Assembly (NCBI GenBank): GCA_902627045.1
Contig: CACOHP010000003.1
Span: 41,001-105,000, forward strand
Direction of reading: 5' to 3'
Length of the DNA stretch: 64,000 bases
Source: an uncultured Pelagibacteraceae bacterium
Lineage (GTDB): Bacteria > Pseudomonadota > Alphaproteobacteria > Pelagibacterales > Pelagibacteraceae
Shown: positions 1 to 64,000 of the stretch, piece after piece
How the letters are laid out: each line of letters starts with the position of its first letter
How positions within the stretch are numbered: the stretch's first letter is position 1
Position numbers and translations under genes: made by a program
The notes under the pieces: generated by a model
The model's database searches: none
Told to the model about the DNA's origin: nothing
Seen by the model: only the letters and a program-made list of their open reading frames with translations

Positions 1-625
1 TCCACCTATCCATTTGCCCTTGATTTATTTGTTGGGTACCATGATAAAGACCACTAGTATCTCCTAGCCCAATAGTATTGGAAGTAGCAAATAACCTAAA
101 ATACTTATTTTGTCTCAAAACTTTATTTTTATCAAGAAGTGTAAAGCTCCCCTCTGACTCAAGAACTCTCTGAATAACAAACATTACATCCGGTCTCCCA
201 GCATCATACTCATCAAAAACTAAAGCAATAGGATTTTGTATGGACCAAGGAAGAATTCCTTCTTTAAATTCAGTAACTTGTTTACCGTCTTTTAAAATAA
301 TTGCATCTTTACCAATTAAATCAATTCTACTTATATGACTATCAAGATTTACTCTTATACAAGGCCAATTCAACCTTGCAGCTATTTGTTCAATATGTGT
401 AGACTTGCCAGTGCCATGGTAACCTTGGACCAAGACTCTTTTATTGAAAGCAAATCCAGAAATTATGGCCAATGTTGTATCTCTGTCAAACTTGTAGTTT
501 TTATCTATTTCTGGTACGTACTCATTTTTTTTTGAAAAGGCCTCGACCTCCATTTCGGATTCTATACCAAAAGTTTGTTTAATTGAAACTTTTATATCTG
601 GCTGAGTATTAATATTAGGTGTCAA
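1..625 (-). CDS. cobS: Cobaltochelatase subunit CobS (AAA+ ATPase), 3' end outside window
   Basis: Not in the ORF track because it runs off the left edge. Translating the minus strand from a TTG at 623-625 gives an open frame with the Walker A GYHGTGKST, the Walker B LVFDEYDAGRPDVMF and the stretch GLYHGTQQINQGQMDRW, all typical of CobS, the MoxR-type AAA+ motor that works with CobT (and CobN) in aerobic cobalt chelation. About 208 residues are visible, so the C-terminal third or so is missing. The TTG start overlaps the J-domain gene stop by 11 nt, and the protein N-terminus (PNINTQPDIKVSIKQTFG) matches the usual CobS start. Family assignment is firm. The role is less so, since SAR11 is generally regarded as a B12 auxotroph; the ATPase may serve another chelatase or protein complex. 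Confidence 0.9.
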   Translation of the reverse strand, partial: MTPNINTQPDIKVSIKQTFGIESEMEVEAFSKKNEYVPEIDKNYKFDRDTTLAIISGFAFNKRVLVQGYHGTGKSTHIEQIAARLNWPCIRVNLDSHISRIDLIGKDAIILKDGKQVTEFKEGILPWSIQNPIALVFDEYDAGRPDVMFVIQRVLESEGSFTLLDKNKVLRQNKYFRLFATSNTIGLGDTSGLYHGTQQINQGQMDRW

Positions 626-1142
626 TTTTTTCTCTATAGGTGTTTTTTAATTGAGTGTAAGCCAAAGTTATTAGTTTAAGTTTTTCTTCATATTTTTTAT
701 CTCCTGAATTCATATCAGGGTGAAATTTTTTGACAAGTGTTTTGAATTTTTTTTGTATTTTCATCCATTTCATTCCAGTTGACAATCCAAGTATTTCAAA
801 AGCCTTTATATCTTTGTGATCAAATTTAAATTGACGCATATAATTAAAATCACTTTTAATTTTCTTATTATCAAATTCATCTTTAAGTGTGTTATTCCAT
901 AGTACTTTGAAAAAATTATCTGAAGAGCTAAAGCTTTGAGTAGGTTTATGCCAAGTCATATCTGATTTCAAAAAATTTATTATCTGATTATCATTCATGC
1001 CAGAAAAATAATTCCAATTTTTATTAAACTCTTTAACATGTTTTAAACATAACATTCTATACTTTTTGCTATTATCTCTTTCAATTGGTGCCTTATACTC
1101 ACCCAATTCTTTACAATTATTCCAATCACAAATATTTTTCAT
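615..1142 (-). CDS. J-domain (DnaJ-like) protein with C-terminal J domain
   Basis: The C-terminal ~60 residues form a J domain (FEILGLSTGMKWMKIQKKFK, then KKFHPDMNS with the HPD signature), while the N-terminal ~100 residues carry Cys/His pairs (ICDWNNC, MLCLKH) that could bind a metal. Alphaproteobacteria commonly keep a gene of this type directly upstream of cobS, and here the stop overlaps the CobS start. I start it at the ATG of MKNICDWNN (1142) rather than 1184, because the longer form would run into the divergent bolA start. It is likely a co-chaperone that recruits DnaK to a specific client; CobS is the obvious candidate by position, but this is inference. Confidence 0.8.
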   Translation of the reverse strand: MKNICDWNNCKELGEYKAPIERDNSKKYRMLCLKHVKEFNKNWNYFSGMNDNQIINFLKSDMTWHKPTQSFSSSDNFFKVLWNNTLKDEFDNKKIKSDFNYMRQFKFDHKDIKAFEILGLSTGMKWMKIQKKFKTLVKKFHPDMNSGDKKYEEKLKLITLAYTQLKNTYREKIDT

Positions 1143-1159
1143 GATATAATAAATATATA

Positions 1160-1420
1160 ATGAATATAAATGACTTAATTGCAATCGTAAAAAAAAAAAT
1201 TAAAAAGGAAATTGCTGTACAAGATATTAATATAGAAGACAAATCATTCCTACACGTAGGACACAAAGGTAATGATAAAAAAAAATTTCACTTAAAGATT
1301 TGTATAAGTTCAAAAGAACTGTCAGAAATGAGTCGAATTCAGAGTAACAAAAAAATTTACAAAATTTTAAATAAAGAACTTAAAAATAATATTCATTCAA
1401 TTCAAATTCTAATCACTTAA
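1160..1420 (+). CDS. bolA: BolA family protein
   Basis: An 86-residue protein with the BolA fold signature: an N-terminal helix, a beta strand ending in VGHKG (the usual S/G-x-H metal-binding loop) and the conserved C-terminal HSIQI segment. BolA-type proteins pair with monothiol glutaredoxins to handle [2Fe-2S] clusters. It is divergent from the J-domain/cobS pair with only 17 nt between starts, and its 3' end overlaps aroB by 12 nt. Length is normal for the family. Confidence 0.85.
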   Translation: MNINDLIAIVKKKIKKEIAVQDINIEDKSFLHVGHKGNDKKKFHLKICISSKELSEMSRIQSNKKIYKILNKELKNNIHSIQILIT

Positions 1421-2515
1421 TTCTTTATTTAAAAATATTGTTAGTTTTTCCTTACTAAATTTTTTGTTAATTAAAGGAATACCTATTTTTTTTAACAAAA
1501 TTAAATTTATTTTATTTGTATTGTTTTTTTTATCATTGATCATAAATGAAATTATTTTTTTTAAGTCTTTTAAGAAAAAATATTTTTTAATATCATTTGG
1601 TAGACCGAAGTTTTTTATATGGTTCTCAATAATATTGAATTCTCTTAAGGGTAGAAAGTTATTTAATTTACTAAAATTAAGAGCTGTAGTCATTCCCAAG
1701 ATAACAGCTTCACCATGATTTAATTTTTTGGAAAAATTTAAGCTTGCTTCATACGCATGTGCAAAAGTGTGACCAAAATTTAAAATTTTTCTAATGCTCT
1801 TCTCTTTTTCATCTTTCTCAACTACTTTTTTTTTAATTTTACAACTTTCATAAATAGTTTTTTCAATATATGGCGATCTAAATTTGAAAATTTTTTTAAA
1901 ATTTTTGTTTAAGAATTGAAAAAAATTCTTATTTGAAATTAAAGAGTGTTTTAAAATTTCTCCATAACCGCATGTGATCTCTCTTTTAGGAAGAGTATTT
2001 AAAAAATCAGTATCGCTAATCACTAATTTAGGTTGGTAAAAACTTCCAATAAGATTTTTACCGTGTTTTGTATTTACACCAGTTTTACCACCAATTGAAG
2101 AATCCACTTGAGCCAAAAGAGTAGTGGGCATATTTATGAATTTTAATCCTCTTTTGAATATGCTTGCAGCGTATCCGGCAATATCACCAGTTATACCACC
2201 ACCAACACTTATCAAAATATCTTCTCTCGAAAAATTTTTTTCTAATAAGATATCTAGAATTTTATTTACAGTTTTTTGATTTTTATTTTTTTCATTAGCT
2301 TTAATATAATGGATATATACTTTTTTATGATTTAATTTTTTTTTAATTATATTAATTTTTTTTTCTGGAATGTTTCTGTCAACAACGATTAAACATTTAA
2401 TAAAATTAATTGATTGATCTTTTATAATATCTTTTAAATTTGAGATTAGTCCTGAGCCAATAAATATTGGGTATTTTTCTTGATTTGTGCTAACAATTAG
2501 TCTTTTTATTTTCAT
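1409..2515 (-). CDS. aroB: 3-dehydroquinate synthase
   Basis: Converts DAHP to 3-dehydroquinate, the second step of the shikimate pathway, using NAD and a divalent metal. Seen in sequence: the NAD-binding SVGGGITGDIAGYAAS, the stretch PTTLLAQVDSSIGGKTGVN, and metal-ligand segments GYGEILKHSL, FGHTFAHAYE and LNHGEAV. I prefer the ATG of MKIKRLIVS (2515) to the longer MRIYM form (2527); either start lies inside the end of aroK, so the two genes are translationally coupled. Length (368 aa) is normal. Its stop overlaps that of the convergent bolA. Confidence 0.95.
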   Translation of the reverse strand: MKIKRLIVSTNQEKYPIFIGSGLISNLKDIIKDQSINFIKCLIVVDRNIPEKKINIIKKKLNHKKVYIHYIKANEKNKNQKTVNKILDILLEKNFSREDILISVGGGITGDIAGYAASIFKRGLKFINMPTTLLAQVDSSIGGKTGVNTKHGKNLIGSFYQPKLVISDTDFLNTLPKREITCGYGEILKHSLISNKNFFQFLNKNFKKIFKFRSPYIEKTIYESCKIKKKVVEKDEKEKSIRKILNFGHTFAHAYEASLNFSKKLNHGEAVILGMTTALNFSKLNNFLPLREFNIIENHIKNFGLPNDIKKYFFLKDLKKIISFMINDKKNNTNKINLILLKKIGIPLINKKFSKEKLTIFLNKELSD

Positions 2516-3014
2516 ATATATTCGCAACTTTATTTACTATCTCATTTTTAGACAATTGTTCACAATTAATTTTATATTTAGATTTTGAATAAACTAATGA
2601 CCTTTTTTTTATTAAAATTATTAACTCACTTGGTGAGGATTTAAGAGCTATTGGTCTTTTCATATTTTTTTGCATTCTATGAATAAGTGTTTTCGAATTC
2701 CAATTTAACCAAAAAGAAAAATGATTTTTTAAAATTTCCTCTCTAATTTTTTTATTAATAAATGCACCTCCTCCCAAAGATATAACTGCCTTTTTCTTTT
2801 TTAAAATCTTAAGCGTAGTTTTTTCTTCGTAATCTCTAAAAAATTTCTCCCCTTTTTCTTCAAAGATCTCTGATATACTCATCTCCAATTCTTTTTCAAT
2901 AATATGATCTATATCGTAAAACTGTAAATTTAGTTTTTTTGAAATTAATAGCCCAATACTTGTTTTACCGGATCCCATCATACCTAAAAAAACAATATTT
3001 TCTCTCGTTTCCAT
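2490..3014 (-). CDS. aroK: Shikimate kinase
   Basis: Phosphorylates shikimate with ATP. The P-loop GMMGSGKTS, the shikimate-binding YDIDHIIE and FRDYEE, the SLGGGAF loop and the RPIAL segment are all present, and the length (174 aa) is typical. It is the first gene of an aroK-aroB pair; aroB starts inside its 3' end. aroA is 33 kb away in this window, so the pathway genes are scattered. Start at METRENIVFLGMMGSGKT is the usual distance from the P-loop. Confidence 0.95.
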   Translation of the reverse strand: METRENIVFLGMMGSGKTSIGLLISKKLNLQFYDIDHIIEKELEMSISEIFEEKGEKFFRDYEEKTTLKILKKKKAVISLGGGAFINKKIREEILKNHFSFWLNWNSKTLIHRMQKNMKRPIALKSSPSELIILIKKRSLVYSKSKYKINCEQLSKNEIVNKVANIYENKKTNC

Positions 3015-3072
3015 AAGTTTCTTTTATTGAAAAAACACAAATATGTCTTAATTTGAAATTACTTAAAGTTAT

Positions 3073-3252
3073 ATGCAAATATATAAAAAAACAAGCTCGA
3101 GACAAACTTTAATTGGGATAGTAATAAAATTAACTTTAATTTTACTATTTATTCTTGGGATTGTTTTCTTTTTAAATAAAATTGAATTTCCAGCGCCACA
3201 AAAAGACATAAAAAAGATAATCCCTAATGAAAAATTTAAAATTGTTAAGTAA
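3073..3252 (+). CDS. Small single-pass membrane protein, unknown function
   Basis: Missing from the ORF track (59 aa). An ATG at 3073 opens MQIYKKTSSRQTLIG, followed by a strongly hydrophobic segment of about 22 residues (residues ~15-36, IVIKLTLILLFILGIVFF) and a short Lys-rich tail ending in FKIVK. Positive residues before the helix suggest an inner-membrane protein with N-terminus inside. The stop lies 26 nt inside the start of the next gene, a coupling that argues it is real. It is divergent from aroK. I do not recognise a family. Confidence 0.6.
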   Translation: MQIYKKTSSRQTLIGIVIKLTLILLFILGIVFFLNKIEFPAPQKDIKKIIPNEKFKIVK

Positions 3253-4990
3253 AAAACTTTTATTCATTATTTTCATTTTATTTACCTCTTTTAAAGTTTA
3301 CTCCTCTGATAAACCAGTGGACATTTGGAAAATAAATGAAAAAAATAATGATCAAAATTCTGAAACAAATTTATCAATCGAAGCAATAAATGATTCATCA
3401 AATGAGATAACTATTTACAATAATAAGTCAAATGATGACACTTTAGGAATTATTCAAGATTCATCTATAAATTCAAAGAAGATAAAGATTACTGGATTAT
3501 ATGATCCACAAGATTATGATTTAAGCATTAATATGTGGAGTAATTCAGATGGTGATCAATTAAAGAATCTGTTTGGTAGGATTGCAAAAATTGATCTTTC
3601 CGAAGATGCTTCAGAGTTGATGAATATATCAATTTTGATTAATGCCCATTATCCTAAAAAAAATATTACCGAGAAAGAATTTTTAAGATTAAAATCAGAA
3701 TGGTTGATAAAGAATTCAAATTTCGATTTAATTAAAGAGTATTTAAATAAAAATAAAATTCTTAATGATAACCCAAAACTATCTAGACACTATATAGATC
3801 ATTATCTATCTGAATTTAGATTGAAAAAGGCTTGTGAAATATTTTCAAAAAACTTAGAGCCCATTACAGATGAGTATCTTTCAAAATTTAATATATACTG
3901 CCTAATAAATGCGGGCAAGACTGAAGAAGCTTTATTAATCCTAGACTTAAAAAAGGAACTAGGTTTCAAAGACGAATATTTTGAAAAAAAAATTGATTAT
4001 TTACTTGGTTACACCTCAAAAATTGATATCTCAATATCAGAAAAATCAATATTTGATTTTCATCTAGCTCATAAGACAAATCCTAATTTTAAATTTCAAC
4101 CAGACGAAAAAACATCCAAAATTATTTGGAAATATCTATCATCAGCAAATTTGTTATCATCTTTAAAAGAAATTGATATTACAGAATTAGATAAGGTCTC
4201 AAATATTGAAAAAGCCGTTCACGATAAGAATTATTCTGAAAATGAGTTATTTAAAATCTATATGAGATTTCAATTTAATATTAATCAACTTCTAAATGCA
4301 AAAGAATCTCATAAATCTCTATCTAATATCGAGGCAAGAGCTTTACTCTATCAGAAAATTTTACTTGAGTCAGAAATGATTGAAAAATTAAAATTGCTAA
4401 AAATTTTAAAGAGTTCATTTGAAAAAGATAATTTAAATAATGCTTTTGATAATGAATTAAAAAAATTTTTAAAAGAGATGGATCCTACAAAAATACCCGA
4501 TAATTTAACTAGTTTTTATTATACGAATATTAAGTTGGACAAAGATTCACCAATGGAAATAAAATATAATAATGATGTTATGTATCAATCAAAATTAATT
4601 AATTATTTTAATGGAGATTATGCAAAGTCAAAGATTGAGAAGGATGTTAATAATTTTCTAAAAAGAATAAAAAAAAATAAAAAATATTTTTTTTCTAAAA
4701 AAGACATAATATTTTTAGAGTCACTTAAAGCGGATGGTATAAAGATTTCTGAAAAATATGATGATTTATACGTTATAAGTGAAGATGAAATGCCTACTGA
4801 CATACAAATAATGATTAATAATAATGAGTCTGGTTCAGCATTATTAAGAATTGTTGAAGTTATTGGTCAGGATAGACTTGAAAGAATAGATGAAGATACA
4901 ATTTATTTTATAATTAGTGCTTTAAATCAATTAAATATAGACTCTATAAGAAATAAAATTTTGTTCAAAGTTCTTCCTTTAAAAGTGTAA
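3227..4990 (+). CDS. Large secreted/periplasmic alpha-helical protein, unknown function
   Basis: 587 residues with a Sec-type signal peptide (KKLLFIIFILFTSFKVYSS, residues ~9-27, with probable cleavage around the Ser-Ser). After an Asn/Ser-rich linker (~30-90) the rest is predicted helix-rich (LNKNKILNDNPKL, LSEFRLKKACEIF, NAGKTEEALLIL), resembling tetratricopeptide-like or solenoid pairs, though I cannot identify exact repeats. No catalytic motif is visible. It overlaps the preceding small membrane protein and is followed 23 nt later by def. Probably an envelope scaffold or assembly factor; function not assigned. Confidence 0.75.
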   Translation: MKNLKLLSKKLLFIIFILFTSFKVYSSDKPVDIWKINEKNNDQNSETNLSIEAINDSSNEITIYNNKSNDDTLGIIQDSSINSKKIKITGLYDPQDYDLSINMWSNSDGDQLKNLFGRIAKIDLSEDASELMNISILINAHYPKKNITEKEFLRLKSEWLIKNSNFDLIKEYLNKNKILNDNPKLSRHYIDHYLSEFRLKKACEIFSKNLEPITDEYLSKFNIYCLINAGKTEEALLILDLKKELGFKDEYFEKKIDYLLGYTSKIDISISEKSIFDFHLAHKTNPNFKFQPDEKTSKIIWKYLSSANLLSSLKEIDITELDKVSNIEKAVHDKNYSENELFKIYMRFQFNINQLLNAKESHKSLSNIEARALLYQKILLESEMIEKLKLLKILKSSFEKDNLNNAFDNELKKFLKEMDPTKIPDNLTSFYYTNIKLDKDSPMEIKYNNDVMYQSKLINYFNGDYAKSKIEKDVNNFLKRIKKNKKYFFSKKDIIFLESLKADGIKISEKYDDLYVISEDEMPTDIQIMINNNESGSALLRIVEVIGQDRLERIDEDTIYFIISALNQLNIDSIRNKILFKVLPLKV

Positions 4991-5013
4991 AAATTAGTTT
5001 AATTATTTAACTG

Positions 5014-5538
5014 ATGTCTATTAAAGAAATTATTACTGTGCCAGATGAAATATTAAAAAAAGTTTCTGAACCGATAGAGAAATTTGGCATTAACGAAAAG
5101 AAGTTAATCAATGATTTATTTGACACAATGTATAATTCAAACGGAATCGGTCTTGCCGCCGTTCAATTAGGTATACTTAAAAGAGTTTTAGTTGTTGATG
5201 TTTCAAGTAAAGATGAAAAAAAACAACCGATGACATTAATTAATCCAGTAATCAAAAATTTAAGCACTGATATGTCAGTTTATGAAGAAGGATGTCTCTC
5301 TATACCAGAAACATTTATTGAAATTGAAAGACCAAAAATATGTGAAGTTGAGTATATTGATGAAAAAGGCTTAAAAAAAAATCTTAAATGTGATGGACTT
5401 CTATCAACATGTGTCCAACACGAAATTAATCATTTAGATGGAAAATTGATAATTGATCATTTATCAAAATTAAAAAAAGATTTTATTATTAAGAAAATTT
5501 CAAAAATTAAAAAAAATCCAGACAGAATAGTAGTTTAA
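5014..5538 (+). CDS. def: Peptide deformylase
   Basis: Removes the formyl group from nascent N-terminal Met using a metal centre. All three family motifs are present: GIGLAAVQ, EEGCLSIP (metal Cys) and QHEINHLDG (HExxH-type metal His pair plus catalytic Glu). Length 174 aa is usual. It stands just upstream of fmt, its functional counterpart (formylation versus deformylation), with a gap of 2 nt, the classic def-fmt pair. Confidence 0.96.
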   Translation: MSIKEIITVPDEILKKVSEPIEKFGINEKKLINDLFDTMYNSNGIGLAAVQLGILKRVLVVDVSSKDEKKQPMTLINPVIKNLSTDMSVYEEGCLSIPETFIEIERPKICEVEYIDEKGLKKNLKCDGLLSTCVQHEINHLDGKLIIDHLSKLKKDFIIKKISKIKKNPDRIVV

Positions 5539-5540
5539 AG

Positions 5541-6473
5541 ATGGCAAACAAGATTATCTTTATGGGTACTCCATTATTTTGTGTCCCTATCTTAAAATCT
5601 TTATATCAAAATAGTTACAATATTGTGGCAGTTTATACTCAACCACCACAAAAATCTCACAGAGGACAAAAAATAAACAAAAGTCCAGTACAGGATATTT
5701 CAGAAAATTTAAATATAGAATATAGAACTCCAAAGACCCTTAAAGGAAATGATGAGGAGTATAAATTTCTAAAAAAGTTAGAAGCTGATCTTGCGATAGT
5801 CTGCGCTTACGGCCAAATTATTCCAAAAAATTTTTTAAATTTAACTAAAAAAGGTTTTGTTAATATACATGCTTCAATACTTCCCTACTGGCGAGGAGCA
5901 GCACCAATTCAAAGATCAATTATGAATTTAGACATTGAGACAGGAATAAGTATTATGAAAATAAATGAAGAATTAGATAGTGGACCAGTAAGCAATATAT
6001 ATAAAATTAAGATAGATCAAAACCAAAATGCAAAAGAAATCTCAGAAACATTATCTGCTTTGGCTGCAGAAAAAATTTTGAATAATGTAAATGATATTCT
6101 TACAGATAAAGCAAAGTTTACTGAGCAAGATCATTCTAAAGCAACTTATGCAAAAAAAATTCGCAAAGAGGAGTCACAAATTAATTGGAATGATCCTGCC
6201 TCTAAAATAATTGGAAAAATTAATGGTTTGTACCTGTCTCCAGGTGCTTTTTTTAGTTTTAATGATGAAAGATACAAAATTTTAAAAGCTGTAATTGGTA
6301 ATGGTGCAGGTAAAATCGGAGAAGTTATTTCAAATCAGTTAGAGGTTGCATGTAAGAATAATCAATCTATTAAAATTCTTGAAATTCAAAGACAAGGAAA
6401 AAAACCACAAAAAATTAGTAAATTTATGTTGGGTTCTAAAATCAAGAAAGGTTCAAATTTGTTATATGTTTAG
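5541..6473 (+). CDS. fmt: Methionyl-tRNA formyltransferase
   Basis: Formylates Met-tRNAfMet with 10-formyl-THF. The N-terminal catalytic domain shows FMGTPLFCVPIL, the catalytic NIHASILPYWRGAAPIQRSI (Asn and His) and the GISIMKINEELDSGPV segment with the conserved Asp; a C-terminal OB-like domain follows (INGLYLSPGAFF). Length 310 aa is normal. Coupled upstream to def and overlapping truA by 8 nt downstream. Confidence 0.96.
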   Translation: MANKIIFMGTPLFCVPILKSLYQNSYNIVAVYTQPPQKSHRGQKINKSPVQDISENLNIEYRTPKTLKGNDEEYKFLKKLEADLAIVCAYGQIIPKNFLNLTKKGFVNIHASILPYWRGAAPIQRSIMNLDIETGISIMKINEELDSGPVSNIYKIKIDQNQNAKEISETLSALAAEKILNNVNDILTDKAKFTEQDHSKATYAKKIRKEESQINWNDPASKIIGKINGLYLSPGAFFSFNDERYKILKAVIGNGAGKIGEVISNQLEVACKNNQSIKILEIQRQGKKPQKISKFMLGSKIKKGSNLLYV

Positions 6474-7206
6474 ATATCAGATCTTAATTGAATACGTGGG
6501 GACTAATTTTAGAGGATGGCAAATTCAAAAAAAAGGAAAAACAGTTCAAGGTATACTACAGGACAAAATTTCAAAATTTTTAAAAGAAAAAATTACAGTA
6601 TATGGAGCTGGAAGATTAGATGTTGGCGTCCATGCAAAAGAACAATCAGCGCATTTTGATTGTAGAAATAAGATCATTGAATTTGATAGGTTTTTAAAAT
6701 CTATTAATCATTTCTTGAACAAAGATGGAGTGGCAATACTTAAGATTAAAAAAAGAAAAAATGATTTTCATGCAAGATTTTCAGCTAAAATGAGAGTTTA
6801 TAATTACATAATAATAAATCGGATTGGTAGTCCAGTGTTAGAGAAAAATAAAGGTTGGCATGTAATTAAAAATCTTGATTTAGAGTTAATGAAAAAGACT
6901 GCAAAAAAATTAATTGGCACTAAAGATTTTAGCACTTTTAGGAAATCCAGTTGTAGGGCAAAAAGTCCAATAAAAACAATGAAATTAGTCAAAATTAAAT
7001 GTTCAAAAGATAAGATAGAAATCGAGTTTAGATCAAAATCATTTTTACAGCAACAGGTTAGATCTATGGTTGGATGTTTGAAATATGTGGGTGAAAAAAA
7101 ATGGACATTAAAAAAATTTGTAAACGTTATGAATTCTAAAAAAAGAGTATTATGTGCACCACCTGCACCATCGCAAGGACTCTATTTAACAAAAGTTATT
7201 TATTAA
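6466..7206 (+). CDS. truA: tRNA pseudouridine(38-40) synthase
   Basis: The ORF track starts it at 6346, but that adds a nonsense N-terminus read through fmt. The ATG at 6466 (MFRYQILIEYVGTNFRGWQIQ) gives the standard TruA start and an 8-nt overlap with the fmt stop. The catalytic Asp is in GRLDVGVHAKEQSAHFD (usual form GRTDAGVHA). FRKSSCRAKSP and the C-terminal FLQQQVRSMVG are also diagnostic. 246 aa is normal. Its 3' end overlaps the convergent SET gene by 21 nt. Confidence 0.95.
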   Translation: MFRYQILIEYVGTNFRGWQIQKKGKTVQGILQDKISKFLKEKITVYGAGRLDVGVHAKEQSAHFDCRNKIIEFDRFLKSINHFLNKDGVAILKIKKRKNDFHARFSAKMRVYNYIIINRIGSPVLEKNKGWHVIKNLDLELMKKTAKKLIGTKDFSTFRKSSCRAKSPIKTMKLVKIKCSKDKIEIEFRSKSFLQQQVRSMVGCLKYVGEKKWTLKKFVNVMNSKKRVLCAPPAPSQGLYLTKVIY

Positions 7207-7680
7207 TTTTTTTTTATTACTCATGGCAAATTTTTTGTTTATTCGCCATCTACTTTCTTCACGAATTATAAAACCACAACAATTCTTTGATTTACATTTG
7301 CAAGGGAATTGTTTGTAATCATTTTTATCGAAACTAAAACCATAGTCACAAGTTATCTCCTCATTTTTTTTTATATCTCTATCAGCTGTTATCCAAATTT
7401 TTAAACCTTTACCATCATAACGCGCATTAGCATTGCAGCTATGATTAACTAATCCAGCAATATTAAACGAGAAATCACCATCCAAAGTATATTTTTTATT
7501 TAAAGTAAATAGGTAAATAGGTTTTTTATTGTCAAATTTTTCTGACTCTTCAACCTGTTTATTTGTAATTATTTTTCCTAAGTAATTAATAATTTTTGTG
7601 CCTTCTGTGATATCTTTAGCAGCATAGAGTCCACGACCTTTGTTATCAATTTTTGATTTTCTTATTTTGTATAATTTCAT
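7186..7680 (-). CDS. SET-domain protein (predicted protein-lysine methyltransferase)
   Basis: A compact 164-residue SET protein. Seen: the N-terminal GRGLYAAKDI turn (SAM side), the pseudoknot motif NHSCNAN (residues ~79-85), EEITCDYGF with the catalytic-site Tyr (~107-115), and a post-SET Cys cluster PCKCKSKNCCG (~126-136) that would complete a zinc site near the active centre. All elements of an active SAM-dependent lysine methyltransferase are there. It is the last gene of the argB-HAD-dapD-dapE-HDAC run, 30 nt after the deacetylase gene. The target protein cannot be read from sequence. Confidence 0.88.
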   Translation of the reverse strand: MKLYKIRKSKIDNKGRGLYAAKDITEGTKIINYLGKIITNKQVEESEKFDNKKPIYLFTLNKKYTLDGDFSFNIAGLVNHSCNANARYDGKGLKIWITADRDIKKNEEITCDYGFSFDKNDYKQFPCKCKSKNCCGFIIREESRWRINKKFAMSNKKKLINNFC

Positions 7681-7710
7681 GAAGGTGATTTATAATGAAC
7701 TAGATATTTA

Positions 7711-8634
7711 TCAATTGAATTCTACCAATGCGTTAACATGTTCATTAGCACTTTCTGCTAAGGCATTTAAATCATATCCACCCTCAAGTATAGAAACAAC
7801 TTTACCTGCAGTAAACTTATTGGTAGCAGTTAATGTTCTTTTAGTAATCTCATAAAAATCTTTTGAGCTTAGTTGAAATTGAGCTAATGGATCATCTTTA
7901 TGTGCATCAAAACCAGCTGAAAATATAAGAAAATCAGGTTTATATTGTACTAATCTTTCTAACACTCTATCAAATGCATTAAAGTATTCTTCTGAGTTTG
8001 TACCAGCGGGCAAAGGGATATTCAATGAGTTGTTAAAGTCTCCTTTATCTTTATCTGTTCCACCTCCAGGATAAAAAGGATATTGATGCGTAGAAATATA
8101 TAATGAATTTTTATTATCACGCATAACATCATAATTTCCATTACCCCAGTGCACATCAAAATCTACGCAGGCAATTCTTTTGTATTTATATTTTGTTACT
8201 AAATAGTTTGTTGCTACTCCAGCGTTTGATATACAACAAAATCCCATTGCTTTATTTTTTTCAGCATGGTGACCTGGTGGTCTTGCCAAACAGAATGCAT
8301 TTTTAAATTGATCCTTCTCTATTCCATCTATCGCTCTAATTGTTGAACCTGCGGCATCAAAAACTGCTTTTTTACTTTCGGGTGATAAAACTGTATCGCC
8401 ATCTAGAAACTTAAGGCCTTTTTGAGGAAAGGAATTTTTTAAATTATTAATATAGTCTTTTGAATGTGTCATAGACAATATATCATCAGGAACATTATCT
8501 GGCTTATCCCAGATTAGGTCTTTTCTTCTTTTTAATTTTTCTTTTATAGCAATCACTCTTTTAGGCTGCTCTGGATGACCATCACCAGTATAATGTTTTT
8601 CATAAGAGTCAGAATTGATAATCGCTGTTTTCAT
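7711..8634 (-). CDS. Histone deacetylase family (class II-like, acetylpolyamine/acetyl-lysine amidohydrolase)
   Basis: Zinc-dependent deacetylase fold with a complete active site: RPPGHHAE (tandem His ~122-123), VDFDVHWGNG (zinc Asp160 and His162), SAGFDAHKDDPLA (zinc Asp243) and EGGYD (transition-state Tyr287). Length 307 aa matches bacterial HDAC-like amidohydrolases. It starts by ATGA overlap with dapE, so it is translated from the DAP operon, and a SET methyltransferase follows. The substrate could be acetyl-lysine proteins or an acetylated polyamine or small molecule; the sequence does not decide. Confidence 0.92.
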   Translation of the reverse strand: MKTAIINSDSYEKHYTGDGHPEQPKRVIAIKEKLKRRKDLIWDKPDNVPDDILSMTHSKDYINNLKNSFPQKGLKFLDGDTVLSPESKKAVFDAAGSTIRAIDGIEKDQFKNAFCLARPPGHHAEKNKAMGFCCISNAGVATNYLVTKYKYKRIACVDFDVHWGNGNYDVMRDNKNSLYISTHQYPFYPGGGTDKDKGDFNNSLNIPLPAGTNSEEYFNAFDRVLERLVQYKPDFLIFSAGFDAHKDDPLAQFQLSSKDFYEITKRTLTATNKFTAGKVVSILEGGYDLNALAESANEHVNALVEFN

Positions 8635-9788
8635 TTAAAATAATTAATTAAAATGTTTTCATAAATTTTCTTAAGATTTTTCAAATCTTTTAAAGACACA
8701 GCTTCATCAACTTTATGCATTGTTTTTCCGACAAGCCCAAATTCTAGACCAGGTGATATTTTTTTTATAAATCTTAAATCTGAGGTGCCACCCGTAGTAG
8801 ATAACTTTGGATGAATTTTGGTAACTTTTTTTATAACATTTTGTATCATGTACGTTGTTTTATTTGGCCTTGTTAGAAATGCTTCACCTGAAACTCTATA
8901 ATCAATTTTGAATTTTGATTTATTTTTATTGGTTATTTTTTTGAAAATTTTATTAAGTCTATTTTTAATAGAATTTGACGTATGTTTATTATTAAACCTT
9001 ATATTAAATGTTGCCTCAGCCATTGCTGGGATAACATTGTCAGCGTTATTATTTATATTTATTTTTGTAACCTCTAAGTTTGTAGGTTGAAAGTTTTTTG
9101 ATCCTCTGTCAAATTTAATATCTTTTAATTCTTTTAAAATTTTTACAATTATAGTTGAGGGATTGTTAGCTCTATGAGGATATGCAACATGGCCTTGCTG
9201 ACCAAATATAGTTAATTTTCCTGTTAAACTACCCCTACGTCCAATCTTTATCATTTCACCTAATTTATTTGGATTTGTTGGTTCACCAACAAGACAAAAG
9301 TTAATTTTCTCTTTCCTTTTTTTTAAATAATCTACAACTTTTTTTGTGCCATTTACTGCATCACCTTCTTCATCTCCTGTAATAAGCAAACTTATTGACC
9401 CATTGAATTTTTTATTTCTTGATAAAAAAGTGCTTACAGCAGATACAAAAGCTGCAACAGAGCTTTTCATATCATTTGCACCTCTTCCAATTAAATGGCC
9501 TTTTTTAATAGATGGTTTAAATGGATTTACTGTCCAATCCTTAATGTTTCCTGGAGGGACAATATCAACATGCCCGGCAAACATGAAATTTGGCTTTTTA
9601 GATCCTAATCTTGCATAAAGGTTTTTCACAGGATGAAATCCTTTTTCCTTAAATTCTAATATCCTTGTTTTGAAACCAAGTTTTTTTAATTTTCTTTCTA
9701 AAAATTTCATCACTCCAGCGTCAATTGGAGTGATGGAAGGAAATCTAATTAGCTCTTTAGCTAATTTTAACTCATTTAAAGTTTTCAT
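8631..9788 (-). CDS. dapE: Succinyl-diaminopimelate desuccinylase
   Basis: M20 metallopeptidase that releases LL-DAP from N-succinyl-LL-DAP. Visible metal and catalytic motifs: FAGHVDIVPPG (His, Asp), GRGANDMKSS (bridging Asp), GDEEGDA (catalytic Glu and metal Glu), plus the C-terminal KTMHKVDE (metal His). 385 aa is standard. It follows dapD by 2 nt and overlaps the deacetylase gene by 4 nt. Confidence 0.95.
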   Translation of the reverse strand: MKTLNELKLAKELIRFPSITPIDAGVMKFLERKLKKLGFKTRILEFKEKGFHPVKNLYARLGSKKPNFMFAGHVDIVPPGNIKDWTVNPFKPSIKKGHLIGRGANDMKSSVAAFVSAVSTFLSRNKKFNGSISLLITGDEEGDAVNGTKKVVDYLKKRKEKINFCLVGEPTNPNKLGEMIKIGRRGSLTGKLTIFGQQGHVAYPHRANNPSTIIVKILKELKDIKFDRGSKNFQPTNLEVTKININNNADNVIPAMAEATFNIRFNNKHTSNSIKNRLNKIFKKITNKNKSKFKIDYRVSGEAFLTRPNKTTYMIQNVIKKVTKIHPKLSTTGGTSDLRFIKKISPGLEFGLVGKTMHKVDEAVSLKDLKNLKKIYENILINYFK

Positions 9789-9790
9789 TT

Positions 9791-10618
9791 TTAGTCTCTT
9801 AAGAGGTCGTTAATAGAAGTTTTTGATCTCGTTTTTTCATCAACTTGTTTAATTATTACTGCACAATACAACGAGGGTGCAGAAGAGTTATTTTTATCAG
9901 GTAACGAGCCTGGAACTACAACTGAATATGGCGGTATTTTACCATAAGTAATTTCTCCAGTTTTTCTATCGACTATTTTAGTTGATTGACCAATATACAT
10001 ACCCATACTCAAAACTGAGCCTTCTCCAACAATTACGCCTTCAACTACTTCAGACATCGCTCCAAGAAATACATTATCCTCTATAATTGTTGGTAAAGCT
10101 TGCGCAGGCTCTAAAACTCCGCCGACACCCGAACCCGCAGATATATGGCAATTTTTACCTATCTGGCAACAACTACCAGCTCTCGCAAAAGTATCTATCA
10201 TAGTTCCCTCATCAATATATGCTCCAATGTTCACGTAACATGGCATTAAAACAGCATTTTTTCCGACAAATGAACCTTTTCTTACAGGTGAGTTCGGAAC
10301 CATTCTAAAACCTGCCTTTTCATGATCAGATTTGGTCCATCCTGCAGTTTTACCTTTTAATAAATGCGATTTATCATACCAACTACTATATGGACCATTT
10401 AAATTTTCCATTGGATATATTCTAAAACTTAACATTATAGCTTTCTTAAGGTGCTGATGAGTTACCCATTTTCCATTTATTTTCTCAGCAACTCTCGATT
10501 TACCACTATCTAAATTTGCAATTACTTGATTTATAGCATCCTTCAAAGACTGGTCTGAATTAGGACTCACTTGATCTTTGTTCTCCCAAGCGTCATTGAT
10601 AATTTTTTCTAAAGACAT
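9791..10618 (-). CDS. dapD: 2,3,4,5-tetrahydropyridine-2,6-dicarboxylate N-succinyltransferase
   Basis: Succinylates tetrahydrodipicolinate in the lysine/DAP pathway. A helical N-terminal domain (about 100 residues) is followed by a left-handed beta-helix of hexapeptide repeats ([49 protein letters not shown]) and the C-terminal [12 protein letters not shown]. 275 aa is the normal length. It uses the product line feeding dapE directly downstream, so the succinylase branch of DAP synthesis is used here. Confidence 0.96.
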
Positions 10619-10620
10619 TA

Positions 10621-11310
10621 TTAATTACTTTTTAATAACCTTATTTCTTTTAGAAATAAAGACAGATTTTCAATTTTGTGTGAAATAAAATCTTTATCTG
10701 CATCTATTTTTCCAAAATGCTCATCATTAATTAACCAAACAGTTGTACACCCTCGTTTGTGACCTATACTTAAATTTTTAGCTATATCCTCAATGTAAAT
10801 AGTCTCTTTTGGATTTATACCAAATTTTTTAATCATTAAGTCGAAAGTTTCTGCCTCTGGCTTGGGCACATAACCAGCATCTTTAATGTCAAAAACTTTA
10901 TCTCTTCCAAATAAATCATACACACCCAGGTGAGTTAAGATGTTAGCAGCGTGTTCAGCACTTCCATTAGTAAAGATGAATTTTTCCATATCTAATTGTT
11001 GAAGTTCATTTCTCATAATTTTATCTTCTTTCATAAATGATAAATCAATTTCATGAACGTAAGACAAAAATTCATCTGGTAATATTCCATTATGAACCAT
11101 TAATCCCCTTAATGATGTATTATATTTATAGAAGTAATTAGTTTGTAGTTCTTTAGCTTTATCTTTATCAATATTAAGTTTTTCAGATATAAATTGCGTC
11201 ATTCTCTTTGAAACCTGACCAAATACACGCTCTAAAGAATAGTTGTTGTGCTTACCATAACAAACACCATCAAGATCAAGTAGCAGATATTTTTTTTCTT
11301 TTAAATTCAT
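10621..11310 (-). CDS. HAD-family hydrolase, pyrimidine 5'-nucleotidase type
   Basis: HAD motifs are in order: [11 protein letters not shown] (nucleophile Asp and acid Asp), [10 protein letters not shown] (motif II), KPEAETF (motif III Lys) and [10 protein letters not shown] (motif IV acids). The helical cap between motifs I and II resembles the SDT1/Phm8-type pyrimidine 5'-nucleotidase branch, often found between argB and dapD in alphaproteobacteria. I start at [10 protein letters not shown] (11310) rather than 11361, giving a 4-nt overlap with the argB stop. Exact substrate unknown. Confidence 0.85.
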
Positions 11311-12155
11311 TTTCTGATTAATGTACCTGACCCCTTGTCTGAGAAAATTTCCCACAAACAAGAATGTTGTTTCATACCATTAATTATACCAGCTGCTTTA
11401 ACTCCATTATTAACAGCATTTAGACAAGCATTTATTTTAGGTATCATTCCTTCAGTAATTGTCTCATCTTTTATCATTTGCAAAATTTCAGATGAAGATA
11501 TCTCATCTATAAGTTTTTTTTCTTTATTTAAAACACCATCAACATTTGTCATTAATAGTAATCTTCTTGATTTGACAGATTTGGCTACAGCCATTGCCGC
11601 AGTATCACCATTAATATTATGTGTTTGATTATTTTTATCTAAGCCTAATGGTGAAACAATCGGTATTTTATTTTGTTTAATAATGTCTACTAAAATATCG
11701 TTATTAATTTTGTTCGGTAGACCAACAAAACCCAGTTCTTTTGCCTCTGGCACGACCTCAAAAATATTATCTTTTTTAGTGTGGATTGAGACTGCTTCTG
11801 TATTTCTTTTGTCTAAAGAGCTTACAATATCATTGTTAAAATCTATTAAGACTGACTCAACAATTTTTATAATTTTTTTATCAGTGACTCTTAGCCCTCT
11901 AATAAATTTTGATTGAATATTAGATTTATCTAATTCTCTCTTAATTCTCGGACCTCCACCATGAACAACAATTACTGAAAGACCTAATTTATTTAAAATA
12001 CTTAAATCAGTAATAAAATTATCAAAAATATTTTTATCAATTAAAACATTTCCTCCATATTTAATTACTATCAAGTCATTTTTATATTTTTCTATATATT
12101 TATTAACCTCGTTTATTGGAGGTCCATTTTCAGGAAGTATTTCTTTTAAGTTCAT
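11307..12155 (-). CDS. argB: Acetylglutamate kinase
   Basis: Second enzyme of arginine synthesis. Amino-acid-kinase fold motifs: VIKYGGNVL (phosphate loop Lys-Tyr-Gly-Gly), VIVVHGGGPRI, GDTAAMAVAK, LLLMTNVDGVL and the GMIPKINACLNAV segment. 282 aa, slightly short of 290-300. It leads the argB-HAD-dapD-dapE-HDAC-SET run, 20 nt downstream of yidC. argD, argF and argJ are elsewhere in the window. Confidence 0.95.
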   Translation of the reverse strand: MNLKEILPENGPPINEVNKYIEKYKNDLIVIKYGGNVLIDKNIFDNFITDLSILNKLGLSVIVVHGGGPRIKRELDKSNIQSKFIRGLRVTDKKIIKIVESVLIDFNNDIVSSLDKRNTEAVSIHTKKDNIFEVVPEAKELGFVGLPNKINNDILVDIIKQNKIPIVSPLGLDKNNQTHNINGDTAAMAVAKSVKSRRLLLMTNVDGVLNKEKKLIDEISSSEILQMIKDETITEGMIPKINACLNAVNNGVKAAGIINGMKQHSCLWEIFSDKGSGTLIRK

Positions 12156-12175
12156 TGATTTATTTTTATTAAACT

Positions 12176-13855
12176 TTAGGTTGCCGTTTTGACTGTTGTT
12201 CTTCTCATAATAAATACTTGTTGGGCCATTGTTAAGATATTATTAACAGTCCAGTAAATAACTAACCCACTTGGGAATGGTGCGAGTATTACAGTTAAGA
12301 AAAGCGGGAAGAAAGCAAAAATTTTAGCCTGCATTGGGTCAGTAGGTGCAGGGTTTAGTTTTTGTTGTACCCACATCGAAACTCCCATTGCTACTGGCCA
12401 GGCTCCAATAACCAAGAAACTTGGAACATCATAAGGTAATAAACCAAATATATTAAATATACTTGTAGGATCTCTCTCACTTAAATCATGGATCCACCCA
12501 TAGAATGGCATTTGTCTCATTTCAATTGTTACGAACAGAACTTTATATAAAGCGAAAAAAACTGGAATTTGGACAAGAATTGGCAAACACCCAGACATTG
12601 GATTAACTTTTTCTTTCTTGTACAATGCCATCATTGATTGTTGCAGTTTCATTTTATCATCTTTATGAAGTTCTTTTAGTCGAACCATTTCTGGCTGTAG
12701 AGCTTTCATTTTAGCCATGCTTCTAAATGAGAAGTTTGCTAGCGGAAAAAAGGCGAGTCTGATACAAATAGTTATTGCGATAATAGCTAAACCATAATTT
12801 CCTAGTAGTTTGAAAAAATAATCTATCCCATAAAAAAGAGGTTTTGTTATGAAGTATAAAAAACCCCAGTCTATTACAAGATCGAATTTTTCTATATTTA
12901 ATGACTCCGCATAACCATCAATCACGTCTACTCTTTTAGCTGCAACAATCACTTTTAATTCTTCCTCTACAAAGCTATTTTCACTTAGAGCTAATGGTTC
13001 TGTAGCTATAAAGTTTGCTCTAAATTTATTTTTATAATCAAACGTTGTTTTAAATTCTTTATCTTTTGGGGGAATTAATGATGTGATCCAATATTTATCG
13101 CTTATTCCCAACCAACCTTTTTTAGCTACTTTAGAAAACTTTTTTTCTTGAATATCATCATAATCTTCCTCAAATAATTCATCATCTAAAGTTGCGATTA
13201 AACCTTCGTGAAGTATTAAAAAATCAATAATATCTGGAATTTCATTTCTTATTATCTGACCATAAGAATAAAAGTCATATTTTTTATCACTTAGATTAAC
13301 TATTTTTTGTTTTATTGTAAAAAGATATTTATCATCTATAGATATTTCTTTCTCAAATCTTAAACCTTGTTTGTTCATCCAGTAAAGTTTAATGGGAGAT
13401 TTAATAGTCAATTTATCATTACCATCAAATGACCAAATTGTATTTGAGTCCGGAATTTCAACATTTTTATCAGACGTTACAAAGCCACTCTCAATAAGGT
13501 ATCCTTCTGTTATGTTTCTTGGTCCTAACAAGGTTACTTTTTTTTCCTCATTCAAATTTACTTTGTAATTTTTGAAGGTTAAGTCATCTATCGTTGCACC
13601 CTTTAACGATATTGATCCGATAATATTATCATTTTCAAATTTAATTCTCTTATTTTGAATTAATGCGTCATCTCTCGATAATGCTACTACCTTCTCTTTT
13701 TGATCTAATGATGGGGTGTCTGTATTTTTTTCGATTTTTTCTTTTTCTACAAGATCTTGATTTATAGTCTGCTGTTCTGGGATAAAAAATAAAGACCATA
13801 AAACAATAACTGCAGAAGATAGTGCAATAGCAGCAATGACATTCTTGGAGTCCAT
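12176..13855 (-). CDS. yidC: Membrane protein insertase YidC
   Basis: 559 residues. An N-terminal membrane anchor (VIAAIALSSAVIVLWSLFFI) and large periplasmic domain (~60-330) precede the conserved insertase core with FFKLLGNYGLAIIAITICIR (containing the conserved Arg of the hydrophilic groove), the cytoplasmic helical hairpin FRSMAKMKALQPEMVRLK, NPMSGCLPILVQIPVFFALYK and the C-terminal membrane helices ending in TVNNILTMAQQ. Inserts membrane proteins with or without SecYEG. It overlaps yidD by one base. Confidence 0.97.
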   Translation of the reverse strand: MDSKNVIAAIALSSAVIVLWSLFFIPEQQTINQDLVEKEKIEKNTDTPSLDQKEKVVALSRDDALIQNKRIKFENDNIIGSISLKGATIDDLTFKNYKVNLNEEKKVTLLGPRNITEGYLIESGFVTSDKNVEIPDSNTIWSFDGNDKLTIKSPIKLYWMNKQGLRFEKEISIDDKYLFTIKQKIVNLSDKKYDFYSYGQIIRNEIPDIIDFLILHEGLIATLDDELFEEDYDDIQEKKFSKVAKKGWLGISDKYWITSLIPPKDKEFKTTFDYKNKFRANFIATEPLALSENSFVEEELKVIVAAKRVDVIDGYAESLNIEKFDLVIDWGFLYFITKPLFYGIDYFFKLLGNYGLAIIAITICIRLAFFPLANFSFRSMAKMKALQPEMVRLKELHKDDKMKLQQSMMALYKKEKVNPMSGCLPILVQIPVFFALYKVLFVTIEMRQMPFYGWIHDLSERDPTSIFNIFGLLPYDVPSFLVIGAWPVAMGVSMWVQQKLNPAPTDPMQAKIFAFFPLFLTVILAPFPSGLVIYWTVNNILTMAQQVFIMRRTTVKTAT

Positions 13856-14091
13856 TATTTTTTTTTCATTTCTTTTTTTACTGGATCAATTCCACCCTCT
13901 CTAAACGGATGGCATGATAAAACTCTTTTAATAATCATGTAAAAACCTTTGAAAAAACCAAAAGTTCTTAGAGCTTCAATGCTGTAATCTGAGCAGTTTG
14001 GAAAATATCTACAATTATTACCAAGCAATGGGCTTATAAGAAATTTATATCCCTTGATAATTTGTATTAATGTTTCAGTTAAAATATTCAT
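13855..14091 (-). CDS. yidD: Membrane protein insertion efficiency factor YidD
   Basis: 78-residue protein with the family pattern [24 protein letters not shown] (two Cys) and [16 protein letters not shown]. Small amphipathic protein at the inner membrane, assisting YidC-dependent insertion. Sits in its usual place between rnpA and yidC, sharing one base with each neighbour. Confidence 0.95.
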
Positions 14092-14432
14092 TATTTAATT
14101 TTTTCAAAATCCTGAAATAAGGTATTTTTAATTATTTTAAAATCATTATTTAACATAGTTGGCTTAGCAATAACAAGATATGAATAATCATATTTCAAAG
14201 ATATCTTTTTAACCGCATCATCCATAATATTTCTTAATCTTCTCTTTATTCTATTTCTATTCACAGCATTTCCTAATTTTTTTTTTGTAACAAATGAAAT
14301 ATTTAATTTCTTATTATCTTTTTTAACTAAATGACCAAAAAAAATAGTAACAAATTTATTAGATATCTTTTTCTTTTTTAGTAATGATTTAAATTCTTCA
14401 TTTTTTGAAAGAGCAACTATTTTGCTTTTCAT
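14091..14432 (-). CDS. rnpA: Ribonuclease P protein component
   Basis: Basic 113-residue protein with the RNR motif [15 protein letters not shown] that contacts RNase P RNA and tRNA 5' leaders, plus the core beta strand FVTIFFGHL. Located 9 nt after rpmH, its nearly universal partner. Confidence 0.95.
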
Positions 14433-14441
14433 TGAATTATC

Positions 14442-14603
14442 TTATTTTCTTTTTCTTTTTACAGTAGAAGATACTGTTAAATTCTTTCTGCCTCTAGCTC
14501 TCCTTCTTTTCAAAAGTTTTCTTCCACCTTTGGTTTTCATTTTTGAACGAAAACCGTGTGTACGGCTTCTTTTTATGCGTGAGGGTTGATATGTTCTTTT
14601 CAT
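14442..14603 (-). CDS. rpmH: 50S ribosomal protein L34
   Basis: Too short for the ORF track. The minus strand from ATG 14601-14603 reads [20 protein letters not shown] followed by [20 protein letters not shown], the highly conserved L34 sequence. At 53 residues it is some 9 residues longer than the usual 44, because of a C-terminal tail ([13 protein letters not shown]). First gene of the rpmH-rnpA-yidD-yidC set. Confidence 0.96.
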
Positions 14604-14694
14604 AAATCTTATTAAATATATATAAAATTCCGCTCTTTATAATAATTAAATATATAAATAGCAAATATAAGATTTATGAATACGATGAACAATA

Positions 14695-15417
14695 ATGGAA
14701 AAAGCTAAAAAAACTAAAATAATAATAGGTTTATGTTACCTGACTTTAGTGTCTATCTTTTTATTAATGTTTTTTTCAAAATTGAGTATTGATGAAATAA
14801 CTTCCTATGACTTTATAAAAGAGAACAGATCATATTTCCAAGAACTAAAAAATTCTAATTTGTTTTTGATATCCATAATTTTTTTAATTTTTACAATATT
14901 ATGGGTGTTCCCATTTCTCGGATTTGGTTCGCCAATTGCTGTACTAGGGGGTTTTATGTTTGGAAAATGGTTGGGTACCATTATCGTAGTGATAGGTTTA
15001 AGTGTGGGTGCAACTTTTTTGTACATGTTCGGAAATTATTTTCTCAAGGATTTAATTAGGGAAAAATTTTTAAATAAGTATGAAAATCTTGAGAGAAGAT
15101 TTAAAAAGTCAGAATTTTATTATTTGTTGATCTATAGATTTATAGGGGGTATACCCTGGCAACTTAGTTGTATTTTACCCACTATTTTTAATGTCAAAAC
15201 AATAAATTTTTTCTTTGCATCTTTGATAGGTATTGTGCCTCAAATTTTTTTAGCAGTTTCCATAGGAAGTGGTTTAGAAAAAATAATAGATCAAAATTCA
15301 GAATTACCCAAAATCACAGAAGTAATTTTTTCACCAGAAATATATATTCCAATATTAGCCTTCTTCAGTTTGGTATTAACAACAATTTTTCTAAGAAAAT
15401 CGTTTTATAAAAATTAG
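14695..15417 (+). CDS. TVP38/TMEM64 (VTT-domain) family membrane protein
   Basis: 240 residues with an N-terminal membrane helix (IIIGLCYLTLVSIFLLMFFS), a second helix around 55-75 and a VTT/SNARE-associated core: FGSPIAVLGGFMFGKWLGT, the GLSVGATFLYMFGNYF helix, YRFIGGIPWQLSCILP (the conserved F/Y-R-x-x-G-x-P segment) and FFFASLIGIVPQIFLAVSIGSG. Related proteins (DedA/VTT) act as lipid or small-molecule transporters in the inner membrane; the substrate is unknown. Its stop abuts the tRNA-Thr gene on the other strand. Confidence 0.85.
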   Translation: MEKAKKTKIIIGLCYLTLVSIFLLMFFSKLSIDEITSYDFIKENRSYFQELKNSNLFLISIIFLIFTILWVFPFLGFGSPIAVLGGFMFGKWLGTIIVVIGLSVGATFLYMFGNYFLKDLIREKFLNKYENLERRFKKSEFYYLLIYRFIGGIPWQLSCILPTIFNVKTINFFFASLIGIVPQIFLAVSIGSGLEKIIDQNSELPKITEVIFSPEIYIPILAFFSLVLTTIFLRKSFYKN

Positions 15418-15491
15418 TGGTGCTCCCACCAAGAATCGAACTTGAAATTTATCCTTACCATGGACACGTTATACCATTTAACTATAGGAGC
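15418..15491 (-). tRNA. tRNA-Thr(GGU)
   Basis: Reverse strand folds as a 74-nt cloverleaf with encoded CCA: acceptor GCTCCTA/TGGGAGC (one T-G pair), D stem GTTA/TAAC, anticodon stem TGTCC/GGATA with loop ATGGTAA (anticodon GGT), a 4-nt variable loop, and T stem TCAAG/CTTGG with loop TTCGATT. Discriminator A. The 3' CCA directly abuts the stop of the convergent TVP38 gene. Confidence 0.93.
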
Positions 15492-15507
15492 AGTTAAATC
15501 AAATCTA

Positions 15508-15537
15508 ATTACATTGATAATAAAGCATTTTTTTCAA
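15508..15537 (-). promoter_or_regulatory. Probable sigma-70 promoter of tRNA-Thr
   Basis: On the minus strand TTGAAA (15532-15537) and TGTAAT (15508-15513) are separated by 18 nt and end 16 nt before the mature tRNA 5' end. Each hexamer matches the consensus at five of six positions. In such AT-rich DNA chance matches are common, so this is moderate support only. Confidence 0.45.
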
Positions 15538-15591
15538 ATTATTGCCTTAATTTTTTGATTAATATGATTTATATCTTACCAAGGAAATTTT

Positions 15592-15792
15592 ATGGGGATA
15601 CATTATGATTATAAATCAACAAAGAGCGCTAAGCTTATGGAAAAGCAAGCTAAAAGAGAAAGAAAGCTTGCTGAAAAAAAAGCCAAAAGATTAGCGAAGG
15701 AAGGTCCCAAAAAGGATGATAATAAAGACAAAGTTTTGGATGCATCTAAACCAATAACTTTAGATTTCCTTACAAATCCAAACAAAGAATGA
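15592..15792 (+). CDS. Small Lys-rich conserved-type protein, unknown function
   Basis: 66 residues, highly charged: a helical basic middle (LMEKQAKRERKLAEKKAKRLAKEG) and an acidic linker followed by a defined C-terminus ([15 protein letters not shown]). No membrane segment. The stop overlaps the start of the next tiny ORF (ATGA), and that one overlaps dcd, so the three are translated together. The coil-like basic region suggests RNA or ribosome contact, which is inference. No family recognised with confidence. Confidence 0.7.
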   Translation: MGIHYDYKSTKSAKLMEKQAKRERKLAEKKAKRLAKEGPKKDDNKDKVLDASKPITLDFLTNPNKE

Positions 15793-15890
15793 TTGCAAAA
15801 AATAAAGATGAGCGCTTAAGTCTGGCGCTTAGAAAAAATTTAAAAAAGAGAAAAACTTTTCAAAAAAAAAATAAAAAAAAAACAAAATAA
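15789..15890 (+). CDS. 33-residue basic micro-protein upstream of dcd
   Basis: Below the ORF-track cut-off. ATG at 15789 overlaps the previous stop by ATGA, and the TAA at 15888-15890 shares its last base with the dcd ATG. The protein ([20 protein letters not shown], then [13 protein letters not shown]) begins with a regular amphipathic helix and ends in a Lys-rich tail. The perfect coupling on both sides is the main evidence it is translated; function unknown. Confidence 0.6.
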
Positions 15891-16450
15891 TGTCGATACA
15901 ACCAGATACTTGGATTAAAAAAATGTGTAAAGAACATAATATGATTGAGCCATTTTTAGATCATCAAGTATCCGAAGGAAAAATATCTTACGGACTAAGT
16001 AGTATGGGCTATGATGTAAGAATATCTGATGAATATAGGATATTCACAAATGTAAATAGCTCTTTAGTTGATCCAAAAAATTTTTCAGATGATAACTTTA
16101 TAGAAAGAAAAGGACCGTATTGTATTATTCCACCAAATTCATTTGTTCTAGCAAAAACTATTGAATATTTTAGAATACCGAAAGATGTGCTTTGTATTTG
16201 TGTTGGTAAAAGTACATATGCCCGAACCGGGATTATATGTAATGTCACTCCTATTGAAAATGAATTCGAGGGTAATATTGTTATTGAGTTAAGTAATACA
16301 ACACCTAATCCTGCAAAAATTTATTCAAATGAGGGTATAGCTCAATTTCTATTTTTTAAATCTGATACAAAGCCAGAAACAACTTATAAATCGAAAAACG
16401 GTAAATATCAGGGACAAACTACTATTCAGGTTGCTAAAATTAAAAAGTAA
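15890..16450 (+). CDS. dcd: dCTP deaminase
   Basis: Homotrimeric enzyme that turns dCTP to dUTP for dTTP synthesis. Diagnostic segments: [14 protein letters not shown], the [16 protein letters not shown] nucleotide-binding stretch (Ser and Arg), [21 protein letters not shown] (catalytic Glu) and the C-terminal GKYQGQ that closes over the phosphates. 186 aa is normal. Begins one base inside the preceding micro-ORF. Confidence 0.95.
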
Positions 16451-16453
16451 TTT

Positions 16454-17716
16454 ATGGATAAGTTTCTGATAAATGGTCCTTGTAAAGTTAAGGGCAAAGT
16501 CTCAATCTCGGGTTCAAAAAATGCATCCCTACCAATTCTCGCTGCGACATTACTATTTGATAAGCCAGTAATTATTAGAAATTTACCAAGAGTAAAAGAT
16601 ATAAAGACTATGCTTAATTTATTAAAATCTCTTGGATCTAAAATAATTTTATCTAAAGATAAAAAAACTGTAAAAATAATTAATAAAAAAAAGATGAAAA
16701 CTTTTGCAAGTTATTCACTTGTAAAAACGATGAGAGGATCAATTTTAGTTTTAGGTCCATTGATTTCAAAATTTTATAAATCTAAAACCTCTTTACCTGG
16801 AGGATGTTTAATAGGCGCTAGACCTGTAAATTATCATCTTTCGGCTTTAAAAAAACTTGGCATGAATTATAAAATCAAAGATGGATACATTTTAGCTAGA
16901 ACCAAAGGAAGACTCAAAGGTAGTATGATAAAGTTTCCCAAAATAAGTGTCGGTGCGACGGAAAATTTAATTATTGCAGCATGTTTAGCAAGAGGTAAAA
17001 CAATTTTAAGAAATTGTGCAATAGAACCCGAGATAAAAGACCTCACAGATTTTTTAAATTCAGCAGGTGCAAAAATTAGATGGTCTGGAAGAACGTGTAA
17101 CATTTTAGGCACTGAATCATTAAATCAAACTGAATATACAGTTATGGCCGATAGAATAGAAGCGGGCACATTTTGTGTAGCTGCGACTCTCACCAAAGGT
17201 CATCTTGAAATAAAAAACTTCAATCCTGGTATTATTAGAGCTGAGCTTGAGTTATTAAGAAAAGCTGGAGCAAGAATTAGAATTGATAGCAATAAGATAG
17301 TGGTAACTGGACCTGAAAAAATAAAACCAATTAAAAATATTAAAACAAGAGAATGGCCAGGTGTAGCCACTGATATGCAATCACAATTGATGGTCTTAAT
17401 GTGTAGAGCAGATGGCAAAAGTTCAATCACTGAAAATATCTTTGAAAACAGATTTCTTCATGTTGGAGAACTTCAAAGACTCGGTGCAAATATTCAAATT
17501 AAGAGGAATAAAGCTTTTATTGATGGAAATACAAAATTTATTGGTGCAGAGTTAATGTCTAGTGATTTAAGAGCGTCAGTTGCACTTGTTCTAGCAGCAA
17601 TGATTTCAAATGGTAAATCTTCTATTAATAGAATTTATCATTTAGATAGAGGATATGAAAATTTAGAGATAAAATTAAAAAAAATTGGTGTTAAAATAAA
17701 AAGACTTAAAAAGTGA
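16454..17716 (+). CDS. murA: UDP-N-acetylglucosamine 1-carboxyvinyltransferase
   Basis: First committed step of peptidoglycan synthesis, joining PEP to UDP-GlcNAc. EPT-fold signatures: SGSKNASLPILAA (Lys-Asn), LPGGCLIGARPVNYH with the active-site Cys targeted by fosfomycin retained, DRIEAGTFCVAA and SDLRASVALVLAAM. 420 aa is normal. Overlaps the DUF2948 gene by 4 nt, in the alphaproteobacterial order murA-DUF2948-hisD. Confidence 0.97.
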   Translation: MDKFLINGPCKVKGKVSISGSKNASLPILAATLLFDKPVIIRNLPRVKDIKTMLNLLKSLGSKIILSKDKKTVKIINKKKMKTFASYSLVKTMRGSILVLGPLISKFYKSKTSLPGGCLIGARPVNYHLSALKKLGMNYKIKDGYILARTKGRLKGSMIKFPKISVGATENLIIAACLARGKTILRNCAIEPEIKDLTDFLNSAGAKIRWSGRTCNILGTESLNQTEYTVMADRIEAGTFCVAATLTKGHLEIKNFNPGIIRAELELLRKAGARIRIDSNKIVVTGPEKIKPIKNIKTREWPGVATDMQSQLMVLMCRADGKSSITENIFENRFLHVGELQRLGANIQIKRNKAFIDGNTKFIGAELMSSDLRASVALVLAAMISNGKSSINRIYHLDRGYENLEIKLKKIGVKIKRLKK

Positions 17717-18105
17717 ACAAATATCTAGCAAAAATAATTGCGATGGATCAGGAAGGATTACAAATGATTTCAGCTTGTAGTTCGGGGGCAAAAGTTAAAA
17801 TAGCTGATATCAAATACCTTTCTGCTAATAAGGTTTTTTTGTTATCAATCGAGAGAACACTTATCGAAAATGGTCAAGATCAAAAGAAAATCAATAGTAT
17901 ATGCAGATTTGATTTTGTTGATAAAGTAAGATCAAAAAATATCAATCAATCCAAGAAAGATTTAGTTTTAGAACTAATTGGTATTGATTATTTGAAAAAT
18001 AATGATGATTATGAAATAAATCTTATTTTTAATAATAATTCTCATATTGTTTTGACTACCGAAACTATAGAAGCACGACTTGAGGATCAGAATGAAATTA
18101 TGTAG
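17713..18105 (+). CDS. DUF2948 family protein
   Basis: 130 residues, mostly beta strand by composition, opening with LAKIIAMDQEGLQMISAC and containing ADIKYLSANKVFLLSIERT and LIFNNNSHIVLTTETIEARLED. The content and the position between murA and hisD identify DUF2948, a family largely confined to alphaproteobacteria. Starts at a GTG overlapping the murA stop. No known activity; the invariant neighbourhood is probably transcriptional convenience. Confidence 0.85.
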   Translation: MNKYLAKIIAMDQEGLQMISACSSGAKVKIADIKYLSANKVFLLSIERTLIENGQDQKKINSICRFDFVDKVRSKNINQSKKDLVLELIGIDYLKNNDDYEINLIFNNNSHIVLTTETIEARLEDQNEIM

Positions 18106-18107
18106 CT

Positions 18108-19397
18108 ATGAAAGTACTTATTAGTAAAAGTAAAAATTTTGACAAAACTCTAGATGGTTTGCTTTACAAAAGAAGAAAAAAAATAATATCTGACAAAGTG
18201 TCAGTATCTAAAATAATTAATGATGTGAAAAATAATGGTGATAAAGCTTTAATTAAATATGAAAAAAAATTTAATAAAAATAATAGAATTATTCCAAGTC
18301 CTAAGCAAATTAATAGATTAATAAAATCTTTAGATCCCGAAGTTAAAAAAGCTATTGATATAGCCTACAACCGAATTTATAAATTTCATTCTCTACAAAG
18401 ATTTAAAAATATTTCATATACAGATAAATTTAAAAACAAACTTGCATATAAGTATTTGCCAATAGAGTCAGTCGCTATTTATGTTCCTGGTTCAACTGCA
18501 TCTTATCCCTCAAGTGTTTTGATGAATGCTATTCCAGCTATGGTTGCAGGTGTTAAAAGACTTGTTATGATTAACCCTGGTTATAAAGGTAGTCAGAATC
18601 CTGCTGTGTTATATGCAGCAAAAAAATGTAGAATAAGAGAGATTTATTCTATCGGTGGTCCATCAGCAATAGCAGCAGTTTCTTATGGTACGAAAAAAAT
18701 TAAAAAAGTTGATAAAATTGTTGGACCGGGAAATTCATATGTTACAGCTGCAAAGAAAGAAGTTTTTGGAGATGTTGGAATTGAGGGAATGACTGCAGGA
18801 CCATCTGAAATAACAATAGTTTGTGATAAATATTCCAATTCTGAATGGGTAGCTAGTGATTTAATTGGTCAAGCAGAACATGATCCTTTAGCACAATGTA
18901 TTTTAATTTCAAAAGACAAAAATTTAATAAACAAAGTTAAGATAGAAATTGCAAAACAATTAAAAAATATTCCTAGAGAGTCCATTGCAAGAAAAAGTTT
19001 AAAAAGTAATGGAATTTTAATGTATATATCTAAGGATGATAAAATAATTAATGTTGTAAACAAAATTGCGCCTGAACATTTAGAGCTTAATATTAAGAAC
19101 TACAAATCATTGGTTTCCAAAGTAAAAAATTCTGGATCAATATGTTTAGGAAAATATGCTGTTATGGCAATGACAGATTATAATGTTGGTTCAAATCATA
19201 TACTGCCAACTAATGGTTCAGCAAAATATTCAAGTGGAATAAGTGTAAATGAATTTTACAAAAGAATTTCTTATATAAACTTATCAAAAAAGGGTATTGA
19301 AAGTCTTGGGCCATCAGTTATAACTCTTGCAAACTATGAGGGGTTGATAGGTCATGCTCAATCCATTAAAAAAAGAATTAAAAAAAGGAGTAAATAA
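18108..19397 (+). CDS. hisD: Histidinol dehydrogenase
   Basis: Last two oxidations of histidine synthesis (histidinol to histidine) with NAD and zinc. Seen: [63 protein letters not shown] (zinc Gln/His), [10 protein letters not shown] and the C-terminal GLIGHAQSI (zinc His). 429 aa is normal. Its last codons contain the Shine-Dalgarno (AAAGGAG) of infA. Confidence 0.97.
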
Positions 19398-19399
19398 AT

Positions 19400-19615
19400 T
19401 TGTCAAAACAGGATCTACTTGAATTCAAAGGCAAGGTTACAGATTTATTACCTAATGCAATGTTTAGAGTGCAACTAGAAAATGGCCATACTGTTACAGC
19501 TCACACTGCTGGAAAATTAAGAAAAAACAGAATTAGAGTTTTGCAAGGTGATAATGTTACAGTTGAAATGACACCTTATGATCTGACTAAAGGTAGAATA
19601 ATCTTTAGAGGATAA
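19400..19615 (+). CDS. infA: Translation initiation factor IF-1
   Basis: 71-residue OB-fold protein: [61 protein letters not shown]. The start is TTG (19400-19402) with a strong AAAGGAG 9-14 nt upstream, inside the hisD tail; no ATG is available at the conserved N-terminus. tRNA-Phe follows 6 nt after the stop and is likely on the same transcript. Confidence 0.96.
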
Positions 19616-19621
19616 TTTTAA

Positions 19622-19696
19622 GGCTGAGTAGCTCAGGAGTAGAGCAGAGCCCTGAAAAGGCTTGTGTCGGAGGTGCGAATCCTTCCTCAGCCACCA
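19622..19696 (+). tRNA. tRNA-Phe(GAA) with atypical T-loop
   Basis: 75 nt with encoded CCA. Acceptor GGCTGAG/CTCAGCC, D stem GCTC/GAGC with 7-nt loop AGGAGTA, anticodon stem GAGCC/GGCTT with loop CTGAAAA (anticodon GAA), variable GTGTC, T stem GGAGG/CCTTC. The T-loop reads TGCGAAT instead of TTCGAAT, so the near-universal U55 is G, and the D-loop lacks the usual GGTA end. All stems pair well, so it should be functional, but it departs from the standard D-loop/T-loop contact. Confidence 0.93.
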
Positions 19697-19776
19697 CCAC
19701 AAGATTTCATCTTGAAATTACCCCAAAACAAATTAACTTCTACTTATAATAATTAACAAAAGGACTAAGAAATAAG

Positions 19777-19989
19777 ATGAGTACAATACAAGGTAAAGTA
19801 AAGTGGTTTAACGGTAAAAAAGGTTATGGTTTTATCGAAAGAGATGACAAAGAAAAAGATGCTTTCGTTCATGCATCAGCAGTAAAAGCAGCTGGAATGC
19901 GATTTTTGAATGAAGGTGATAAAATAGAATTTACACTAGAGGATGGACCAAAAGGCCCTTCAGCAGTAAATCTTAAAAAATTAGACTAA
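19777..19989 (+). CDS. Cold-shock domain protein (CspA family)
   Basis: 70-residue RNA-binding protein with RNP1-type [10 protein letters not shown] and RNP2-type DAFVHASAV after [11 protein letters not shown]. Acts as an RNA chaperone. A good -10 box (TATAAT, 19745-19750) and an AAAGGA ribosome site precede it, though no convincing -35 is seen; a strong terminator follows directly. So it is probably a single-gene unit. Confidence 0.95.
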
Positions 19990-20004
19990 TCCTCAAATTT
20001 GTAT

Positions 20005-20050
20005 AAAGGACGTTTTTCTCTATAAGAGAGTTACGTCCTTTTTCTTTTTA
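20005..20050 (+). terminator. Rho-independent terminator after the cold-shock gene
   Basis: Perfect 9-bp outer stem AAAGGACGT (20005-20013) / ACGTCCTTT (20033-20041) enclosing a second small stem CTCT-ATAA-GAGAG, followed by a T-rich tract TTCTTTTT. It begins 15 nt after the stop codon. Confidence 0.88.
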
Positions 20051-20088
20051 AGGTTGCATAATAAAGTTTTTTGTTTAAAAGACATCTG

Positions 20089-20190
20089 ATGAAAAAATAT
20101 GAGTTAAATAAATGGTTCTACAACAATACTTTAAGAATAGTTCTTAAAGGAAACGAAATAGTTGTGCATACTCATATCCATGCTGGCTAA
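20089..20190 (+). CDS. 33-residue ORF between csp terminator and tRNA-His, unknown
   Basis: Too short for the ORF track. ATG 20089 to TAA 20190 encodes MKKYELNKWFYNNTLRIVLK then GNEIVVHTHIHAG. It has two aromatic-rich beta-like stretches and a His-x-His-x-His tail that could bind a metal. It lies in its own ~200-nt space between the csp terminator and a second terminator whose stem contains the stop codon, so an independent transcript is plausible. It could equally be a small RNA with a chance ORF. Confidence 0.4.
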   Translation: MKKYELNKWFYNNTLRIVLKGNEIVVHTHIHAG

Positions 20191-20210
20191 AGCTAGCATT
20201 TTACTATTTA
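20180..20210 (+). terminator. Rho-independent terminator overlapping the 33-codon ORF stop
   Basis: ATGCTGGCT (20180-20188) pairs with AGCTAGCAT (20191-20199), nine positions with one G-T, followed by TTTTACTATTT. The stem tip is tight (AA), so the innermost pair or two must open. It lies immediately before the tRNA-His/hisS unit and insulates it. Confidence 0.7.
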
Positions 20211-20258
20211 ATTATAATTTTAAATCCACATAAAATAAGATAAAAACAAAGAGGATAA

Positions 20259-20333
20259 GCCCGGGTGGTGTAATGGTTAGCACGGAAGTTTGTGGAACTT
20301 TAAGTTTGAGTTCGACTCTCAGCCCGGGTACCA
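20259..20333 (+). tRNA. tRNA-His(GUG), A73 type without encoded G-1
   Basis: 75 nt with encoded CCA: acceptor GCCCGGG/CCCGGGT (G1-U72 wobble), D stem GTGT/GCAC, anticodon stem GAAGT/ACTTT with loop TTGTGGA (anticodon GTG), T stem TTGAG/CTCAG with loop TTCGACT. The discriminator is A, and the genomic base before G1 is A, so the G-1:C73 pair that identifies most bacterial tRNA-His is absent. The gene ends 4 nt before the hisS start codon. Confidence 0.93.
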
Positions 20334-20337
20334 AAAA

Positions 20338-21735
20338 ATGAATAATGATAATAAATTAATTCCTGGTTTACCCTCAGGATTCGAAGATAGATGGAATAAA
20401 AAATTATTTCTCAAAAAAAAACTTTTAAAAGTTATTGAGAAGAATTTTATAAAATATGGATTTGATCCATTAGAGACTCCGTCATTTGAAATTGCGGAAA
20501 ATATTGGATCCTTTCTTGCAGAGGATGACAGTAATCCTATGTCTGATGTTTTTACATTTGATGATGGTGAAAAGAGCATTACTCTAAGATATGATTTATC
20601 CAGTCCACTTGCTAGATTTGTTGCACAGAATAATCAAGAGCTTCCCTCAATATATAAAAGATATGCAATTCAAAATGTATTTAGAAATGAAAAATCTGGA
20701 AATGCTAGATACAGGGAATTTACTCAAGCAGATTGTGATATAGTTGGAAAAGTTAATCCAGCACAAGCTAATGCGGAGCTTTGTAATTTAATATCAGGTA
20801 CACTTTTAGATTGTGGTTTAAAAAAAGATCAGTTTACTATCAATGTCAGTAATAGAAAAATCGTCCAAGGTTTAATTGAAGATTTAAAAATTGAAAAAAA
20901 TAAACAAATTAAAGTAATGAGAGCTATAGATAAACTCGATAAACCAGGGTTCGGTTTAAAGGGTGTTGAAGAATTATTAAAAAAAGAAAGAAAAGATAAA
21001 AGTGGAGCTATTACAAAAGGAGCAAATTTAAGTAATGATCAAGCATCCAAAATTTTGGATTTTTTAAAGATTGAGGATTTGAAGGAATTAAAACAAAATT
21101 TTAAAAATTCTTTTACACAAGAGGGTATTAAAGAATTAGAAGAATTTTTTGAAATTTTAAGTTTTGGATCTTATTTTGATCAAGTTAAAACTAATTTTAC
21201 GATAGTCAGAGGTCTAGATTATTACGATGGGTTTTGTGTTGAAACAAACCTAAATTTTAAAGCAAAAAATATTAAGGGTAAGGAAGTTGATATTGGGAGC
21301 ATTTGCTCAGGCGGACAATACAATAAATTAATTTCTAGATTTAAAGGTGTAGACATTCCTGGAACTGGCATAAGTATTGGTGTTGATAGATTGCTATTTG
21401 CGATGATGCAATTAGATCAGATAAAAATCGATGAACAAAAGCCGATAATTGTATGTGTGATGGATAAAAAATATTTACCAAATTATTATGAGATTTTAGA
21501 TAATTTGAGAAAAAATAATATTAATTCTGAAATATTTTTAGATAGTAAAAAAAATCTTGGCAAGCAACTGACTTATGCAAATAAAAGAGGGTGCCCAGTT
21601 GCAGTAATTTGTGGAGAAAATGAGTTTAAAGAAAATAAAGTAACATTAAAAAACTTACTTGGTATTAAAGGCGAAAATAACCAAAAATCGTTTCCAAAAG
21701 AAAATTTAATAAATGAGATCAAAAAATTTATCTGA
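20338..21735 (+). CDS. hisS: Histidyl-tRNA synthetase, divergent alphaproteobacterial type
   Basis: Class II synthetase. The track start (20290) lies inside tRNA-His, so the ATG of MNNDNKLIPGLPSGFEDR (20338) is correct, giving 465 residues. Motif 2 reads NVFRNEKSGNARYREFTQADCDIVG where canonical bacterial HisRS has the RHERPQxGRYRQFHQ type, and the histidine-A motif reads RGLDYYDGFCVE; motif 3 ends GTGISIGVDRLL. These match the divergent HisRS that goes with A73 tRNA-His in some alphaproteobacteria. There is no Shine-Dalgarno: only four A residues separate it from the tRNA CCA. hisZ overlaps its end by 23 nt. Confidence 0.93.
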   Translation: MNNDNKLIPGLPSGFEDRWNKKLFLKKKLLKVIEKNFIKYGFDPLETPSFEIAENIGSFLAEDDSNPMSDVFTFDDGEKSITLRYDLSSPLARFVAQNNQELPSIYKRYAIQNVFRNEKSGNARYREFTQADCDIVGKVNPAQANAELCNLISGTLLDCGLKKDQFTINVSNRKIVQGLIEDLKIEKNKQIKVMRAIDKLDKPGFGLKGVEELLKKERKDKSGAITKGANLSNDQASKILDFLKIEDLKELKQNFKNSFTQEGIKELEEFFEILSFGSYFDQVKTNFTIVRGLDYYDGFCVETNLNFKAKNIKGKEVDIGSICSGGQYNKLISRFKGVDIPGTGISIGVDRLLFAMMQLDQIKIDEQKPIIVCVMDKKYLPNYYEILDNLRKNNINSEIFLDSKKNLGKQLTYANKRGCPVAVICGENEFKENKVTLKNLLGIKGENNQKSFPKENLINEIKKFI

Positions 21736-22765
21736 CAAAATTCTTAGATCGGTAAAATCTAAAGGATTTGAGTATATTGAATTACCTTCTGTGATTGAGA
21801 CAAATCATATAGTGCAGCGATCAGGTGAGAGTTTTAGGAAATTTATTTTTTCATTTACAGATCAGTCAGGTAATGAATTATGTCTAAGACCGGATCTCAC
21901 AATCGCCTCTTGTCTAAGATATTTAGAACACAATTTAAAGGGTAAAGAAAAAATATTTTATAGTGGACAGGCTTACAGAAAATCTCAAAATAAAAAAGAC
22001 TCTATAATAAGAAATCAAGTTGGTTTTGAGATTATAGGATCAAAAGATGAAAAAAATGATGACAAAGAAATAATAAATACATCTCTTAAATCACTCAAAG
22101 ATCTAAAATATTCTACAGGCACTCTCACTATTGGTAATGTGGAGATTTTTAATCTTCTAATATCTAAATTAGATATACCAAAAAGATGGAAATTAAGACT
22201 TACAAGACATTTTTGGAGAGAAGATTATTTCAGTGATTTATTAAAAAGATTAGAGACTAATTCCGATGTAGATCCAACTATTGTTGAAGTTGATAAAAGA
22301 CGATATTTAAAAATGTTAAAGGATGATCAAACTTCTATTGTTGCAGGTAGAACTATTAAAGAAATTTTAGAAAGATTTGATAAAAAAATTAAGGACCCAA
22401 GGAGAGCAAGCAGAGGGAAAAATGTTTCAAAAATTATTAAAGAATTTTTGAAAATTAAATGTCCAATTAATAAAGCTGCGAGTCAGTTGAATAAATTTTT
22501 CAAGAAAAACAGAATAAATCTTGTCGTCGATCAGAAATATTTCCCAATTTCAAAAAATAAAATATCTAAATTGAATGTAGTTTTCTCTAGTGCCTTTGGT
22601 AGACAATTAGAATATTACACAGGAATGGTTTTTAAAATCGATATTAAATCAAAGTCAAAGATTATTAATTGTTGTAATGGTGGCCGTTATGACAAACTAA
22701 TTTCTGATCTTGGTTCAAAAAAACAGATACCAGCAGTTGGAGCTGCGCTTAATCTTAATTATTAG
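21713..22765 (+). CDS. hisZ: ATP phosphoribosyltransferase regulatory subunit HisZ
   Basis: 350-residue HisRS-like paralogue lacking the anticodon-binding domain: ELPSVIETNHIVQRSGE, LCLRPDLTIASCLRYL, YSGQAYRKSQNKKDS, and CCNGGRYDKLISDLG near the end. HisZ assembles with the short form of HisG and confers histidine feedback. It sits between hisS and hisG, overlapping hisS, and its stop touches the hisG start region. Confidence 0.88.
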   Translation: MRSKNLSDKILRSVKSKGFEYIELPSVIETNHIVQRSGESFRKFIFSFTDQSGNELCLRPDLTIASCLRYLEHNLKGKEKIFYSGQAYRKSQNKKDSIIRNQVGFEIIGSKDEKNDDKEIINTSLKSLKDLKYSTGTLTIGNVEIFNLLISKLDIPKRWKLRLTRHFWREDYFSDLLKRLETNSDVDPTIVEVDKRRYLKMLKDDQTSIVAGRTIKEILERFDKKIKDPRRASRGKNVSKIIKEFLKIKCPINKAASQLNKFFKKNRINLVVDQKYFPISKNKISKLNVVFSSAFGRQLEYYTGMVFKIDIKSKSKIINCCNGGRYDKLISDLGSKKQIPAVGAALNLNY

Positions 22766-22767
22766 TG

Positions 22768-23454
22768 ATGAGTAATTTTATAAATATAGGAATACCTAGT
22801 AAGGGAAGATTAAAAAAAGATGTTTTAAAAATTTTTTATAAAAAGAAGTTAAAGCTTATTTCTGAACGAGGAGAAAGAGACTTGATTGGATCAATTAAAA
22901 ATAAACCAAATATCAAGATTTTATATTTACATGCAAGAGAAATTCTTGAAAGATTAGGAGATGGATCTTTAGATATTGGATTTTCTGGTTTTGATTTATT
23001 TAAAGAAAGTGCTGTTAATAATCAGAATAAAATAAATATAGAGTCAAAACTTAATTTTGGAAATGCAGATTTAGTTGTTGCGATCCCTGATCCTTGGATT
23101 GATGTTCAAACCATAGCTGACTTAGAGGAAATCGCCTTTGAATTTAGAGATAAAAAGAAAAAAAGATTGAGAGTTGCAACCAAGTACCCAAATTTAACTA
23201 GAGATTTTTTATTTTCTAAAGGTGTTACCCAATTTAAATTAGTTGATAGTTTAGGAGCAACAGAAGCATACCCTTTTACTGGTTCAGCTGAATTAATTAC
23301 TGATATTACTTCAACGGGTGAAACACTAAAAGCAAATAATTTGCGTGTTTTGAAGGATGGAAAAATATTAAAATCTCAAGCTTGTATTTTTACATCTAAA
23401 AAAAATAATAAGAAAAAAGGATTGAAAAACTTAGTAAGACTACTTTCTAAGTAA
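22768..23454 (+). CDS. hisG: ATP phosphoribosyltransferase, short form
   Basis: First step of histidine synthesis (ATP + PRPP). 228 residues, i.e. the short HisG lacking the C-terminal ACT-like regulatory domain, which requires HisZ. Seen: GIPSKGRLKKD, DIGFSGFDLF, RVATKYPNLTRDF, and the PRPP loop ITDITSTGETLKANNL. The track start is a GTG at 22765 (giving MM); I prefer the ATG 3 nt later, but both are possible. Confidence 0.95.
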   Translation: MSNFINIGIPSKGRLKKDVLKIFYKKKLKLISERGERDLIGSIKNKPNIKILYLHAREILERLGDGSLDIGFSGFDLFKESAVNNQNKINIESKLNFGNADLVVAIPDPWIDVQTIADLEEIAFEFRDKKKKRLRVATKYPNLTRDFLFSKGVTQFKLVDSLGATEAYPFTGSAELITDITSTGETLKANNLRVLKDGKILKSQACIFTSKKNNKKKGLKNLVRLLSK

Positions 23455-23571
23455 TTTGTCTCTAAAATAAATTAGTATAATTCGTACAATATCCAAATTT
23501 CTGATAATTGCATAAAGGCCAATTAAAGCGCCTAAGACAATTATAATTTTAAAAATTAACATTAAATCCAT
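23440..23571 (-). CDS. 43-residue membrane micro-protein, convergent with hisG
   Basis: Not in the ORF track. Minus-strand ATG at 23569-23571 reads MDLMLIFKIIIVLGALIGLY then AIIRNLDIVRIILIYF and ends RDKLLRK, with one clear hydrophobic helix (residues 2-22) and a second amphipathic one. Its 3' end overlaps hisG by 15 nt, like several other tail-to-tail pairs in this genome. A positive-inside pattern at the C-terminus fits a membrane peptide. Function unknown. Confidence 0.5.
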   Translation of the reverse strand: MDLMLIFKIIIVLGALIGLYAIIRNLDIVRIILIYFRDKLLRK

Positions 23572-23640
23572 AAATTAAGTTTTATTAATTTTAACTATAA
23601 ATATCGTTGAAAATAATTATTTAGTATATACTAACAAAAT

Positions 23641-24711
23641 ATGGAATCAGTAATATTAATATTAAATATTTTAATCTTGGTCCTTATTTTAGGAGGAGCC
23701 TTTTACTTTTACCAAAAAAATTCTAAGAAAAAATTAGAAGAAGAAATTGAAGATCAGTCAGAATTATTAGCCAAAAAAGATGAATTAAATGAGTTAAAAT
23801 CAAGCTTTAAAGAGTCTTTCAATCTCATGAGTAAGGAAATTGCCAAAGATATGAGTGGCGCCCTAACTAAAGTAGATGAAAAAGTTGGCAATTTTAATCA
23901 ACAAGTGCAGTTATTAAATCAAAGCCAAGAGGGGATTACTAAAATTTTAGCAGGCGTTAAAAAGTATGGAACTTTAGCTGAATATTCTTTAGATGCTTTA
24001 ATCAAGGATTTGTTACCAGCATCTCAATTTATGACTAATGTGAAAATGAAAGAAGACACTAGTGAAAATGTGGAATTCGCAATCAAGCTGCAAGGTGATG
24101 TGTTAGTGCCTGTAGATTCTCATTTTCCAGTAGAAAAATTCAAAGCTATCACTGATGCATATGATGCAGATGATAAAAAAGCAGTTGCAGATGCTAGAAC
24201 AAAATTAGCAAGTGCATTTAAGGCTAAAGCAAAGAGTGTGATGGAAAAATACATTGTTCCACCTAAAACCTCAAATTTTGCAATAGTGTATGCTCCTACA
24301 GAAAGCCTCTATAAAGAATTAACTGAATACCAAGATCCAAGCACTAAAGAGTTATTAACCCAAGAATTGATGAAAAAATATAAAATAGTAATTTGTGGTC
24401 CAAACACTCTTTCAGCTTATTTACAGTCTTTACACATGGGCTTTCAGTCTCTTAAAATTTCAAAACACGCAACAGAGATTTATGATCATTTAAAAACTAT
24501 AAGTACGAGATTTTCTAGTCATTTTGATAATATTTATAAATTAAGAAAAAAACTTGAAGAGGCCATGACGGTTGTTGATAATTTTGGAAAAGATGCAAGA
24601 TCAATTACTAGAACTTTAGAAAACATAAAAGATCCCGAGCAAGTTGAAAAGGCTGTACTAACAGAGAACGTTGAGAAATTTGTTGAAAGAAATAAACAGC
24701 TCAAAAAATAA
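23641..24711 (+). CDS. rmuC: DNA recombination protein RmuC
   Basis: 356 residues: N-terminal membrane helix (VILILNILILVLILGGAFYF), a coiled-coil region (~30-100) and the RmuC domain with VEFAIKLQGDVLVPVDSHFP (conserved Asp-Ser-His), FAIVYAPTESLY and ICGPNTLSAYLQSLHMGF. RmuC is thought to be a PD-(D/E)XK-fold nuclease limiting rearrangements at inverted repeats. The first of three nucleic-acid-processing genes in a row. Confidence 0.93.
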   Translation: MESVILILNILILVLILGGAFYFYQKNSKKKLEEEIEDQSELLAKKDELNELKSSFKESFNLMSKEIAKDMSGALTKVDEKVGNFNQQVQLLNQSQEGITKILAGVKKYGTLAEYSLDALIKDLLPASQFMTNVKMKEDTSENVEFAIKLQGDVLVPVDSHFPVEKFKAITDAYDADDKKAVADARTKLASAFKAKAKSVMEKYIVPPKTSNFAIVYAPTESLYKELTEYQDPSTKELLTQELMKKYKIVICGPNTLSAYLQSLHMGFQSLKISKHATEIYDHLKTISTRFSSHFDNIYKLRKKLEEAMTVVDNFGKDARSITRTLENIKDPEQVEKAVLTENVEKFVERNKQLKK

Positions 24712-24748
24712 TTTCTTTTTTCACATATTACCGATTATAAGAAATCAC

Positions 24749-25435
24749 ATGCGTTGGAACAAAAAATACAATTATCCATCAAGTTCAAGGGCTACTGAAG
24801 ATGGAATAAGAAGATATGTTTTAGGAGAAGCAAAATTACCAAGTGTAACGTCAATACTTGATGCAACAAAATCTGAGGAAGATAAAGCAGCATTAGCAAA
24901 TTGGCGAGAAAGAACTGGCTATAAAGAAGCAGAGGCAATTACTAAGGCGGCTAGTAGTAGAGGATCTCAAATGCATAGTTATTTAGAGTCTTATCTTTTA
25001 GGAAGAGAAAATTTGAGTTTTTTTGAGGATAATGAACAGTATAAAAAAATGGCGAAAGAAATTATTGATAGAGGATTAACAAACAGGTTAGAGGAAATTT
25101 ATGGGGTTGAGTGCACCATGTATTACCCTGAAAAGTATGCGGGCACCGCAGATTGTATTGGACTATATGAAGGAAAGGAAACCATAATTGACTTTAAACA
25201 ATCTAATAAACCAAAAAAAGTAGAATATATAGATTCTTGGCTACTACAAACCGCAGCCTACTCATTAGCTCATAATGTAGTTTATAATTCTAATATCAAT
25301 GCTTGTGTTATACTTGTTTGCACAGTGGATAATTTGTTTCAAGAATTTAAAATTCAAGGAACTGAATTAATTACCTATCAAAATTTATTTTTGGGAAGAT
25401 TAAAAAAATTTCATGAACTATCAAATTTAAATTAA
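24749..25435 (+). CDS. PD-(D/E)XK exonuclease, MGME1/genome-maintenance exonuclease-like
   Basis: The track start (24671) lies inside rmuC; MRWNKKYNYPSSSRATEDGI (24749) is the sensible start, giving 228 residues. RecB-like nuclease motifs: SRGSQMHSYLE (motif with His), YAGTADCIG (catalytic Asp) and ETIIDFKQSNK (D-x-K), then LLQTAAYSLA (Q-x-x-x-Y motif). The overall size and order resemble the MGME1-type single-strand exonucleases also found in many phages. 8 nt before exonuclease I, so the two are co-translated or at least co-transcribed. Confidence 0.85.
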   Translation: MRWNKKYNYPSSSRATEDGIRRYVLGEAKLPSVTSILDATKSEEDKAALANWRERTGYKEAEAITKAASSRGSQMHSYLESYLLGRENLSFFEDNEQYKKMAKEIIDRGLTNRLEEIYGVECTMYYPEKYAGTADCIGLYEGKETIIDFKQSNKPKKVEYIDSWLLQTAAYSLAHNVVYNSNINACVILVCTVDNLFQEFKIQGTELITYQNLFLGRLKKFHELSNLN

Positions 25436-25443
25436 TTTAGCAG

Positions 25444-26880
25444 ATGGATAAAATTGTAATTTACGATACTGAAACAACTAATAGCACAATTTGGGGCTCA
25501 ATAATTGAGGTTGGTGCAGTCGTAGTTGATAAAAATTTAAAAGAAATTGGAAAACTAAATATTAGGGGCAGAATGCCTGAGGGAGAAGTGCCAAGTGCAA
25601 AGGCATTACTCGTTAATTCAACAAGTATTGATTTATTAACTAAAGGCAATTATTCACACTATGAATTTTTAGGTGCGGTGGAAAATTTTTTTTCAAAAGC
25701 TGGCCCTGCGATGTTTATGGGTTGGTCAAACTTAAATTTTGATAGAAGGATGTTTCATTTTAATTTCTTTAAAGGTAATAGATATCCTTATCTCACTCAC
25801 TCTTCACCAAATCAAGAACACGATGGTTTGCATATTGCAAGGGCAGCACAAACTTTAAACCCAGAAACCTTAAAAACAGAATTGACTGAAGCTGGGAACC
25901 CAAGTCTAGCCTTAGAAGCACTAGCTAGAATGCAAGGATTTGATACTTCCCAGCAACACACTGCTTTTCACGATGCTTATACTTCATTAAAAGTTCTTAG
26001 AATTATAAGAGATAAACATAAAGATAATTGGGATACTTTTCTAAAAACTTCAACAAAGACAAGAGTGGAGACATTACTTACAAATGACGGTATATATTCA
26101 ATCTTTGAAAATGTTAAGGGTAGAAATATGATGTACCTTGCTTGCACTTTACACCCAAAACATTGTTTTCATCCTTCATACGCATCATGGGGATATCTTT
26201 GGGATCTAAGAAGAGATCCCGAACCATTTTTAAATTTATCCGTTAATCAATTGAGAGATATTTTGAAAAAATTTAGTCCTAAAGCACTTAGGGTTCTAAA
26301 AACAAATAAAGCTCCAGTGGTTATGAGTAAAGAGTATGCCTTAAAACAAAAGCCTTATTCAGACTTCGATTTAGCAACAATTCAAAAAAGAGCTAAACTT
26401 GTTAGAGAAAATGAAAATTTCTGTAAAAATATTCAGATTATCCATAGAGAAGCAGCTGAAGAAAAAGCTCAGACCAAAACTCAGGAAGACTTATTACCAG
26501 AGGAAACTTTATACGAAAAATTTATTCCAAATAAAGATACTGCATTATTTAAGACATGGCATAGCTCTTCGTGGGAGGACAAGTTGAGACTACTAGATAA
26601 GTTTCAAGACAAGCGATGTAGTTGGTTCGGTCAAAAAATAATTTATCAAGAAGCACCACAAATCTTACCACCTGACTTATACAAAAATATTAAAAGTGAA
26701 ATTGCCAGAAGAATTTTAAGTAAAAACAAAGAAAAATGGCAAACAATTAATATGGCATATACTGAAATTGATTATTTAAGAGATCAAGCATCAAACAGAG
26801 ATGATGAGGTTGAATTAAAAAAATTGGATGAAATTAACCAATTTATAATGTCAATTGAAAAGAAGTATGAATTTACATAG
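25444..26880 (+). CDS. sbcB: Exodeoxyribonuclease I
   Basis: 3'-5' ssDNA exonuclease of the DEDDh class, 478 aa like E. coli ExoI (475). Motif I IYDTETTNS, motif II GWSNLNFDRRMF, motif III HTAFHDAYTS (His-x4-Asp). The ExoI-specific C-terminal part follows, with CTLHPKHCFHPSYASWGYLWDLR and a helical end. Acts in recombination and mismatch repair. Confidence 0.93.
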   Translation: MDKIVIYDTETTNSTIWGSIIEVGAVVVDKNLKEIGKLNIRGRMPEGEVPSAKALLVNSTSIDLLTKGNYSHYEFLGAVENFFSKAGPAMFMGWSNLNFDRRMFHFNFFKGNRYPYLTHSSPNQEHDGLHIARAAQTLNPETLKTELTEAGNPSLALEALARMQGFDTSQQHTAFHDAYTSLKVLRIIRDKHKDNWDTFLKTSTKTRVETLLTNDGIYSIFENVKGRNMMYLACTLHPKHCFHPSYASWGYLWDLRRDPEPFLNLSVNQLRDILKKFSPKALRVLKTNKAPVVMSKEYALKQKPYSDFDLATIQKRAKLVRENENFCKNIQIIHREAAEEKAQTKTQEDLLPEETLYEKFIPNKDTALFKTWHSSSWEDKLRLLDKFQDKRCSWFGQKIIYQEAPQILPPDLYKNIKSEIARRILSKNKEKWQTINMAYTEIDYLRDQASNRDDEVELKKLDEINQFIMSIEKKYEFT

Positions 26881-26914
26881 TTGACTTTATTTTTATTATT
26901 AATAAACACCTATT

Positions 26915-27232
26915 ATGCTTATAAATTTTAAAGATGAGGATTTTGAAAGTAAGATTAAAGGTGAGGATGTATCTGTAATTCAATTTTCAGCAGCTTGGTG
27001 CGGTCCTTGTAAAACATTGAAGCCAATAATGGATAAGTTAGCAGTTGAATATAAGGATAAAGCTGGTTTTTATTATGCTGATATTGAAGATGGAGGCATA
27101 AATACAGGAAGTGCTGCAGGAATAAGAGGTGTACCAACTGTTATAATTTATAAAAAAGGCGTAGAGGTTGATAGAAAAGTTGGTGGGGTTCCAGAGAGTA
27201 ATATTAAAGAATTTTTAGAAAAAAATATTTAG
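26915..27232 (+). CDS. trxA: Thioredoxin
   Basis: 105 residues, thioredoxin fold: FSAAWCGPCKTLKPIMDKL (redox CGPC), ADIEDGGINTGSAAGIRGVPTVIIYKKG (cis-Pro). Cytosolic, no signal peptide. Slightly unusual is the DGGINTG insert where the family normally has DVDENxxxA. Its stop overlaps the convergent folC stop by 4 bp. Confidence 0.92.
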   Translation: MLINFKDEDFESKIKGEDVSVIQFSAAWCGPCKTLKPIMDKLAVEYKDKAGFYYADIEDGGINTGSAAGIRGVPTVIIYKKGVEVDRKVGGVPESNIKEFLEKNI

Positions 27233-28497
27233 TTAATATTTAAAAATTCACCACTTAAATACAATGAACCAGTAATTAAAAGCAAATCGTTCTCTTTTAA
27301 GTTAATTGATTGAATGGCTTTTTGAATACTCTCCTTATAAATAACATTAGGTATATCCTTAAATTTTTCTTTTAATTCTTTTCCACTTATCGCATTAGGT
27401 TGATTTGGTATATCAACTGTTATTAAAGATGAAATATTTTTAAAATAACTTATATATTCTTCGTGATTTTTATTAGCCATCATCCCTATAATAACATGTT
27501 TGTTACAATCTAAAGTTTGAAGATATTCATTAAGAACTTTTGCTCCGCCAGGATTATGTGAAGAGTCAAGAATCAGTCTATTATTTTTTACTAAGTTCTT
27601 AAGTTTACCAGATTTAATTTCTTCAAGTCTAGCAATATTGGATGCTTTTTGAACTCCATTTATTATGTGTTGGTCCTTAATTTTTATATCCTCTAAAATT
27701 CTTAATGTTGCAATTGCTGTAGCAGCATTCTGAATTTGAAATTGTCCATTTAAGTTGGGTTTTGGAATTTTTAAACCACCATATTTATCCTCATAATAAA
27801 AGAAATTGTTTTCCTTTAAAACAAAATTGTAATTTTCATTAAAAAAGTATTTATTCGCACTATTATCAGATATATTTTTTTTAATACATTCTACAATTTC
27901 ATTAGAATTTTGTTTAGCAACTACTATATTTGAATTTAGTAAAGAGGAGGTTTTTTCAAAAATTATTCTTTCAATAGTTCTGTCATTTTCTGGCAGCCAG
28001 TCTAAATGATCTTCACTACAAGAGGTAACTATATTACAAAGATTTTTTTTTAAAATATTTACAGCATCTCCTCTTCCAAATAGGCCAAATTCTGCAATCA
28101 CGAGATTTTCTTTATACTTTTTGCATCCATAAAAAAATGCAGCTGTGAGGGCCTCGAAATATGTTAAAGGTTGATGATTATTAACTTCTTCAATTTTAGA
28201 TAATAAATCTGAAAGATTTTCGTCACTGATCATTTCATCATTATAAACAAATCTCTCGTTAATACTCTTTACATGAGGAGATGTGTATATATTACATTTA
28301 ATATTTGCTTCTCTAAGTATAGATCTTAAAAAAGAAATTGTACTCCCTTTCCCATTAGTACCACAGACTTGTATACATTTTATTTCATCCTGTGGATTTC
28401 CTAATTTTTCACAAAGATTTTTTATACGATCTAGGCTAAGATCAATTTCTTTAGGATGCAGCTTTTGTAAGCGATTGACTATCTTCTGAAGTTTCAT
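27229..28497 (-). CDS. folC: Bifunctional dihydrofolate/folylpolyglutamate synthase
   Basis: Mur-ligase-type enzyme adding Glu to dihydropteroate or folates. Nucleotide loop VCGTNGKGSTISFL, YTSPHVKSINERF, FEALTAAFFYGC, ILDSSHNPGGAKVL. 422 aa is normal. The start, matching the conserved LQKLHPKEIDLSLDRIK region, lies 47 nt inside accD; the pair accD-folC is standard in proteobacteria. Confidence 0.95.
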   Translation of the reverse strand: MKLQKIVNRLQKLHPKEIDLSLDRIKNLCEKLGNPQDEIKCIQVCGTNGKGSTISFLRSILREANIKCNIYTSPHVKSINERFVYNDEMISDENLSDLLSKIEEVNNHQPLTYFEALTAAFFYGCKKYKENLVIAEFGLFGRGDAVNILKKNLCNIVTSCSEDHLDWLPENDRTIERIIFEKTSSLLNSNIVVAKQNSNEIVECIKKNISDNSANKYFFNENYNFVLKENNFFYYEDKYGGLKIPKPNLNGQFQIQNAATAIATLRILEDIKIKDQHIINGVQKASNIARLEEIKSGKLKNLVKNNRLILDSSHNPGGAKVLNEYLQTLDCNKHVIIGMMANKNHEEYISYFKNISSLITVDIPNQPNAISGKELKEKFKDIPNVIYKESIQKAIQSINLKENDLLLITGSLYLSGEFLNIN

Positions 28498-29386
28498 TTT
28501 CTCCAGAATTTATAGCAGAATTTTTCTTTAACAATATTGATAATAAAGTTCCAATTTTTTCAGAAAGATCTTTTCTATCAACAATCAAGTCTACAAACCC
28601 AGTTTTTTCAACATATTCACTTTTTTGAAAACCTTCAGGTAATTCTTCTTTAACTGTTCCCTGAATTACTCTTGCGCCAGCAAATGCAATTAAAGCACCA
28701 GGTTCTGCTATATGAATATCACCTAGCATAGCGTACGATGCAGTAATACCACCTGCTGTTGGATCAGTAATACAAACAATGTATGGAAGATTGTTTTTTT
28801 TTAATTCATTTATCGCTAAAGTTGTTCTAGTCATTTGGGATAAAGAAATTAAACTTTCCATCATTCTCATTCCTCCACCAGCACTAACACACAAAAAAGG
28901 AGTTTTATTTTCAATTGCATACTGAATACCATATAAAAATGCTTCGCCTTCAGCAGCAGCCATCGATGCTCCTAAAAAATCAAAATCAGATGCAACAGCT
29001 GTAATTTTGATATCATTGATTGTTCCACAAACAACCATCATTCCACAATCCATGCCAGTTTTTTTTCTGGCACTCTTTAACCTATCTTTGTAAGATTTTG
29101 AGTCAGTCCAGTTCAGTGGATCATCTTTAGGAATTGGAGTTTTAAAAATTTCGTAACTCTTTTCACCAAAAAGAATATCAAACCTTTGTTTCGGTGTAAT
29201 TCTATGATGTTTATTACATTCAGGTTCGGGACATACCCATAAGTTTTTCTTAAGATCTTTTTTTAAGATAGGGCCTTTACAACATGACGTCCAGTCACTA
29301 TTAGCTATGTCTTCCTTTGTAGCTCTTTTGTGAAGAGCGGACTTGATCTTTTCACCAGCTTTAATTATTTTTGTAATCCAATTCAT
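28451..29386 (-). CDS. accD: Acetyl-CoA carboxylase carboxyltransferase subunit beta
   Basis: Carboxyltransferase half of acetyl-CoA carboxylase; partner of AccA at 50.8 kb. Core crotonase-like motifs: KTGMDCGMMVVCGTINDIKI, FDFLGASMAAAEGEAF, SAGGGMRMMES, ITDPTAGGITASYAMLGDI. The N-terminal zinc ribbon is irregular: SCCKGPI (adjacent Cys) and CPEPECNKHH rather than two CxxC pairs, so the zinc site may be altered. 311 aa. Overlaps trpA by 4 nt and folC by 47 nt. Confidence 0.95.
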   Translation of the reverse strand: MNWITKIIKAGEKIKSALHKRATKEDIANSDWTSCCKGPILKKDLKKNLWVCPEPECNKHHRITPKQRFDILFGEKSYEIFKTPIPKDDPLNWTDSKSYKDRLKSARKKTGMDCGMMVVCGTINDIKITAVASDFDFLGASMAAAEGEAFLYGIQYAIENKTPFLCVSAGGGMRMMESLISLSQMTRTTLAINELKKNNLPYIVCITDPTAGGITASYAMLGDIHIAEPGALIAFAGARVIQGTVKEELPEGFQKSEYVEKTGFVDLIVDRKDLSEKIGTLLSILLKKNSAINSGENETSEDSQSLTKAAS

Positions 29387-30183
29387 AAAATTTTATATTT
29401 AAGCTTTTTCACTAAATTAGCAACATTTGTGACAGGATTTTGTCTTTTTTGAATTGAAATAGAAATTACCTTACAAATTGCGCTTCCTACCACCAATCCA
29501 TCAGCTTTTTTCAAGGATTTTATTGATTTTTCTGTAATCCCAAAACCTATCACAACATTTTTTTTTGGATTTATTTTCTTAATTTTAAAGTAATTTGTCA
29601 TAATCTTTTTAGGAGATACATTTAATTTACCTCCTGTAGTAGATAGCATTGATATGAAATAGTTCATAGCATGAGAATCTTTAATTATTTTATTTAGTCT
29701 TTCTTTTGAAGTGGTAGGTGATAAAAGTTGGATAAAATAAATGGATTTTTTTATACATTTTTTTGTAAAAGATTTATTTTCCGGCCAAGGCAAATCGACA
29801 ACTATTAAGCCATTAACTCCAACTTTTTTACATTTTTCTAAAAATTTTTTTTCTCCATACTGAAATATCATATTATAGTAACCCATTAAAATAATGGGTT
29901 TTGAATTTTTATCTTTCTTATATTTTTTTACTATCCAAAAAATATCCTCTATTTTAATTCCATTTTTTATGGCCCTGTATGCACTAGTTTGTATTTGGCT
30001 TCCATCTGCAACTGGTGTGTTATGTGGAACTCCTAACTCTAAAATATCTGCATATTTTGATATAGCATTTAGTATTACCAAAGATTGTTTTTTTGAACTA
30101 TCACCTGCCACAGTATACGTTAGAAGAGCCGGTCTATTTTCTTTTTTAGCTTTTTTAAATGCAAGATCAATTGGGTTAAGCAT
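29383..30183 (-). CDS. trpA: Tryptophan synthase alpha chain
   Basis: Cleaves indole-3-glycerol phosphate and channels indole to TrpB. Catalytic Glu and Asp are retained in ILELGVPHNTPVADG, and IGFGITEKS and VVGSAIC (phosphate site) are present. Residues around them differ from the usual forms: PHNTP for PFSDP/PFTDP and LSTTGGK for the loop TGVTG. I start at MLNPIDLAFKKAKKENRP (30183), overlapping trpB by 8 nt; the track form is 4 residues longer. Confidence 0.92.
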   Translation of the reverse strand: MLNPIDLAFKKAKKENRPALLTYTVAGDSSKKQSLVILNAISKYADILELGVPHNTPVADGSQIQTSAYRAIKNGIKIEDIFWIVKKYKKDKNSKPIILMGYYNMIFQYGEKKFLEKCKKVGVNGLIVVDLPWPENKSFTKKCIKKSIYFIQLLSPTTSKERLNKIIKDSHAMNYFISMLSTTGGKLNVSPKKIMTNYFKIKKINPKKNVVIGFGITEKSIKSLKKADGLVVGSAICKVISISIQKRQNPVTNVANLVKKLKYKIL

Positions 30184-31411
30184 ATTTTCTTCCAAGTCTG
30201 TTCCTCAAAATTTTTTTATCTTTATAAGCGTCACCACAACTATTAACTACAACGATTGTACTCTTGCTCATTTTCTTTGCCTCTCTTATTGCAACAGAAA
30301 AGGCATGACTTGGTTCTAAAGATGGCCTTAGTTTTTCATATTTAGTTACAAGCTTATAAGCTTTTAATGCTTCTTCATCGCTGGCAGCTGTATATCTTGC
30401 TCTTTTAGCGTCCTTAAGAAAACAATGGAGTGGGGAAATTCCTGGGTAGTCAAGTCCTGCAGAAATAGACTCTGTCTCTTCTATTTGCCCATCTGAATCC
30501 TGATTAACGTATTGAGCTGCCCCATGTAAAATTCCAATTTTTGAACCGTAAGTAAGAGGTGCGGCGTGCTTCTTACTTTTTGCAGGTCCACCAGCCTCAA
30601 CTCCGATAAATTCACATTGTTTTTTGTCATAATCCATAAATTCATTCCAAAAACCAAAACTTGAACTACCCCCCCCAACACAATTATAAAGTTTAAGTTT
30701 TTTTGGAATAGAACCAAATTCTTCGATTAATTGGACTTTTAACTCCCTTGATATTTGACTTGTGCTCCATCCACAGATACGAACAAAAACAGCTGGACCT
30801 ACAGTACTTCCAACACACATTGCCGTAGTGTCACAATTTGCAACCCAAAAACGCATACACTCAGAAACAGCATCAACTAAAGTTTGACTTCCTGAATAAA
30901 CAGGTATGACTTCAGCGCCATTTTTTTTCATAGCTCTTACATTTGGTTGTTGTCTTTCAATATCTTTTGCTCCCATAAAAATTTTACATTTTAGGCCAAA
31001 TTTTTTTGCTGCCATACTTAACATTTTACCTGCATATCCAGCGCCAGTGTCTCCACATATAATTTTCTTACCCGAGCGTTTTGCGAGCAAACAATGAACT
31101 GTAGCATTGTATATTTTATGTGCACCACCGTTTGCATCGGACACAACCTTGGACCATATTTGTGCACCTCCCACATGTTTTGTTAAGTTTTCTAATTTTA
31201 TGAAACGAGTTGGGGTTCCGATCCAATTCTTAAAATATTTATCTCTTTCAGCAATAAATTTTTTATCTTTTTTTAGTTTATTAAATAAAATTTCTAGATC
31301 TTCTATAGGCTTTTTTAAAGTCTCAGGAACAAAGTTACCTCCAAATTTACCTCCCCAAAAACCAAGTTTATTTCCCTGATCAATTACTGGTATACCTTTT
31401 TTTAGTTTCAT
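30176..31411 (-). CDS. trpB: Tryptophan synthase beta chain, divergent active site
   Basis: 411 residues, PLP enzyme joining indole and serine. Overall alignment to Salmonella TrpB is good: NGGAHK (PLP Lys99), MGAKDIERQQPNV, CVGGGSSSFGF (phosphate loop), DGQIEETESISAGLDYPGISPLH and LEPSHA (Glu350 equivalent). However, several near-invariant positions differ: GDTGAGYAG replaces AETGAGQHG (catalytic Glu109 to Asp121), NSCGDAYKD replaces NLSGRGDKD (Ser377 to Cys392), KREDL is SKVVSD and GPHPYPTIVR is GPAVFVRICG. The frame is intact between trpF and trpA, so it is expressed; whether chemistry is standard is open. Confidence 0.9.
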   Translation of the reverse strand: MKLKKGIPVIDQGNKLGFWGGKFGGNFVPETLKKPIEDLEILFNKLKKDKKFIAERDKYFKNWIGTPTRFIKLENLTKHVGGAQIWSKVVSDANGGAHKIYNATVHCLLAKRSGKKIICGDTGAGYAGKMLSMAAKKFGLKCKIFMGAKDIERQQPNVRAMKKNGAEVIPVYSGSQTLVDAVSECMRFWVANCDTTAMCVGSTVGPAVFVRICGWSTSQISRELKVQLIEEFGSIPKKLKLYNCVGGGSSSFGFWNEFMDYDKKQCEFIGVEAGGPAKSKKHAAPLTYGSKIGILHGAAQYVNQDSDGQIEETESISAGLDYPGISPLHCFLKDAKRARYTAASDEEALKAYKLVTKYEKLRPSLEPSHAFSVAIREAKKMSKSTIVVVNSCGDAYKDKKILRNRLGRKYA

Positions 31412-32025
31412 ATTTTTGAAGACAAATTTAACAATTTATCAATTCTATTAATATCTTTTTTTCCATTCTCGTCCTCAAGAGCTCCGCTAAGATCAATTAT
31501 AAATTCTTTGTTTTTAAAGCTAGGAATATCATCTATTTGAATATTTCCCGCAATCATTTTATTCAATTTTTTAGATACTCCATTTAGTAGATTGTGATCA
31601 AAACTTTCTGACTTATGGTACCCTTTCGAGTCAAATAGAATTATATCTGATATATCGGAGTAATCTTTATATTTGATAACATCATTTTTATTAGAAACAG
31701 TGATTGCAGAAATTATTTTAATCTTATATTTGAATTTTATTTCCTTTGTTCTAACAGGATCTACGTCGTAAAGTTGATAATAATCAAAATTTAAACTTTT
31801 TATTTTTTCTAAAATTTCATCAGTAGGTTTTACAAGTACAGAGGTAAAGTTCACTTGCTTTCTCTCTACATTAATCAATTTTTTTAATTTTTCATATTCA
31901 ATAAATCTTCTACTTTTTTTATAATTAGTGATAAAGCCGATGAATTTTGGTGGGTATGGATGATTCAAGATAAAATTTAATGTCTTAGGATCTGACACTC
32001 CACAAATTTTTAGGCCTTTGATCAT
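31408..32025 (-). CDS. trpF: Phosphoribosylanthranilate isomerase
   Basis: Beta/alpha-barrel isomerase of tryptophan synthesis; 205 aa. The catalytic Cys is in LKICGVSD and the catalytic Asp in IILFDSKG; KFIGFITNYKKSRRF matches the IGF..SPR segment. Other signatures are degenerate: QLYD for QLHG, MIAGNI for LAGGL, IDLSGALED for VDVSSGVE. Overlaps trpB by 4 nt and pyrF by 4 nt, in the pyrF-trpF-trpB-trpA order. Confidence 0.87.
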   Translation of the reverse strand: MIKGLKICGVSDPKTLNFILNHPYPPKFIGFITNYKKSRRFIEYEKLKKLINVERKQVNFTSVLVKPTDEILEKIKSLNFDYYQLYDVDPVRTKEIKFKYKIKIISAITVSNKNDVIKYKDYSDISDIILFDSKGYHKSESFDHNLLNGVSKKLNKMIAGNIQIDDIPSFKNKEFIIDLSGALEDENGKKDINRIDKLLNLSSKI

Positions 32026-32696
32026 TGATTTAAGTGATCAATTAATATTTGTGTATTTTTTTTAATATTACCTTTGGTTAAATCTCTACCTATTACAAGC
32101 CAATCAGCTCCATTTTTGTATGCCTCTCTAGGTGTCAACACTCTTTTTTGATCATTCGTTTTTTTGGTAAATCTAATCCCTGGAGTTATTATTTCTCTTT
32201 CAAATATTTTTTTTACTAGTTTTACCTCTTGTGCGCTACAAACAATACCATCCAATTTTGCTTTGCTTGCTAACTTTGCTTGATGGAGCACTAATTTTTT
32301 TACTTTTCTATTAAACCCAATCTCTTTTAATGCTTTATTATCTAACGAAGTAAGAATTGAGACACCTATTAACTTTATTTTACCTGAAACTTTTTTTGCG
32401 GCTTTAAGAGCTTCTAAGCCTGAGCTAATATGTATTGTTACATAATTAACTTTTAAATCTTTTAAAGCTTTAATGGTTGACTTACAAGTATTGGGAATAT
32501 CATGAAGTTTTAAATCTGCAAAAGTTATCTTATTTTTTAATTTGGATAAAAAAATTCTACCGTTTTTGGAGTTTAAGAACTCTAAACCTAATTTATATCC
32601 AATTTTTAATTTACTATTTTGAGTATCCTTAATAATTTTTTTAATTTTTGATATTTTTGATGTATCGCAGGCAACAAATATTTTACTCTTTTTCAT
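32022..32696 (-). CDS. pyrF: Orotidine 5'-phosphate decarboxylase
   Basis: Final step of UMP synthesis. Catalytic FADLKLHDIPNT (Asp-x-Lys-x-x-Asp), GYKLGLEFL and TPGIRF, with GADWLVIGRDLT at the phosphate site. 224 aa, typical. Overlaps ihfB by 14 nt. Confidence 0.95.
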   Translation of the reverse strand: MKKSKIFVACDTSKISKIKKIIKDTQNSKLKIGYKLGLEFLNSKNGRIFLSKLKNKITFADLKLHDIPNTCKSTIKALKDLKVNYVTIHISSGLEALKAAKKVSGKIKLIGVSILTSLDNKALKEIGFNRKVKKLVLHQAKLASKAKLDGIVCSAQEVKLVKKIFEREIITPGIRFTKKTNDQKRVLTPREAYKNGADWLVIGRDLTKGNIKKNTQILIDHLNQ

Positions 32697-32976
32697 TGTT
32701 AATCTTTTTAAACATTTCTTTACTCATTTTCCAATAAATTACCTTTTTGGCTGGAACTGCAACTTTATCACCTGTTTTAGGGTTTCTTCTTATAGATGAT
32801 TTTTGATTTCGGGCACTTAAAGATCCCCACCCTCTAATTTCCACTCTTTCCTCTCTTTTAAGAGCTTTTTTTAACTCAGTTAATATTATATTTGTAACTT
32901 TCTCTATGTCTTTTTTTTGAAAATTTGGAAAGCTTTTAGAAATTTGTTTTAAAAGTTTTGACTTTACAACACCCAA
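32683..32976 (-). CDS. ihfB: Integration host factor beta subunit / HU-family DNA-bending protein
   Basis: 97 residues with the HU/IHF arm EIRGWGSLSARNQKSSIRRNPKTGDKVAVPAKKVIYWKMSKEM. Position directly after rpsA is the classic place of ihfB. The start is TTG (no ATG fits the conserved N-terminus SKLLKQISKSFP). Bends DNA as a nucleoid protein. Confidence 0.92.
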   Translation of the reverse strand: MGVVKSKLLKQISKSFPNFQKKDIEKVTNIILTELKKALKREERVEIRGWGSLSARNQKSSIRRNPKTGDKVAVPAKKVIYWKMSKEMFKKINNEKE

Positions 32977-33003
32977 TTTAACACTTCTTCTTTTTTATAT
33001 TTC

Positions 33004-34728
33004 CTATTTTTCTTTGTCTTTTTTCTTTAAGTCATCAGATAAAGATGAGAAAGGAAGATTTTTTCCAGATCCCTCTGCTCCATATTTTTCAAGAGCTTCT
33101 TTTTTTTCAATTTCCTCTAAGAGTTTCATACTTAAAGAAATCTTACGTTTATCTAAATCAATCTCAGAAATTGCGCAGTCTATTTTTTCACCACCTGTGA
33201 ATCTTGATGGCCGAGCATCAGCTGAATTGATTGCTATTTGTGATTTTTTAATAACAAAATCCATGTCACATCCCTCTGGTCTTACAATTAAACCCTTATT
33301 ATCTGTTGAAATTATTTTTACCGTGATTGTTTGATTTTTTTTCTTATCACTAAACCAATCCAAAGGATCTTTTTGTGTTTGTTTGTAACCTACTCTAATT
33401 TTCTGATCCTCAACTTTTATTTCTAAAACTTTGACTTTTATCTTATCACCCTTCTTATATTTGGTAAGCTCTTCTTCCCCATTATTATGATAAGTTAGAT
33501 CATTGCAATGCAAGAAAGTGTCTACATTTATATCTTCAATTTTTACAAATAATGAGTAATCGTTTTTGTTAATTATTTCACCATTCACGATAGATCCAAC
33601 AGGATATTTCTTATCGAATGCTTCAAATGGATTTTCCAGTGTTAATTTATGAGAAATTGCCACTCTTCTTTTTTCTTTATCAATTTCGGTTATTATACAA
33701 TCAATCTCATCACCAACTTTGAACATCTTTTTTGCTGATACATTTTTTTTCGTCCAACTCAGTTCGCTTGAATGTAAAAGTGTAGTTAAACCTGGCTCTA
33801 ATTCACAGAAAGCACCAAAGTCCATAATTTTTGACACTTTAGCTTTGTAAACTTTGTTAAGTTCATAATTCTCAATGTGTTCAAATGGATCAGGAGACAT
33901 CTGTTTGACTGAGCACCCAACTTGCAGCTTCTCTTTATCAACAGATATTACTTTTAAATCGTGTTTTTCACCTATATTAAAAACTTCATCAGGATGATTT
34001 ACCCTTGAATAAGAAATTTCTTGCAAATGAACCAAAACATCAAGTTCGTTATTAACATTAAAGAAGCACCCAAAAGTGCTATAACCTTTAACTTCTGCTC
34101 CTTTAATAATGTCACCGACTTTATATTTGTCTACTATTTTTGCTTTATCCTCTTTTTTGAAAGAGGAGATTATTTCTCTTCTTGATACACAAGCGTTTCC
34201 TCTAATCTTATCGAGTTTAATTAACGCAAATTTTTGTGGTTCATTCATTAAATGGCTTATATCTTTGAGCGGTTTATCGCTAATTTGTGAACCAGGTAAA
34301 AACATTAAAGAACCTGTGTCTATATGTTCAACAATGCAACCTCCTTTACATTTTGAGGTAATTTTTCCCATGATTGGTTCTTTTTTTTCATAAGCTTCGA
34401 CTAATTTATCCCATCCCTTGATTTTCTGGGCTTTGCTGGCAGATACTACAACCTCACCCATTTTATCCTCTAATTTTTCTAATAAGACTGATATTTTTTC
34501 TCCAACTTTAATTTTTTCGCCAAGCCCCATAGTTTTTAGCTCGTTAATATCTAAAACGGGCTCAGATTTAAGCCCATCAACATGCAAGAAGACATATTTT
34601 TCAGTTATCTTGTTTATTTTACCTTCAATTATCTTACCTTCCTCTATATTTACTTTAGATAGCTGGCTATTTAATAACTGCTCGAATTGTTGATTATCTG
34701 GATTTGATAAATCTTTATATATTTCCAT
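33004..34728 (-). CDS. rpsA: 30S ribosomal protein S1
   Basis: 574 residues made of successive S1/OB domains: GKINKITEKYVFLHVDG, GKITSKCKGGCIVEHIDTG, GAEVKGYSTFGCFFNVNN, AKVSKIMDFGAFCELEPG, GEIINKNDYSLFVKI and VKIISTDNKGLIVRPEG, i.e. six domains as in E. coli S1. Brings mRNA to the 30S subunit; especially useful where Shine-Dalgarno sites are weak, as in many genes here. Overlaps cmk by 14 nt in the usual cmk-rpsA-ihfB order. Confidence 0.97.
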   Translation of the reverse strand: MEIYKDLSNPDNQQFEQLLNSQLSKVNIEEGKIIEGKINKITEKYVFLHVDGLKSEPVLDINELKTMGLGEKIKVGEKISVLLEKLEDKMGEVVVSASKAQKIKGWDKLVEAYEKKEPIMGKITSKCKGGCIVEHIDTGSLMFLPGSQISDKPLKDISHLMNEPQKFALIKLDKIRGNACVSRREIISSFKKEDKAKIVDKYKVGDIIKGAEVKGYSTFGCFFNVNNELDVLVHLQEISYSRVNHPDEVFNIGEKHDLKVISVDKEKLQVGCSVKQMSPDPFEHIENYELNKVYKAKVSKIMDFGAFCELEPGLTTLLHSSELSWTKKNVSAKKMFKVGDEIDCIITEIDKEKRRVAISHKLTLENPFEAFDKKYPVGSIVNGEIINKNDYSLFVKIEDINVDTFLHCNDLTYHNNGEEELTKYKKGDKIKVKVLEIKVEDQKIRVGYKQTQKDPLDWFSDKKKNQTITVKIISTDNKGLIVRPEGCDMDFVIKKSQIAINSADARPSRFTGGEKIDCAISEIDLDKRKISLSMKLLEEIEKKEALEKYGAEGSGKNLPFSSLSDDLKKKDKEK

Positions 34729-35383
34729 TAAGTTTTAATTTTCTATCTATAATTTTTTTTATTTTTAAAAAACACGCTCTTTTAGATAAATTTGTTGTGT
34801 TAATCAATACTGAATCTTTTGTTTTCTTTAATGGTGAAACTCTACGAGAATAGTCATTTTTATCCCGTTTTTTAATGCTTTTTTGCACATCACTATAGGT
34901 TATGTTTTTATTAAAACGTTTTAACTCTTTGTATCTTCTGCTTACCCTAGTTTTGATATTAGCTGTTATGAAAAATTTAAACTCAGCATCTGGTATAATT
35001 TTATAAGTAATGTCTCTACCGTCTAGACAAGATCCATTATATTTCATTGGTGGATTATAAGCACAGCTCAATTGAAAAAAGTGAACTAATTTTCTTATTT
35101 TTTTTTCTTTAGCTATAATTGAAGCAACTGTTGCAACTTTATCAGTCGAAAGTTTTTTATCCTGTAAATCTTTAATCTTTAATTTTTTAATTTTTTTTTT
35201 TATATATTTAAAATTATATTTTGATGGATTTGAAATCTTTAAATTAGCAATATATCTGTAACAACGTCCAGTATCTAAATGCAATAAATTGTAATGTTTT
35301 GAAATTAGCTTTGCTTGAGTACCTGCACCTGCAGCTGCCGGGGAGTCGATTGCTATTTTTATTATTTTTTTTCTTTTTTTCAT
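34715..35383 (-). CDS. cmk: Cytidylate kinase with altered P-loop
   Basis: CMP/dCMP kinase of 222 aa in its standard place aroA-cmk-rpsA. Recognised by HLDTGRCYRYIA, CLDGRDITYKIIPDAEFKFFITA (DGRD-x-V/I), RKEL-type lid with KKRDKNDYSRRVSPLKKTKDS. The P-loop reads IDSPAAAGAGTQAK, where the family has IDGPxxSGKGT: the Walker A lysine is Ala20 (codon GCA) and the first Gly is Ser. Lys25, five residues on, is kept. The frame is intact. Confidence 0.92.
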   Translation of the reverse strand: MKKRKKIIKIAIDSPAAAGAGTQAKLISKHYNLLHLDTGRCYRYIANLKISNPSKYNFKYIKKKIKKLKIKDLQDKKLSTDKVATVASIIAKEKKIRKLVHFFQLSCAYNPPMKYNGSCLDGRDITYKIIPDAEFKFFITANIKTRVSRRYKELKRFNKNITYSDVQKSIKKRDKNDYSRRVSPLKKTKDSVLINTTNLSKRACFLKIKKIIDRKLKLNGNI

Positions 35384-36702
35384 TACTTCTCTAATTGACT
35401 CACTATATTTAAAAAATTTGGAAATGAAGTTCTTATAGCTTTGCTATCATGTATTTTCCATATCCCTCCAAATGACAATGCTGCTATTACACTTGTCATA
35501 AATACCCTGTGATCTTTAAGATAATTTTTTATAATAATCCTTTTATTAATTTTCAGTTTTGGATTACCAAAAATTTTAATTGAATTTTTTGTTGTAATAT
35601 TTTTTACACCCATCTTATTTAAAATTTTTGAGCCCCATTTAAGTCTTGGACTTTCTTTTTTGTTCAATTCGGCTAATCCTTTAAAATATGAAACTCCATT
35701 CGCTTTTGCTGCAATTAAAAAAATTACTAAAAATTCATCTATAGCACTAGCATTTAGTTTAGAGGGACAATTAATTGGCCTAATTAATTTAGAACTTTTA
35801 ACTTTGATATCAGCTATTTTTTCTCCTTTGTAAACCTTTCTGTTTTGAAAAATTATATTCACTCCCATTTTTTTTAAAATAGTAATTACCCCTACTCTTG
35901 ATGGATTTATATTTACATTCTTTATTATAAGTTGAGAATTATTTGCGAGTGCAGTTAGTACTATAAAAAAAGCACTAGAGCTTATGTCAGAGGGAATATT
36001 ATAGTTTATTGCTTTTATTTTTTTTACTTTTTTAATTTTGATTATGTCATGATTTTTTTTATTAATAACGCTTATAGGCAATTTAAGATTTTTCATCATT
36101 TTTTCTGTGTGATCTCTACTCTTTTTAGCTTTTATAAAGGTTGTTCCATCAGCTCTCATTGCAGCAAGCATAACAGAACTCTTACATTGAGCTGAACCTC
36201 TTCTTTCATAGTATTTAATAGGTTTAATTTTTCTTGATCCTCGAATTGTTAGTGGGAGACTGAAGTTTTTTTTTAATTTAAATTTTGCTCCAAATTTAGA
36301 TAAAGGAGAAGTTACTCTTTCAAAATCTCTTCTAGATAAACTTTTGTCTCCAATTAACTTAATAGTTTTAGTAGAGTTGATTACTAAACCAAGAATTAAT
36401 CTCCCTAAAGTTGCTGAATTTTCCGCATTTATAATTGTATTTTTTTTGTAATGATATCCATCGATTCCATTTCCAAAAATCATAAAATTACTCCTTTTTT
36501 GTACAACTTTTATTCCAAATTTTTTAATGATTTTAATCGCTGCCAATACATCTTCCGATATTAGTAAATTTTTAGCTATTGAAATACCCGAGGCTATTGA
36601 TGCAAATAAGACCCATCTAATGCTTATACTTTTGTCACCGCTTACAGAAATTTTTTTTTTAAAATCAGTAATTTTTTTTTTAATTATAATATGGTTGGGC
36701 AT
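35383..36702 (-). CDS. aroA: 3-phosphoshikimate 1-carboxyvinyltransferase (EPSP synthase), class II-like
   Basis: 439 residues. VSGDKSISIRWVL (PEP/S3P Lys), AENSATLGRLILG, GDKSLSRRDFERVTSPL, RGSAQCKSSVMLAAMRADG, SRDHTEKMM. The pattern follows class II enzymes (e.g. the Agrobacterium CP4 form), including Ala97 at the position of E. coli Gly96 which sets glyphosate insensitivity. One-base overlap with cmk. Confidence 0.94.
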   Translation of the reverse strand: MPNHIIIKKKITDFKKKISVSGDKSISIRWVLFASIASGISIAKNLLISEDVLAAIKIIKKFGIKVVQKRSNFMIFGNGIDGYHYKKNTIINAENSATLGRLILGLVINSTKTIKLIGDKSLSRRDFERVTSPLSKFGAKFKLKKNFSLPLTIRGSRKIKPIKYYERRGSAQCKSSVMLAAMRADGTTFIKAKKSRDHTEKMMKNLKLPISVINKKNHDIIKIKKVKKIKAINYNIPSDISSSAFFIVLTALANNSQLIIKNVNINPSRVGVITILKKMGVNIIFQNRKVYKGEKIADIKVKSSKLIRPINCPSKLNASAIDEFLVIFLIAAKANGVSYFKGLAELNKKESPRLKWGSKILNKMGVKNITTKNSIKIFGNPKLKINKRIIIKNYLKDHRVFMTSVIAALSFGGIWKIHDSKAIRTSFPNFLNIVSQLEK

Positions 36703-36707
36703 ATTGA

Positions 36708-37484
36708 TTAGTTTATTTTAAAACTATCACCAAAATATGCATTTTGAGCATTGATATTTTTAACTAAATTTGAAGGAGTATCTTGTGCAATAATTTTGCA
36801 ATTACTTAAAATCATAGCTACATCAACACATGCTAGTAGATCTCTAGCCTGATGATCGCATATGCATATAGTTATCCGGCTTTCCTGTTGTAGGTTCACA
36901 ATTATTTCTTGAAGCATCTTTATTGTTAAAACATCTAAGGCAGCAAATGGTTCATCCAAAAGTAGAACTTTAGGTTCACTTAACAGAGCTAATGCAAGCA
37001 CCAATTTTCTTTTTTGGCCTCCAGAAAGGTATTTAGCTTTTATGTCTTTTAAACTGTCCAATTCAAACTTTGAAATAACATAATTTATTCTTTGAGATCT
37101 AAGATTTCTATCTTTAATTATTATTTCACTTATTGCTTTTAAATTATCATGTAAAGATAAGTCATTAAAATAGCCCCCGTATTGTGGAACATACCCAACT
37201 TTAAATTTTTTTGTTCTTAAATAAATTGGAAAACTCGTTGCATCATGACCATTAATTAAAATTTTACCATATTTTGGTGAGATTAATCCGGTAATTAGAT
37301 TAAATATAGTAGATTTACCGACACCGTTAGGACCCAACATTCCAAAAATTTGTCCCTCATTTATTTTAAAATTAATATTGTCAAGTATCAGTCTGTTTCC
37401 ATAAGATAATGAAATATTTTTAAATTCAAGAATTGTATTTGTACTTTTAAAGGATTTAATTCTAAATTTTTTAATTATTCCCAT
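36708..37484 (-). CDS. lptB: LPS export ABC transporter ATP-binding protein LptB
   Basis: ABC ATPase powering LptFG: Walker A GPNGVGKST, the LptB-like FGMLGPNGVGKSTIFNLITG, Q-loop YVPQYGGYFNDLS, signature LSGGQKRKL, Walker B VLLLDEPFAALD and H-loop ICDHQARD. 258 aa with a short N-terminal extension. Five nt after lptC; no lptA lies between them. Confidence 0.93.
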   Translation of the reverse strand: MGIIKKFRIKSFKSTNTILEFKNISLSYGNRLILDNINFKINEGQIFGMLGPNGVGKSTIFNLITGLISPKYGKILINGHDATSFPIYLRTKKFKVGYVPQYGGYFNDLSLHDNLKAISEIIIKDRNLRSQRINYVISKFELDSLKDIKAKYLSGGQKRKLVLALALLSEPKVLLLDEPFAALDVLTIKMLQEIIVNLQQESRITICICDHQARDLLACVDVAMILSNCKIIAQDTPSNLVKNINAQNAYFGDSFKIN

Positions 37485-37489
37485 GATAT

Positions 37490-38062
37490 TTAATTTGATT
37501 TTATTTTAACCTTTTTCTCATTTTCGTACATAAAAATTTTTGCGTCTTTAGTGGTAATATCGATTTCAATGACATCTGCTTTAAGTAAGTTCTTTTGATT
37601 TGAGTAAACAATATTTTTTGAAATTATCAATGAATTTCTATTTAAAGAAAAATCTACATAATTTCCTTTAACTTCATTATCTCCGTAATTAATCGTGACA
37701 TTTTTAGAAAAAATTGTGTCATAGCTATTAATATTATATTTTCCATAATCTGATTTAATATTTATAACGTTTCCTTCAACCATGGTAATTATAGCTTTAA
37801 CATTGGTAAGAAATATTATTTTTTCATTAGTTAAATCTATTTTACCCTCAGATGCATTCAAAAAATATTCGTTACCTTTGGCATCATTAGATCTGTAATT
37901 TACATCTTTTATTATATTTGTTGTAGTATCTACATCTTCCACAATAGCATCTTTTTCTATTGAAGCTTTTTCTTCCTCTTTAAAAAGCTTAGAGCTAAAA
38001 ATAAAAATTATAATTACGACAGAAAGCCCAAGTAAAATCTTGATTACAAAACTATTTGTCAT
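37490..38062 (-). CDS. lptC: LPS export protein LptC
   Basis: 190 residues: an N-terminal membrane helix (VIKILLGLSVVIIIFIFSS) and a periplasmic beta-jelly-roll region with alternating strands (NEYFLNASEGKIDL, NVINIKSDYGKYNI, NEVKGNYVDFSLN). Architecture and position between kdsD and lptB indicate LptC, the inner-membrane start of the LPS bridge. LptA-like OstA folds look similar, so a role covering part of the LptA bridge is conceivable. Confidence 0.85.
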   Translation of the reverse strand: MTNSFVIKILLGLSVVIIIFIFSSKLFKEEEKASIEKDAIVEDVDTTTNIIKDVNYRSNDAKGNEYFLNASEGKIDLTNEKIIFLTNVKAIITMVEGNVINIKSDYGKYNINSYDTIFSKNVTINYGDNEVKGNYVDFSLNRNSLIISKNIVYSNQKNLLKADVIEIDITTKDAKIFMYENEKKVKIKSN

Positions 38063-39028
38063 TTAAGATATATTTGATTGCAGTATTGTGTGCACGTGAA
38101 GTATTCCAATTGTCTTATTTTTATTCTTTTTGTTAAAAACACATAGGGATGTTATCTTTTTATTATTCATTATTGATAAAGCCTTTGCAGCTAGGTCATC
38201 TTTTTCGACACTTACAGGGTTTGTCGTCATTACCTTATTAACTTTAGTTGAAAGTAAATCTGGGTTTTTTTGATTAAATCTTCTGATTTGACCATCTGTA
38301 ATAATTCCAGTAGTTTGTTTCTTTTTATTCTGAACGATTAATACTCCAAGTTTTTTATTACTTAATATTTTTAAGGCTTCTTTCATTTTTAGATTTTCAT
38401 CTACAAAAGGTATTCTTTTTCCAGTTAGCATAATATCTTCTACAGTTTTTAATTTCGCTCCAAGTGTTCCTGCGGGATGCAATCTCTTAAAGTCAAGTTT
38501 GTTAAATTTTTTTAGTTTCATCACAGATATAGCCAAAGCATCACCTAGAGCTAGCTGAACCGATGTACTTGAAGTTGGGACAATTCCACCTGACTCTTTT
38601 ACTTGCGGAGTTAATAATTTTATATCTGAAGCTTTATGTAAAATTGAGTCTTTTTTTGATACTATTCCAATTAATAGAACCTTATTTCTATTTGCATATT
38701 GAATAATATTTTTTAATTCACTTGTCTCACCAGAATAACTTATTAAAATCAAAATATCTTTTTTGGTAATACTTCCAAGATCTCCATGGGATGAATTACT
38801 AGCTGATAAAAAAAAGGCTGGAGTTCCAACAGAGGAAAAGGTTGCTGCTATTTTATTTGCAATTAATCCACTTTTTCCAACTCCACAAAGAATTACTTTA
38901 GATTGACATCTTGCAATTTCCTTAACTGCATTGTTGAATGAATTGTTTAAGGTTTTTTTTAATTTAACTAATCCAGAAATTTCTAGATTTATCACTTCTG
39001 TTGCAGTTTTAATAAAATTTTTTTTCAT
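38063..39028 (-). CDS. kdsD: Arabinose-5-phosphate isomerase (KdsD/KpsF)
   Basis: SIS sugar isomerase domain (VILCGVGKSGLIANKIAATFSS, NSSHGDLGSI, SYSGETSEL, SSTSVQLALGDALA, HPAGTLGAKL) followed by two CBS domains (~200-321). Makes A5P, the precursor of KDO, in line with kdsB and the Lpt genes. 321 aa; abuts lptC with no gap. Confidence 0.95.
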   Translation of the reverse strand: MKKNFIKTATEVINLEISGLVKLKKTLNNSFNNAVKEIARCQSKVILCGVGKSGLIANKIAATFSSVGTPAFFLSASNSSHGDLGSITKKDILILISYSGETSELKNIIQYANRNKVLLIGIVSKKDSILHKASDIKLLTPQVKESGGIVPTSSTSVQLALGDALAISVMKLKKFNKLDFKRLHPAGTLGAKLKTVEDIMLTGKRIPFVDENLKMKEALKILSNKKLGVLIVQNKKKQTTGIITDGQIRRFNQKNPDLLSTKVNKVMTTNPVSVEKDDLAAKALSIMNNKKITSLCVFNKKNKNKTIGILHVHTILQSNIS

Positions 39029-39031
39029 TAA

Positions 39032-39649
39032 TTAATGTTCAAAAGTTGATAGTTTGTATCCAGCCATCTCCATGTCAACCAAAATAGGTATTACTTCCAT
39101 AGATTTTTTGAATAAGTCAATTCTTTTTTCTCTTTCCAACATTTTAATTAATTTATTTCTTATCTCAAACAAATGTTCAGTGTCGGATGCAGCATATTTA
39201 ATTTGTTTTTCTGAAAGATTTGGATTACCCCAATCACTTTGTTGTTCTTTTTTTGAAATATCTTTTCCACACAACTCTTTAACAAGATCTTTGTAGCCGT
39301 GGTATGAACTTGCAGTCCTAGCAATTTTTGATGCTACTTTTGTACAAAAAATATTTTTTGGTTTTACATTAAGATGATATTTTAGCCACAAAAGGTCCTG
39401 CCTCGCATAATGCATGATAAATTGAGTATTATCATTTGTTAAAGCCCTTATTAGATTTGGTGCATGGTAGGTTTCCCTATTGAGTTTTATCAAATAAAAA
39501 TTTTTTGACTCGAGTCCTAATTGAACTAGAGTAAGGGGATCTCTGCCAAGCACTAATCCCAATGCTTCATTATCCAAACCGATGAATTTTTCATTTGATA
39601 AATCTAAATCTTCAGGTAAATCATTTTCAAAAACTTTGATATTACTCAT
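39032..39649 (-). CDS. rnd: Ribonuclease D-like 3'-5' exonuclease, short form
   Basis: 205 residues with DEDDy motifs: FIGLDNEALGL (usual DTE is DNE), MHYARQDLLWL and YAASDTEHLFEI. HRDC domains of full RNase D are absent, the common alphaproteobacterial short form. Acts on tRNA or small RNA 3' ends. First gene of the long minus-strand run, divergent from the NDUFA9-like gene. Confidence 0.9.
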   Translation of the reverse strand: MSNIKVFENDLPEDLDLSNEKFIGLDNEALGLVLGRDPLTLVQLGLESKNFYLIKLNRETYHAPNLIRALTNDNTQFIMHYARQDLLWLKYHLNVKPKNIFCTKVASKIARTASSYHGYKDLVKELCGKDISKKEQQSDWGNPNLSEKQIKYAASDTEHLFEIRNKLIKMLEREKRIDLFKKSMEVIPILVDMEMAGYKLSTFEH

Positions 39650-39704
39650 ATATATTTATATATATATAAGACTAAATAATAATGTCTATTTTTTGATTAC
39701 TAAA

Positions 39705-40661
39705 ATGAAAAAAATTTTGATATGGGGAGGTACGGGTCAAATAGGAACTCACCTTATAAGAAAGTTAACTCAAAATAACTACACGGTTACTGTAGTTACA
39801 AGAAATATTCATCAAAAAGGTCATATAATCAAAACTCAAGGAAATGCAGGGTACATTGAAATAAAAGAGTGTAGTATTTTTGATGAAAATAAAGTTAGAA
39901 AACTTTTTGAGTCAGCCGAGATTTGTATTAATTTAATTGGTATTTTATTTGAAAAAAAAAACGGAAACACATTTAAGAATATTCATTCTGTATTTCCATC
40001 CCTTTTAGCTAAATTATGCAAGGAATATAGATTAAAACAATTTATTCATATTTCTGCTTTGGGAATAAATGAAGCATTGGACTCTAAATATGCTCAGAGT
40101 AAACTGAATGGTGAACAAAATGTTTTAAAGATTTTTCCTAATGCAACAATTTTACGACCGTCAATAGTTTATTCCTCTTCAGATAATTTTAGTTGTAATC
40201 TAATGACATTATTAAGTCGGTTACCGATATTCCCATTATACTATTATGGTAAAACAAAATTTACTCCTATTCATTGTTCAGATTTGACTGATATTATGCA
40301 TTTTGTAATTTCAAAAAAAGTCAATTCGAATATTATTGAGTGCATAGGACCTGAGGTTTTGACTTTTAAAGAAATTTTAATTATTTTACTTAATTTGATA
40401 AACAAAAAAAGATTTTTAATACCGTTTCCACTTCCTTTGGCAATGATGACTGCAAAATTTTTCCAATTATTGCCGAGTCCCCTATTAACTGTTGATCAGT
40501 TAAAGTTACTAAATTATGATAATGTTGTCTCCGGTAAGTATAAGACAAACTTCGACATCGGGATGCCTGCAAGAAAAACTTTTAGTAATGAAGTTGAAAA
40601 ATACTCCTACATGTGGAGAGAGGGTGGTGAATATTCGAGGAAAAAAGATAATATAAATTAA
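39705..40661 (+). CDS. NDUFA9-like NAD(P)-binding SDR (complex I-associated type)
   Basis: Atypical short-chain dehydrogenase: N-terminal ILIWGGTGQIGTHLIRKL (Rossmann GxxGxxG), INLIGILFEKKN, HISALGINEALDSKYAQSKLNGE (Y-x-x-x-K type) and ATILRPSIVYSSSDNF. These features match the NDUFA9/39-kDa complex I subunit family found in alphaproteobacteria. The true start is ATG 39705; the track start at 39582 crosses the rnd promoter region. Likely a complex I assembly or ubiquinone-related factor. Confidence 0.85.
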   Translation: MKKILIWGGTGQIGTHLIRKLTQNNYTVTVVTRNIHQKGHIIKTQGNAGYIEIKECSIFDENKVRKLFESAEICINLIGILFEKKNGNTFKNIHSVFPSLLAKLCKEYRLKQFIHISALGINEALDSKYAQSKLNGEQNVLKIFPNATILRPSIVYSSSDNFSCNLMTLLSRLPIFPLYYYGKTKFTPIHCSDLTDIMHFVISKKVNSNIIECIGPEVLTFKEILIILLNLINKKRFLIPFPLPLAMMTAKFFQLLPSPLLTVDQLKLLNYDNVVSGKYKTNFDIGMPARKTFSNEVEKYSYMWREGGEYSRKKDNIN

Positions 40662-40667
40662 ATTTTA

Positions 40668-41162
40668 CTAAGCAGATTTTATTTTTTTTCCAATAAAACC
40701 TGGAACTTCATCTTTTTCAATTACATCTTCTTTTTTGCCTTTCGGTTGATAAGCGTAAAGCAAATGAAGCTTACAATAAGAAAAGTCTTTTAATGATGTT
40801 CTTCCACAAAAATAAAATGATTTCTCATTTGGGTGACCCATTGGCCATTTACAAGAATTTTCATCAAGTTCTTCAAGCTGTTTTGGATTTTCTGGTTCAA
40901 AATCTTTTTCAATAATCAATGATTTAAATTTACTTCTTCGTCCTCTTTTAATCTTATTGTTTCTTTGTTCTACTGCATTATCGTAGTTTTCATTTGATGT
41001 TACTGTTCTAGTTTTAATTTTTGCTGAAAGATTAAGTCTGTGCGCTTTTCCAATCACAGCGTTTCGAGTAATACCACCAATTATTTCAGCTATCTGGCTC
41101 GCAGTGTTTCCTTTTCCCCAAAGCTCTTTCAATTTATTGACTTTTTCTTCGGTCCAGCTCAT
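40668..41162 (-). CDS. gcrA: GcrA cell-cycle regulator
   Basis: 164 residues starting MSWTEEKVNKLKELWGKGNTASQIAEIIGG, the conserved GcrA DNA-binding N-terminus, and ending in the sigma-70-interacting part with CKWPMGHP, FYFCGRTS and SYCKLHLLYAYQP (Cys/His cluster). In Caulobacter GcrA acts with CcrM methylation at GANTC. No GANTC is present in its 195-nt upstream region here. Confidence 0.93.
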   Translation of the reverse strand: MSWTEEKVNKLKELWGKGNTASQIAEIIGGITRNAVIGKAHRLNLSAKIKTRTVTSNENYDNAVEQRNNKIKRGRRSKFKSLIIEKDFEPENPKQLEELDENSCKWPMGHPNEKSFYFCGRTSLKDFSYCKLHLLYAYQPKGKKEDVIEKDEVPGFIGKKIKSA

Positions 41163-41357
41163 AATTTACTATATATAGTATATTAAATAATTTTTAATAC
41201 AATATAATGATAATTAAATTGTCTTAACAAGAAAAAATTAAGAGTTATTAACAATTAATTAAATTTTATAATTTTTATAAATAGTTCAATCGTAACTTGT
41301 ATCTATTTACTTTAAAAAATAGAGATTTATTAAAAGAATATTAATTTAAAAATATTT

Positions 41358-42530
41358 ATGAGTCATTTAGCAAGTAATTACAAAAGAAGAAAAATTTCTT
41401 TTAAAAAGGGAAAAGGTTCTTTTTTGTTTTCAGTGGATGGAAAAAGATATTTAGATTTTTTAAGCGGAATTGCAGTTAATACTTTGGGTCATTCAAATCC
41501 AAGACTAATTAAAGCTTTAAACTATCAAGCAAAAAAAGTATGGCATGTTTCAAATTCGTTCCAAATTCCAGAGGGAGAAAATTTAGCAAAAAAATTAGCC
41601 AACAGAACATTCGCTGACAAAGTTATTTTTGTAAATTCTGGTGCTGAAGCCAATGAAACTGCGATTAAAATTGCCAGACGATACTTCTTTTCGATTGGCA
41701 AGCCTTACAAAAACAGAATATTATGTATAAAGAATTCATTTCATGGAAGAACTTTAGCCAATATCTTTGCTAGTGGTTCGAAAAAAATGACTGAGGGTTT
41801 TGGGCCCAAAGTCAGTGGGTTTGATCATTTCAAATATGGAGACATAAAGTCTTTAAAGAGCAAAATTACAAAAAAAACAGCAGCGATATTTTTTGAAACT
41901 GCAATGGGTGAGTCAGGGATTAAAGTGCATTCAAAAAAATTTTTGAGACAAGTTAAAAAAATTTGTAATGATAAAAAAATTTTATTGATTTTAGATGAAG
42001 TTCAATGTGGTATTGGAAGATCTGGTAAGTTTTTTGCATATGAATATGCAAATGTAAAACCCGATATTGTACCTATTGCCAAAGGTATAGGAGGTGGTTT
42101 TCCTTTAGGAGCAGTTTTAATGACTAAAAAGGTTTCTATTTGTATGACACCAGGAACACATGGAAGTACTTATGGGGGAAATCCATTAGCAATGGCAATT
42201 GGAAATACAATAATGGATGAGATTTTTAAAAAAGGTTTTTTAAAAAATGTGAGAGAAAATTCTAAATATTTTTTAGGTCAATTGAATAATCTGAAAAAAA
42301 AATATCCATATGTAATTAAAGAAATCAGAGGAATCGGTTTATTAATAGGAATACAATTGAAAGTAGAGATGGGTAGTTTTATAGATAAACTTACAAAAAA
42401 TAAACTTTTAACAATAAGAGCTGCAGAAAACGTGGTAAGAATATTACCTCCGCTTAACGTTAAAAAAAAAGAAATCGATTTAGCTTTAAAAATTATAGAT
42501 AAAGTTTGTTCAGATTATAAATTGCAATGA
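41358..42530 (+). CDS. argD: Acetylornithine aminotransferase
   Basis: PLP class III aminotransferase of arginine synthesis (and possibly succinyl-DAP aminotransferase for the dap pathway). NSGAEANETAIKIAR, FHGRTLANIFASGS, LILDEVQCGIGRSGKF, PIAKGIGGGFPLG with the PLP Lys, HGSTYGGNPLAMA. 390 aa. Overlaps argF by 4 nt. Confidence 0.95.
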   Translation: MSHLASNYKRRKISFKKGKGSFLFSVDGKRYLDFLSGIAVNTLGHSNPRLIKALNYQAKKVWHVSNSFQIPEGENLAKKLANRTFADKVIFVNSGAEANETAIKIARRYFFSIGKPYKNRILCIKNSFHGRTLANIFASGSKKMTEGFGPKVSGFDHFKYGDIKSLKSKITKKTAAIFFETAMGESGIKVHSKKFLRQVKKICNDKKILLILDEVQCGIGRSGKFFAYEYANVKPDIVPIAKGIGGGFPLGAVLMTKKVSICMTPGTHGSTYGGNPLAMAIGNTIMDEIFKKGFLKNVRENSKYFLGQLNNLKKKYPYVIKEIRGIGLLIGIQLKVEMGSFIDKLTKNKLLTIRAAENVVRILPPLNVKKKEIDLALKIIDKVCSDYKLQ

Positions 42531-43456
42531 AACATTTTATAAGTATTAAAGATATTCCAGCCAAAGATTTAAGAAAAATTCTGATTGATGCAAAAAAGAG
42601 AAAAAATTCTAGAAAATATCTAAGTAATTTAGACATTGATAAAGGGTCACCTCTTAAAGGAAAATTACTCATACAAATGTTTGAAAAGTCCAGTTTGCGA
42701 ACAAGATTAAGCTTTTATTTAGCAATCAAGCAACTAGGGGGAAGTGCATTAACATTAAGGCCCGATGAATTACATTTATCTAGAGGAGGTGAAAGCATAG
42801 GAGATACAGCAAAGATATTATCTAGTTTTGGGAATGCTTTTATGTTTAGAACAGATAGTGATAAAAAATTAGAGGAATTTAAAAAACATTTATCAATTCC
42901 TGTTATTAATGGTTTAAGCCCTTCATCTCACCCAACGCAGATATTGTCAGATATTTTTACAGTTGAAGAGATAAAGAAGAAGCCTATACACAAATTGAAT
43001 ATTGCATGGATAGGGGACTGCAACAATGTATTAAATTCTTTAATTGTAGCTTCAATTAAATTTTCTTTTAAATTAAAAATTGGCTGTCCAAAAAAATATA
43101 AACCAGATAAAAAAATTATGGACTACATAAAAAAAAACAATAATAAAATAGATATTTATTCAAGTCCTGAAAAAGCTAGCTTTAACGCTGATGTTCTATT
43201 TTCTGATAAAGTTATATCTATCAATGATAAAGTAAATAAAATAAAAAAATTGAAAAGTTTTAAAAAATTTAAGATTGATAAAAATCTGATGAGTTATGCA
43301 AAAAAAGATTGTATTTTTCTCCACTGTCTGCCAAGGGGAAATGAAGTTGATGAAAAAGTATTTTCTAGCAAACAATCAAAAGTTTGGATACAAGCACTTA
43401 ACAGAGTTCATGTGCAAAAATCTATCTTACTTTATTGTTTTGGGAAATTAAGGTAG
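42527..43456 (+). CDS. argF: Ornithine carbamoyltransferase
   Basis: 309 residues. Transcarbamylase fold: FEKSSLRTRLSF, HLSRGGESIGDTAKIL, NGLSPSSHPTQILSDIFT, WIGDCNNVLNSL, HCLPRGNEVDEKVF. Two motifs differ from the usual: the carbamoyl-phosphate loop STRTR is SLRTR, and the ornithine SMG loop is SIN (DKVISIND). It is coupled to argD, and argB and argJ are also in the window, so arginine synthesis remains the best call. Confidence 0.9.
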   Translation: MKHFISIKDIPAKDLRKILIDAKKRKNSRKYLSNLDIDKGSPLKGKLLIQMFEKSSLRTRLSFYLAIKQLGGSALTLRPDELHLSRGGESIGDTAKILSSFGNAFMFRTDSDKKLEEFKKHLSIPVINGLSPSSHPTQILSDIFTVEEIKKKPIHKLNIAWIGDCNNVLNSLIVASIKFSFKLKIGCPKKYKPDKKIMDYIKKNNNKIDIYSSPEKASFNADVLFSDKVISINDKVNKIKKLKSFKKFKIDKNLMSYAKKDCIFLHCLPRGNEVDEKVFSSKQSKVWIQALNRVHVQKSILLYCFGKLR

Positions 43457-43990
43457 AGGCAATGGGTTGTCTGAATTTTTGTTCAAGTACTTAATCACAG
43501 AAGCCCTATCTTTCTCTTTTCTTAATCCTGCAAATGCCATTTTGGTTCCTTTAATCCACTTAGCAGGTTTGATCAAATACCCATTTAATTCTTCAAATGT
43601 CCATTCCTTTCCATATCCAGCTAATGCTTTAGAATATTTATAATCATTTACAACGCCAATTTTTCTTCCAACAACATTGTATAGTGCGGGCCCAATATTA
43701 TTTTTTCCACCTTTTACGATTGAATGACAAGCTGCACATTTTTTAAAAACTTTTTCTCCAGTTGCAATATCTCCCATAGCCATTAAAGCGGCGATATCTA
43801 TTTTTTCCTCTACAGTTTTATCTTCAGTTTTTAACAGTGCAGTAACTGACTGTTCAACATCGACTGCGTATCCTGGCGTTTTAGGTTTTTCAACATAGAA
43901 AATCACGCTAGATAGTTTGCTAATACCTATTAAAAGTAGAGCCACTAGTAAAATCGCAGCTACAATTTTGTTTATTTCAAAAGAATCCAT
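43448..43990 (-). CDS. Membrane-anchored cytochrome c (CycM/c552 type)
   Basis: 180 residues: N-terminal membrane anchor (IVAAILLVALLLIGISKLSSVIF), a linker, and one class I cytochrome c domain with heme site CAACHSI, KGGKNNIGPALYNVVGRKIG and the axial Met in GTKMAFAGL. Carries electrons between the bc1 complex and terminal oxidase in the periplasm. Its 3' end overlaps argF by 9 bp. Confidence 0.92.
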   Translation of the reverse strand: MDSFEINKIVAAILLVALLLIGISKLSSVIFYVEKPKTPGYAVDVEQSVTALLKTEDKTVEEKIDIAALMAMGDIATGEKVFKKCAACHSIVKGGKNNIGPALYNVVGRKIGVVNDYKYSKALAGYGKEWTFEELNGYLIKPAKWIKGTKMAFAGLRKEKDRASVIKYLNKNSDNPLPLP

Positions 43991-44099
43991 TTTATAAAAT
44001 TTTATTTTGAACGTATAACATTATAAATTAAAAATTGCTTACATATTTGATGTATATTATTGCCTCTGCTTGTAGTGTATTAATAAATAATAATGACGT

Positions 44100-44834
44100 A
44101 TGAAAACACTAATTATAATCCCATCAAGACTAGCAGCCACTAGGTTGCCAGGAAAACCACTTCTAAAAATCAATGGTTTATCGATCATTTCTCACGTGTT
44201 TAAAAAGGCTGAAAAAGCAAAAATTGGTGATGTATTAGTCGCAACTGAAAATCAAGAAATTGTCGATGATGTTAAAAAAAATGGCGGTGAAGCAGTTTTG
44301 ACAAGTAATAAACATAATACAGGAACAGATAGAATTTATGAAGCTCTACAAAAAACTAAGATTCCAAAAATTGATTTAGTTATGAATCTTCAAGGAGATG
44401 AGCCTTTAATTGATGTTAATGATATAAGGAACCTTAATCAACTTATGATGGATACTAATTCCAAAATTGGTACTCTTGCTTCAAAAATTTTAGATAAAAA
44501 ATTTTATGACAATCAAAGTGTAGTTAAAGTAAAAACAAAAGAAGAATTGGATCACAAAAATTTTCCAGAGGCAATTTATTTTAAAAGAAAAACCCAAAAA
44601 AAAGATTTAAATATATATCATCATATGGGTATTTATTGTTATGAAATGGAAACACTTAAAGATTTTGTTTCATATAAACAGTCCCCTAATGAGGCTAAAT
44701 ATAAGTTAGAACAATTAAGAGCTTTAGAAAATAAAATTAAGATAAATGTTGCTCTTGCCAAATCACATTCAATTGGAATAGACACAAAAGAGGATTTTGT
44801 GGCTATTAAAAAAATTATGGAATATAAGATGTGA
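44100..44834 (+). CDS. kdsB: 3-deoxy-manno-octulosonate cytidylyltransferase
   Basis: Activates KDO as CMP-KDO for lipid A/LPS. IIPSRLAATRLPGKPLLKI, NTGTDRIYEAL, NLQGDEPLID, HHMGIYCYEME and SIGIDTKEDF. 244 aa. Works with kdsD in this window. Its TGA shares one base with the pheA ATG. Confidence 0.95.
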   Translation: MKTLIIIPSRLAATRLPGKPLLKINGLSIISHVFKKAEKAKIGDVLVATENQEIVDDVKKNGGEAVLTSNKHNTGTDRIYEALQKTKIPKIDLVMNLQGDEPLIDVNDIRNLNQLMMDTNSKIGTLASKILDKKFYDNQSVVKVKTKEELDHKNFPEAIYFKRKTQKKDLNIYHHMGIYCYEMETLKDFVSYKQSPNEAKYKLEQLRALENKIKINVALAKSHSIGIDTKEDFVAIKKIMEYKM

Positions 44835-45664
44835 TGGAAAAAATCTATTTTCAAGGAACATTTGGAGCATATTCACATCTAGCTGCTTTATCCGTTGCCC
44901 CAAAAGCTAAGATAATACCATGTAAGACTTTTGATGAATGTTTTTTAAAAGCTTCTGAAGATCCATCCTCCAAAATAATTATACCAGAGTCAAACAGAAT
45001 TACTGGAAATATAGGAATTGAATATTTGGTATTTAAATATCGGTTAAATATTTATTCAGAGTATTTTCAAAAAATTGAGCATAATCTGTTAGTAATCCCT
45101 GGTACAAAAATTTCTGACATAAAAAATGTTTATTCTCATTCGCAAGCACTCTCACAATGTTCAAATTTTATAAAATCAAATAATCTAATCGAACACGTTA
45201 GGGCAGATACCGCGGGATCAGCAGAAATGGTATCTAGAATTAAAGACAATAAAAATGCCGCAATAGCCTCTACCTTAAGTGCGGAAACTTATGGGCTAGA
45301 AATAATGAAAAAAAATATTGAAAATGAAAAAGGAAATCTTACTAGGTTTTTAATTATGGGCAAAAATATCTTTCAACCAGAATATGGTGATAAAAAATAT
45401 ATTACATCTTTTTTATTTAAATTAAAAAGTAAACCAGCAGCTTTATATCAATCATTGGGTGGTTTTGCTATAAATGGTGTAAACCTGACCAAACTACAAA
45501 GTTACCCTGAAAAAAATTCTTTCGATTCTTATTTTTTCTTATGTGATCTTGATGGTCATATAGAAGATGCAAAAGTTAAAAAATCTTTAGAGGAATTAGG
45601 TTTGCATTGTCAAGATTTTCACGTTCTAGGTGTTTTTGAAGCTGACAAAATAAGAGAAAAGTAA
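44834..45664 (+). CDS. pheA: Prephenate dehydratase
   Basis: Turns prephenate to phenylpyruvate. FQGTFGAYSHLAALSV, IPESNRITGNIG, TLSAETYGLEI, NLTRFLIMG (catalytic Thr-Arg-Phe), then an ACT domain (~193-270) where the Phe-binding ESRP is LQSYP as in alphaproteobacterial forms. No chorismate mutase domain. Start at ATG 44834 rather than the GTG 3 nt earlier. 276 aa. Confidence 0.94.
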   Translation: MEKIYFQGTFGAYSHLAALSVAPKAKIIPCKTFDECFLKASEDPSSKIIIPESNRITGNIGIEYLVFKYRLNIYSEYFQKIEHNLLVIPGTKISDIKNVYSHSQALSQCSNFIKSNNLIEHVRADTAGSAEMVSRIKDNKNAAIASTLSAETYGLEIMKKNIENEKGNLTRFLIMGKNIFQPEYGDKKYITSFLFKLKSKPAALYQSLGGFAINGVNLTKLQSYPEKNSFDSYFFLCDLDGHIEDAKVKKSLEELGLHCQDFHVLGVFEADKIREK

Positions 45665-45678
45665 TTTTTATTCTTTTG

Positions 45679-45708
45679 TTGTGGATTAGAAAATATTATT
45701 GTTATAAT
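45679..45708 (+). promoter_or_regulatory. Promoter of the SRP RNA gene
   Basis: TTGTGG (45679-45684), 18-nt spacer and a perfect TATAAT (45703-45708). Predicted initiation at about 45714 coincides with the 5' strand of the SRP RNA terminal stem. Confidence 0.75.
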
Positions 45709-45712
45709 ACCT

Positions 45713-45800
45713 CTGGAGGCTAGAGGTGAACACTCCTTGAATCCTAGGAGGATCGAAAGATAGCACTAGTAAAGAGAGCTTTTCAGGTTCTAGTCTCCTA
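45713..45800 (+). ncRNA. ffs: Signal recognition particle RNA (4.5S, small bacterial type)
   Basis: About 88 nt upstream of dnaX, the usual alphaproteobacterial location. The ends pair as GGAGGCTAGA / TCTAGTCTCC (10 pairs, one G-T). The tip reads CTAG-GAGG-ATC-GAAA-GAT-AGCA-CTAG, matching helix 8 with its symmetric loop (GAGG/AGCA; usual CAGG/AGCA) and a GAAA tetraloop in place of GGAA. It is the site bound by Ffh. Confidence 0.85.
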
Positions 45801-45810
45801 AGGATTTATA

Positions 45811-47454
45811 ATGAATGAAAAATCAAAAGTGTTAGCTTTAAAGTATAGACCAAAAACTTTTCAAGAATTAATTGGCCAAAAAGTTACATCAGATACAATT
45901 ATTAATTCAATCAAAGCTGATAAAATTCCAAATGCATATCTATTTACAGGAATTCGTGGTGTAGGCAAAACGACAATAGCAAGAATTGTTGCAAAATCTC
46001 TTAATTGTTTAAATGGAGTTGAAAAACTTTGTGAAAAAAATTTATGTATTAATTGTGAGGGCATATCAAAATCAGGTCACATGGATGTACTAGAAATGAA
46101 TGGAGCAGATAAAACATCAATCAATGACATTAGAGACCTAATAGAATTTTCTAGATATGGACCAACCTCCTCAAAATATAAAATTTTTATAATTGATGAA
46201 GTACATCAAATATCTTCTAGCGCGTTTAATGCTCTTTTGAAAATTCTTGAGGAGCCACCAAATTATCTTAAATTCATCCTCGCTACGACTGAGATTAAAA
46301 AAGTTCCAGTAACAATTGTATCAAGATGTCAAAGATTTGACCTATCAAGAGTTAAATCTGAGGATTTATTTCAATTTATAAAAAAAGTAAAAGATTGCGA
46401 GAATGGAAATGTCTCTGATGAAGCTTTAAGATTAATCGTTAAAATCTCAGAGGGTTCCGTCAGAGACGCATTATCTCTTCTAGATAGAGGTCTGTTATCG
46501 CTAAATAAAAAAAAAGAGTTAAATTTGAGTGAAGCTCAAAAAATTTTTGGATACTTTGATAAATCTCAATTGATCGAAATGTTTAATTTAGTTTTGCAGG
46601 GTGATGAAAAAAAAGTGTTAGAAATTTATAGAAGAATTTTTGATCAAGGTATAGATCCCAAGGTTTTTATAAATGATTTTTTGGAACTAATATATTATTT
46701 TAAAAACATAAATTCACTAACACTTGAAAGCACAAATTTTTCTTTGAATGATGATGAATTTTCTAAAATTAAAAAGATTTCTAATTCTGTAGATAATAAA
46801 GTACTTATCTTATTTTGGCAATTTACGATTAAAACTATCGAAGAGTTAGAAGTAGTTTCCAATCAAAACTTATCAATTGAAATGTATTTAATGCGATTAA
46901 TATACCTTAGTCCTCTAAGTGAAAAAATAGATTTAGAAAATAAGAATAATACAAAATTATCAGTAAAGAGGGATTTTGATTACGTCTCCAAAAATGATGC
47001 AGTTGACCAAATCAAGAATATCACTCAAGAAAAAAAAATTAAATCTGAGAATGATACAAATATTAAAGCTGAAAATAGGATAATCGAAACATTTAAAAAT
47101 CTTTTAGATACTTGTAATGAAAAAAAAGAAATGAAATTAAAGTATGAACTTGAAAAAAACGTTAATTTAGTAAATTTTGAGAGAAACAGAATAGAAATAT
47201 CTTTTAATGATAATTTAGACAAATCTTTTGTTAAAGATTTATCTTCAAAACTTTATGAATGGACTGGAGAGAGATGGATAATTTCGTTTAGCAAAGAAAA
47301 GGGACAATTGTCTATAAAACAACAAGGAGATGATGAAAAAAAAAAATTAATTAATGATATTAAAAAAACTCAAATGTATAATGATTTTTTAAATAAGTTT
47401 CCAGATGCATATCTGAATGATGTAATTGTGGGTGAAAAAAATGATGACAAATGA
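45811..47454 (+). CDS. dnaX: DNA polymerase III subunit gamma/tau
   Basis: Clamp loader ATPase: KYRPKTFQELIGQ, Walker A GIRGVGKTTIAR, zinc Cys cluster (CLNGVEKLCEKNLCINC), Walker B FIIDEVHQISSSAFNALLK, SRC motif IVSRCQRFDL. 547 aa; the C-terminal tau part is shorter than in E. coli. An 11-A run lies near the 3' end, too late to produce a useful gamma form. Overlaps ybaB by 4 nt. Confidence 0.96.
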   Translation: MNEKSKVLALKYRPKTFQELIGQKVTSDTIINSIKADKIPNAYLFTGIRGVGKTTIARIVAKSLNCLNGVEKLCEKNLCINCEGISKSGHMDVLEMNGADKTSINDIRDLIEFSRYGPTSSKYKIFIIDEVHQISSSAFNALLKILEEPPNYLKFILATTEIKKVPVTIVSRCQRFDLSRVKSEDLFQFIKKVKDCENGNVSDEALRLIVKISEGSVRDALSLLDRGLLSLNKKKELNLSEAQKIFGYFDKSQLIEMFNLVLQGDEKKVLEIYRRIFDQGIDPKVFINDFLELIYYFKNINSLTLESTNFSLNDDEFSKIKKISNSVDNKVLILFWQFTIKTIEELEVVSNQNLSIEMYLMRLIYLSPLSEKIDLENKNNTKLSVKRDFDYVSKNDAVDQIKNITQEKKIKSENDTNIKAENRIIETFKNLLDTCNEKKEMKLKYELEKNVNLVNFERNRIEISFNDNLDKSFVKDLSSKLYEWTGERWIISFSKEKGQLSIKQQGDDEKKKLINDIKKTQMYNDFLNKFPDAYLNDVIVGEKNDDK

Positions 47455-47768
47455 CAGATTTTTCTAAAATTTTAGATAAGGCAAAAGAGCTTGAGGCAAA
47501 AATGAAAGAGAGCCAAGAGAATATTAAAAAAATTAGAGTAGAGGGTATTTCAGGATCAAATTCTGTTAAAATAATTTTAGATGGAGATGGTGAAATGCAA
47601 AAAATTGAAATTTCAGATGATATCTTCAAAGAGAATAAGTCAATTATTGAGGATTTAATTGTTGCAGCTCACAACAATGCAAAGTTGCAATTAAAATCCA
47701 AAACATCAGAAGAAATTTCGAAAGCAACAGGTGGTTTTGGTATACCGGGTTTTAAATGGCCGTTATAA
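47451..47768 (+). CDS. ybaB: YbaB/EbfC family nucleoid-associated protein
   Basis: 105 residues: helical N-terminus (KAKELEAKMKESQENIKKIRVEG), SGSNSVKIILDGDGEMQKIEI strands and the C-terminal GGFGIPGFKWPL. Dimeric DNA-binding protein, standard between dnaX and recR. Confidence 0.95.
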   Translation: MTDFSKILDKAKELEAKMKESQENIKKIRVEGISGSNSVKIILDGDGEMQKIEISDDIFKENKSIIEDLIVAAHNNAKLQLKSKTSEEISKATGGFGIPGFKWPL

Positions 47769-47771
47769 ATA

Positions 47772-48383
47772 ATGCAAAATATAAATGAGATAGAAGAATT
47801 AATAAAATTGATTTCCAAATTACCAGGTTTAGGGCCTAAATCAGCTAAAAGGATTGTTTTAAGATTGATAAATGATAGAGATCAGTTGATCAAACCTTTG
47901 GCTAACGTATTAGCTCAAATTTACAAGAATGTATCTAGATGTAAAAATTGTGGTTCTTTAAAGTCTAACTTGGTGGGTTGTGATAACTGTGAAAATCCAA
48001 AAAAAAAATTTGATAAGATTTGTGTTGTTGAAGATATAGCTGACCAATGGTCTATCGAAAATTCTAATATATATCAGGGATATTTTCATATTCTTGGTGG
48101 TACAATCTCATCTGCAGGTAACAGAAAAGGAGATTTATTAATAGACTCTTTAGTAGATAGAGTAAAAAGAGATAAAATTGAAGAAGTAATTTTAGCTACG
48201 AGTGCCACAATAGAGGGTCAAACGACTGCTTATTATATTCAAGAAAGTTTAAAAAACTCCAAAGTAAAAATTACTAAGCTTGCTCAAGGTTTGCCAGTCG
48301 GTGGTGAAATAGAAAATCTTGATGATGGGACTTTAATTTCTGCCTTTAAAAATAGATCTAAGTTAATTTCTAATTCCAGCTAA
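47772..48383 (+). CDS. recR: Recombination protein RecR
   Basis: 203 residues: helix-hairpin-helix LPGLGPKSAKRIVL, zinc finger CKNCGSLKSNLVGCDNCENP, and the Toprim domain (ICVVEDIADQWSIENS; HILGGTISSAGNR). Loads RecA with RecO/RecF. Its 3' end overlaps the convergent glcB by 21 nt. Confidence 0.96.
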   Translation: MQNINEIEELIKLISKLPGLGPKSAKRIVLRLINDRDQLIKPLANVLAQIYKNVSRCKNCGSLKSNLVGCDNCENPKKKFDKICVVEDIADQWSIENSNIYQGYFHILGGTISSAGNRKGDLLIDSLVDRVKRDKIEEVILATSATIEGQTTAYYIQESLKNSKVKITKLAQGLPVGGEIENLDDGTLISAFKNRSKLISNSS

Positions 48384-50531
48384 TTTTTTTTTTATTCTAT
48401 TTATATGCAATAGAGGCTCTGTATAACCGGAGGGTTGATTTGTTCCCTCAAAAATTAAGCTACAAGCTGTTTTGAAAGCTAAAGATTTTTCAAAATTATC
48501 ACTCATCCTCACATAATTTTTGTCATTTTTATTTTGCTCATCTACTATTTTTGCCATATCTTTCATTATTCCTTTCACCTGGATTTTGGTAGTTATCCCA
48601 TGATGTATCCAATTAGCAATGTGCTGAGATGAAATTCTTAATGTTGCTCTATCCTCCATAAGGCCAACATTGTTAATATCTGGTACTTTAGAACAACCTA
48701 CACCTTGATCGACCCATCTAACAACATAGCCCAATAAAGTTTGAGCAGAATTGCAAATTTCTTTATTTATTTCTTCAATAGACCAATTTGGTCTATCAGT
48801 GACAGGAATTGTTAAAAGATCATCAAGTTTAGATTGTTTGCGATCGAATAACTTTTTTTGTTCGTCAAAAATATTTATTTGGTGGTAATGCAAAGCATGT
48901 AAAGCTGCAGCAGTTGGAGATGGAACCCACGCACAATTAGCACCTGCTTTTAAGTGACCCGTTTTTTGTGCCATCATATCCTTCATTTTATCTGGCATTG
49001 CCCACATTCCTTTTCCTATTTGTGCTTTTCCAGAGAACCCACATTTTAAACCAATGTCTACGTTATTATTCTCGTATGCTAAAATCCACTTCGATGTTTT
49101 CATGTCTCCTTTTTTGATCATGGGACCAGCCTCCATGGATGTGTGCATCTCATCACCTGTTCTATCTAAAAAACCTGTATTAATAAAAAAAACTCTATTT
49201 TTTAAAGTTCTAATGCACTCTTTTAAGTTAACGGATGTTCTTCTTTCCTCGTCCATAATTCCAATTTTACAAGTATATTTTTTTAATCCCAAGACCTCTT
49301 CAACTTTTGAGAAGATTAAATCTGTGAACGCTGTTTCATCTGGACCATGCATTTTTGGTTTTACTATATATATAGAACCAGCTCTTGAATTAGTCTTCTT
49401 CTTAAGATCGTGCAACGCTGCAGCTGTAGTTATAAAAGCATCCATGATACCCTCGGGTATCTCACTTCCATCACTTAATAAAATTGAGGAATTAGTCATT
49501 AAATGTCCAACATTTCTTATGAGCAAGAGACTTCTACCATGCAGTTTTAATCCTTTACCTTCTTTTGATAAATAACTTCTATTAGGATTTAATTTTCTCT
49601 CAAATAATTTCCCTTCTTTTTCAAACTTTGATTTAAGGTCTCCCCTCATAAGTCCTAACCAATTTTTGTAACAAATTATTTTATCCTCAGAATCGACTGC
49701 AGCAACACTGTCTTCGTTATCGCAGATTGTTGAAACTGCTGATTCAATTATTATATCGCTTATACCGGCATGATCTTGTTGAGCAGCAAACGCTCTAGAG
49801 TCTTTTAAAATCTCTATGTGCAAATTGTTATTTTTAAGAATGATAGCAGTTGGATTATCACTTTCACCTCTGTGTCCAATAAACTTGCTTTCGTCTTCTA
49901 AGTCAAAAATATCTGCACCCTTTAAAACTTTCAATTTTCCAAATTTTACAGCAAAACTAGTAATTTTATTCCAACTTAGACCTGCCAGTGTAAAGTGTTT
50001 ATCTAAAAAGTCTCGACCATATTTAATAACCATCTCACCTCTCTCGGGATCATATCGCTCAGAAACACTATCTTCAGATTGATCTATTACATCAGTACCA
50101 TATAGACTGTCATATAAACTCATCCATCTTGCATTTGCAGCATTTAAAGCATAACGTGCGTTCATAACGGGCACTACTAGCTGAGGTCCTGCTATGTCTG
50201 AAATTTCTTCATCAATATTTTTAGTTTCAATTTTAAAATCGGGTCCCTCTTTTTTAAGATAATTAATTTCCAATAAAAATTTTTTATATTCATCTAAATT
50301 AAATTGTTTTGTTTTATTTTTAATATGCCAATCGTTAATTTTCTTTTGCAAATTTTCCCTAAATTTTATTAATTCTTTATTTTTAGGCGCTAACTCTTTT
50401 AAAGATTTTTCAAAACCTAACCAAAAATTTTTTGATGAAACATTTGTGTTTTTCAATAAATCATTATTTACAAAATCTAATAGATCCTCAGATATTTTAA
50501 GATTATTAACTTTTATATATTTTTGTTGCAT
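48363..50531 (-). CDS. glcB: Malate synthase G
   Basis: 722 residues, condensing glyoxylate with acetyl-CoA. MNARYALNAANARWMSLYDSLYGTDVI, RNVGHLMTNSSILL, PKMHGPDETAF, KIGIMDEERRTSVNLKECI (catalytic region), GFLDRTGDEMHTSMEAGP, GANCAWVPSPTAAALHALHYH. Start has an AAGAG ribosome site 9 nt upstream within a glycine riboswitch leader. No isocitrate lyase or other glyoxylate gene is in this window. Confidence 0.97.
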   Translation of the reverse strand: MQQKYIKVNNLKISEDLLDFVNNDLLKNTNVSSKNFWLGFEKSLKELAPKNKELIKFRENLQKKINDWHIKNKTKQFNLDEYKKFLLEINYLKKEGPDFKIETKNIDEEISDIAGPQLVVPVMNARYALNAANARWMSLYDSLYGTDVIDQSEDSVSERYDPERGEMVIKYGRDFLDKHFTLAGLSWNKITSFAVKFGKLKVLKGADIFDLEDESKFIGHRGESDNPTAIILKNNNLHIEILKDSRAFAAQQDHAGISDIIIESAVSTICDNEDSVAAVDSEDKIICYKNWLGLMRGDLKSKFEKEGKLFERKLNPNRSYLSKEGKGLKLHGRSLLLIRNVGHLMTNSSILLSDGSEIPEGIMDAFITTAAALHDLKKKTNSRAGSIYIVKPKMHGPDETAFTDLIFSKVEEVLGLKKYTCKIGIMDEERRTSVNLKECIRTLKNRVFFINTGFLDRTGDEMHTSMEAGPMIKKGDMKTSKWILAYENNNVDIGLKCGFSGKAQIGKGMWAMPDKMKDMMAQKTGHLKAGANCAWVPSPTAAALHALHYHQINIFDEQKKLFDRKQSKLDDLLTIPVTDRPNWSIEEINKEICNSAQTLLGYVVRWVDQGVGCSKVPDINNVGLMEDRATLRISSQHIANWIHHGITTKIQVKGIMKDMAKIVDEQNKNDKNYVRMSDNFEKSLAFKTACSLIFEGTNQPSGYTEPLLHINRIKKKLAGIRN

Positions 50532-50684
50532 AGTATATTACTCTTTAACCATCTATATTTTGTCTAAGAGCTTTACTCCGTTGACAGGAATTAATCTCTT
50601 TTCAGAGTGGTATGCTTTAATCGGACCTTTTGCCTGTGAGCTTCCTGGTTGGTTGCTCTGACGGTGCTAAAAGTAATTTTTCCC
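50532..50684 (-). promoter_or_regulatory. Glycine riboswitch (single aptamer) controlling glcB
   Basis: The glcB leader contains the glycine aptamer core: GTCAGAG, GAAGCTCACAGGCAAAAGGTCCG (usual CTCAGGCAAAAGGACCG) and the closing CACTCTGAAAAGAG, roughly 50590-50665. Only one aptamer fits between the -10 box and the gene. Downstream, CTCTT (50566-50570 complement) can pair with the ribosome site AAGAG (50541-50545) or with AAGAG at the aptamer end (50596-50600), suggesting a translational switch. A riboswitch at malate synthase is known from SAR11. Confidence 0.9.
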
Positions 50685-50685
50685 G

Positions 50686-50691
50686 ATTATA
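50686..50691 (-). promoter_or_regulatory. -10 box of the glcB riboswitch transcript
   Basis: Perfect TATAAT on the minus strand, 6 to 8 nt before GGGAAAAATT, the likely transcript start. The -35 region is T-rich with no clear hexamer. Confidence 0.6.
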
Positions 50692-50798
50692 AATTTTTAT
50701 TCTATAAAAAAATAAAGTTATTTAATAACAAATAATTAATAAATTCAATATCATTTTATTGCCTTTTTTGTTAATTAGTTAAACATTATTAGATAACC

Positions 50799-51890
50799 AT
50801 GAAAAATTACCTTAATTTTGAAAAAGATATAAAAGAATTAGATGAAGAGTTAGAAAAACTCAAAGATCCCTATAACCAAGGTGGCATTTCTGAAGTAGAT
50901 ACTCAAAAAATTTCTAAAACTCAGGAGGAGATAAATGATAAATTGAAATCAATTTATTCAAACCTCGACCCTTGGCAAACTACAATGGTTGCAAGACATG
51001 AAGATCGACCTAAATCAAAATTTTTTATAGATAATTTATTTAATGAATTTATTTCATTGTCTGGCGATAGGTATTATGGTGAGGATAAGTCAGTAATCGC
51101 AGGTTTTGGAAAATTTAAAGATCAGTCTATCTTAGTAATTGGTCAAGAAAAAGGAGATGATTTAGATAGTAGAATTGAACGAAATTTCGGAATGATGAGA
51201 CCCGAAGGTTATAGAAAAACAATCCGTCTTATGGAGTTAGCTGATAGATTTGAAATACCAATAGTTTTATTTATAGACACACCCGGAGCCTATCCAGGTG
51301 TAGGTGCTGAAGAACGAGGTCAGGCGGAGGCAATTGCAAAGTCAATAGAATGTTGCATGAATTTAAAAGTTCCAACAATAGCAATTATCATTGGAGAGGG
51401 TGGTTCAGGTGGTGCTATTGCTTTAGCTTCTTCTAGCAAAGTCTTAATGTTGGAAAATGCAATTTATTCAGTTATTTCCCCTGAGGGATGTGCAACAATT
51501 TTATGGAGAGATCCAAAAAAGATGCTTGATGCTGCTAAAGCAATGAAACTTTCTGCAAAAGATTTACTAGAGTTAAATGTTATTGATGAAATTATTAAAG
51601 AACCTGTAGGTGGCGCACATAGAGATAAAGATTTAATTTTGAAAAATGTTCAAGACTCATTATTAACAAGTTTAGATTACTTTCAGTCTATGTCAGGGGA
51701 AGAAATTTTTAATGATCGAAAAAATAAATTTTTAAAAATAGGTAGAGGTAAAGGTTTTGTTTCTAATACGGTAGACCTAAGTTCTTTAAGAGCTCCACGA
51801 AATGAAATTTTCGAAATTTTAATGAAAAAAAGATTTCTAGTACCTTTTTTAGCTGCACTTATTCTGATTATGGTATTAATTTTTTTATAA
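50799..51890 (+). CDS. accA: Acetyl-CoA carboxylase carboxyltransferase subunit alpha, with C-terminal membrane segment
   Basis: 363 residues; the core matches AccA: LNFEKDIKELDEELEKL, ARHEDRPKSKFFIDNLFNEF, MMRPEGYRKTIRLMELA, IDTPGAYPGVGAEERGQAEAIA, GEGGSGGAIALA, MLENAIYSVISPEGCA. Family members end near residue 320; here ~40 more residues follow, ending MKKRFLVPFLAALILIMVLIFL, a clear hydrophobic helix at the extreme C-terminus. This would tail-anchor the carboxyltransferase to the membrane. The stop overlaps the convergent secA by 6 nt. Confidence 0.95.
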   Translation: MKNYLNFEKDIKELDEELEKLKDPYNQGGISEVDTQKISKTQEEINDKLKSIYSNLDPWQTTMVARHEDRPKSKFFIDNLFNEFISLSGDRYYGEDKSVIAGFGKFKDQSILVIGQEKGDDLDSRIERNFGMMRPEGYRKTIRLMELADRFEIPIVLFIDTPGAYPGVGAEERGQAEAIAKSIECCMNLKVPTIAIIIGEGGSGGAIALASSSKVLMLENAIYSVISPEGCATILWRDPKKMLDAAKAMKLSAKDLLELNVIDEIIKEPVGGAHRDKDLILKNVQDSLLTSLDYFQSMSGEEIFNDRKNKFLKIGRGKGFVSNTVDLSSLRAPRNEIFEILMKKRFLVPFLAALILIMVLIFL

Positions 51891-54431
51891 TTTTCCGCAA
51901 CACTTTTTATATTTTTTTCCAGAGCCACACGGACAAGGTTCATTTCTTTTTACCTTTTTATTAATTTGGCTAATTGATTTTTCCTCATTATCTTTCTCTT
52001 CTAATTCATTTTTTGATGTCTCAACAAATTTAAGATTCATAAGAACATTTACGTAGTCCTGCTTTAGTTTTTTTAACAAATTCTCAAATAAAGAAAAAGC
52101 CTCTTTTTTGTATTCAATAAGAGGGTCTCTTTGCCCATAAGATCTTAATCCAATCACTTGGCGCAATTGTTCTAAATATTGAATATGAGATTTCCAATTG
52201 ATATCAATAGATTGTAAAAAAATTCTTTTTTCAATTTGTTTTGCTTGATCTATTCCTAAAAGTTTAATTCTTTCTTCTCTTGTTTTGTAGAATCTATCAG
52301 AAACTAATTTCGTAAGATCATTATCTTTTTCTTTTAGTAAGTTTTCTAATTCCTTTTCATTAAAATTTTTACCCATAAGAGTTTTTATTTGATTTTCAAA
52401 ATGTGGACTTTTCGGATTTGCAATTTTTTGAATTTTCAAATCAATTAAATCTTTTTTTATTTCATCTAAAAAATTAATAGAATAATCAAAAATTTTTTCA
52501 CTATCCATTGCCTCTTTTCTTTGAGAAAAAATTACATGTCTTTGATCATTTAATACATTATCAAATTTGATAAGAGTTTTTCTAATATCAAAATTTCTTG
52601 CCTCTACTTTTTGCTGTGCTCTTTCTAAAGCTTTATTAATCCATGGGTGATCAATACTTTCTCCATCTTTTAAGCCTAACTTTTCAAGCATGGTGTTCAT
52701 TGACTCTGATCCAAAAATTCTCATTAAATCATCTTCTAAACTTACGTAAAAAATTGAACTTCCCTCATCACCCTGACGTCCTGATCTACCTCTTGCTTGA
52801 TTATCAACTCTACGAGACTCCATTCTCTCAGTACCTATAACAAATAAACCACCTAGTGATTTAATTTTTTTCTTTTCTATAATTAATTTATCATCGTCTT
52901 CGTTATTTTTTTTTCCTCCAAGTTGTATATCGACACCTCTTCCTGAAATACTTGTTGTTATAATTACAGATCCTTCTTTACCTGCATTGGAAATAATTTC
53001 AGCTTCATTCTCATGATTTTTTGCATTTAATACAACATGATTTATTCTCTCTTTGTGTAAAAATTTTGAGTAAATTTCAGATTTATTGATACTAGATGTA
53101 AAAACTAACAATGGCTGGCCAGCTTTATTAAGATCTATAATTTTTTTAACTATTGCATCATTCTTTTCCTTTTCAGTTCTAAAAATTTGATCATTGAAAT
53201 CTTTTCTTATCATTTTTTTATTTGTTGGAATTACAACGACTGGTAAATTATAAATTTCATAAAATTCCTCGGATTCTGTTACAGCTGTTCCTGTACATCC
53301 AGAAATCTTTTTATAAAGTTTGAAATAATTTTGATAAGTTATAGAGGCTAAAGTTTGATTTTCCGCTTGAATATCAATTTTTTCTTTAGCTTCCAAAGCT
53401 TGATGAAGACCATCACCAAATCGCCTTCCTTCTAGAATTCTTCCTGTGAGTTCATCTATAATTTTTAAAGAGCCATCTTTAACAATATAATCCTTTCCTT
53501 TAACAAATAAATGGTTAGCTCTTAAGGCTTGATTAACATGATGTACTAAATTTAGATTCTCTGGATCATAAAAATTATTGTTTTTTAAAATACCTGTTTC
53601 AGAAAAAATTTTTTCCACGTTATTTATTCCATCATTTGTTAATAAGATATTCTTATCTTTTTCATCAATTTCATAATCAGTTTTGTTTAATCTTTTTACC
53701 AACTTATCTACAGCGAGATATTTGTTGGTCTTATCCTCTGAAGCACCAGAAATAATCAAAGGAGTTCTCGCTTCATCAATTAAACAAGAGTCAATTTCAT
53801 CAACTATAGAAAAGAAATGTTCTCTTTGAACCATTTCATCCTTAGAATACTTCATGTTATCTCTTAAGTAATCAAAACCTAATTCACTATTAGTTGCATA
53901 AGTTATATCGCAATTGTAATTTTTTTTTCTTTCATCATCAGTTTGGTTATTATTAATATAACCCGAGGATACTCCTAAAAAATTATAAATTTTACCCATT
54001 TCAATACAGTCTCTTTTTGCCAAATAATCATTTACGGTAACAATATGAACACCTTTTCCAAAAAGAGCATTTAAATAGGCCGCTAAAGTTATCGTTAATG
54101 TCTTACCTTCTCCTGTTCGCATTTCAGCAATCTTCATTTCGTGCAATACTATTCCACCAACAATTTGAACATCAAAATGCCTCTCATTTCTAATTCTCCT
54201 AGATGCTTCTCTTACTAGAGCAAAAGCCTCGGGTAGCAATTCATCTATAACCTCACCATTTTTTAATTTCTCTCTAAATTCCTCAGTTTTTTCAGGGAAT
54301 TCGTTATCTTTAAGTTTTTTTGTATTTTCTTCTAGTGAATTTATTTTTTGAACGATTTTATTTAATCTATCAAGCTCTTTTTGATTACCTGACTTAATGA
54401 ATTTTGAAATAAGATTTAAAGGATTTAACAT
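51885..54431 (-). CDS. secA: Protein translocase ATPase SecA
   Basis: 848 residues. Walker A MRTGEGKTLT, DEAD-like SIVDEIDSCLIDEARTPLIISG, second NBD ITTSISGRGVDIQLGG and GRSGRQGDEGSS, C-terminal zinc and SecB/lipid-binding tail NEPCPCGSGKKYKKCCG. Drives preproteins through SecYEG. Confidence 0.97.
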   Translation of the reverse strand: MLNPLNLISKFIKSGNQKELDRLNKIVQKINSLEENTKKLKDNEFPEKTEEFREKLKNGEVIDELLPEAFALVREASRRIRNERHFDVQIVGGIVLHEMKIAEMRTGEGKTLTITLAAYLNALFGKGVHIVTVNDYLAKRDCIEMGKIYNFLGVSSGYINNNQTDDERKKNYNCDITYATNSELGFDYLRDNMKYSKDEMVQREHFFSIVDEIDSCLIDEARTPLIISGASEDKTNKYLAVDKLVKRLNKTDYEIDEKDKNILLTNDGINNVEKIFSETGILKNNNFYDPENLNLVHHVNQALRANHLFVKGKDYIVKDGSLKIIDELTGRILEGRRFGDGLHQALEAKEKIDIQAENQTLASITYQNYFKLYKKISGCTGTAVTESEEFYEIYNLPVVVIPTNKKMIRKDFNDQIFRTEKEKNDAIVKKIIDLNKAGQPLLVFTSSINKSEIYSKFLHKERINHVVLNAKNHENEAEIISNAGKEGSVIITTSISGRGVDIQLGGKKNNEDDDKLIIEKKKIKSLGGLFVIGTERMESRRVDNQARGRSGRQGDEGSSIFYVSLEDDLMRIFGSESMNTMLEKLGLKDGESIDHPWINKALERAQQKVEARNFDIRKTLIKFDNVLNDQRHVIFSQRKEAMDSEKIFDYSINFLDEIKKDLIDLKIQKIANPKSPHFENQIKTLMGKNFNEKELENLLKEKDNDLTKLVSDRFYKTREERIKLLGIDQAKQIEKRIFLQSIDINWKSHIQYLEQLRQVIGLRSYGQRDPLIEYKKEAFSLFENLLKKLKQDYVNVLMNLKFVETSKNELEEKDNEEKSISQINKKVKRNEPCPCGSGKKYKKCCGKL

Positions 54432-54496
54432 TAGTTTTTGATTTATTATTTACTTATATCCTTTAATATAATTAATAAATAAATATTTTAAACACT

Positions 54497-55798
54497 ATGG
54501 GCATAAATTTACCTAATTTTTTATTATCTAAATCGAAAAATACGAGAATGTTAGAATATCAAGATTTAGATCACATTGATGGTGTTTCAATTTCTTGTGT
54601 ATGCGCTAATCTTTATAATGATACTAGGGATGATTTAGTAATGTTTTATTTTAGAGATGGGGCAAATTATGCATCAGTCTATACGCAATCTAAAATTGTC
54701 TCTGAGAATATCAAGTGGAACTTAAATCAAAATTCAAAAAAAAAGTACTCACTGTTAGTTAATGCTAGAAATGCAAATTGTTTTACAGGCCGACAAGGAT
54801 ACAAAAGTCTCGAAAAAATAGCAGACCAAATCTCACAAGAGCTAACCTCGAAACAGAGAGAAGACGAAGATAATCCGACAAAAATTAGACAAAAGGATAT
54901 AATGTTCGGTTGTACAGGTACCATTGGTGAAATTTTCCCAGAGGAAAAGATTAAAAATAAGATTTCGGCCTTAGTAAAAAACGTAAAATATACACAGAAT
55001 AAGTATCTATGGATGAAAGCAGCTTTGGGTATTATGACTACAGACACTCAACCAAAAATGTCAATGGAAAATTGTAAGATCGCTGGTACTTCTGTTAAGA
55101 TTTTTGGTATCGCTAAGGGTTCGGGAATGATCCAGCCTAATATGGCTACTACACTAGCTTATATCTTCACGGACGCAGATATATCAAACGAAATTTTAAA
55201 AAAACTTCTTAAAAAGAATATTTCAAAAACTTTTAATGCAATAAGTTGCGATAGTGACACAAGTACTAATGATATGGTCTGTATTTTTTCGACTAGTAAA
55301 GTAAAGCATCCTAGAATTAAAAATTACAACGATAAAAGAATAAGAGATTTTGAGGAAGCATTAAATAAAGTACTATTGAATTTAGCCAAGAGAGTAGTTT
55401 CAGATGGAGAGGGCGCATCAAAATTTATAACGATAAATGTAGATAATTGTAAAAATGAAGATGATGCAAAAAAAATTGGTTTTTCGGTTGCAAATTCACC
55501 TTTAGTAAAAACTGCTATAGCGGGTGAAGATCCTAATTGGGGTAGAATAGTAATGGCAATTGGAAAATCTAATGTTTTAATAAATTTAGAAAAGTTATCT
55601 ATAAAATTTGGAGAATTATCAATTATTAATAATGGAAAGTTAAGTTTAAATTATAATGAGGCTGAAGTTGCAAATTATATGAAAAATAACAATATTGATA
55701 TTAATATAAGTATTTTTAAAGGCTCAAAAAAATTTACTACATACACTATGGATCTCACAAAAAAATATATTGAAATTAACTCAGATTATAGAAGTTAA
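54497..55798 (+). CDS. argJ: Glutamate N-acetyltransferase / amino-acid N-acetyltransferase ArgJ
   Basis: 433 residues. Recycles the acetyl group from acetylornithine to glutamate. IMFGCTGTIGEIFP, GIAKGSGMIQPNMATTLAYIFTDA where the self-cleaving Thr follows the Ala, SCDSDTSTND, GEDPNWGRIVMAIGKS and the C-terminal EINSDYRS typical of alphaproteobacterial ArgJ. N-terminus is normal for the family. Confidence 0.95.
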   Translation: MGINLPNFLLSKSKNTRMLEYQDLDHIDGVSISCVCANLYNDTRDDLVMFYFRDGANYASVYTQSKIVSENIKWNLNQNSKKKYSLLVNARNANCFTGRQGYKSLEKIADQISQELTSKQREDEDNPTKIRQKDIMFGCTGTIGEIFPEEKIKNKISALVKNVKYTQNKYLWMKAALGIMTTDTQPKMSMENCKIAGTSVKIFGIAKGSGMIQPNMATTLAYIFTDADISNEILKKLLKKNISKTFNAISCDSDTSTNDMVCIFSTSKVKHPRIKNYNDKRIRDFEEALNKVLLNLAKRVVSDGEGASKFITINVDNCKNEDDAKKIGFSVANSPLVKTAIAGEDPNWGRIVMAIGKSNVLINLEKLSIKFGELSIINNGKLSLNYNEAEVANYMKNNNIDINISIFKGSKKFTTYTMDLTKKYIEINSDYRS

Positions 55799-55837
55799 TT
55801 CTATTGAAATATTAAATTGAATAATTAAATAATTCAT

Positions 55838-56266
55838 ATGATCAAGTACAAATTGAAATGTAAAAAATGCTCATTATTATTTGATAGCTGGTTTGCATCT
55901 TCACAAGAATATGAAAAATTGAAAAAAAAAAATTATTTAAATTGTCATAAATGTGGCTCAATTAAAGTTGAAAAAACTCTTATGGCACCAAAATTATTAA
56001 ATAAATCCTGGGAAAAAAATATACCCACTAAAGATCTCAAATACAAAAAAATTAATGAAAAAATTAAAGAATATCAAAAATTTATTAAGAAAAATTTTGA
56101 ATACGTTGGTGAAAATTTTGCTTATGAGGCACGCTCTGTTCATTACAAAGATAAAAAAAGAGATAAAGGAATTTATGGAGTTGCATCAAGAGAAGAAATT
56201 AAAGATTTGAGAGATGAGGGAATTGATACAGAAATTATTCCTTGGGTAGAAGATAAAAATAATTAA
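55838..56266 (+). CDS. DUF1178 family protein
   Basis: 142 residues: MIKYKLKCKKCSLLFDSWFASSQEYEKL, LNCHKCGSIKVEKTLMAPKL with two CxxC knuckles that should bind zinc, and a C-terminal part with ARSVHY and GVASREEIKDLRDEGIDTEIIPW. Matches DUF1178, common in alpha- and betaproteobacteria. Function unknown. Confidence 0.88.
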   Translation: MIKYKLKCKKCSLLFDSWFASSQEYEKLKKKNYLNCHKCGSIKVEKTLMAPKLLNKSWEKNIPTKDLKYKKINEKIKEYQKFIKKNFEYVGENFAYEARSVHYKDKKRDKGIYGVASREEIKDLRDEGIDTEIIPWVEDKNN

Positions 56267-56273
56267 TTTTTAG

Positions 56274-57002
56274 TTACATTTTAATAAACTTCGCAATATA
56301 ATTAATTGATTTGTCTGAACTTAACTCCCAATTATTTTTAATTAAATTAAGTTTTACTCCCTTTAAATCTTTTAATGCAAGATCATATTTTTTTGTGATA
56401 TTAATTAAATCTTCTGGCTTAACAAATTTTTCCCACTCATGAGTGCCGATCGGAAGCCACTTAAGAACATATTCAGCACCAATTATTGCAAAAATATAAG
56501 ACTTCAAAGTTTTATTTAAGGTTGCAACGAACATGATACCATTTTCTTTCATTAGCATCGAGCATGATTTAAGAAAAAAATCTATATTTTCGACATGTTC
56601 AATAATTTCCATATTTAATATTACATCAAACTTTAAATCTGTTTTAAATTTTTCAGGAGATGAACAAAAATATTTAATATTTAAACCACTCTTTCTTGCA
56701 TGAATTTTTGCAACTTCTATATTTTTTTCAGAAGCATCCATTCCAAATACTTCGGCACCAAGTCTTGACATGGGTTCAGATAACAATCCTCCACCACAAC
56801 CTATGTCTAAGATTTTAATTCCTGAGAGTATTTTATCTTTTTCTCGAAGATTAAAAGTTTTGATTATATTTTCTTTTATATAAGAAATCCTTATTGGATT
56901 GAAATTATGCAATGGTTTAAATTTTCCTTTGGGATCCCACCATTCTTCTGCAATTTTAGAAAATTTTTCTATTTCTTTTTTATTAATTGTGTTAGTTTTC
57001 AT
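56274..57002 (-). CDS. ubiG: Ubiquinone biosynthesis O-methyltransferase UbiG
   Basis: SAM-dependent methyltransferase carrying out both O-methylations in ubiquinone synthesis. EEWWDPKGKFKPLHNFNPIRISYI is diagnostic of UbiG, with SAM motif ILDIGCGGGLLSEPMSRLG and later LKWLPIGTHEWEKFV. 242 aa. Confidence 0.95.
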   Translation of the reverse strand: MKTNTINKKEIEKFSKIAEEWWDPKGKFKPLHNFNPIRISYIKENIIKTFNLREKDKILSGIKILDIGCGGGLLSEPMSRLGAEVFGMDASEKNIEVAKIHARKSGLNIKYFCSSPEKFKTDLKFDVILNMEIIEHVENIDFFLKSCSMLMKENGIMFVATLNKTLKSYIFAIIGAEYVLKWLPIGTHEWEKFVKPEDLINITKKYDLALKDLKGVKLNLIKNNWELSSDKSINYIAKFIKM

Positions 57003-57064
57003 ACTAAGTAAACTTTATATTCAAGATGATTTTAATCAATATTTTAATTTAAAAATATTAATTC

Positions 57065-58285
57065 ATGAAAATTGTAGTTTTAAAATTTGGAGGAACGTCT
57101 GTAGGCAGCATTAAAAGAATTAAAAATGTGGCAAACATCATCCATTCATATCATAAAAAAGGATATAGACTTATTGTAGTTTCTTCAGCAATGAGTGGCG
57201 TCACAAATGATTTGATAAGAAAATCAAAAGAGATAAGTGAAAATTTTATATCCACCGAGTATGATGTTCTCGTTTCATCTGGTGAACAGGCAGCATGTTC
57301 TTTAATTGCAGCAAGATTGTCACATATTGGTTTAAAATCCCGGTCCTGGTTATCCTGGCAAGTTCCAATTATAACCAATGATAATTATAAAAATGCAAAA
57401 ATTTTATTTATCTCAAAGAAAAAGATTTTAGATTATTTAAAAAAAGGTGGAATACCCATTGTCACTGGTTTTCAAGGAATTGATATTAATAATAGAATAA
57501 CAACAATTGGCAGAGGCGGGTCTGACGCAAGTGCAATCATGTTGGCTAAATTTTTTGATGCAGAAAGATGTATAATTTATACTGATGTTGAAGGTATCTA
57601 TACGACAGATCCAAATAAATTAAAAAAAGCAAGAAAAATAAAAGTAATTTCTTATGAGGAAATGTTGGAGATGTCTTCTTTAGGTGCAAAAGTTATGCAG
57701 CCAGTTTCTATCCAGGATGCGCGTTTAAATAGGATTAATATTGAGGTAAAATCCTCATTTACAAAAAAGACTGGAACATTAATCACAAAAAGAAAAAATA
57801 TTATAAATAATAAAATTATTGCCGGAATTTCATCAACTCAAAATGATGCTAAAATCACTTTGGTAGGTGTTAAAGATAAACCTGGAGTTGCTGCAATGAT
57901 TTTTAAACCTTTGTCAAAAAATTTAATTAATGTAGATATGGTTGTACAAAATATTTCTGCCAACGGAAAAGAAACAGATTTAACATTCACTATCAAAACA
58001 GATGATCTAAAAAAAACAAAAAAAATAATTGAAGCTAACAAGAATATTAAATTTAGAAAATTATTGTTAAAAAAAGATGTCTCAAAAGTTTCAATCATAG
58101 GAGTAGGAATGGTGACAACACCCGGAGTAACATTTAGAATGTTTCAGTCTCTTGCAAAAAAGAATATTAATATACAGGTCATTTCAACTTCTGAAATTAA
58201 AATATCGGTTTTAATTGATAAAAAAAATACTAAAAAGGCATTAATTGCTTTACATAAAGAATTTAAACTAGATTACTATCGATGA
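57065..58285 (+). CDS. lysC: Aspartate kinase
   Basis: First step to lysine/DAP, threonine and methionine. [56 protein letters not shown] and two C-terminal ACT domains ([28 protein letters not shown]), so feedback-regulated monofunctional type. 406 aa; overlaps ispG by 4 nt. Confidence 0.96.
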
Positions 58286-59379
58286 GCATAAGACCATTTA
58301 GAGATATTAAGAGAAGAAAGACAAAGGAAATTAACGTCGGAAAAATTAAAGTGGGTGGTGATAACCCTATATCAGTTCAGTCTATGACAAATACTTTAAC
58401 CACAGACATAAAAGCTACTATTAATCAGATTAATGATATTCATAATGAGGGTGCTGAAATAGTCAGGGTTTCTTGCCCAGATGAGTCATCAACCAAAGCA
58501 CTTAAAGAGATAGTAAAACACGTCGATGTCCCTTTAGTTGCAGATATTCATTTTCATTTTAAAAGAGCGATAGAGGCAGCAGAGAATGGAGCCAGTTGCT
58601 TAAGAATAAATCCTGGAAATATAGGAAACATAAATAAGATTAAAGAGGTTGTGAGAGCGGCTTTAGATAATAATTGTTCTATTAGGGTGGGTGTGAATGC
58701 AGGTTCATTAGAAAAAGATATTTTGGAAAAATTCAAAGAACCTTGCCCGGAAGCGTTAGTCGAAAGTGCTCTAAGAAATATAAAAATTTTAGAAGATGAA
58801 AATTTTAATAATTTAAAAATAAGCGTAAAATCCTCAGATATTTTTTTATCAATCGAGGCTTATCGTCAACTTTCAAAAAAAATTGAATATCCTTTACATC
58901 TTGGAATAACTGAAGCAGGAAGTTTTGTATCAGGAAGTGTAAAATCATCTATTGGATTAGGTATATTACTTTTAGAGGGTATTGGTGACACAATTAGAAT
59001 ATCTTTATCCGATGACCCTGTAAAAGAAGTAAAAATAGGAAATGAAATACTTAAATCATTAAATTTAAGAGAGAGGGGAGTCAGAATTATTTCATGTCCA
59101 TCATGTGCTAGACAAGGTTTCCAAGTAATTGAAACTGTAAAAATTTTAGAAAAAAGACTTGCACATATTAAAAAACCCATAACACTTTCTATAATTGGTT
59201 GTGTAGTCAACGGTCCAGGGGAAGCAGCAATGACAGATGTTGGGATTACTGGAGGCAGAAAAGGAAGCAATATGCTTTATTTATCAGGAATACAATCAGA
59301 AAAAGTTTTAACAAATAATATGATTGAAAAAGTTGTGTCTGAAGTTGAAAAAAAAGCTTCTGAGTTTGAAAATAGTTGA
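58282..59379 (+). CDS. ispG: 4-hydroxy-3-methylbut-2-enyl-diphosphate synthase
   Basis: [4Fe-4S] enzyme of the MEP isoprenoid pathway. [31 protein letters not shown], and the cluster Cys in [10 protein letters not shown] and [10 protein letters not shown]. 365 aa. One base separates its stop from the prfA start. Confidence 0.96.
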
Positions 59380-59380
59380 G

Positions 59381-60451
59381 ATGATACCAATCAAAACCAT
59401 CAACGAACTGATAAATAAACACTCAAATTTAGAGAGAGAATTATCTTCAGGGAATATAAATAAAAAATTTTTTGCAGAAAAATCAAAGGAATATTCAGAT
59501 TTAAACGAAATAATTAATGATGCAAAAAAATATTTATCTTTTGAAAAGGATAAGAGCGAATTAGAAAAAATTTTAAATGATCAAAATTCTGATACTGAGT
59601 TATTAAAATTGGCTGAAACTGAACTCAAAGAATTAGAGACACAATTTAAAAAAAATGAAAAAAAATTGAAATTATTTTTATTACCCAAGGATGAGGCTGA
59701 CAAAAAAAATGCAATCATTGAAATTAGGGCTGGTACTGGAGGTCTTGAAGCTAGTTTATTTGCATCTGATCTATTTAAAATGTATGAAAGAGTTAGTAAC
59801 AAAAAAAAATGGTTTTTAGAAATAATATCAATTTCAAAAAGTGAGGCAGGTGGGTTAAAAGAGGTTATAGCATCAATCAAAGGCGTTAATATTTATTCAA
59901 CTCTTAAATATGAAAGTGGTGTTCATCGAGTCCAAAGAGTTCCAGATACTGAAACCCAGGGTAGAGTTCATACTTCTGCAGCCACTGTAGCTGTATTACC
60001 TGAAGCTGAAGAAGTTGATTTAAAAATTAATGAGTCAGATTTGCGTATAGATGTTTTTAGAGCCGGCGGACCTGGTGGACAATCTGTAAATACAACAGAT
60101 AGTGCTGTAAGAATTACACATATTCCTAGTGGAATCTCTGTTTCTCAACAAGATGAAAAATCACAACACAAAAATAAAGCTAAGGGTTTGAAAATTTTAA
60201 GAGCGAGGTTGTACGAGTTAGAGAGATCTAGAATTGATCATGAAAGATCAAAAGAAAGAAAAAATAAAATTGGAACGGGTGATAGATCTGAGAGAATAAG
60301 AACTTATAATTTTCCTCAGGGAAGAGTTACCGACCATAGAATCAATTTAACTTTACACAAACTTGAAGAATTTCTTGAGGGAGAAGTATTTGATGAAATG
60401 ATTGAGTCTTTATCACTAAAAGCACAGGAAGAAAGTTTAAGCAACTTATAA
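59381..60451 (+). CDS. prfA: Peptide chain release factor 1
   Basis: Reads UAA/UAG and triggers peptide release. The track start (59324) lies in ispG; ATG 59381 ([16 protein letters not shown]) is correct, giving 356 aa. RF1 anticodon motif [18 protein letters not shown] (PxT type), and [18 protein letters not shown] with the catalytic GGQ methylated by PrmC, which is encoded next. Confidence 0.96.
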
Positions 60452-60460
60452 AAGAATTAT

Positions 60461-61303
60461 ATGAATATTTATCAGGCTATAAAAAAAGGAAACAATATAC
60501 TAAAAAAAAAAAGGATTAAATCTTATAATCTTGACAGTGAGATTTTAATGTCAGAAGTTTTTGATAAAAGTCGAGCAGATATTGTCCTAAACTCTAATAT
60601 AAAGTTATCTGATAAAGAGATTATTCAATATAATAAACTAATTGAACAGCGTTCAAAAAAAAAGCCAATAGCATATATAACTGGTAAGAAAGAGTTTTGG
60701 AAATATGAATTTTTCGTAAACAAAGACGTCCTTGTTCCAAGACCGGATACGGAGATTATTGTTGAACAAACGTTAAAATTAACAAAAAATAAATCAAGAT
60801 TAAAAATATTGGATATTGGCACTGGTTCAGGATGTATTTTGTTGTCTATTTTGAAAGAAAAAAAAAATTTTTATGGTACAGGGATTGATATTTGCAGGAA
60901 AACTCTTGAAATTTGCAAGGTTAACATAAAAAAACTTGATCTGATTAACAGAGTAAAGTTATTTAAATCAGATGTTGACAATTTTAATTATGGCAAATAT
61001 GATTTAGTTATATCTAACCCCCCGTACATCAAGAAATTTGACTTGAAGTATTTGGAAAAAGATGTGTATGATTATGAGCCAAAAATTGCTTTGGACGGCG
61101 GTATAGATGGATTACTTGAAATTAAAAAAATTATTTGTAATTCCTATAAGTTTATAAAAAAGAATGGCGTTTTAATTCTTGAGATAGCTTTTGATCAAAC
61201 AGAAAATGTTAAGAGAATTTTAAGAAAAAATGGATATTATATTAGAAATGTTGTTAAAGATTTAGCCGATAATAATAGATGTATAATAAGCATTAAAAAA
61301 TAA
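60461..61303 (+). CDS. prmC: Peptide chain release factor N5-glutamine methyltransferase
   Basis: Methylates the GGQ glutamine of release factors. N-terminal helical domain, then KKEFWKYEFFVNKDVLVPRPDTEIIVE, SAM motif LDIGTGSGCILLSIL and the catalytic DLVISNPPYIKKFD (NPPY). 280 aa; coupled to prfA with a 9-nt gap. Confidence 0.95.
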   Translation: MNIYQAIKKGNNILKKKRIKSYNLDSEILMSEVFDKSRADIVLNSNIKLSDKEIIQYNKLIEQRSKKKPIAYITGKKEFWKYEFFVNKDVLVPRPDTEIIVEQTLKLTKNKSRLKILDIGTGSGCILLSILKEKKNFYGTGIDICRKTLEICKVNIKKLDLINRVKLFKSDVDNFNYGKYDLVISNPPYIKKFDLKYLEKDVYDYEPKIALDGGIDGLLEIKKIICNSYKFIKKNGVLILEIAFDQTENVKRILRKNGYYIRNVVKDLADNNRCIISIKK

Positions 61304-61307
61304 AATT

Positions 61308-61715
61308 ATGGTAACATTCAGAAATAATACGAGAAGAAATAACTTTAGAAGAAATGAAAGAACCTTTAAAGTTAATGGAGACAGAAATAAATATAATAAT
61401 ACTTTTTCAAATAATGATGCTTTCCAACGTAAAATATCTGGAAGAAATAACCATAATGCCTCAAAATTAATTGAAAAATATAATAATTTAGCTAGGGAAG
61501 CATTATCGACTGGTGACAAAATTTTGTCTGAAAATTATTTTCAACATGCTGATCATTTTACTAGAGTATTAAGTGAGAGAGAAATTCATAAAAAATCATT
61601 CGATAATAAGATTTCAAAGGATGAAGAAAAAAATCTTATAAAAAAGGTTGATAAGCAAATCGATAATTTTTCTCAAAATGAAGTTTCAGAAAAAAATAAA
61701 GTTGAGCAAAACTAG
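61308..61715 (+). CDS. DUF4167 domain protein
   Basis: 135 residues. An Arg/Asn-rich N-terminus (RNNTRRNNFRRNERTFKVNG) precedes the helical DUF4167 core ASKLIEKYNNLAREALSTGD, KILSENYFQHADHFTRVLSER, followed by a charged tail. Alphaproteobacteria keep it after prmC. The RG/RN-rich part suggests RNA binding; no proven function. Confidence 0.88.
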   Translation: MVTFRNNTRRNNFRRNERTFKVNGDRNKYNNTFSNNDAFQRKISGRNNHNASKLIEKYNNLAREALSTGDKILSENYFQHADHFTRVLSEREIHKKSFDNKISKDEEKNLIKKVDKQIDNFSQNEVSEKNKVEQN

Positions 61716-61716
61716 A

Positions 61717-63009
61717 CTAATTTAATCCAATAATTTTTTCTGACTTTAAAACATCTAATTTTATTTTTGAAGTTTCAAAAAGCTTTCTCTCTTTACCTTT
61801 CAATATTTTTCCAGAGGGTAACTTAAGAGTTTGGGAGTTGATTTTTTTACCATTTACAATGACCTCGTAATGAAGATGTGGTCCAGTTGATTTACCAGTT
61901 GAACCTACAAAACCAATTGTTTGTCCTTGTTTTACCCTTACCCCACTTCTTATTCCGCTAGCAAATTTTGACATATGAGCATAAACTGTTTGATAAGTTG
62001 AGTTATGCTTAATAACTACACAATTTCCTCCGCCGCCGCACCACCCAGCTTTCTTTACAACACCATTTCCAGAGGCCATTATAGGAGTGCCCAAAGGTGC
62101 AGCGAAATCAGTTCCACGATGCATCTTATTAAATCCATCTATAGGGTGTTTTCTCATTCCAAACGGCGACGATAACCTCGCTCCATTAATTGGTGTTTTC
62201 ATTAAAGCTTTCTGACTACTTTTTCCATTTTTATTAAAATGACCATTAGTATTTTTTGATTTGAAAAAATACAATGGTTTATCTTGTCCACTTAATTTTA
62301 GATTAGCAAAAAGAATTTCCCCAGTTTCAATTATTTTTTTATTGTCATCTATAAATACTTCGTACATTATTTGAAAACTATCACGTTTTCTTATATCTCT
62401 TTGAAAATCAACCTCGAAACCATAGATCCTAGCAAATTCAATTATAGTACCAATTGGAACTTTTTTCATTGAGGCTGAGCTATATAAGCTATTTAAAATA
62501 ATACCTTCTTTATATACAATTTCTTTATTTAATTTTGTTAATAAAATTTCTTGATTGAAATCACTTTTCTCTTTATTTTTTGTTAAATATATTTTTTCTG
62601 AATTAGAAATTTGAAAAATAAATTCTTTTAACTGATTATTAGATTGATTTAGCGTAAATTGTATTTTTTGGGACGTATTTAGTTTGTTCAAATTCACCTT
62701 TTTTGATAGTTTTTTTTTAACGCTTAATATCTCCTCTTCTTTTATTGCATAATTTCTCAATATTTTATCAAAAGTTTCTCCCTCACTAATTTTATGAGTA
62801 ATCGTTTTAAATTTTGGTTCTAGATTTGTAAAAACATGGCTAACTGTTTTTTTAAAATAGATATTGTTAATTATATTTTTGTAATTATTATAAATTTTTT
62901 GTTTGTTAAAATTATAATAAGAAGTCGAAAGTATGGTGGTTAATAAAAGCAATCCTAAAGCTATAATTTCAGTATTGCTTCTTAGTTTTTTTTTGATTTT
63001 ATTTAGCAT
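61717..63009 (-). CDS. M23 family murein endopeptidase
   Basis: 430 residues: N-terminal membrane helix (EIIALGLLLLTTILSTSYY), a periplasmic LysM/OapA-like region with KISEGETFDKILRNYAIKEEEI, and a LytM/M23 domain: HRGTDFAAPLGTP (zinc His, Asp), GNCVVIKHNSTYQTVYAHMSKF and TGPHLHYEVIVNG (HxH). Intact catalytic site, so a cell-wall DD-endopeptidase (MepM-like) rather than an inactive activator. Confidence 0.92.
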   Translation of the reverse strand: MLNKIKKKLRSNTEIIALGLLLLTTILSTSYYNFNKQKIYNNYKNIINNIYFKKTVSHVFTNLEPKFKTITHKISEGETFDKILRNYAIKEEEILSVKKKLSKKVNLNKLNTSQKIQFTLNQSNNQLKEFIFQISNSEKIYLTKNKEKSDFNQEILLTKLNKEIVYKEGIILNSLYSSASMKKVPIGTIIEFARIYGFEVDFQRDIRKRDSFQIMYEVFIDDNKKIIETGEILFANLKLSGQDKPLYFFKSKNTNGHFNKNGKSSQKALMKTPINGARLSSPFGMRKHPIDGFNKMHRGTDFAAPLGTPIMASGNGVVKKAGWCGGGGNCVVIKHNSTYQTVYAHMSKFASGIRSGVRVKQGQTIGFVGSTGKSTGPHLHYEVIVNGKKINSQTLKLPSGKILKGKERKLFETSKIKLDVLKSEKIIGLN

Positions 63010-63346
63010 TAGGCAATTTTTTGATTTTGCAATTAACAGTTTTAACGGATGAAAAATATCAAAAAAAAGCCTGTAAAATAAGGATTTTTTTTAATTTTTT
63101 TATAGTTAAATGCTTGATTTCCTTAAATTTTAGCCTATAAGCAAGCTCTTTTCCAAAAGATATAAATTAAACTATATTTTTTTGGATTTATTGAGCTTTT
63201 TAATAGCTCAATTAGCTATTTAAAAAGTTAATATTTAAGAAGAGAAGTGTGGACGGTTAAGGTTACCAAAATTTGTCGTACACACTTCAACATTATATAA
63301 ATTTTATTCTTAGAATTTATATAGAAGCTAGTGTGCGCCGTTTTTA
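63010..63346. promoter_or_regulatory. rrn promoter and leader region (337 nt, no gene)
   Basis: A likely plus-strand promoter is TTGATT (63114-63119), 16 nt, TATAAG (63136-63141). The leader then holds three stems: TTGAGCT/AGCTCAA (near 63190-63212), GAAGTGTG/CACACTTC closing ~45 nt (near 63243-63290) and TATAAATT/AATTTATA (near 63295-63322). The part before 63110 also serves as the upstream region of the divergent M23 gene. No ORF of note. Confidence 0.65.
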
Positions 63347-64000
63347 AACTTGAGAGTTTGATCATGGCTCAGAACGTACGCTGGCGGCACGCCTAACACA
63401 TGCAAGTCGAACGAAGTAGCAATACTTAGTGGCAGACGGGTGAGTAACATGTAGGTATCTACCCTTTGGCCTGGAATAACACGAGGAAACTTGTGCTAAT
63501 ACTGGATAAGTCTTTACGGAGAAAGCTTTATGCACCATTGGATGAGCCTGCACTTGATTAGTTTGTTGGTGGGGTAATGGCCTACCAAGACTGTGATCAA
63601 TAGCTGATTTGAGAGGATGATCAGCCACATTGGGACTGAGACACGGCCCAAACTCCTACGGGAGGCAGCAGTGGGGAATCTTGCACAATGGAGGAAACTC
63701 TGATGCAGCGATGCCGCGTGAGTGAAGAAGGCCTTTGGGTTGTAAAGCTCTTTCGTCGGGGAAGAAAATGACTGTACCCGAATAAGAAGGTCCGGCTAAC
63801 TTCGTGCCAGCAGCCGCGGTAATACGAAGGGACCTAGCGTAGTTCGGAATTACTGGGCTTAAAGAGTTCGTAGGTGGTTGAAAAAGTTGGTGGTGAAATC
63901 CCAGAGCTTAACTCTGGAACTGCCATCAAAACTTTTCAGCTAGAGTTTGATAGAGGAAAGCAGAATTTCTAGTGTAGAGGTGAAATTCGTAGATATTAGA
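63347..64000 (+). rRNA. rrs: 16S ribosomal RNA, 5' part (cut by window edge)
   Basis: Mature start near AACTTGAGAGTTTGATCATGGCTCAG (27F site), then ACTCCTACGGGAGGCAGCAGT, GTGCCAGCAGCCGCGGTAATAC and GGTGAAATTCGTAGATAT. The stretch TTAAAGAGTTCGTAGGTGGTTGAAAAAGTT is typical of SAR11. About 650 of 1,450 nt are in the window. The ORF called on its opposite strand is spurious. Confidence 0.98.

Follow-up and report, generated by a model that had tools for sequence, protein, structure and literature searches.

The AETGAGQHG loop and its Glu109 are textbook catalytic elements of the tryptophan synthase beta subunit, TrpB. The role of Glu109 is better put as charge stabilisation at indole N1 (PMC9512447) than as the proton transfer assumed in the original prediction. 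In the closed Salmonella enzyme, Gln114 of the same loop hydrogen-bonds Asn145 and Arg148 (PMC9512447), and in solved complexes Lys167 of TrpB is contacted by Asp56 of TrpA (PMC6608616). Two described cases of Glu109 replacement would argue against a working enzyme lacking this residue: E109D in Salmonella is, by the title of the study, a change that alters both the specificity for substrates and the catalytic activity (Brzovic 1992, as cited in PMC9512447), and in plant TSB-like proteins a Glu to Ala change accompanies loss of activity (PMC12727527). The SAR11 strain HTCC1062 is reported to carry a single trpB, which belongs to a SAR11 cluster and which the authors also considered functional (PMC2395257).

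Here, we analyzed a 64,000-nucleotide stretch of DNA from an uncultured Pelagibacteraceae bacterium (the window; GCA_902627045.1, contig CACOHP010000003.1, positions 41,001 to 105,000). It carries a trpB in which these textbook elements are replaced as a set, as they are in most of the very abundant SAR11. Judged from sequence comparisons, this gene most probably encodes the functional beta subunit of the SAR11 tryptophan synthase, with an active site that has been rebuilt and compensated. The genes at the locus are as follows.

28451..29386, minus strand: accD, the flank and border of the exchanged trpBA pair; a conserved neighbour in 20 regions
29383..30195, minus strand: trpA, the partner; TIGR00262, 206 bits over a cut-off of 102; overlaps the end of trpB
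30176..31411, minus strand: trpB, encoding the D109-type beta chain of tryptophan synthase; 411 aa, the coordinates including the stop; no internal stop
31408..32025, minus strand: trpF, phosphoribosylanthranilate isomerase; PF00697, 76.9 bits; overlaps the start of trpB

The gene order is trpF-trpB-trpA-accD-folC, with pyrF also a neighbour, and trpE, trpD, and trpC were found in the same genome. Elsewhere in the window, at 24671-26880, two neighbouring plus-strand ORFs lie upstream of trxA; the second is exonuclease-like by eye, and both may be phage-derived.

In a profile search, the window TrpB matched TIGR00263 over its full length (residues 21-402 on model positions 4-381), scoring 378.7 bits (E 3e-113), whereas the curated cut-off is 392.45. 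Some sister proteins exceed this cut-off, such as that of genome G066 with 403.5 bits. Of the SAR11 TrpBs scored here, about half are missed by profile cut-offs, which their divergence explains. The TrpB2 model TIGR01415 gave 97.6 bits against a cut-off of 518.85. An AlphaFold2 model built from an alignment that included three canonical TrpBs reached a pLDDT of 82 (an alignment of 24 near-identical sequences alone gave only 44), and it superposed on Pyrococcus furiosus TrpB (5dw0) with TM-scores of 0.86/0.91, canonical sequences thus being part of its input. The model confirms the TrpB fold only, not the side-chain geometry of Asp121.

Residues were numbered by alignment to E. coli TrpB (L113) and read in 138 distinct proteins of the same type, hereafter D109. 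The elements of interest in the window are listed below, with the reference position in brackets.

31115..31117, minus strand: codon of Lys99 (= K87), the PLP lysine, retained by alignment; K87 in 138/138
31109..31111, minus strand: codon of Tyr101 (= N89); Tyr in 136/138, canonical Asn invariant
31028..31054, minus strand: substrate-carboxylate loop GDTGAGYAG, residues 120-128 (= A108-G116), replacing AETGAGQHG
30932..30934, minus strand: codon of Ala160 (= R148, which is known to hydrogen-bond Q114); A/S/F/R in the clade, changing with 114
30875..30877, minus strand: codon of Val179 (= K167, the COMM-domain contact of TrpA Asp56); V in 138/138, always with Thr, Ala, or Cys at TrpA 56
30782..30799, minus strand: GPAVFV, residues 205-210, replacing GPHPYP by alignment
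30662..30664, minus strand: codon of Ser250 (= N236), PLP phosphate loop GGGSS; S in 138/138, canonical Asn invariant
30218..30244, minus strand: NSCGDAYKD, residues 390-398, replacing NLSGRGDKD by alignment; contains Cys392 (= S377)

In the substrate-carboxylate loop, Asp121 corresponds to E109, Tyr126 to Q114, and Ala127 to H115. Position 109 is Asp in all 138 proteins, none of which has the catalytic Glu109 of TrpB_1; position 114 is Tyr in 129 and Met in 9, and position 115 is Ala in 130, Phe in 7, and Asn in 1. The change of GRGDKD to GDAYKD amounts to R379D and D381Y. Other catalytic elements are invariant in the 138 proteins, namely Lys87, Thr110-Gly113, Arg141, Asn145, Asp305 (Asp321 in the window), Glu350 (Glu366), Lys382, and Asp383, and this set includes both partners of the closure salt bridge D305-R141.

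These readings bear out the original prediction in that the PLP lysine and the Asp305 and Glu350 equivalents are kept, and that Glu109, Gln114-His115, and GRGDKD are replaced by Asp, Tyr-Ala, and GDAYKD. Its list of changes held but missed N89Y, R148A, K167V, and N236S. The KREDL and GPHPYP segments, which it took to be lost, are in fact substituted (KVVSD and GPAVFV), and no gap appears at these positions in the phmmer alignment. The Ser377 to Cys392 substitution is present, as it had claimed, but is not unusual: Cys377 occurs in 138/138 D109 proteins and also in the great majority of the sampled alphaproteobacterial TrpBs with the canonical motif, Ser being found only in L167 and L168. Cysteine is thus usual at this position in Alphaproteobacteria and is no part of the oddity. 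Nor are the changes enriched in the active site, as 5 of the 27 listed active-site positions had changed versus 38 of 119 other invariant positions; it is therefore the whole TrpB that is divergent and not the active site alone.

The D109 TrpB is a trait of the Pelagibacterales lineage, with Asp109, Val167, Ser236, and Cys377 fixed in the 138 proteins. The D109 TrpBs form one clade (support 100/100, stem 1.41) that is 39-44% identical to canonical TrpBs, versus about 70% for canonical alphaproteobacterial TrpBs among themselves. A TrpB was detected at E<=1e-30 in 187 of 198 Pelagibacterales genomes, and in all but nine of the 187 at E<=1e-100. Taking the latter value as D109 type, which is a classification by score, about 95% of the TrpB-bearing genomes of the order have it. 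In the named genome collection, every one of the best 80 relatives of the window TrpB is from Pelagibacteraceae, and the closest relative outside the order but within the class is 47% identical. Among 399 genomes of the phylum, E<=1e-99 was reached only in the window's genome and in one more of the same family. No D109 relative was found on viral contigs.

A canonical TrpB encoded at another locus would have undercut the original prediction, and there is none in the window's genome (82% complete), where the other weak match is a different PLP enzyme. The same holds for 13 genomes of D109 type with a completeness of 97-100%: each of them reads GDTGAGYAG and contains no second TrpB. In some Pelagibacterales, a TrpB2-like protein of 454-475 aa is encoded as an addition to the trpA-adjacent trpB or apart from it (L190, L191, G020, G023, G024, G045); the two that were read have ETGAGQWG. 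In six genomes that are 90-96% complete (G112, G125, G182, G183, G210, G128), IGPS is present and trpB and trpA were not found, reflecting either true loss or, as is likely, assembly gaps at one locus. Finally, in the single-contig relative G178 (contig C1, 517482-518248 and 930231-930997), trpA and trpC (IGPS) each consist of two overlapping fragments that differ in reading frame (L213, L214, L231), owing either to an error in sequencing or to a recent loss of function of the pathway.

The partner subunit has changed along with TrpB. The window TrpA keeps E49, D60, T183, and G184, and across the partners read E49 is always present, and D60 is replaced in a single one, by Glu. In the window TrpA, FSD (54-56) has become HNT, and loop 6 G(I/V)TG has become STTG. 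The TrpAs paired with D109 TrpBs also form one clade (100/100, stem 1.66). At the TrpB167/TrpA56 contact, K-D is found in 29/29 canonical pairs and Val with Thr, Ala, or Cys in D109 pairs. At 114/148, canonical proteins combine Gln with Arg or Lys, and in the D109 clade we read Y-A/S in 129, M-F in 7, and M-R in 2. As these are few events, many of them on one long stem branch, the paired changes are suggestive and not statistical proof that those at 114/148, at TrpB167/TrpA56, and in loop 6 are compensatory. The subtype with Met114, Arg148, and Asn89 (G043, G179) is the first branch among the D109 proteins. This branching is consistent with E109D, H115A, K167V, and N236S having preceded Q114Y, R148A, and N89Y, an order that is tentative as both members have long branches.

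A non-D109 TrpB always comes with a non-D109-type TrpA, according to the trees and residues of both. The pairs concerned are of CESGAGQH type in G012, G072, G022, G126, and G191, of ETGASM type in G115 and G220, of ETGAGAH type in G050, and canonical in G039. Compared with the window, G012 has flanks that are 62-85% identical but a TrpB and TrpA that are only 39% and 29% identical; conversely, G061 has flanks of 32-51% identity around a TrpB of 74% and a TrpA of 64%. This contrast indicates that trpB and trpA move jointly into one site. The D109 and E109 pairs thus replace each other in place, which is the strongest indirect argument for an equivalent function of both.

Some of the other types have peculiarities of their own. 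The CESGAGQH-type TrpB (L006, L172-L175) has Gln or Thr instead of D305, and its TrpA has Glu for the catalytic Asp60. The ETGASM-type TrpB (L185, L186) has Lys at 141, lacks Lys382, and is accompanied by its own TrpA lineage.

The reaction in SAR11 would proceed as follows. PLP on Lys99 would convert L-serine to aminoacrylate, to which indole from the adjacent TrpA would be added to give L-tryptophan, with Asp121 presumably standing in for Glu109 in holding indole N1. The network of Gln114-Arg148, His115, the Arg379 loop, and Asn89 would have been rebuilt jointly with the TrpA-facing contact (Lys167/TrpA Asp56 and loop 6), probably early in Pelagibacterales, so that TrpB and TrpA would now be a matched pair, exchangeable in place for an E109-type pair. 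We infer from sequence that Asp121 does the job of Glu109 and that the accompanying changes compensate for it, and the same qualification applies to the kinetics. It seems rather unlikely that the mechanism is a distinct one, in which aspartate-activated indole, other TrpA coupling contacts, and an altered or wider substrate range might add one beta-replacement.

The original prediction had left two alternatives, a lineage-specific compensated active site and a changed reaction. The compensated site is supported by order-wide fixation, a sole TrpB, the TrpA co-change, the paired contact substitutions, selection, and in-place exchange. A changed or widened reaction, in which Asp109 and the rebuilt loop accept another nucleophile (a thiol or a phenol) besides or instead of indole, is quite improbable and found no support here. 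It would agree with the altered specificity that the title of the Salmonella E109D study names (Brzovic 1992, via PMC9512447), with the use of phenols by engineered E105 mutants (PMC12727527), and with the argument that multifunctional enzymes are favoured in the streamlined SAR11 (PMC8437039). However, this protein is the sole TrpB of complete genomes and lies in a trp operon, and HTCC1062 already has cysK, cysE, and metC (PMC5069961). Above all, a compensated synthase is favoured over a changed reaction because trpBA is exchanged with E109-type pairs in place. A specific role as cysteine synthase was also considered for the window TrpB and judged unlikely; cysK and cysE have been reported in HTCC1062 (PMC5069961).

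The plant TSB-like proteins, which became inactive through loss of the catalytic glutamate (PMC12727527), provide a precedent for a pseudoenzyme that makes no tryptophan and just activates TrpA, tryptophan being imported. Here, however, Glu is replaced by Asp and not by Ala, Ser, or Pro, D305 is retained, the PLP site is conserved, and complete D109 genomes have no second active TrpB. In addition, HTCC1062 was grown on glycine, glycine betaine, pyruvate, DMSP, and vitamins, tryptophan not being among the listed additions (PMC5069961). Indeed, trpB is under strong purifying selection, with a median dN/dS of about 0.03 across the 55 close pairs whose dS was finite, a rough value as dS is near saturation. 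A decaying gene or a sequencing artefact confined to one genome might be suspected from the 82% completeness of the assembly and a score just under the NCBIfam cut-off. This is refuted by the 138 distinct proteins that share these residues and come from independent assemblies, single-contig genomes among them. Because of trpE/D/C, the TrpA catalytic residues, the low dN/dS, and the growth of HTCC1062, a pseudoenzyme is very unlikely, and a decaying gene is as well.

The D109 TrpB is thus a real and very probably functional variant of tryptophan synthase that defines its clade. It would represent a natural solution to a substitution that alters the activity of the Salmonella enzyme, which allows a test of what compensates, and it could be a new scaffold from which to develop TrpB biocatalysts. 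The joint exchange of trpB and trpA at a single place in the chromosome is, moreover, a natural experiment.

With canonical TrpB_1 (TIGR00263; Salmonella, E. coli, P. furiosus), the SAR11 protein shares full-length homology, the fold, the PLP lysine (AHK), the TGAG loop, D305, R141, N145, E350, and an adjacent TrpA with E49 and D60; it differs by E109D, Q114Y, H115A, R148A, K167V, N236S, R379D, and N89Y. TrpB2 (TIGR01415) is a PALP-fold relative but keeps ETGAGQWG. The plant TSB-like pseudoenzyme (PMC12727527) is likewise a TrpB lineage with a replaced catalytic glutamate and a TrpA partner, yet there the glutamate has become Ala, Ser, or Pro, the D305 equivalent has become Glu, and an active TSB coexists, and none of this was found with the D109 TrpB. 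In the literature searched, we found no report of active-site changes in SAR11 TrpB, of TrpA co-change, or of trpBA exchange, nor a kinetic or genetic study of any SAR11 TrpB. The closest described system is the SAR11 cluster of trpB_1 (Kagan et al. 2008, PMC2395257), which is the same group, with the single P. ubique trpB in trpF-trpB-trpA-accD-folC. In its available text, that study describes the distinct branch and gene order and says nothing of altered active-site residues, a co-changed TrpA, or exchange of the pair. The branch itself has been known since 2008.
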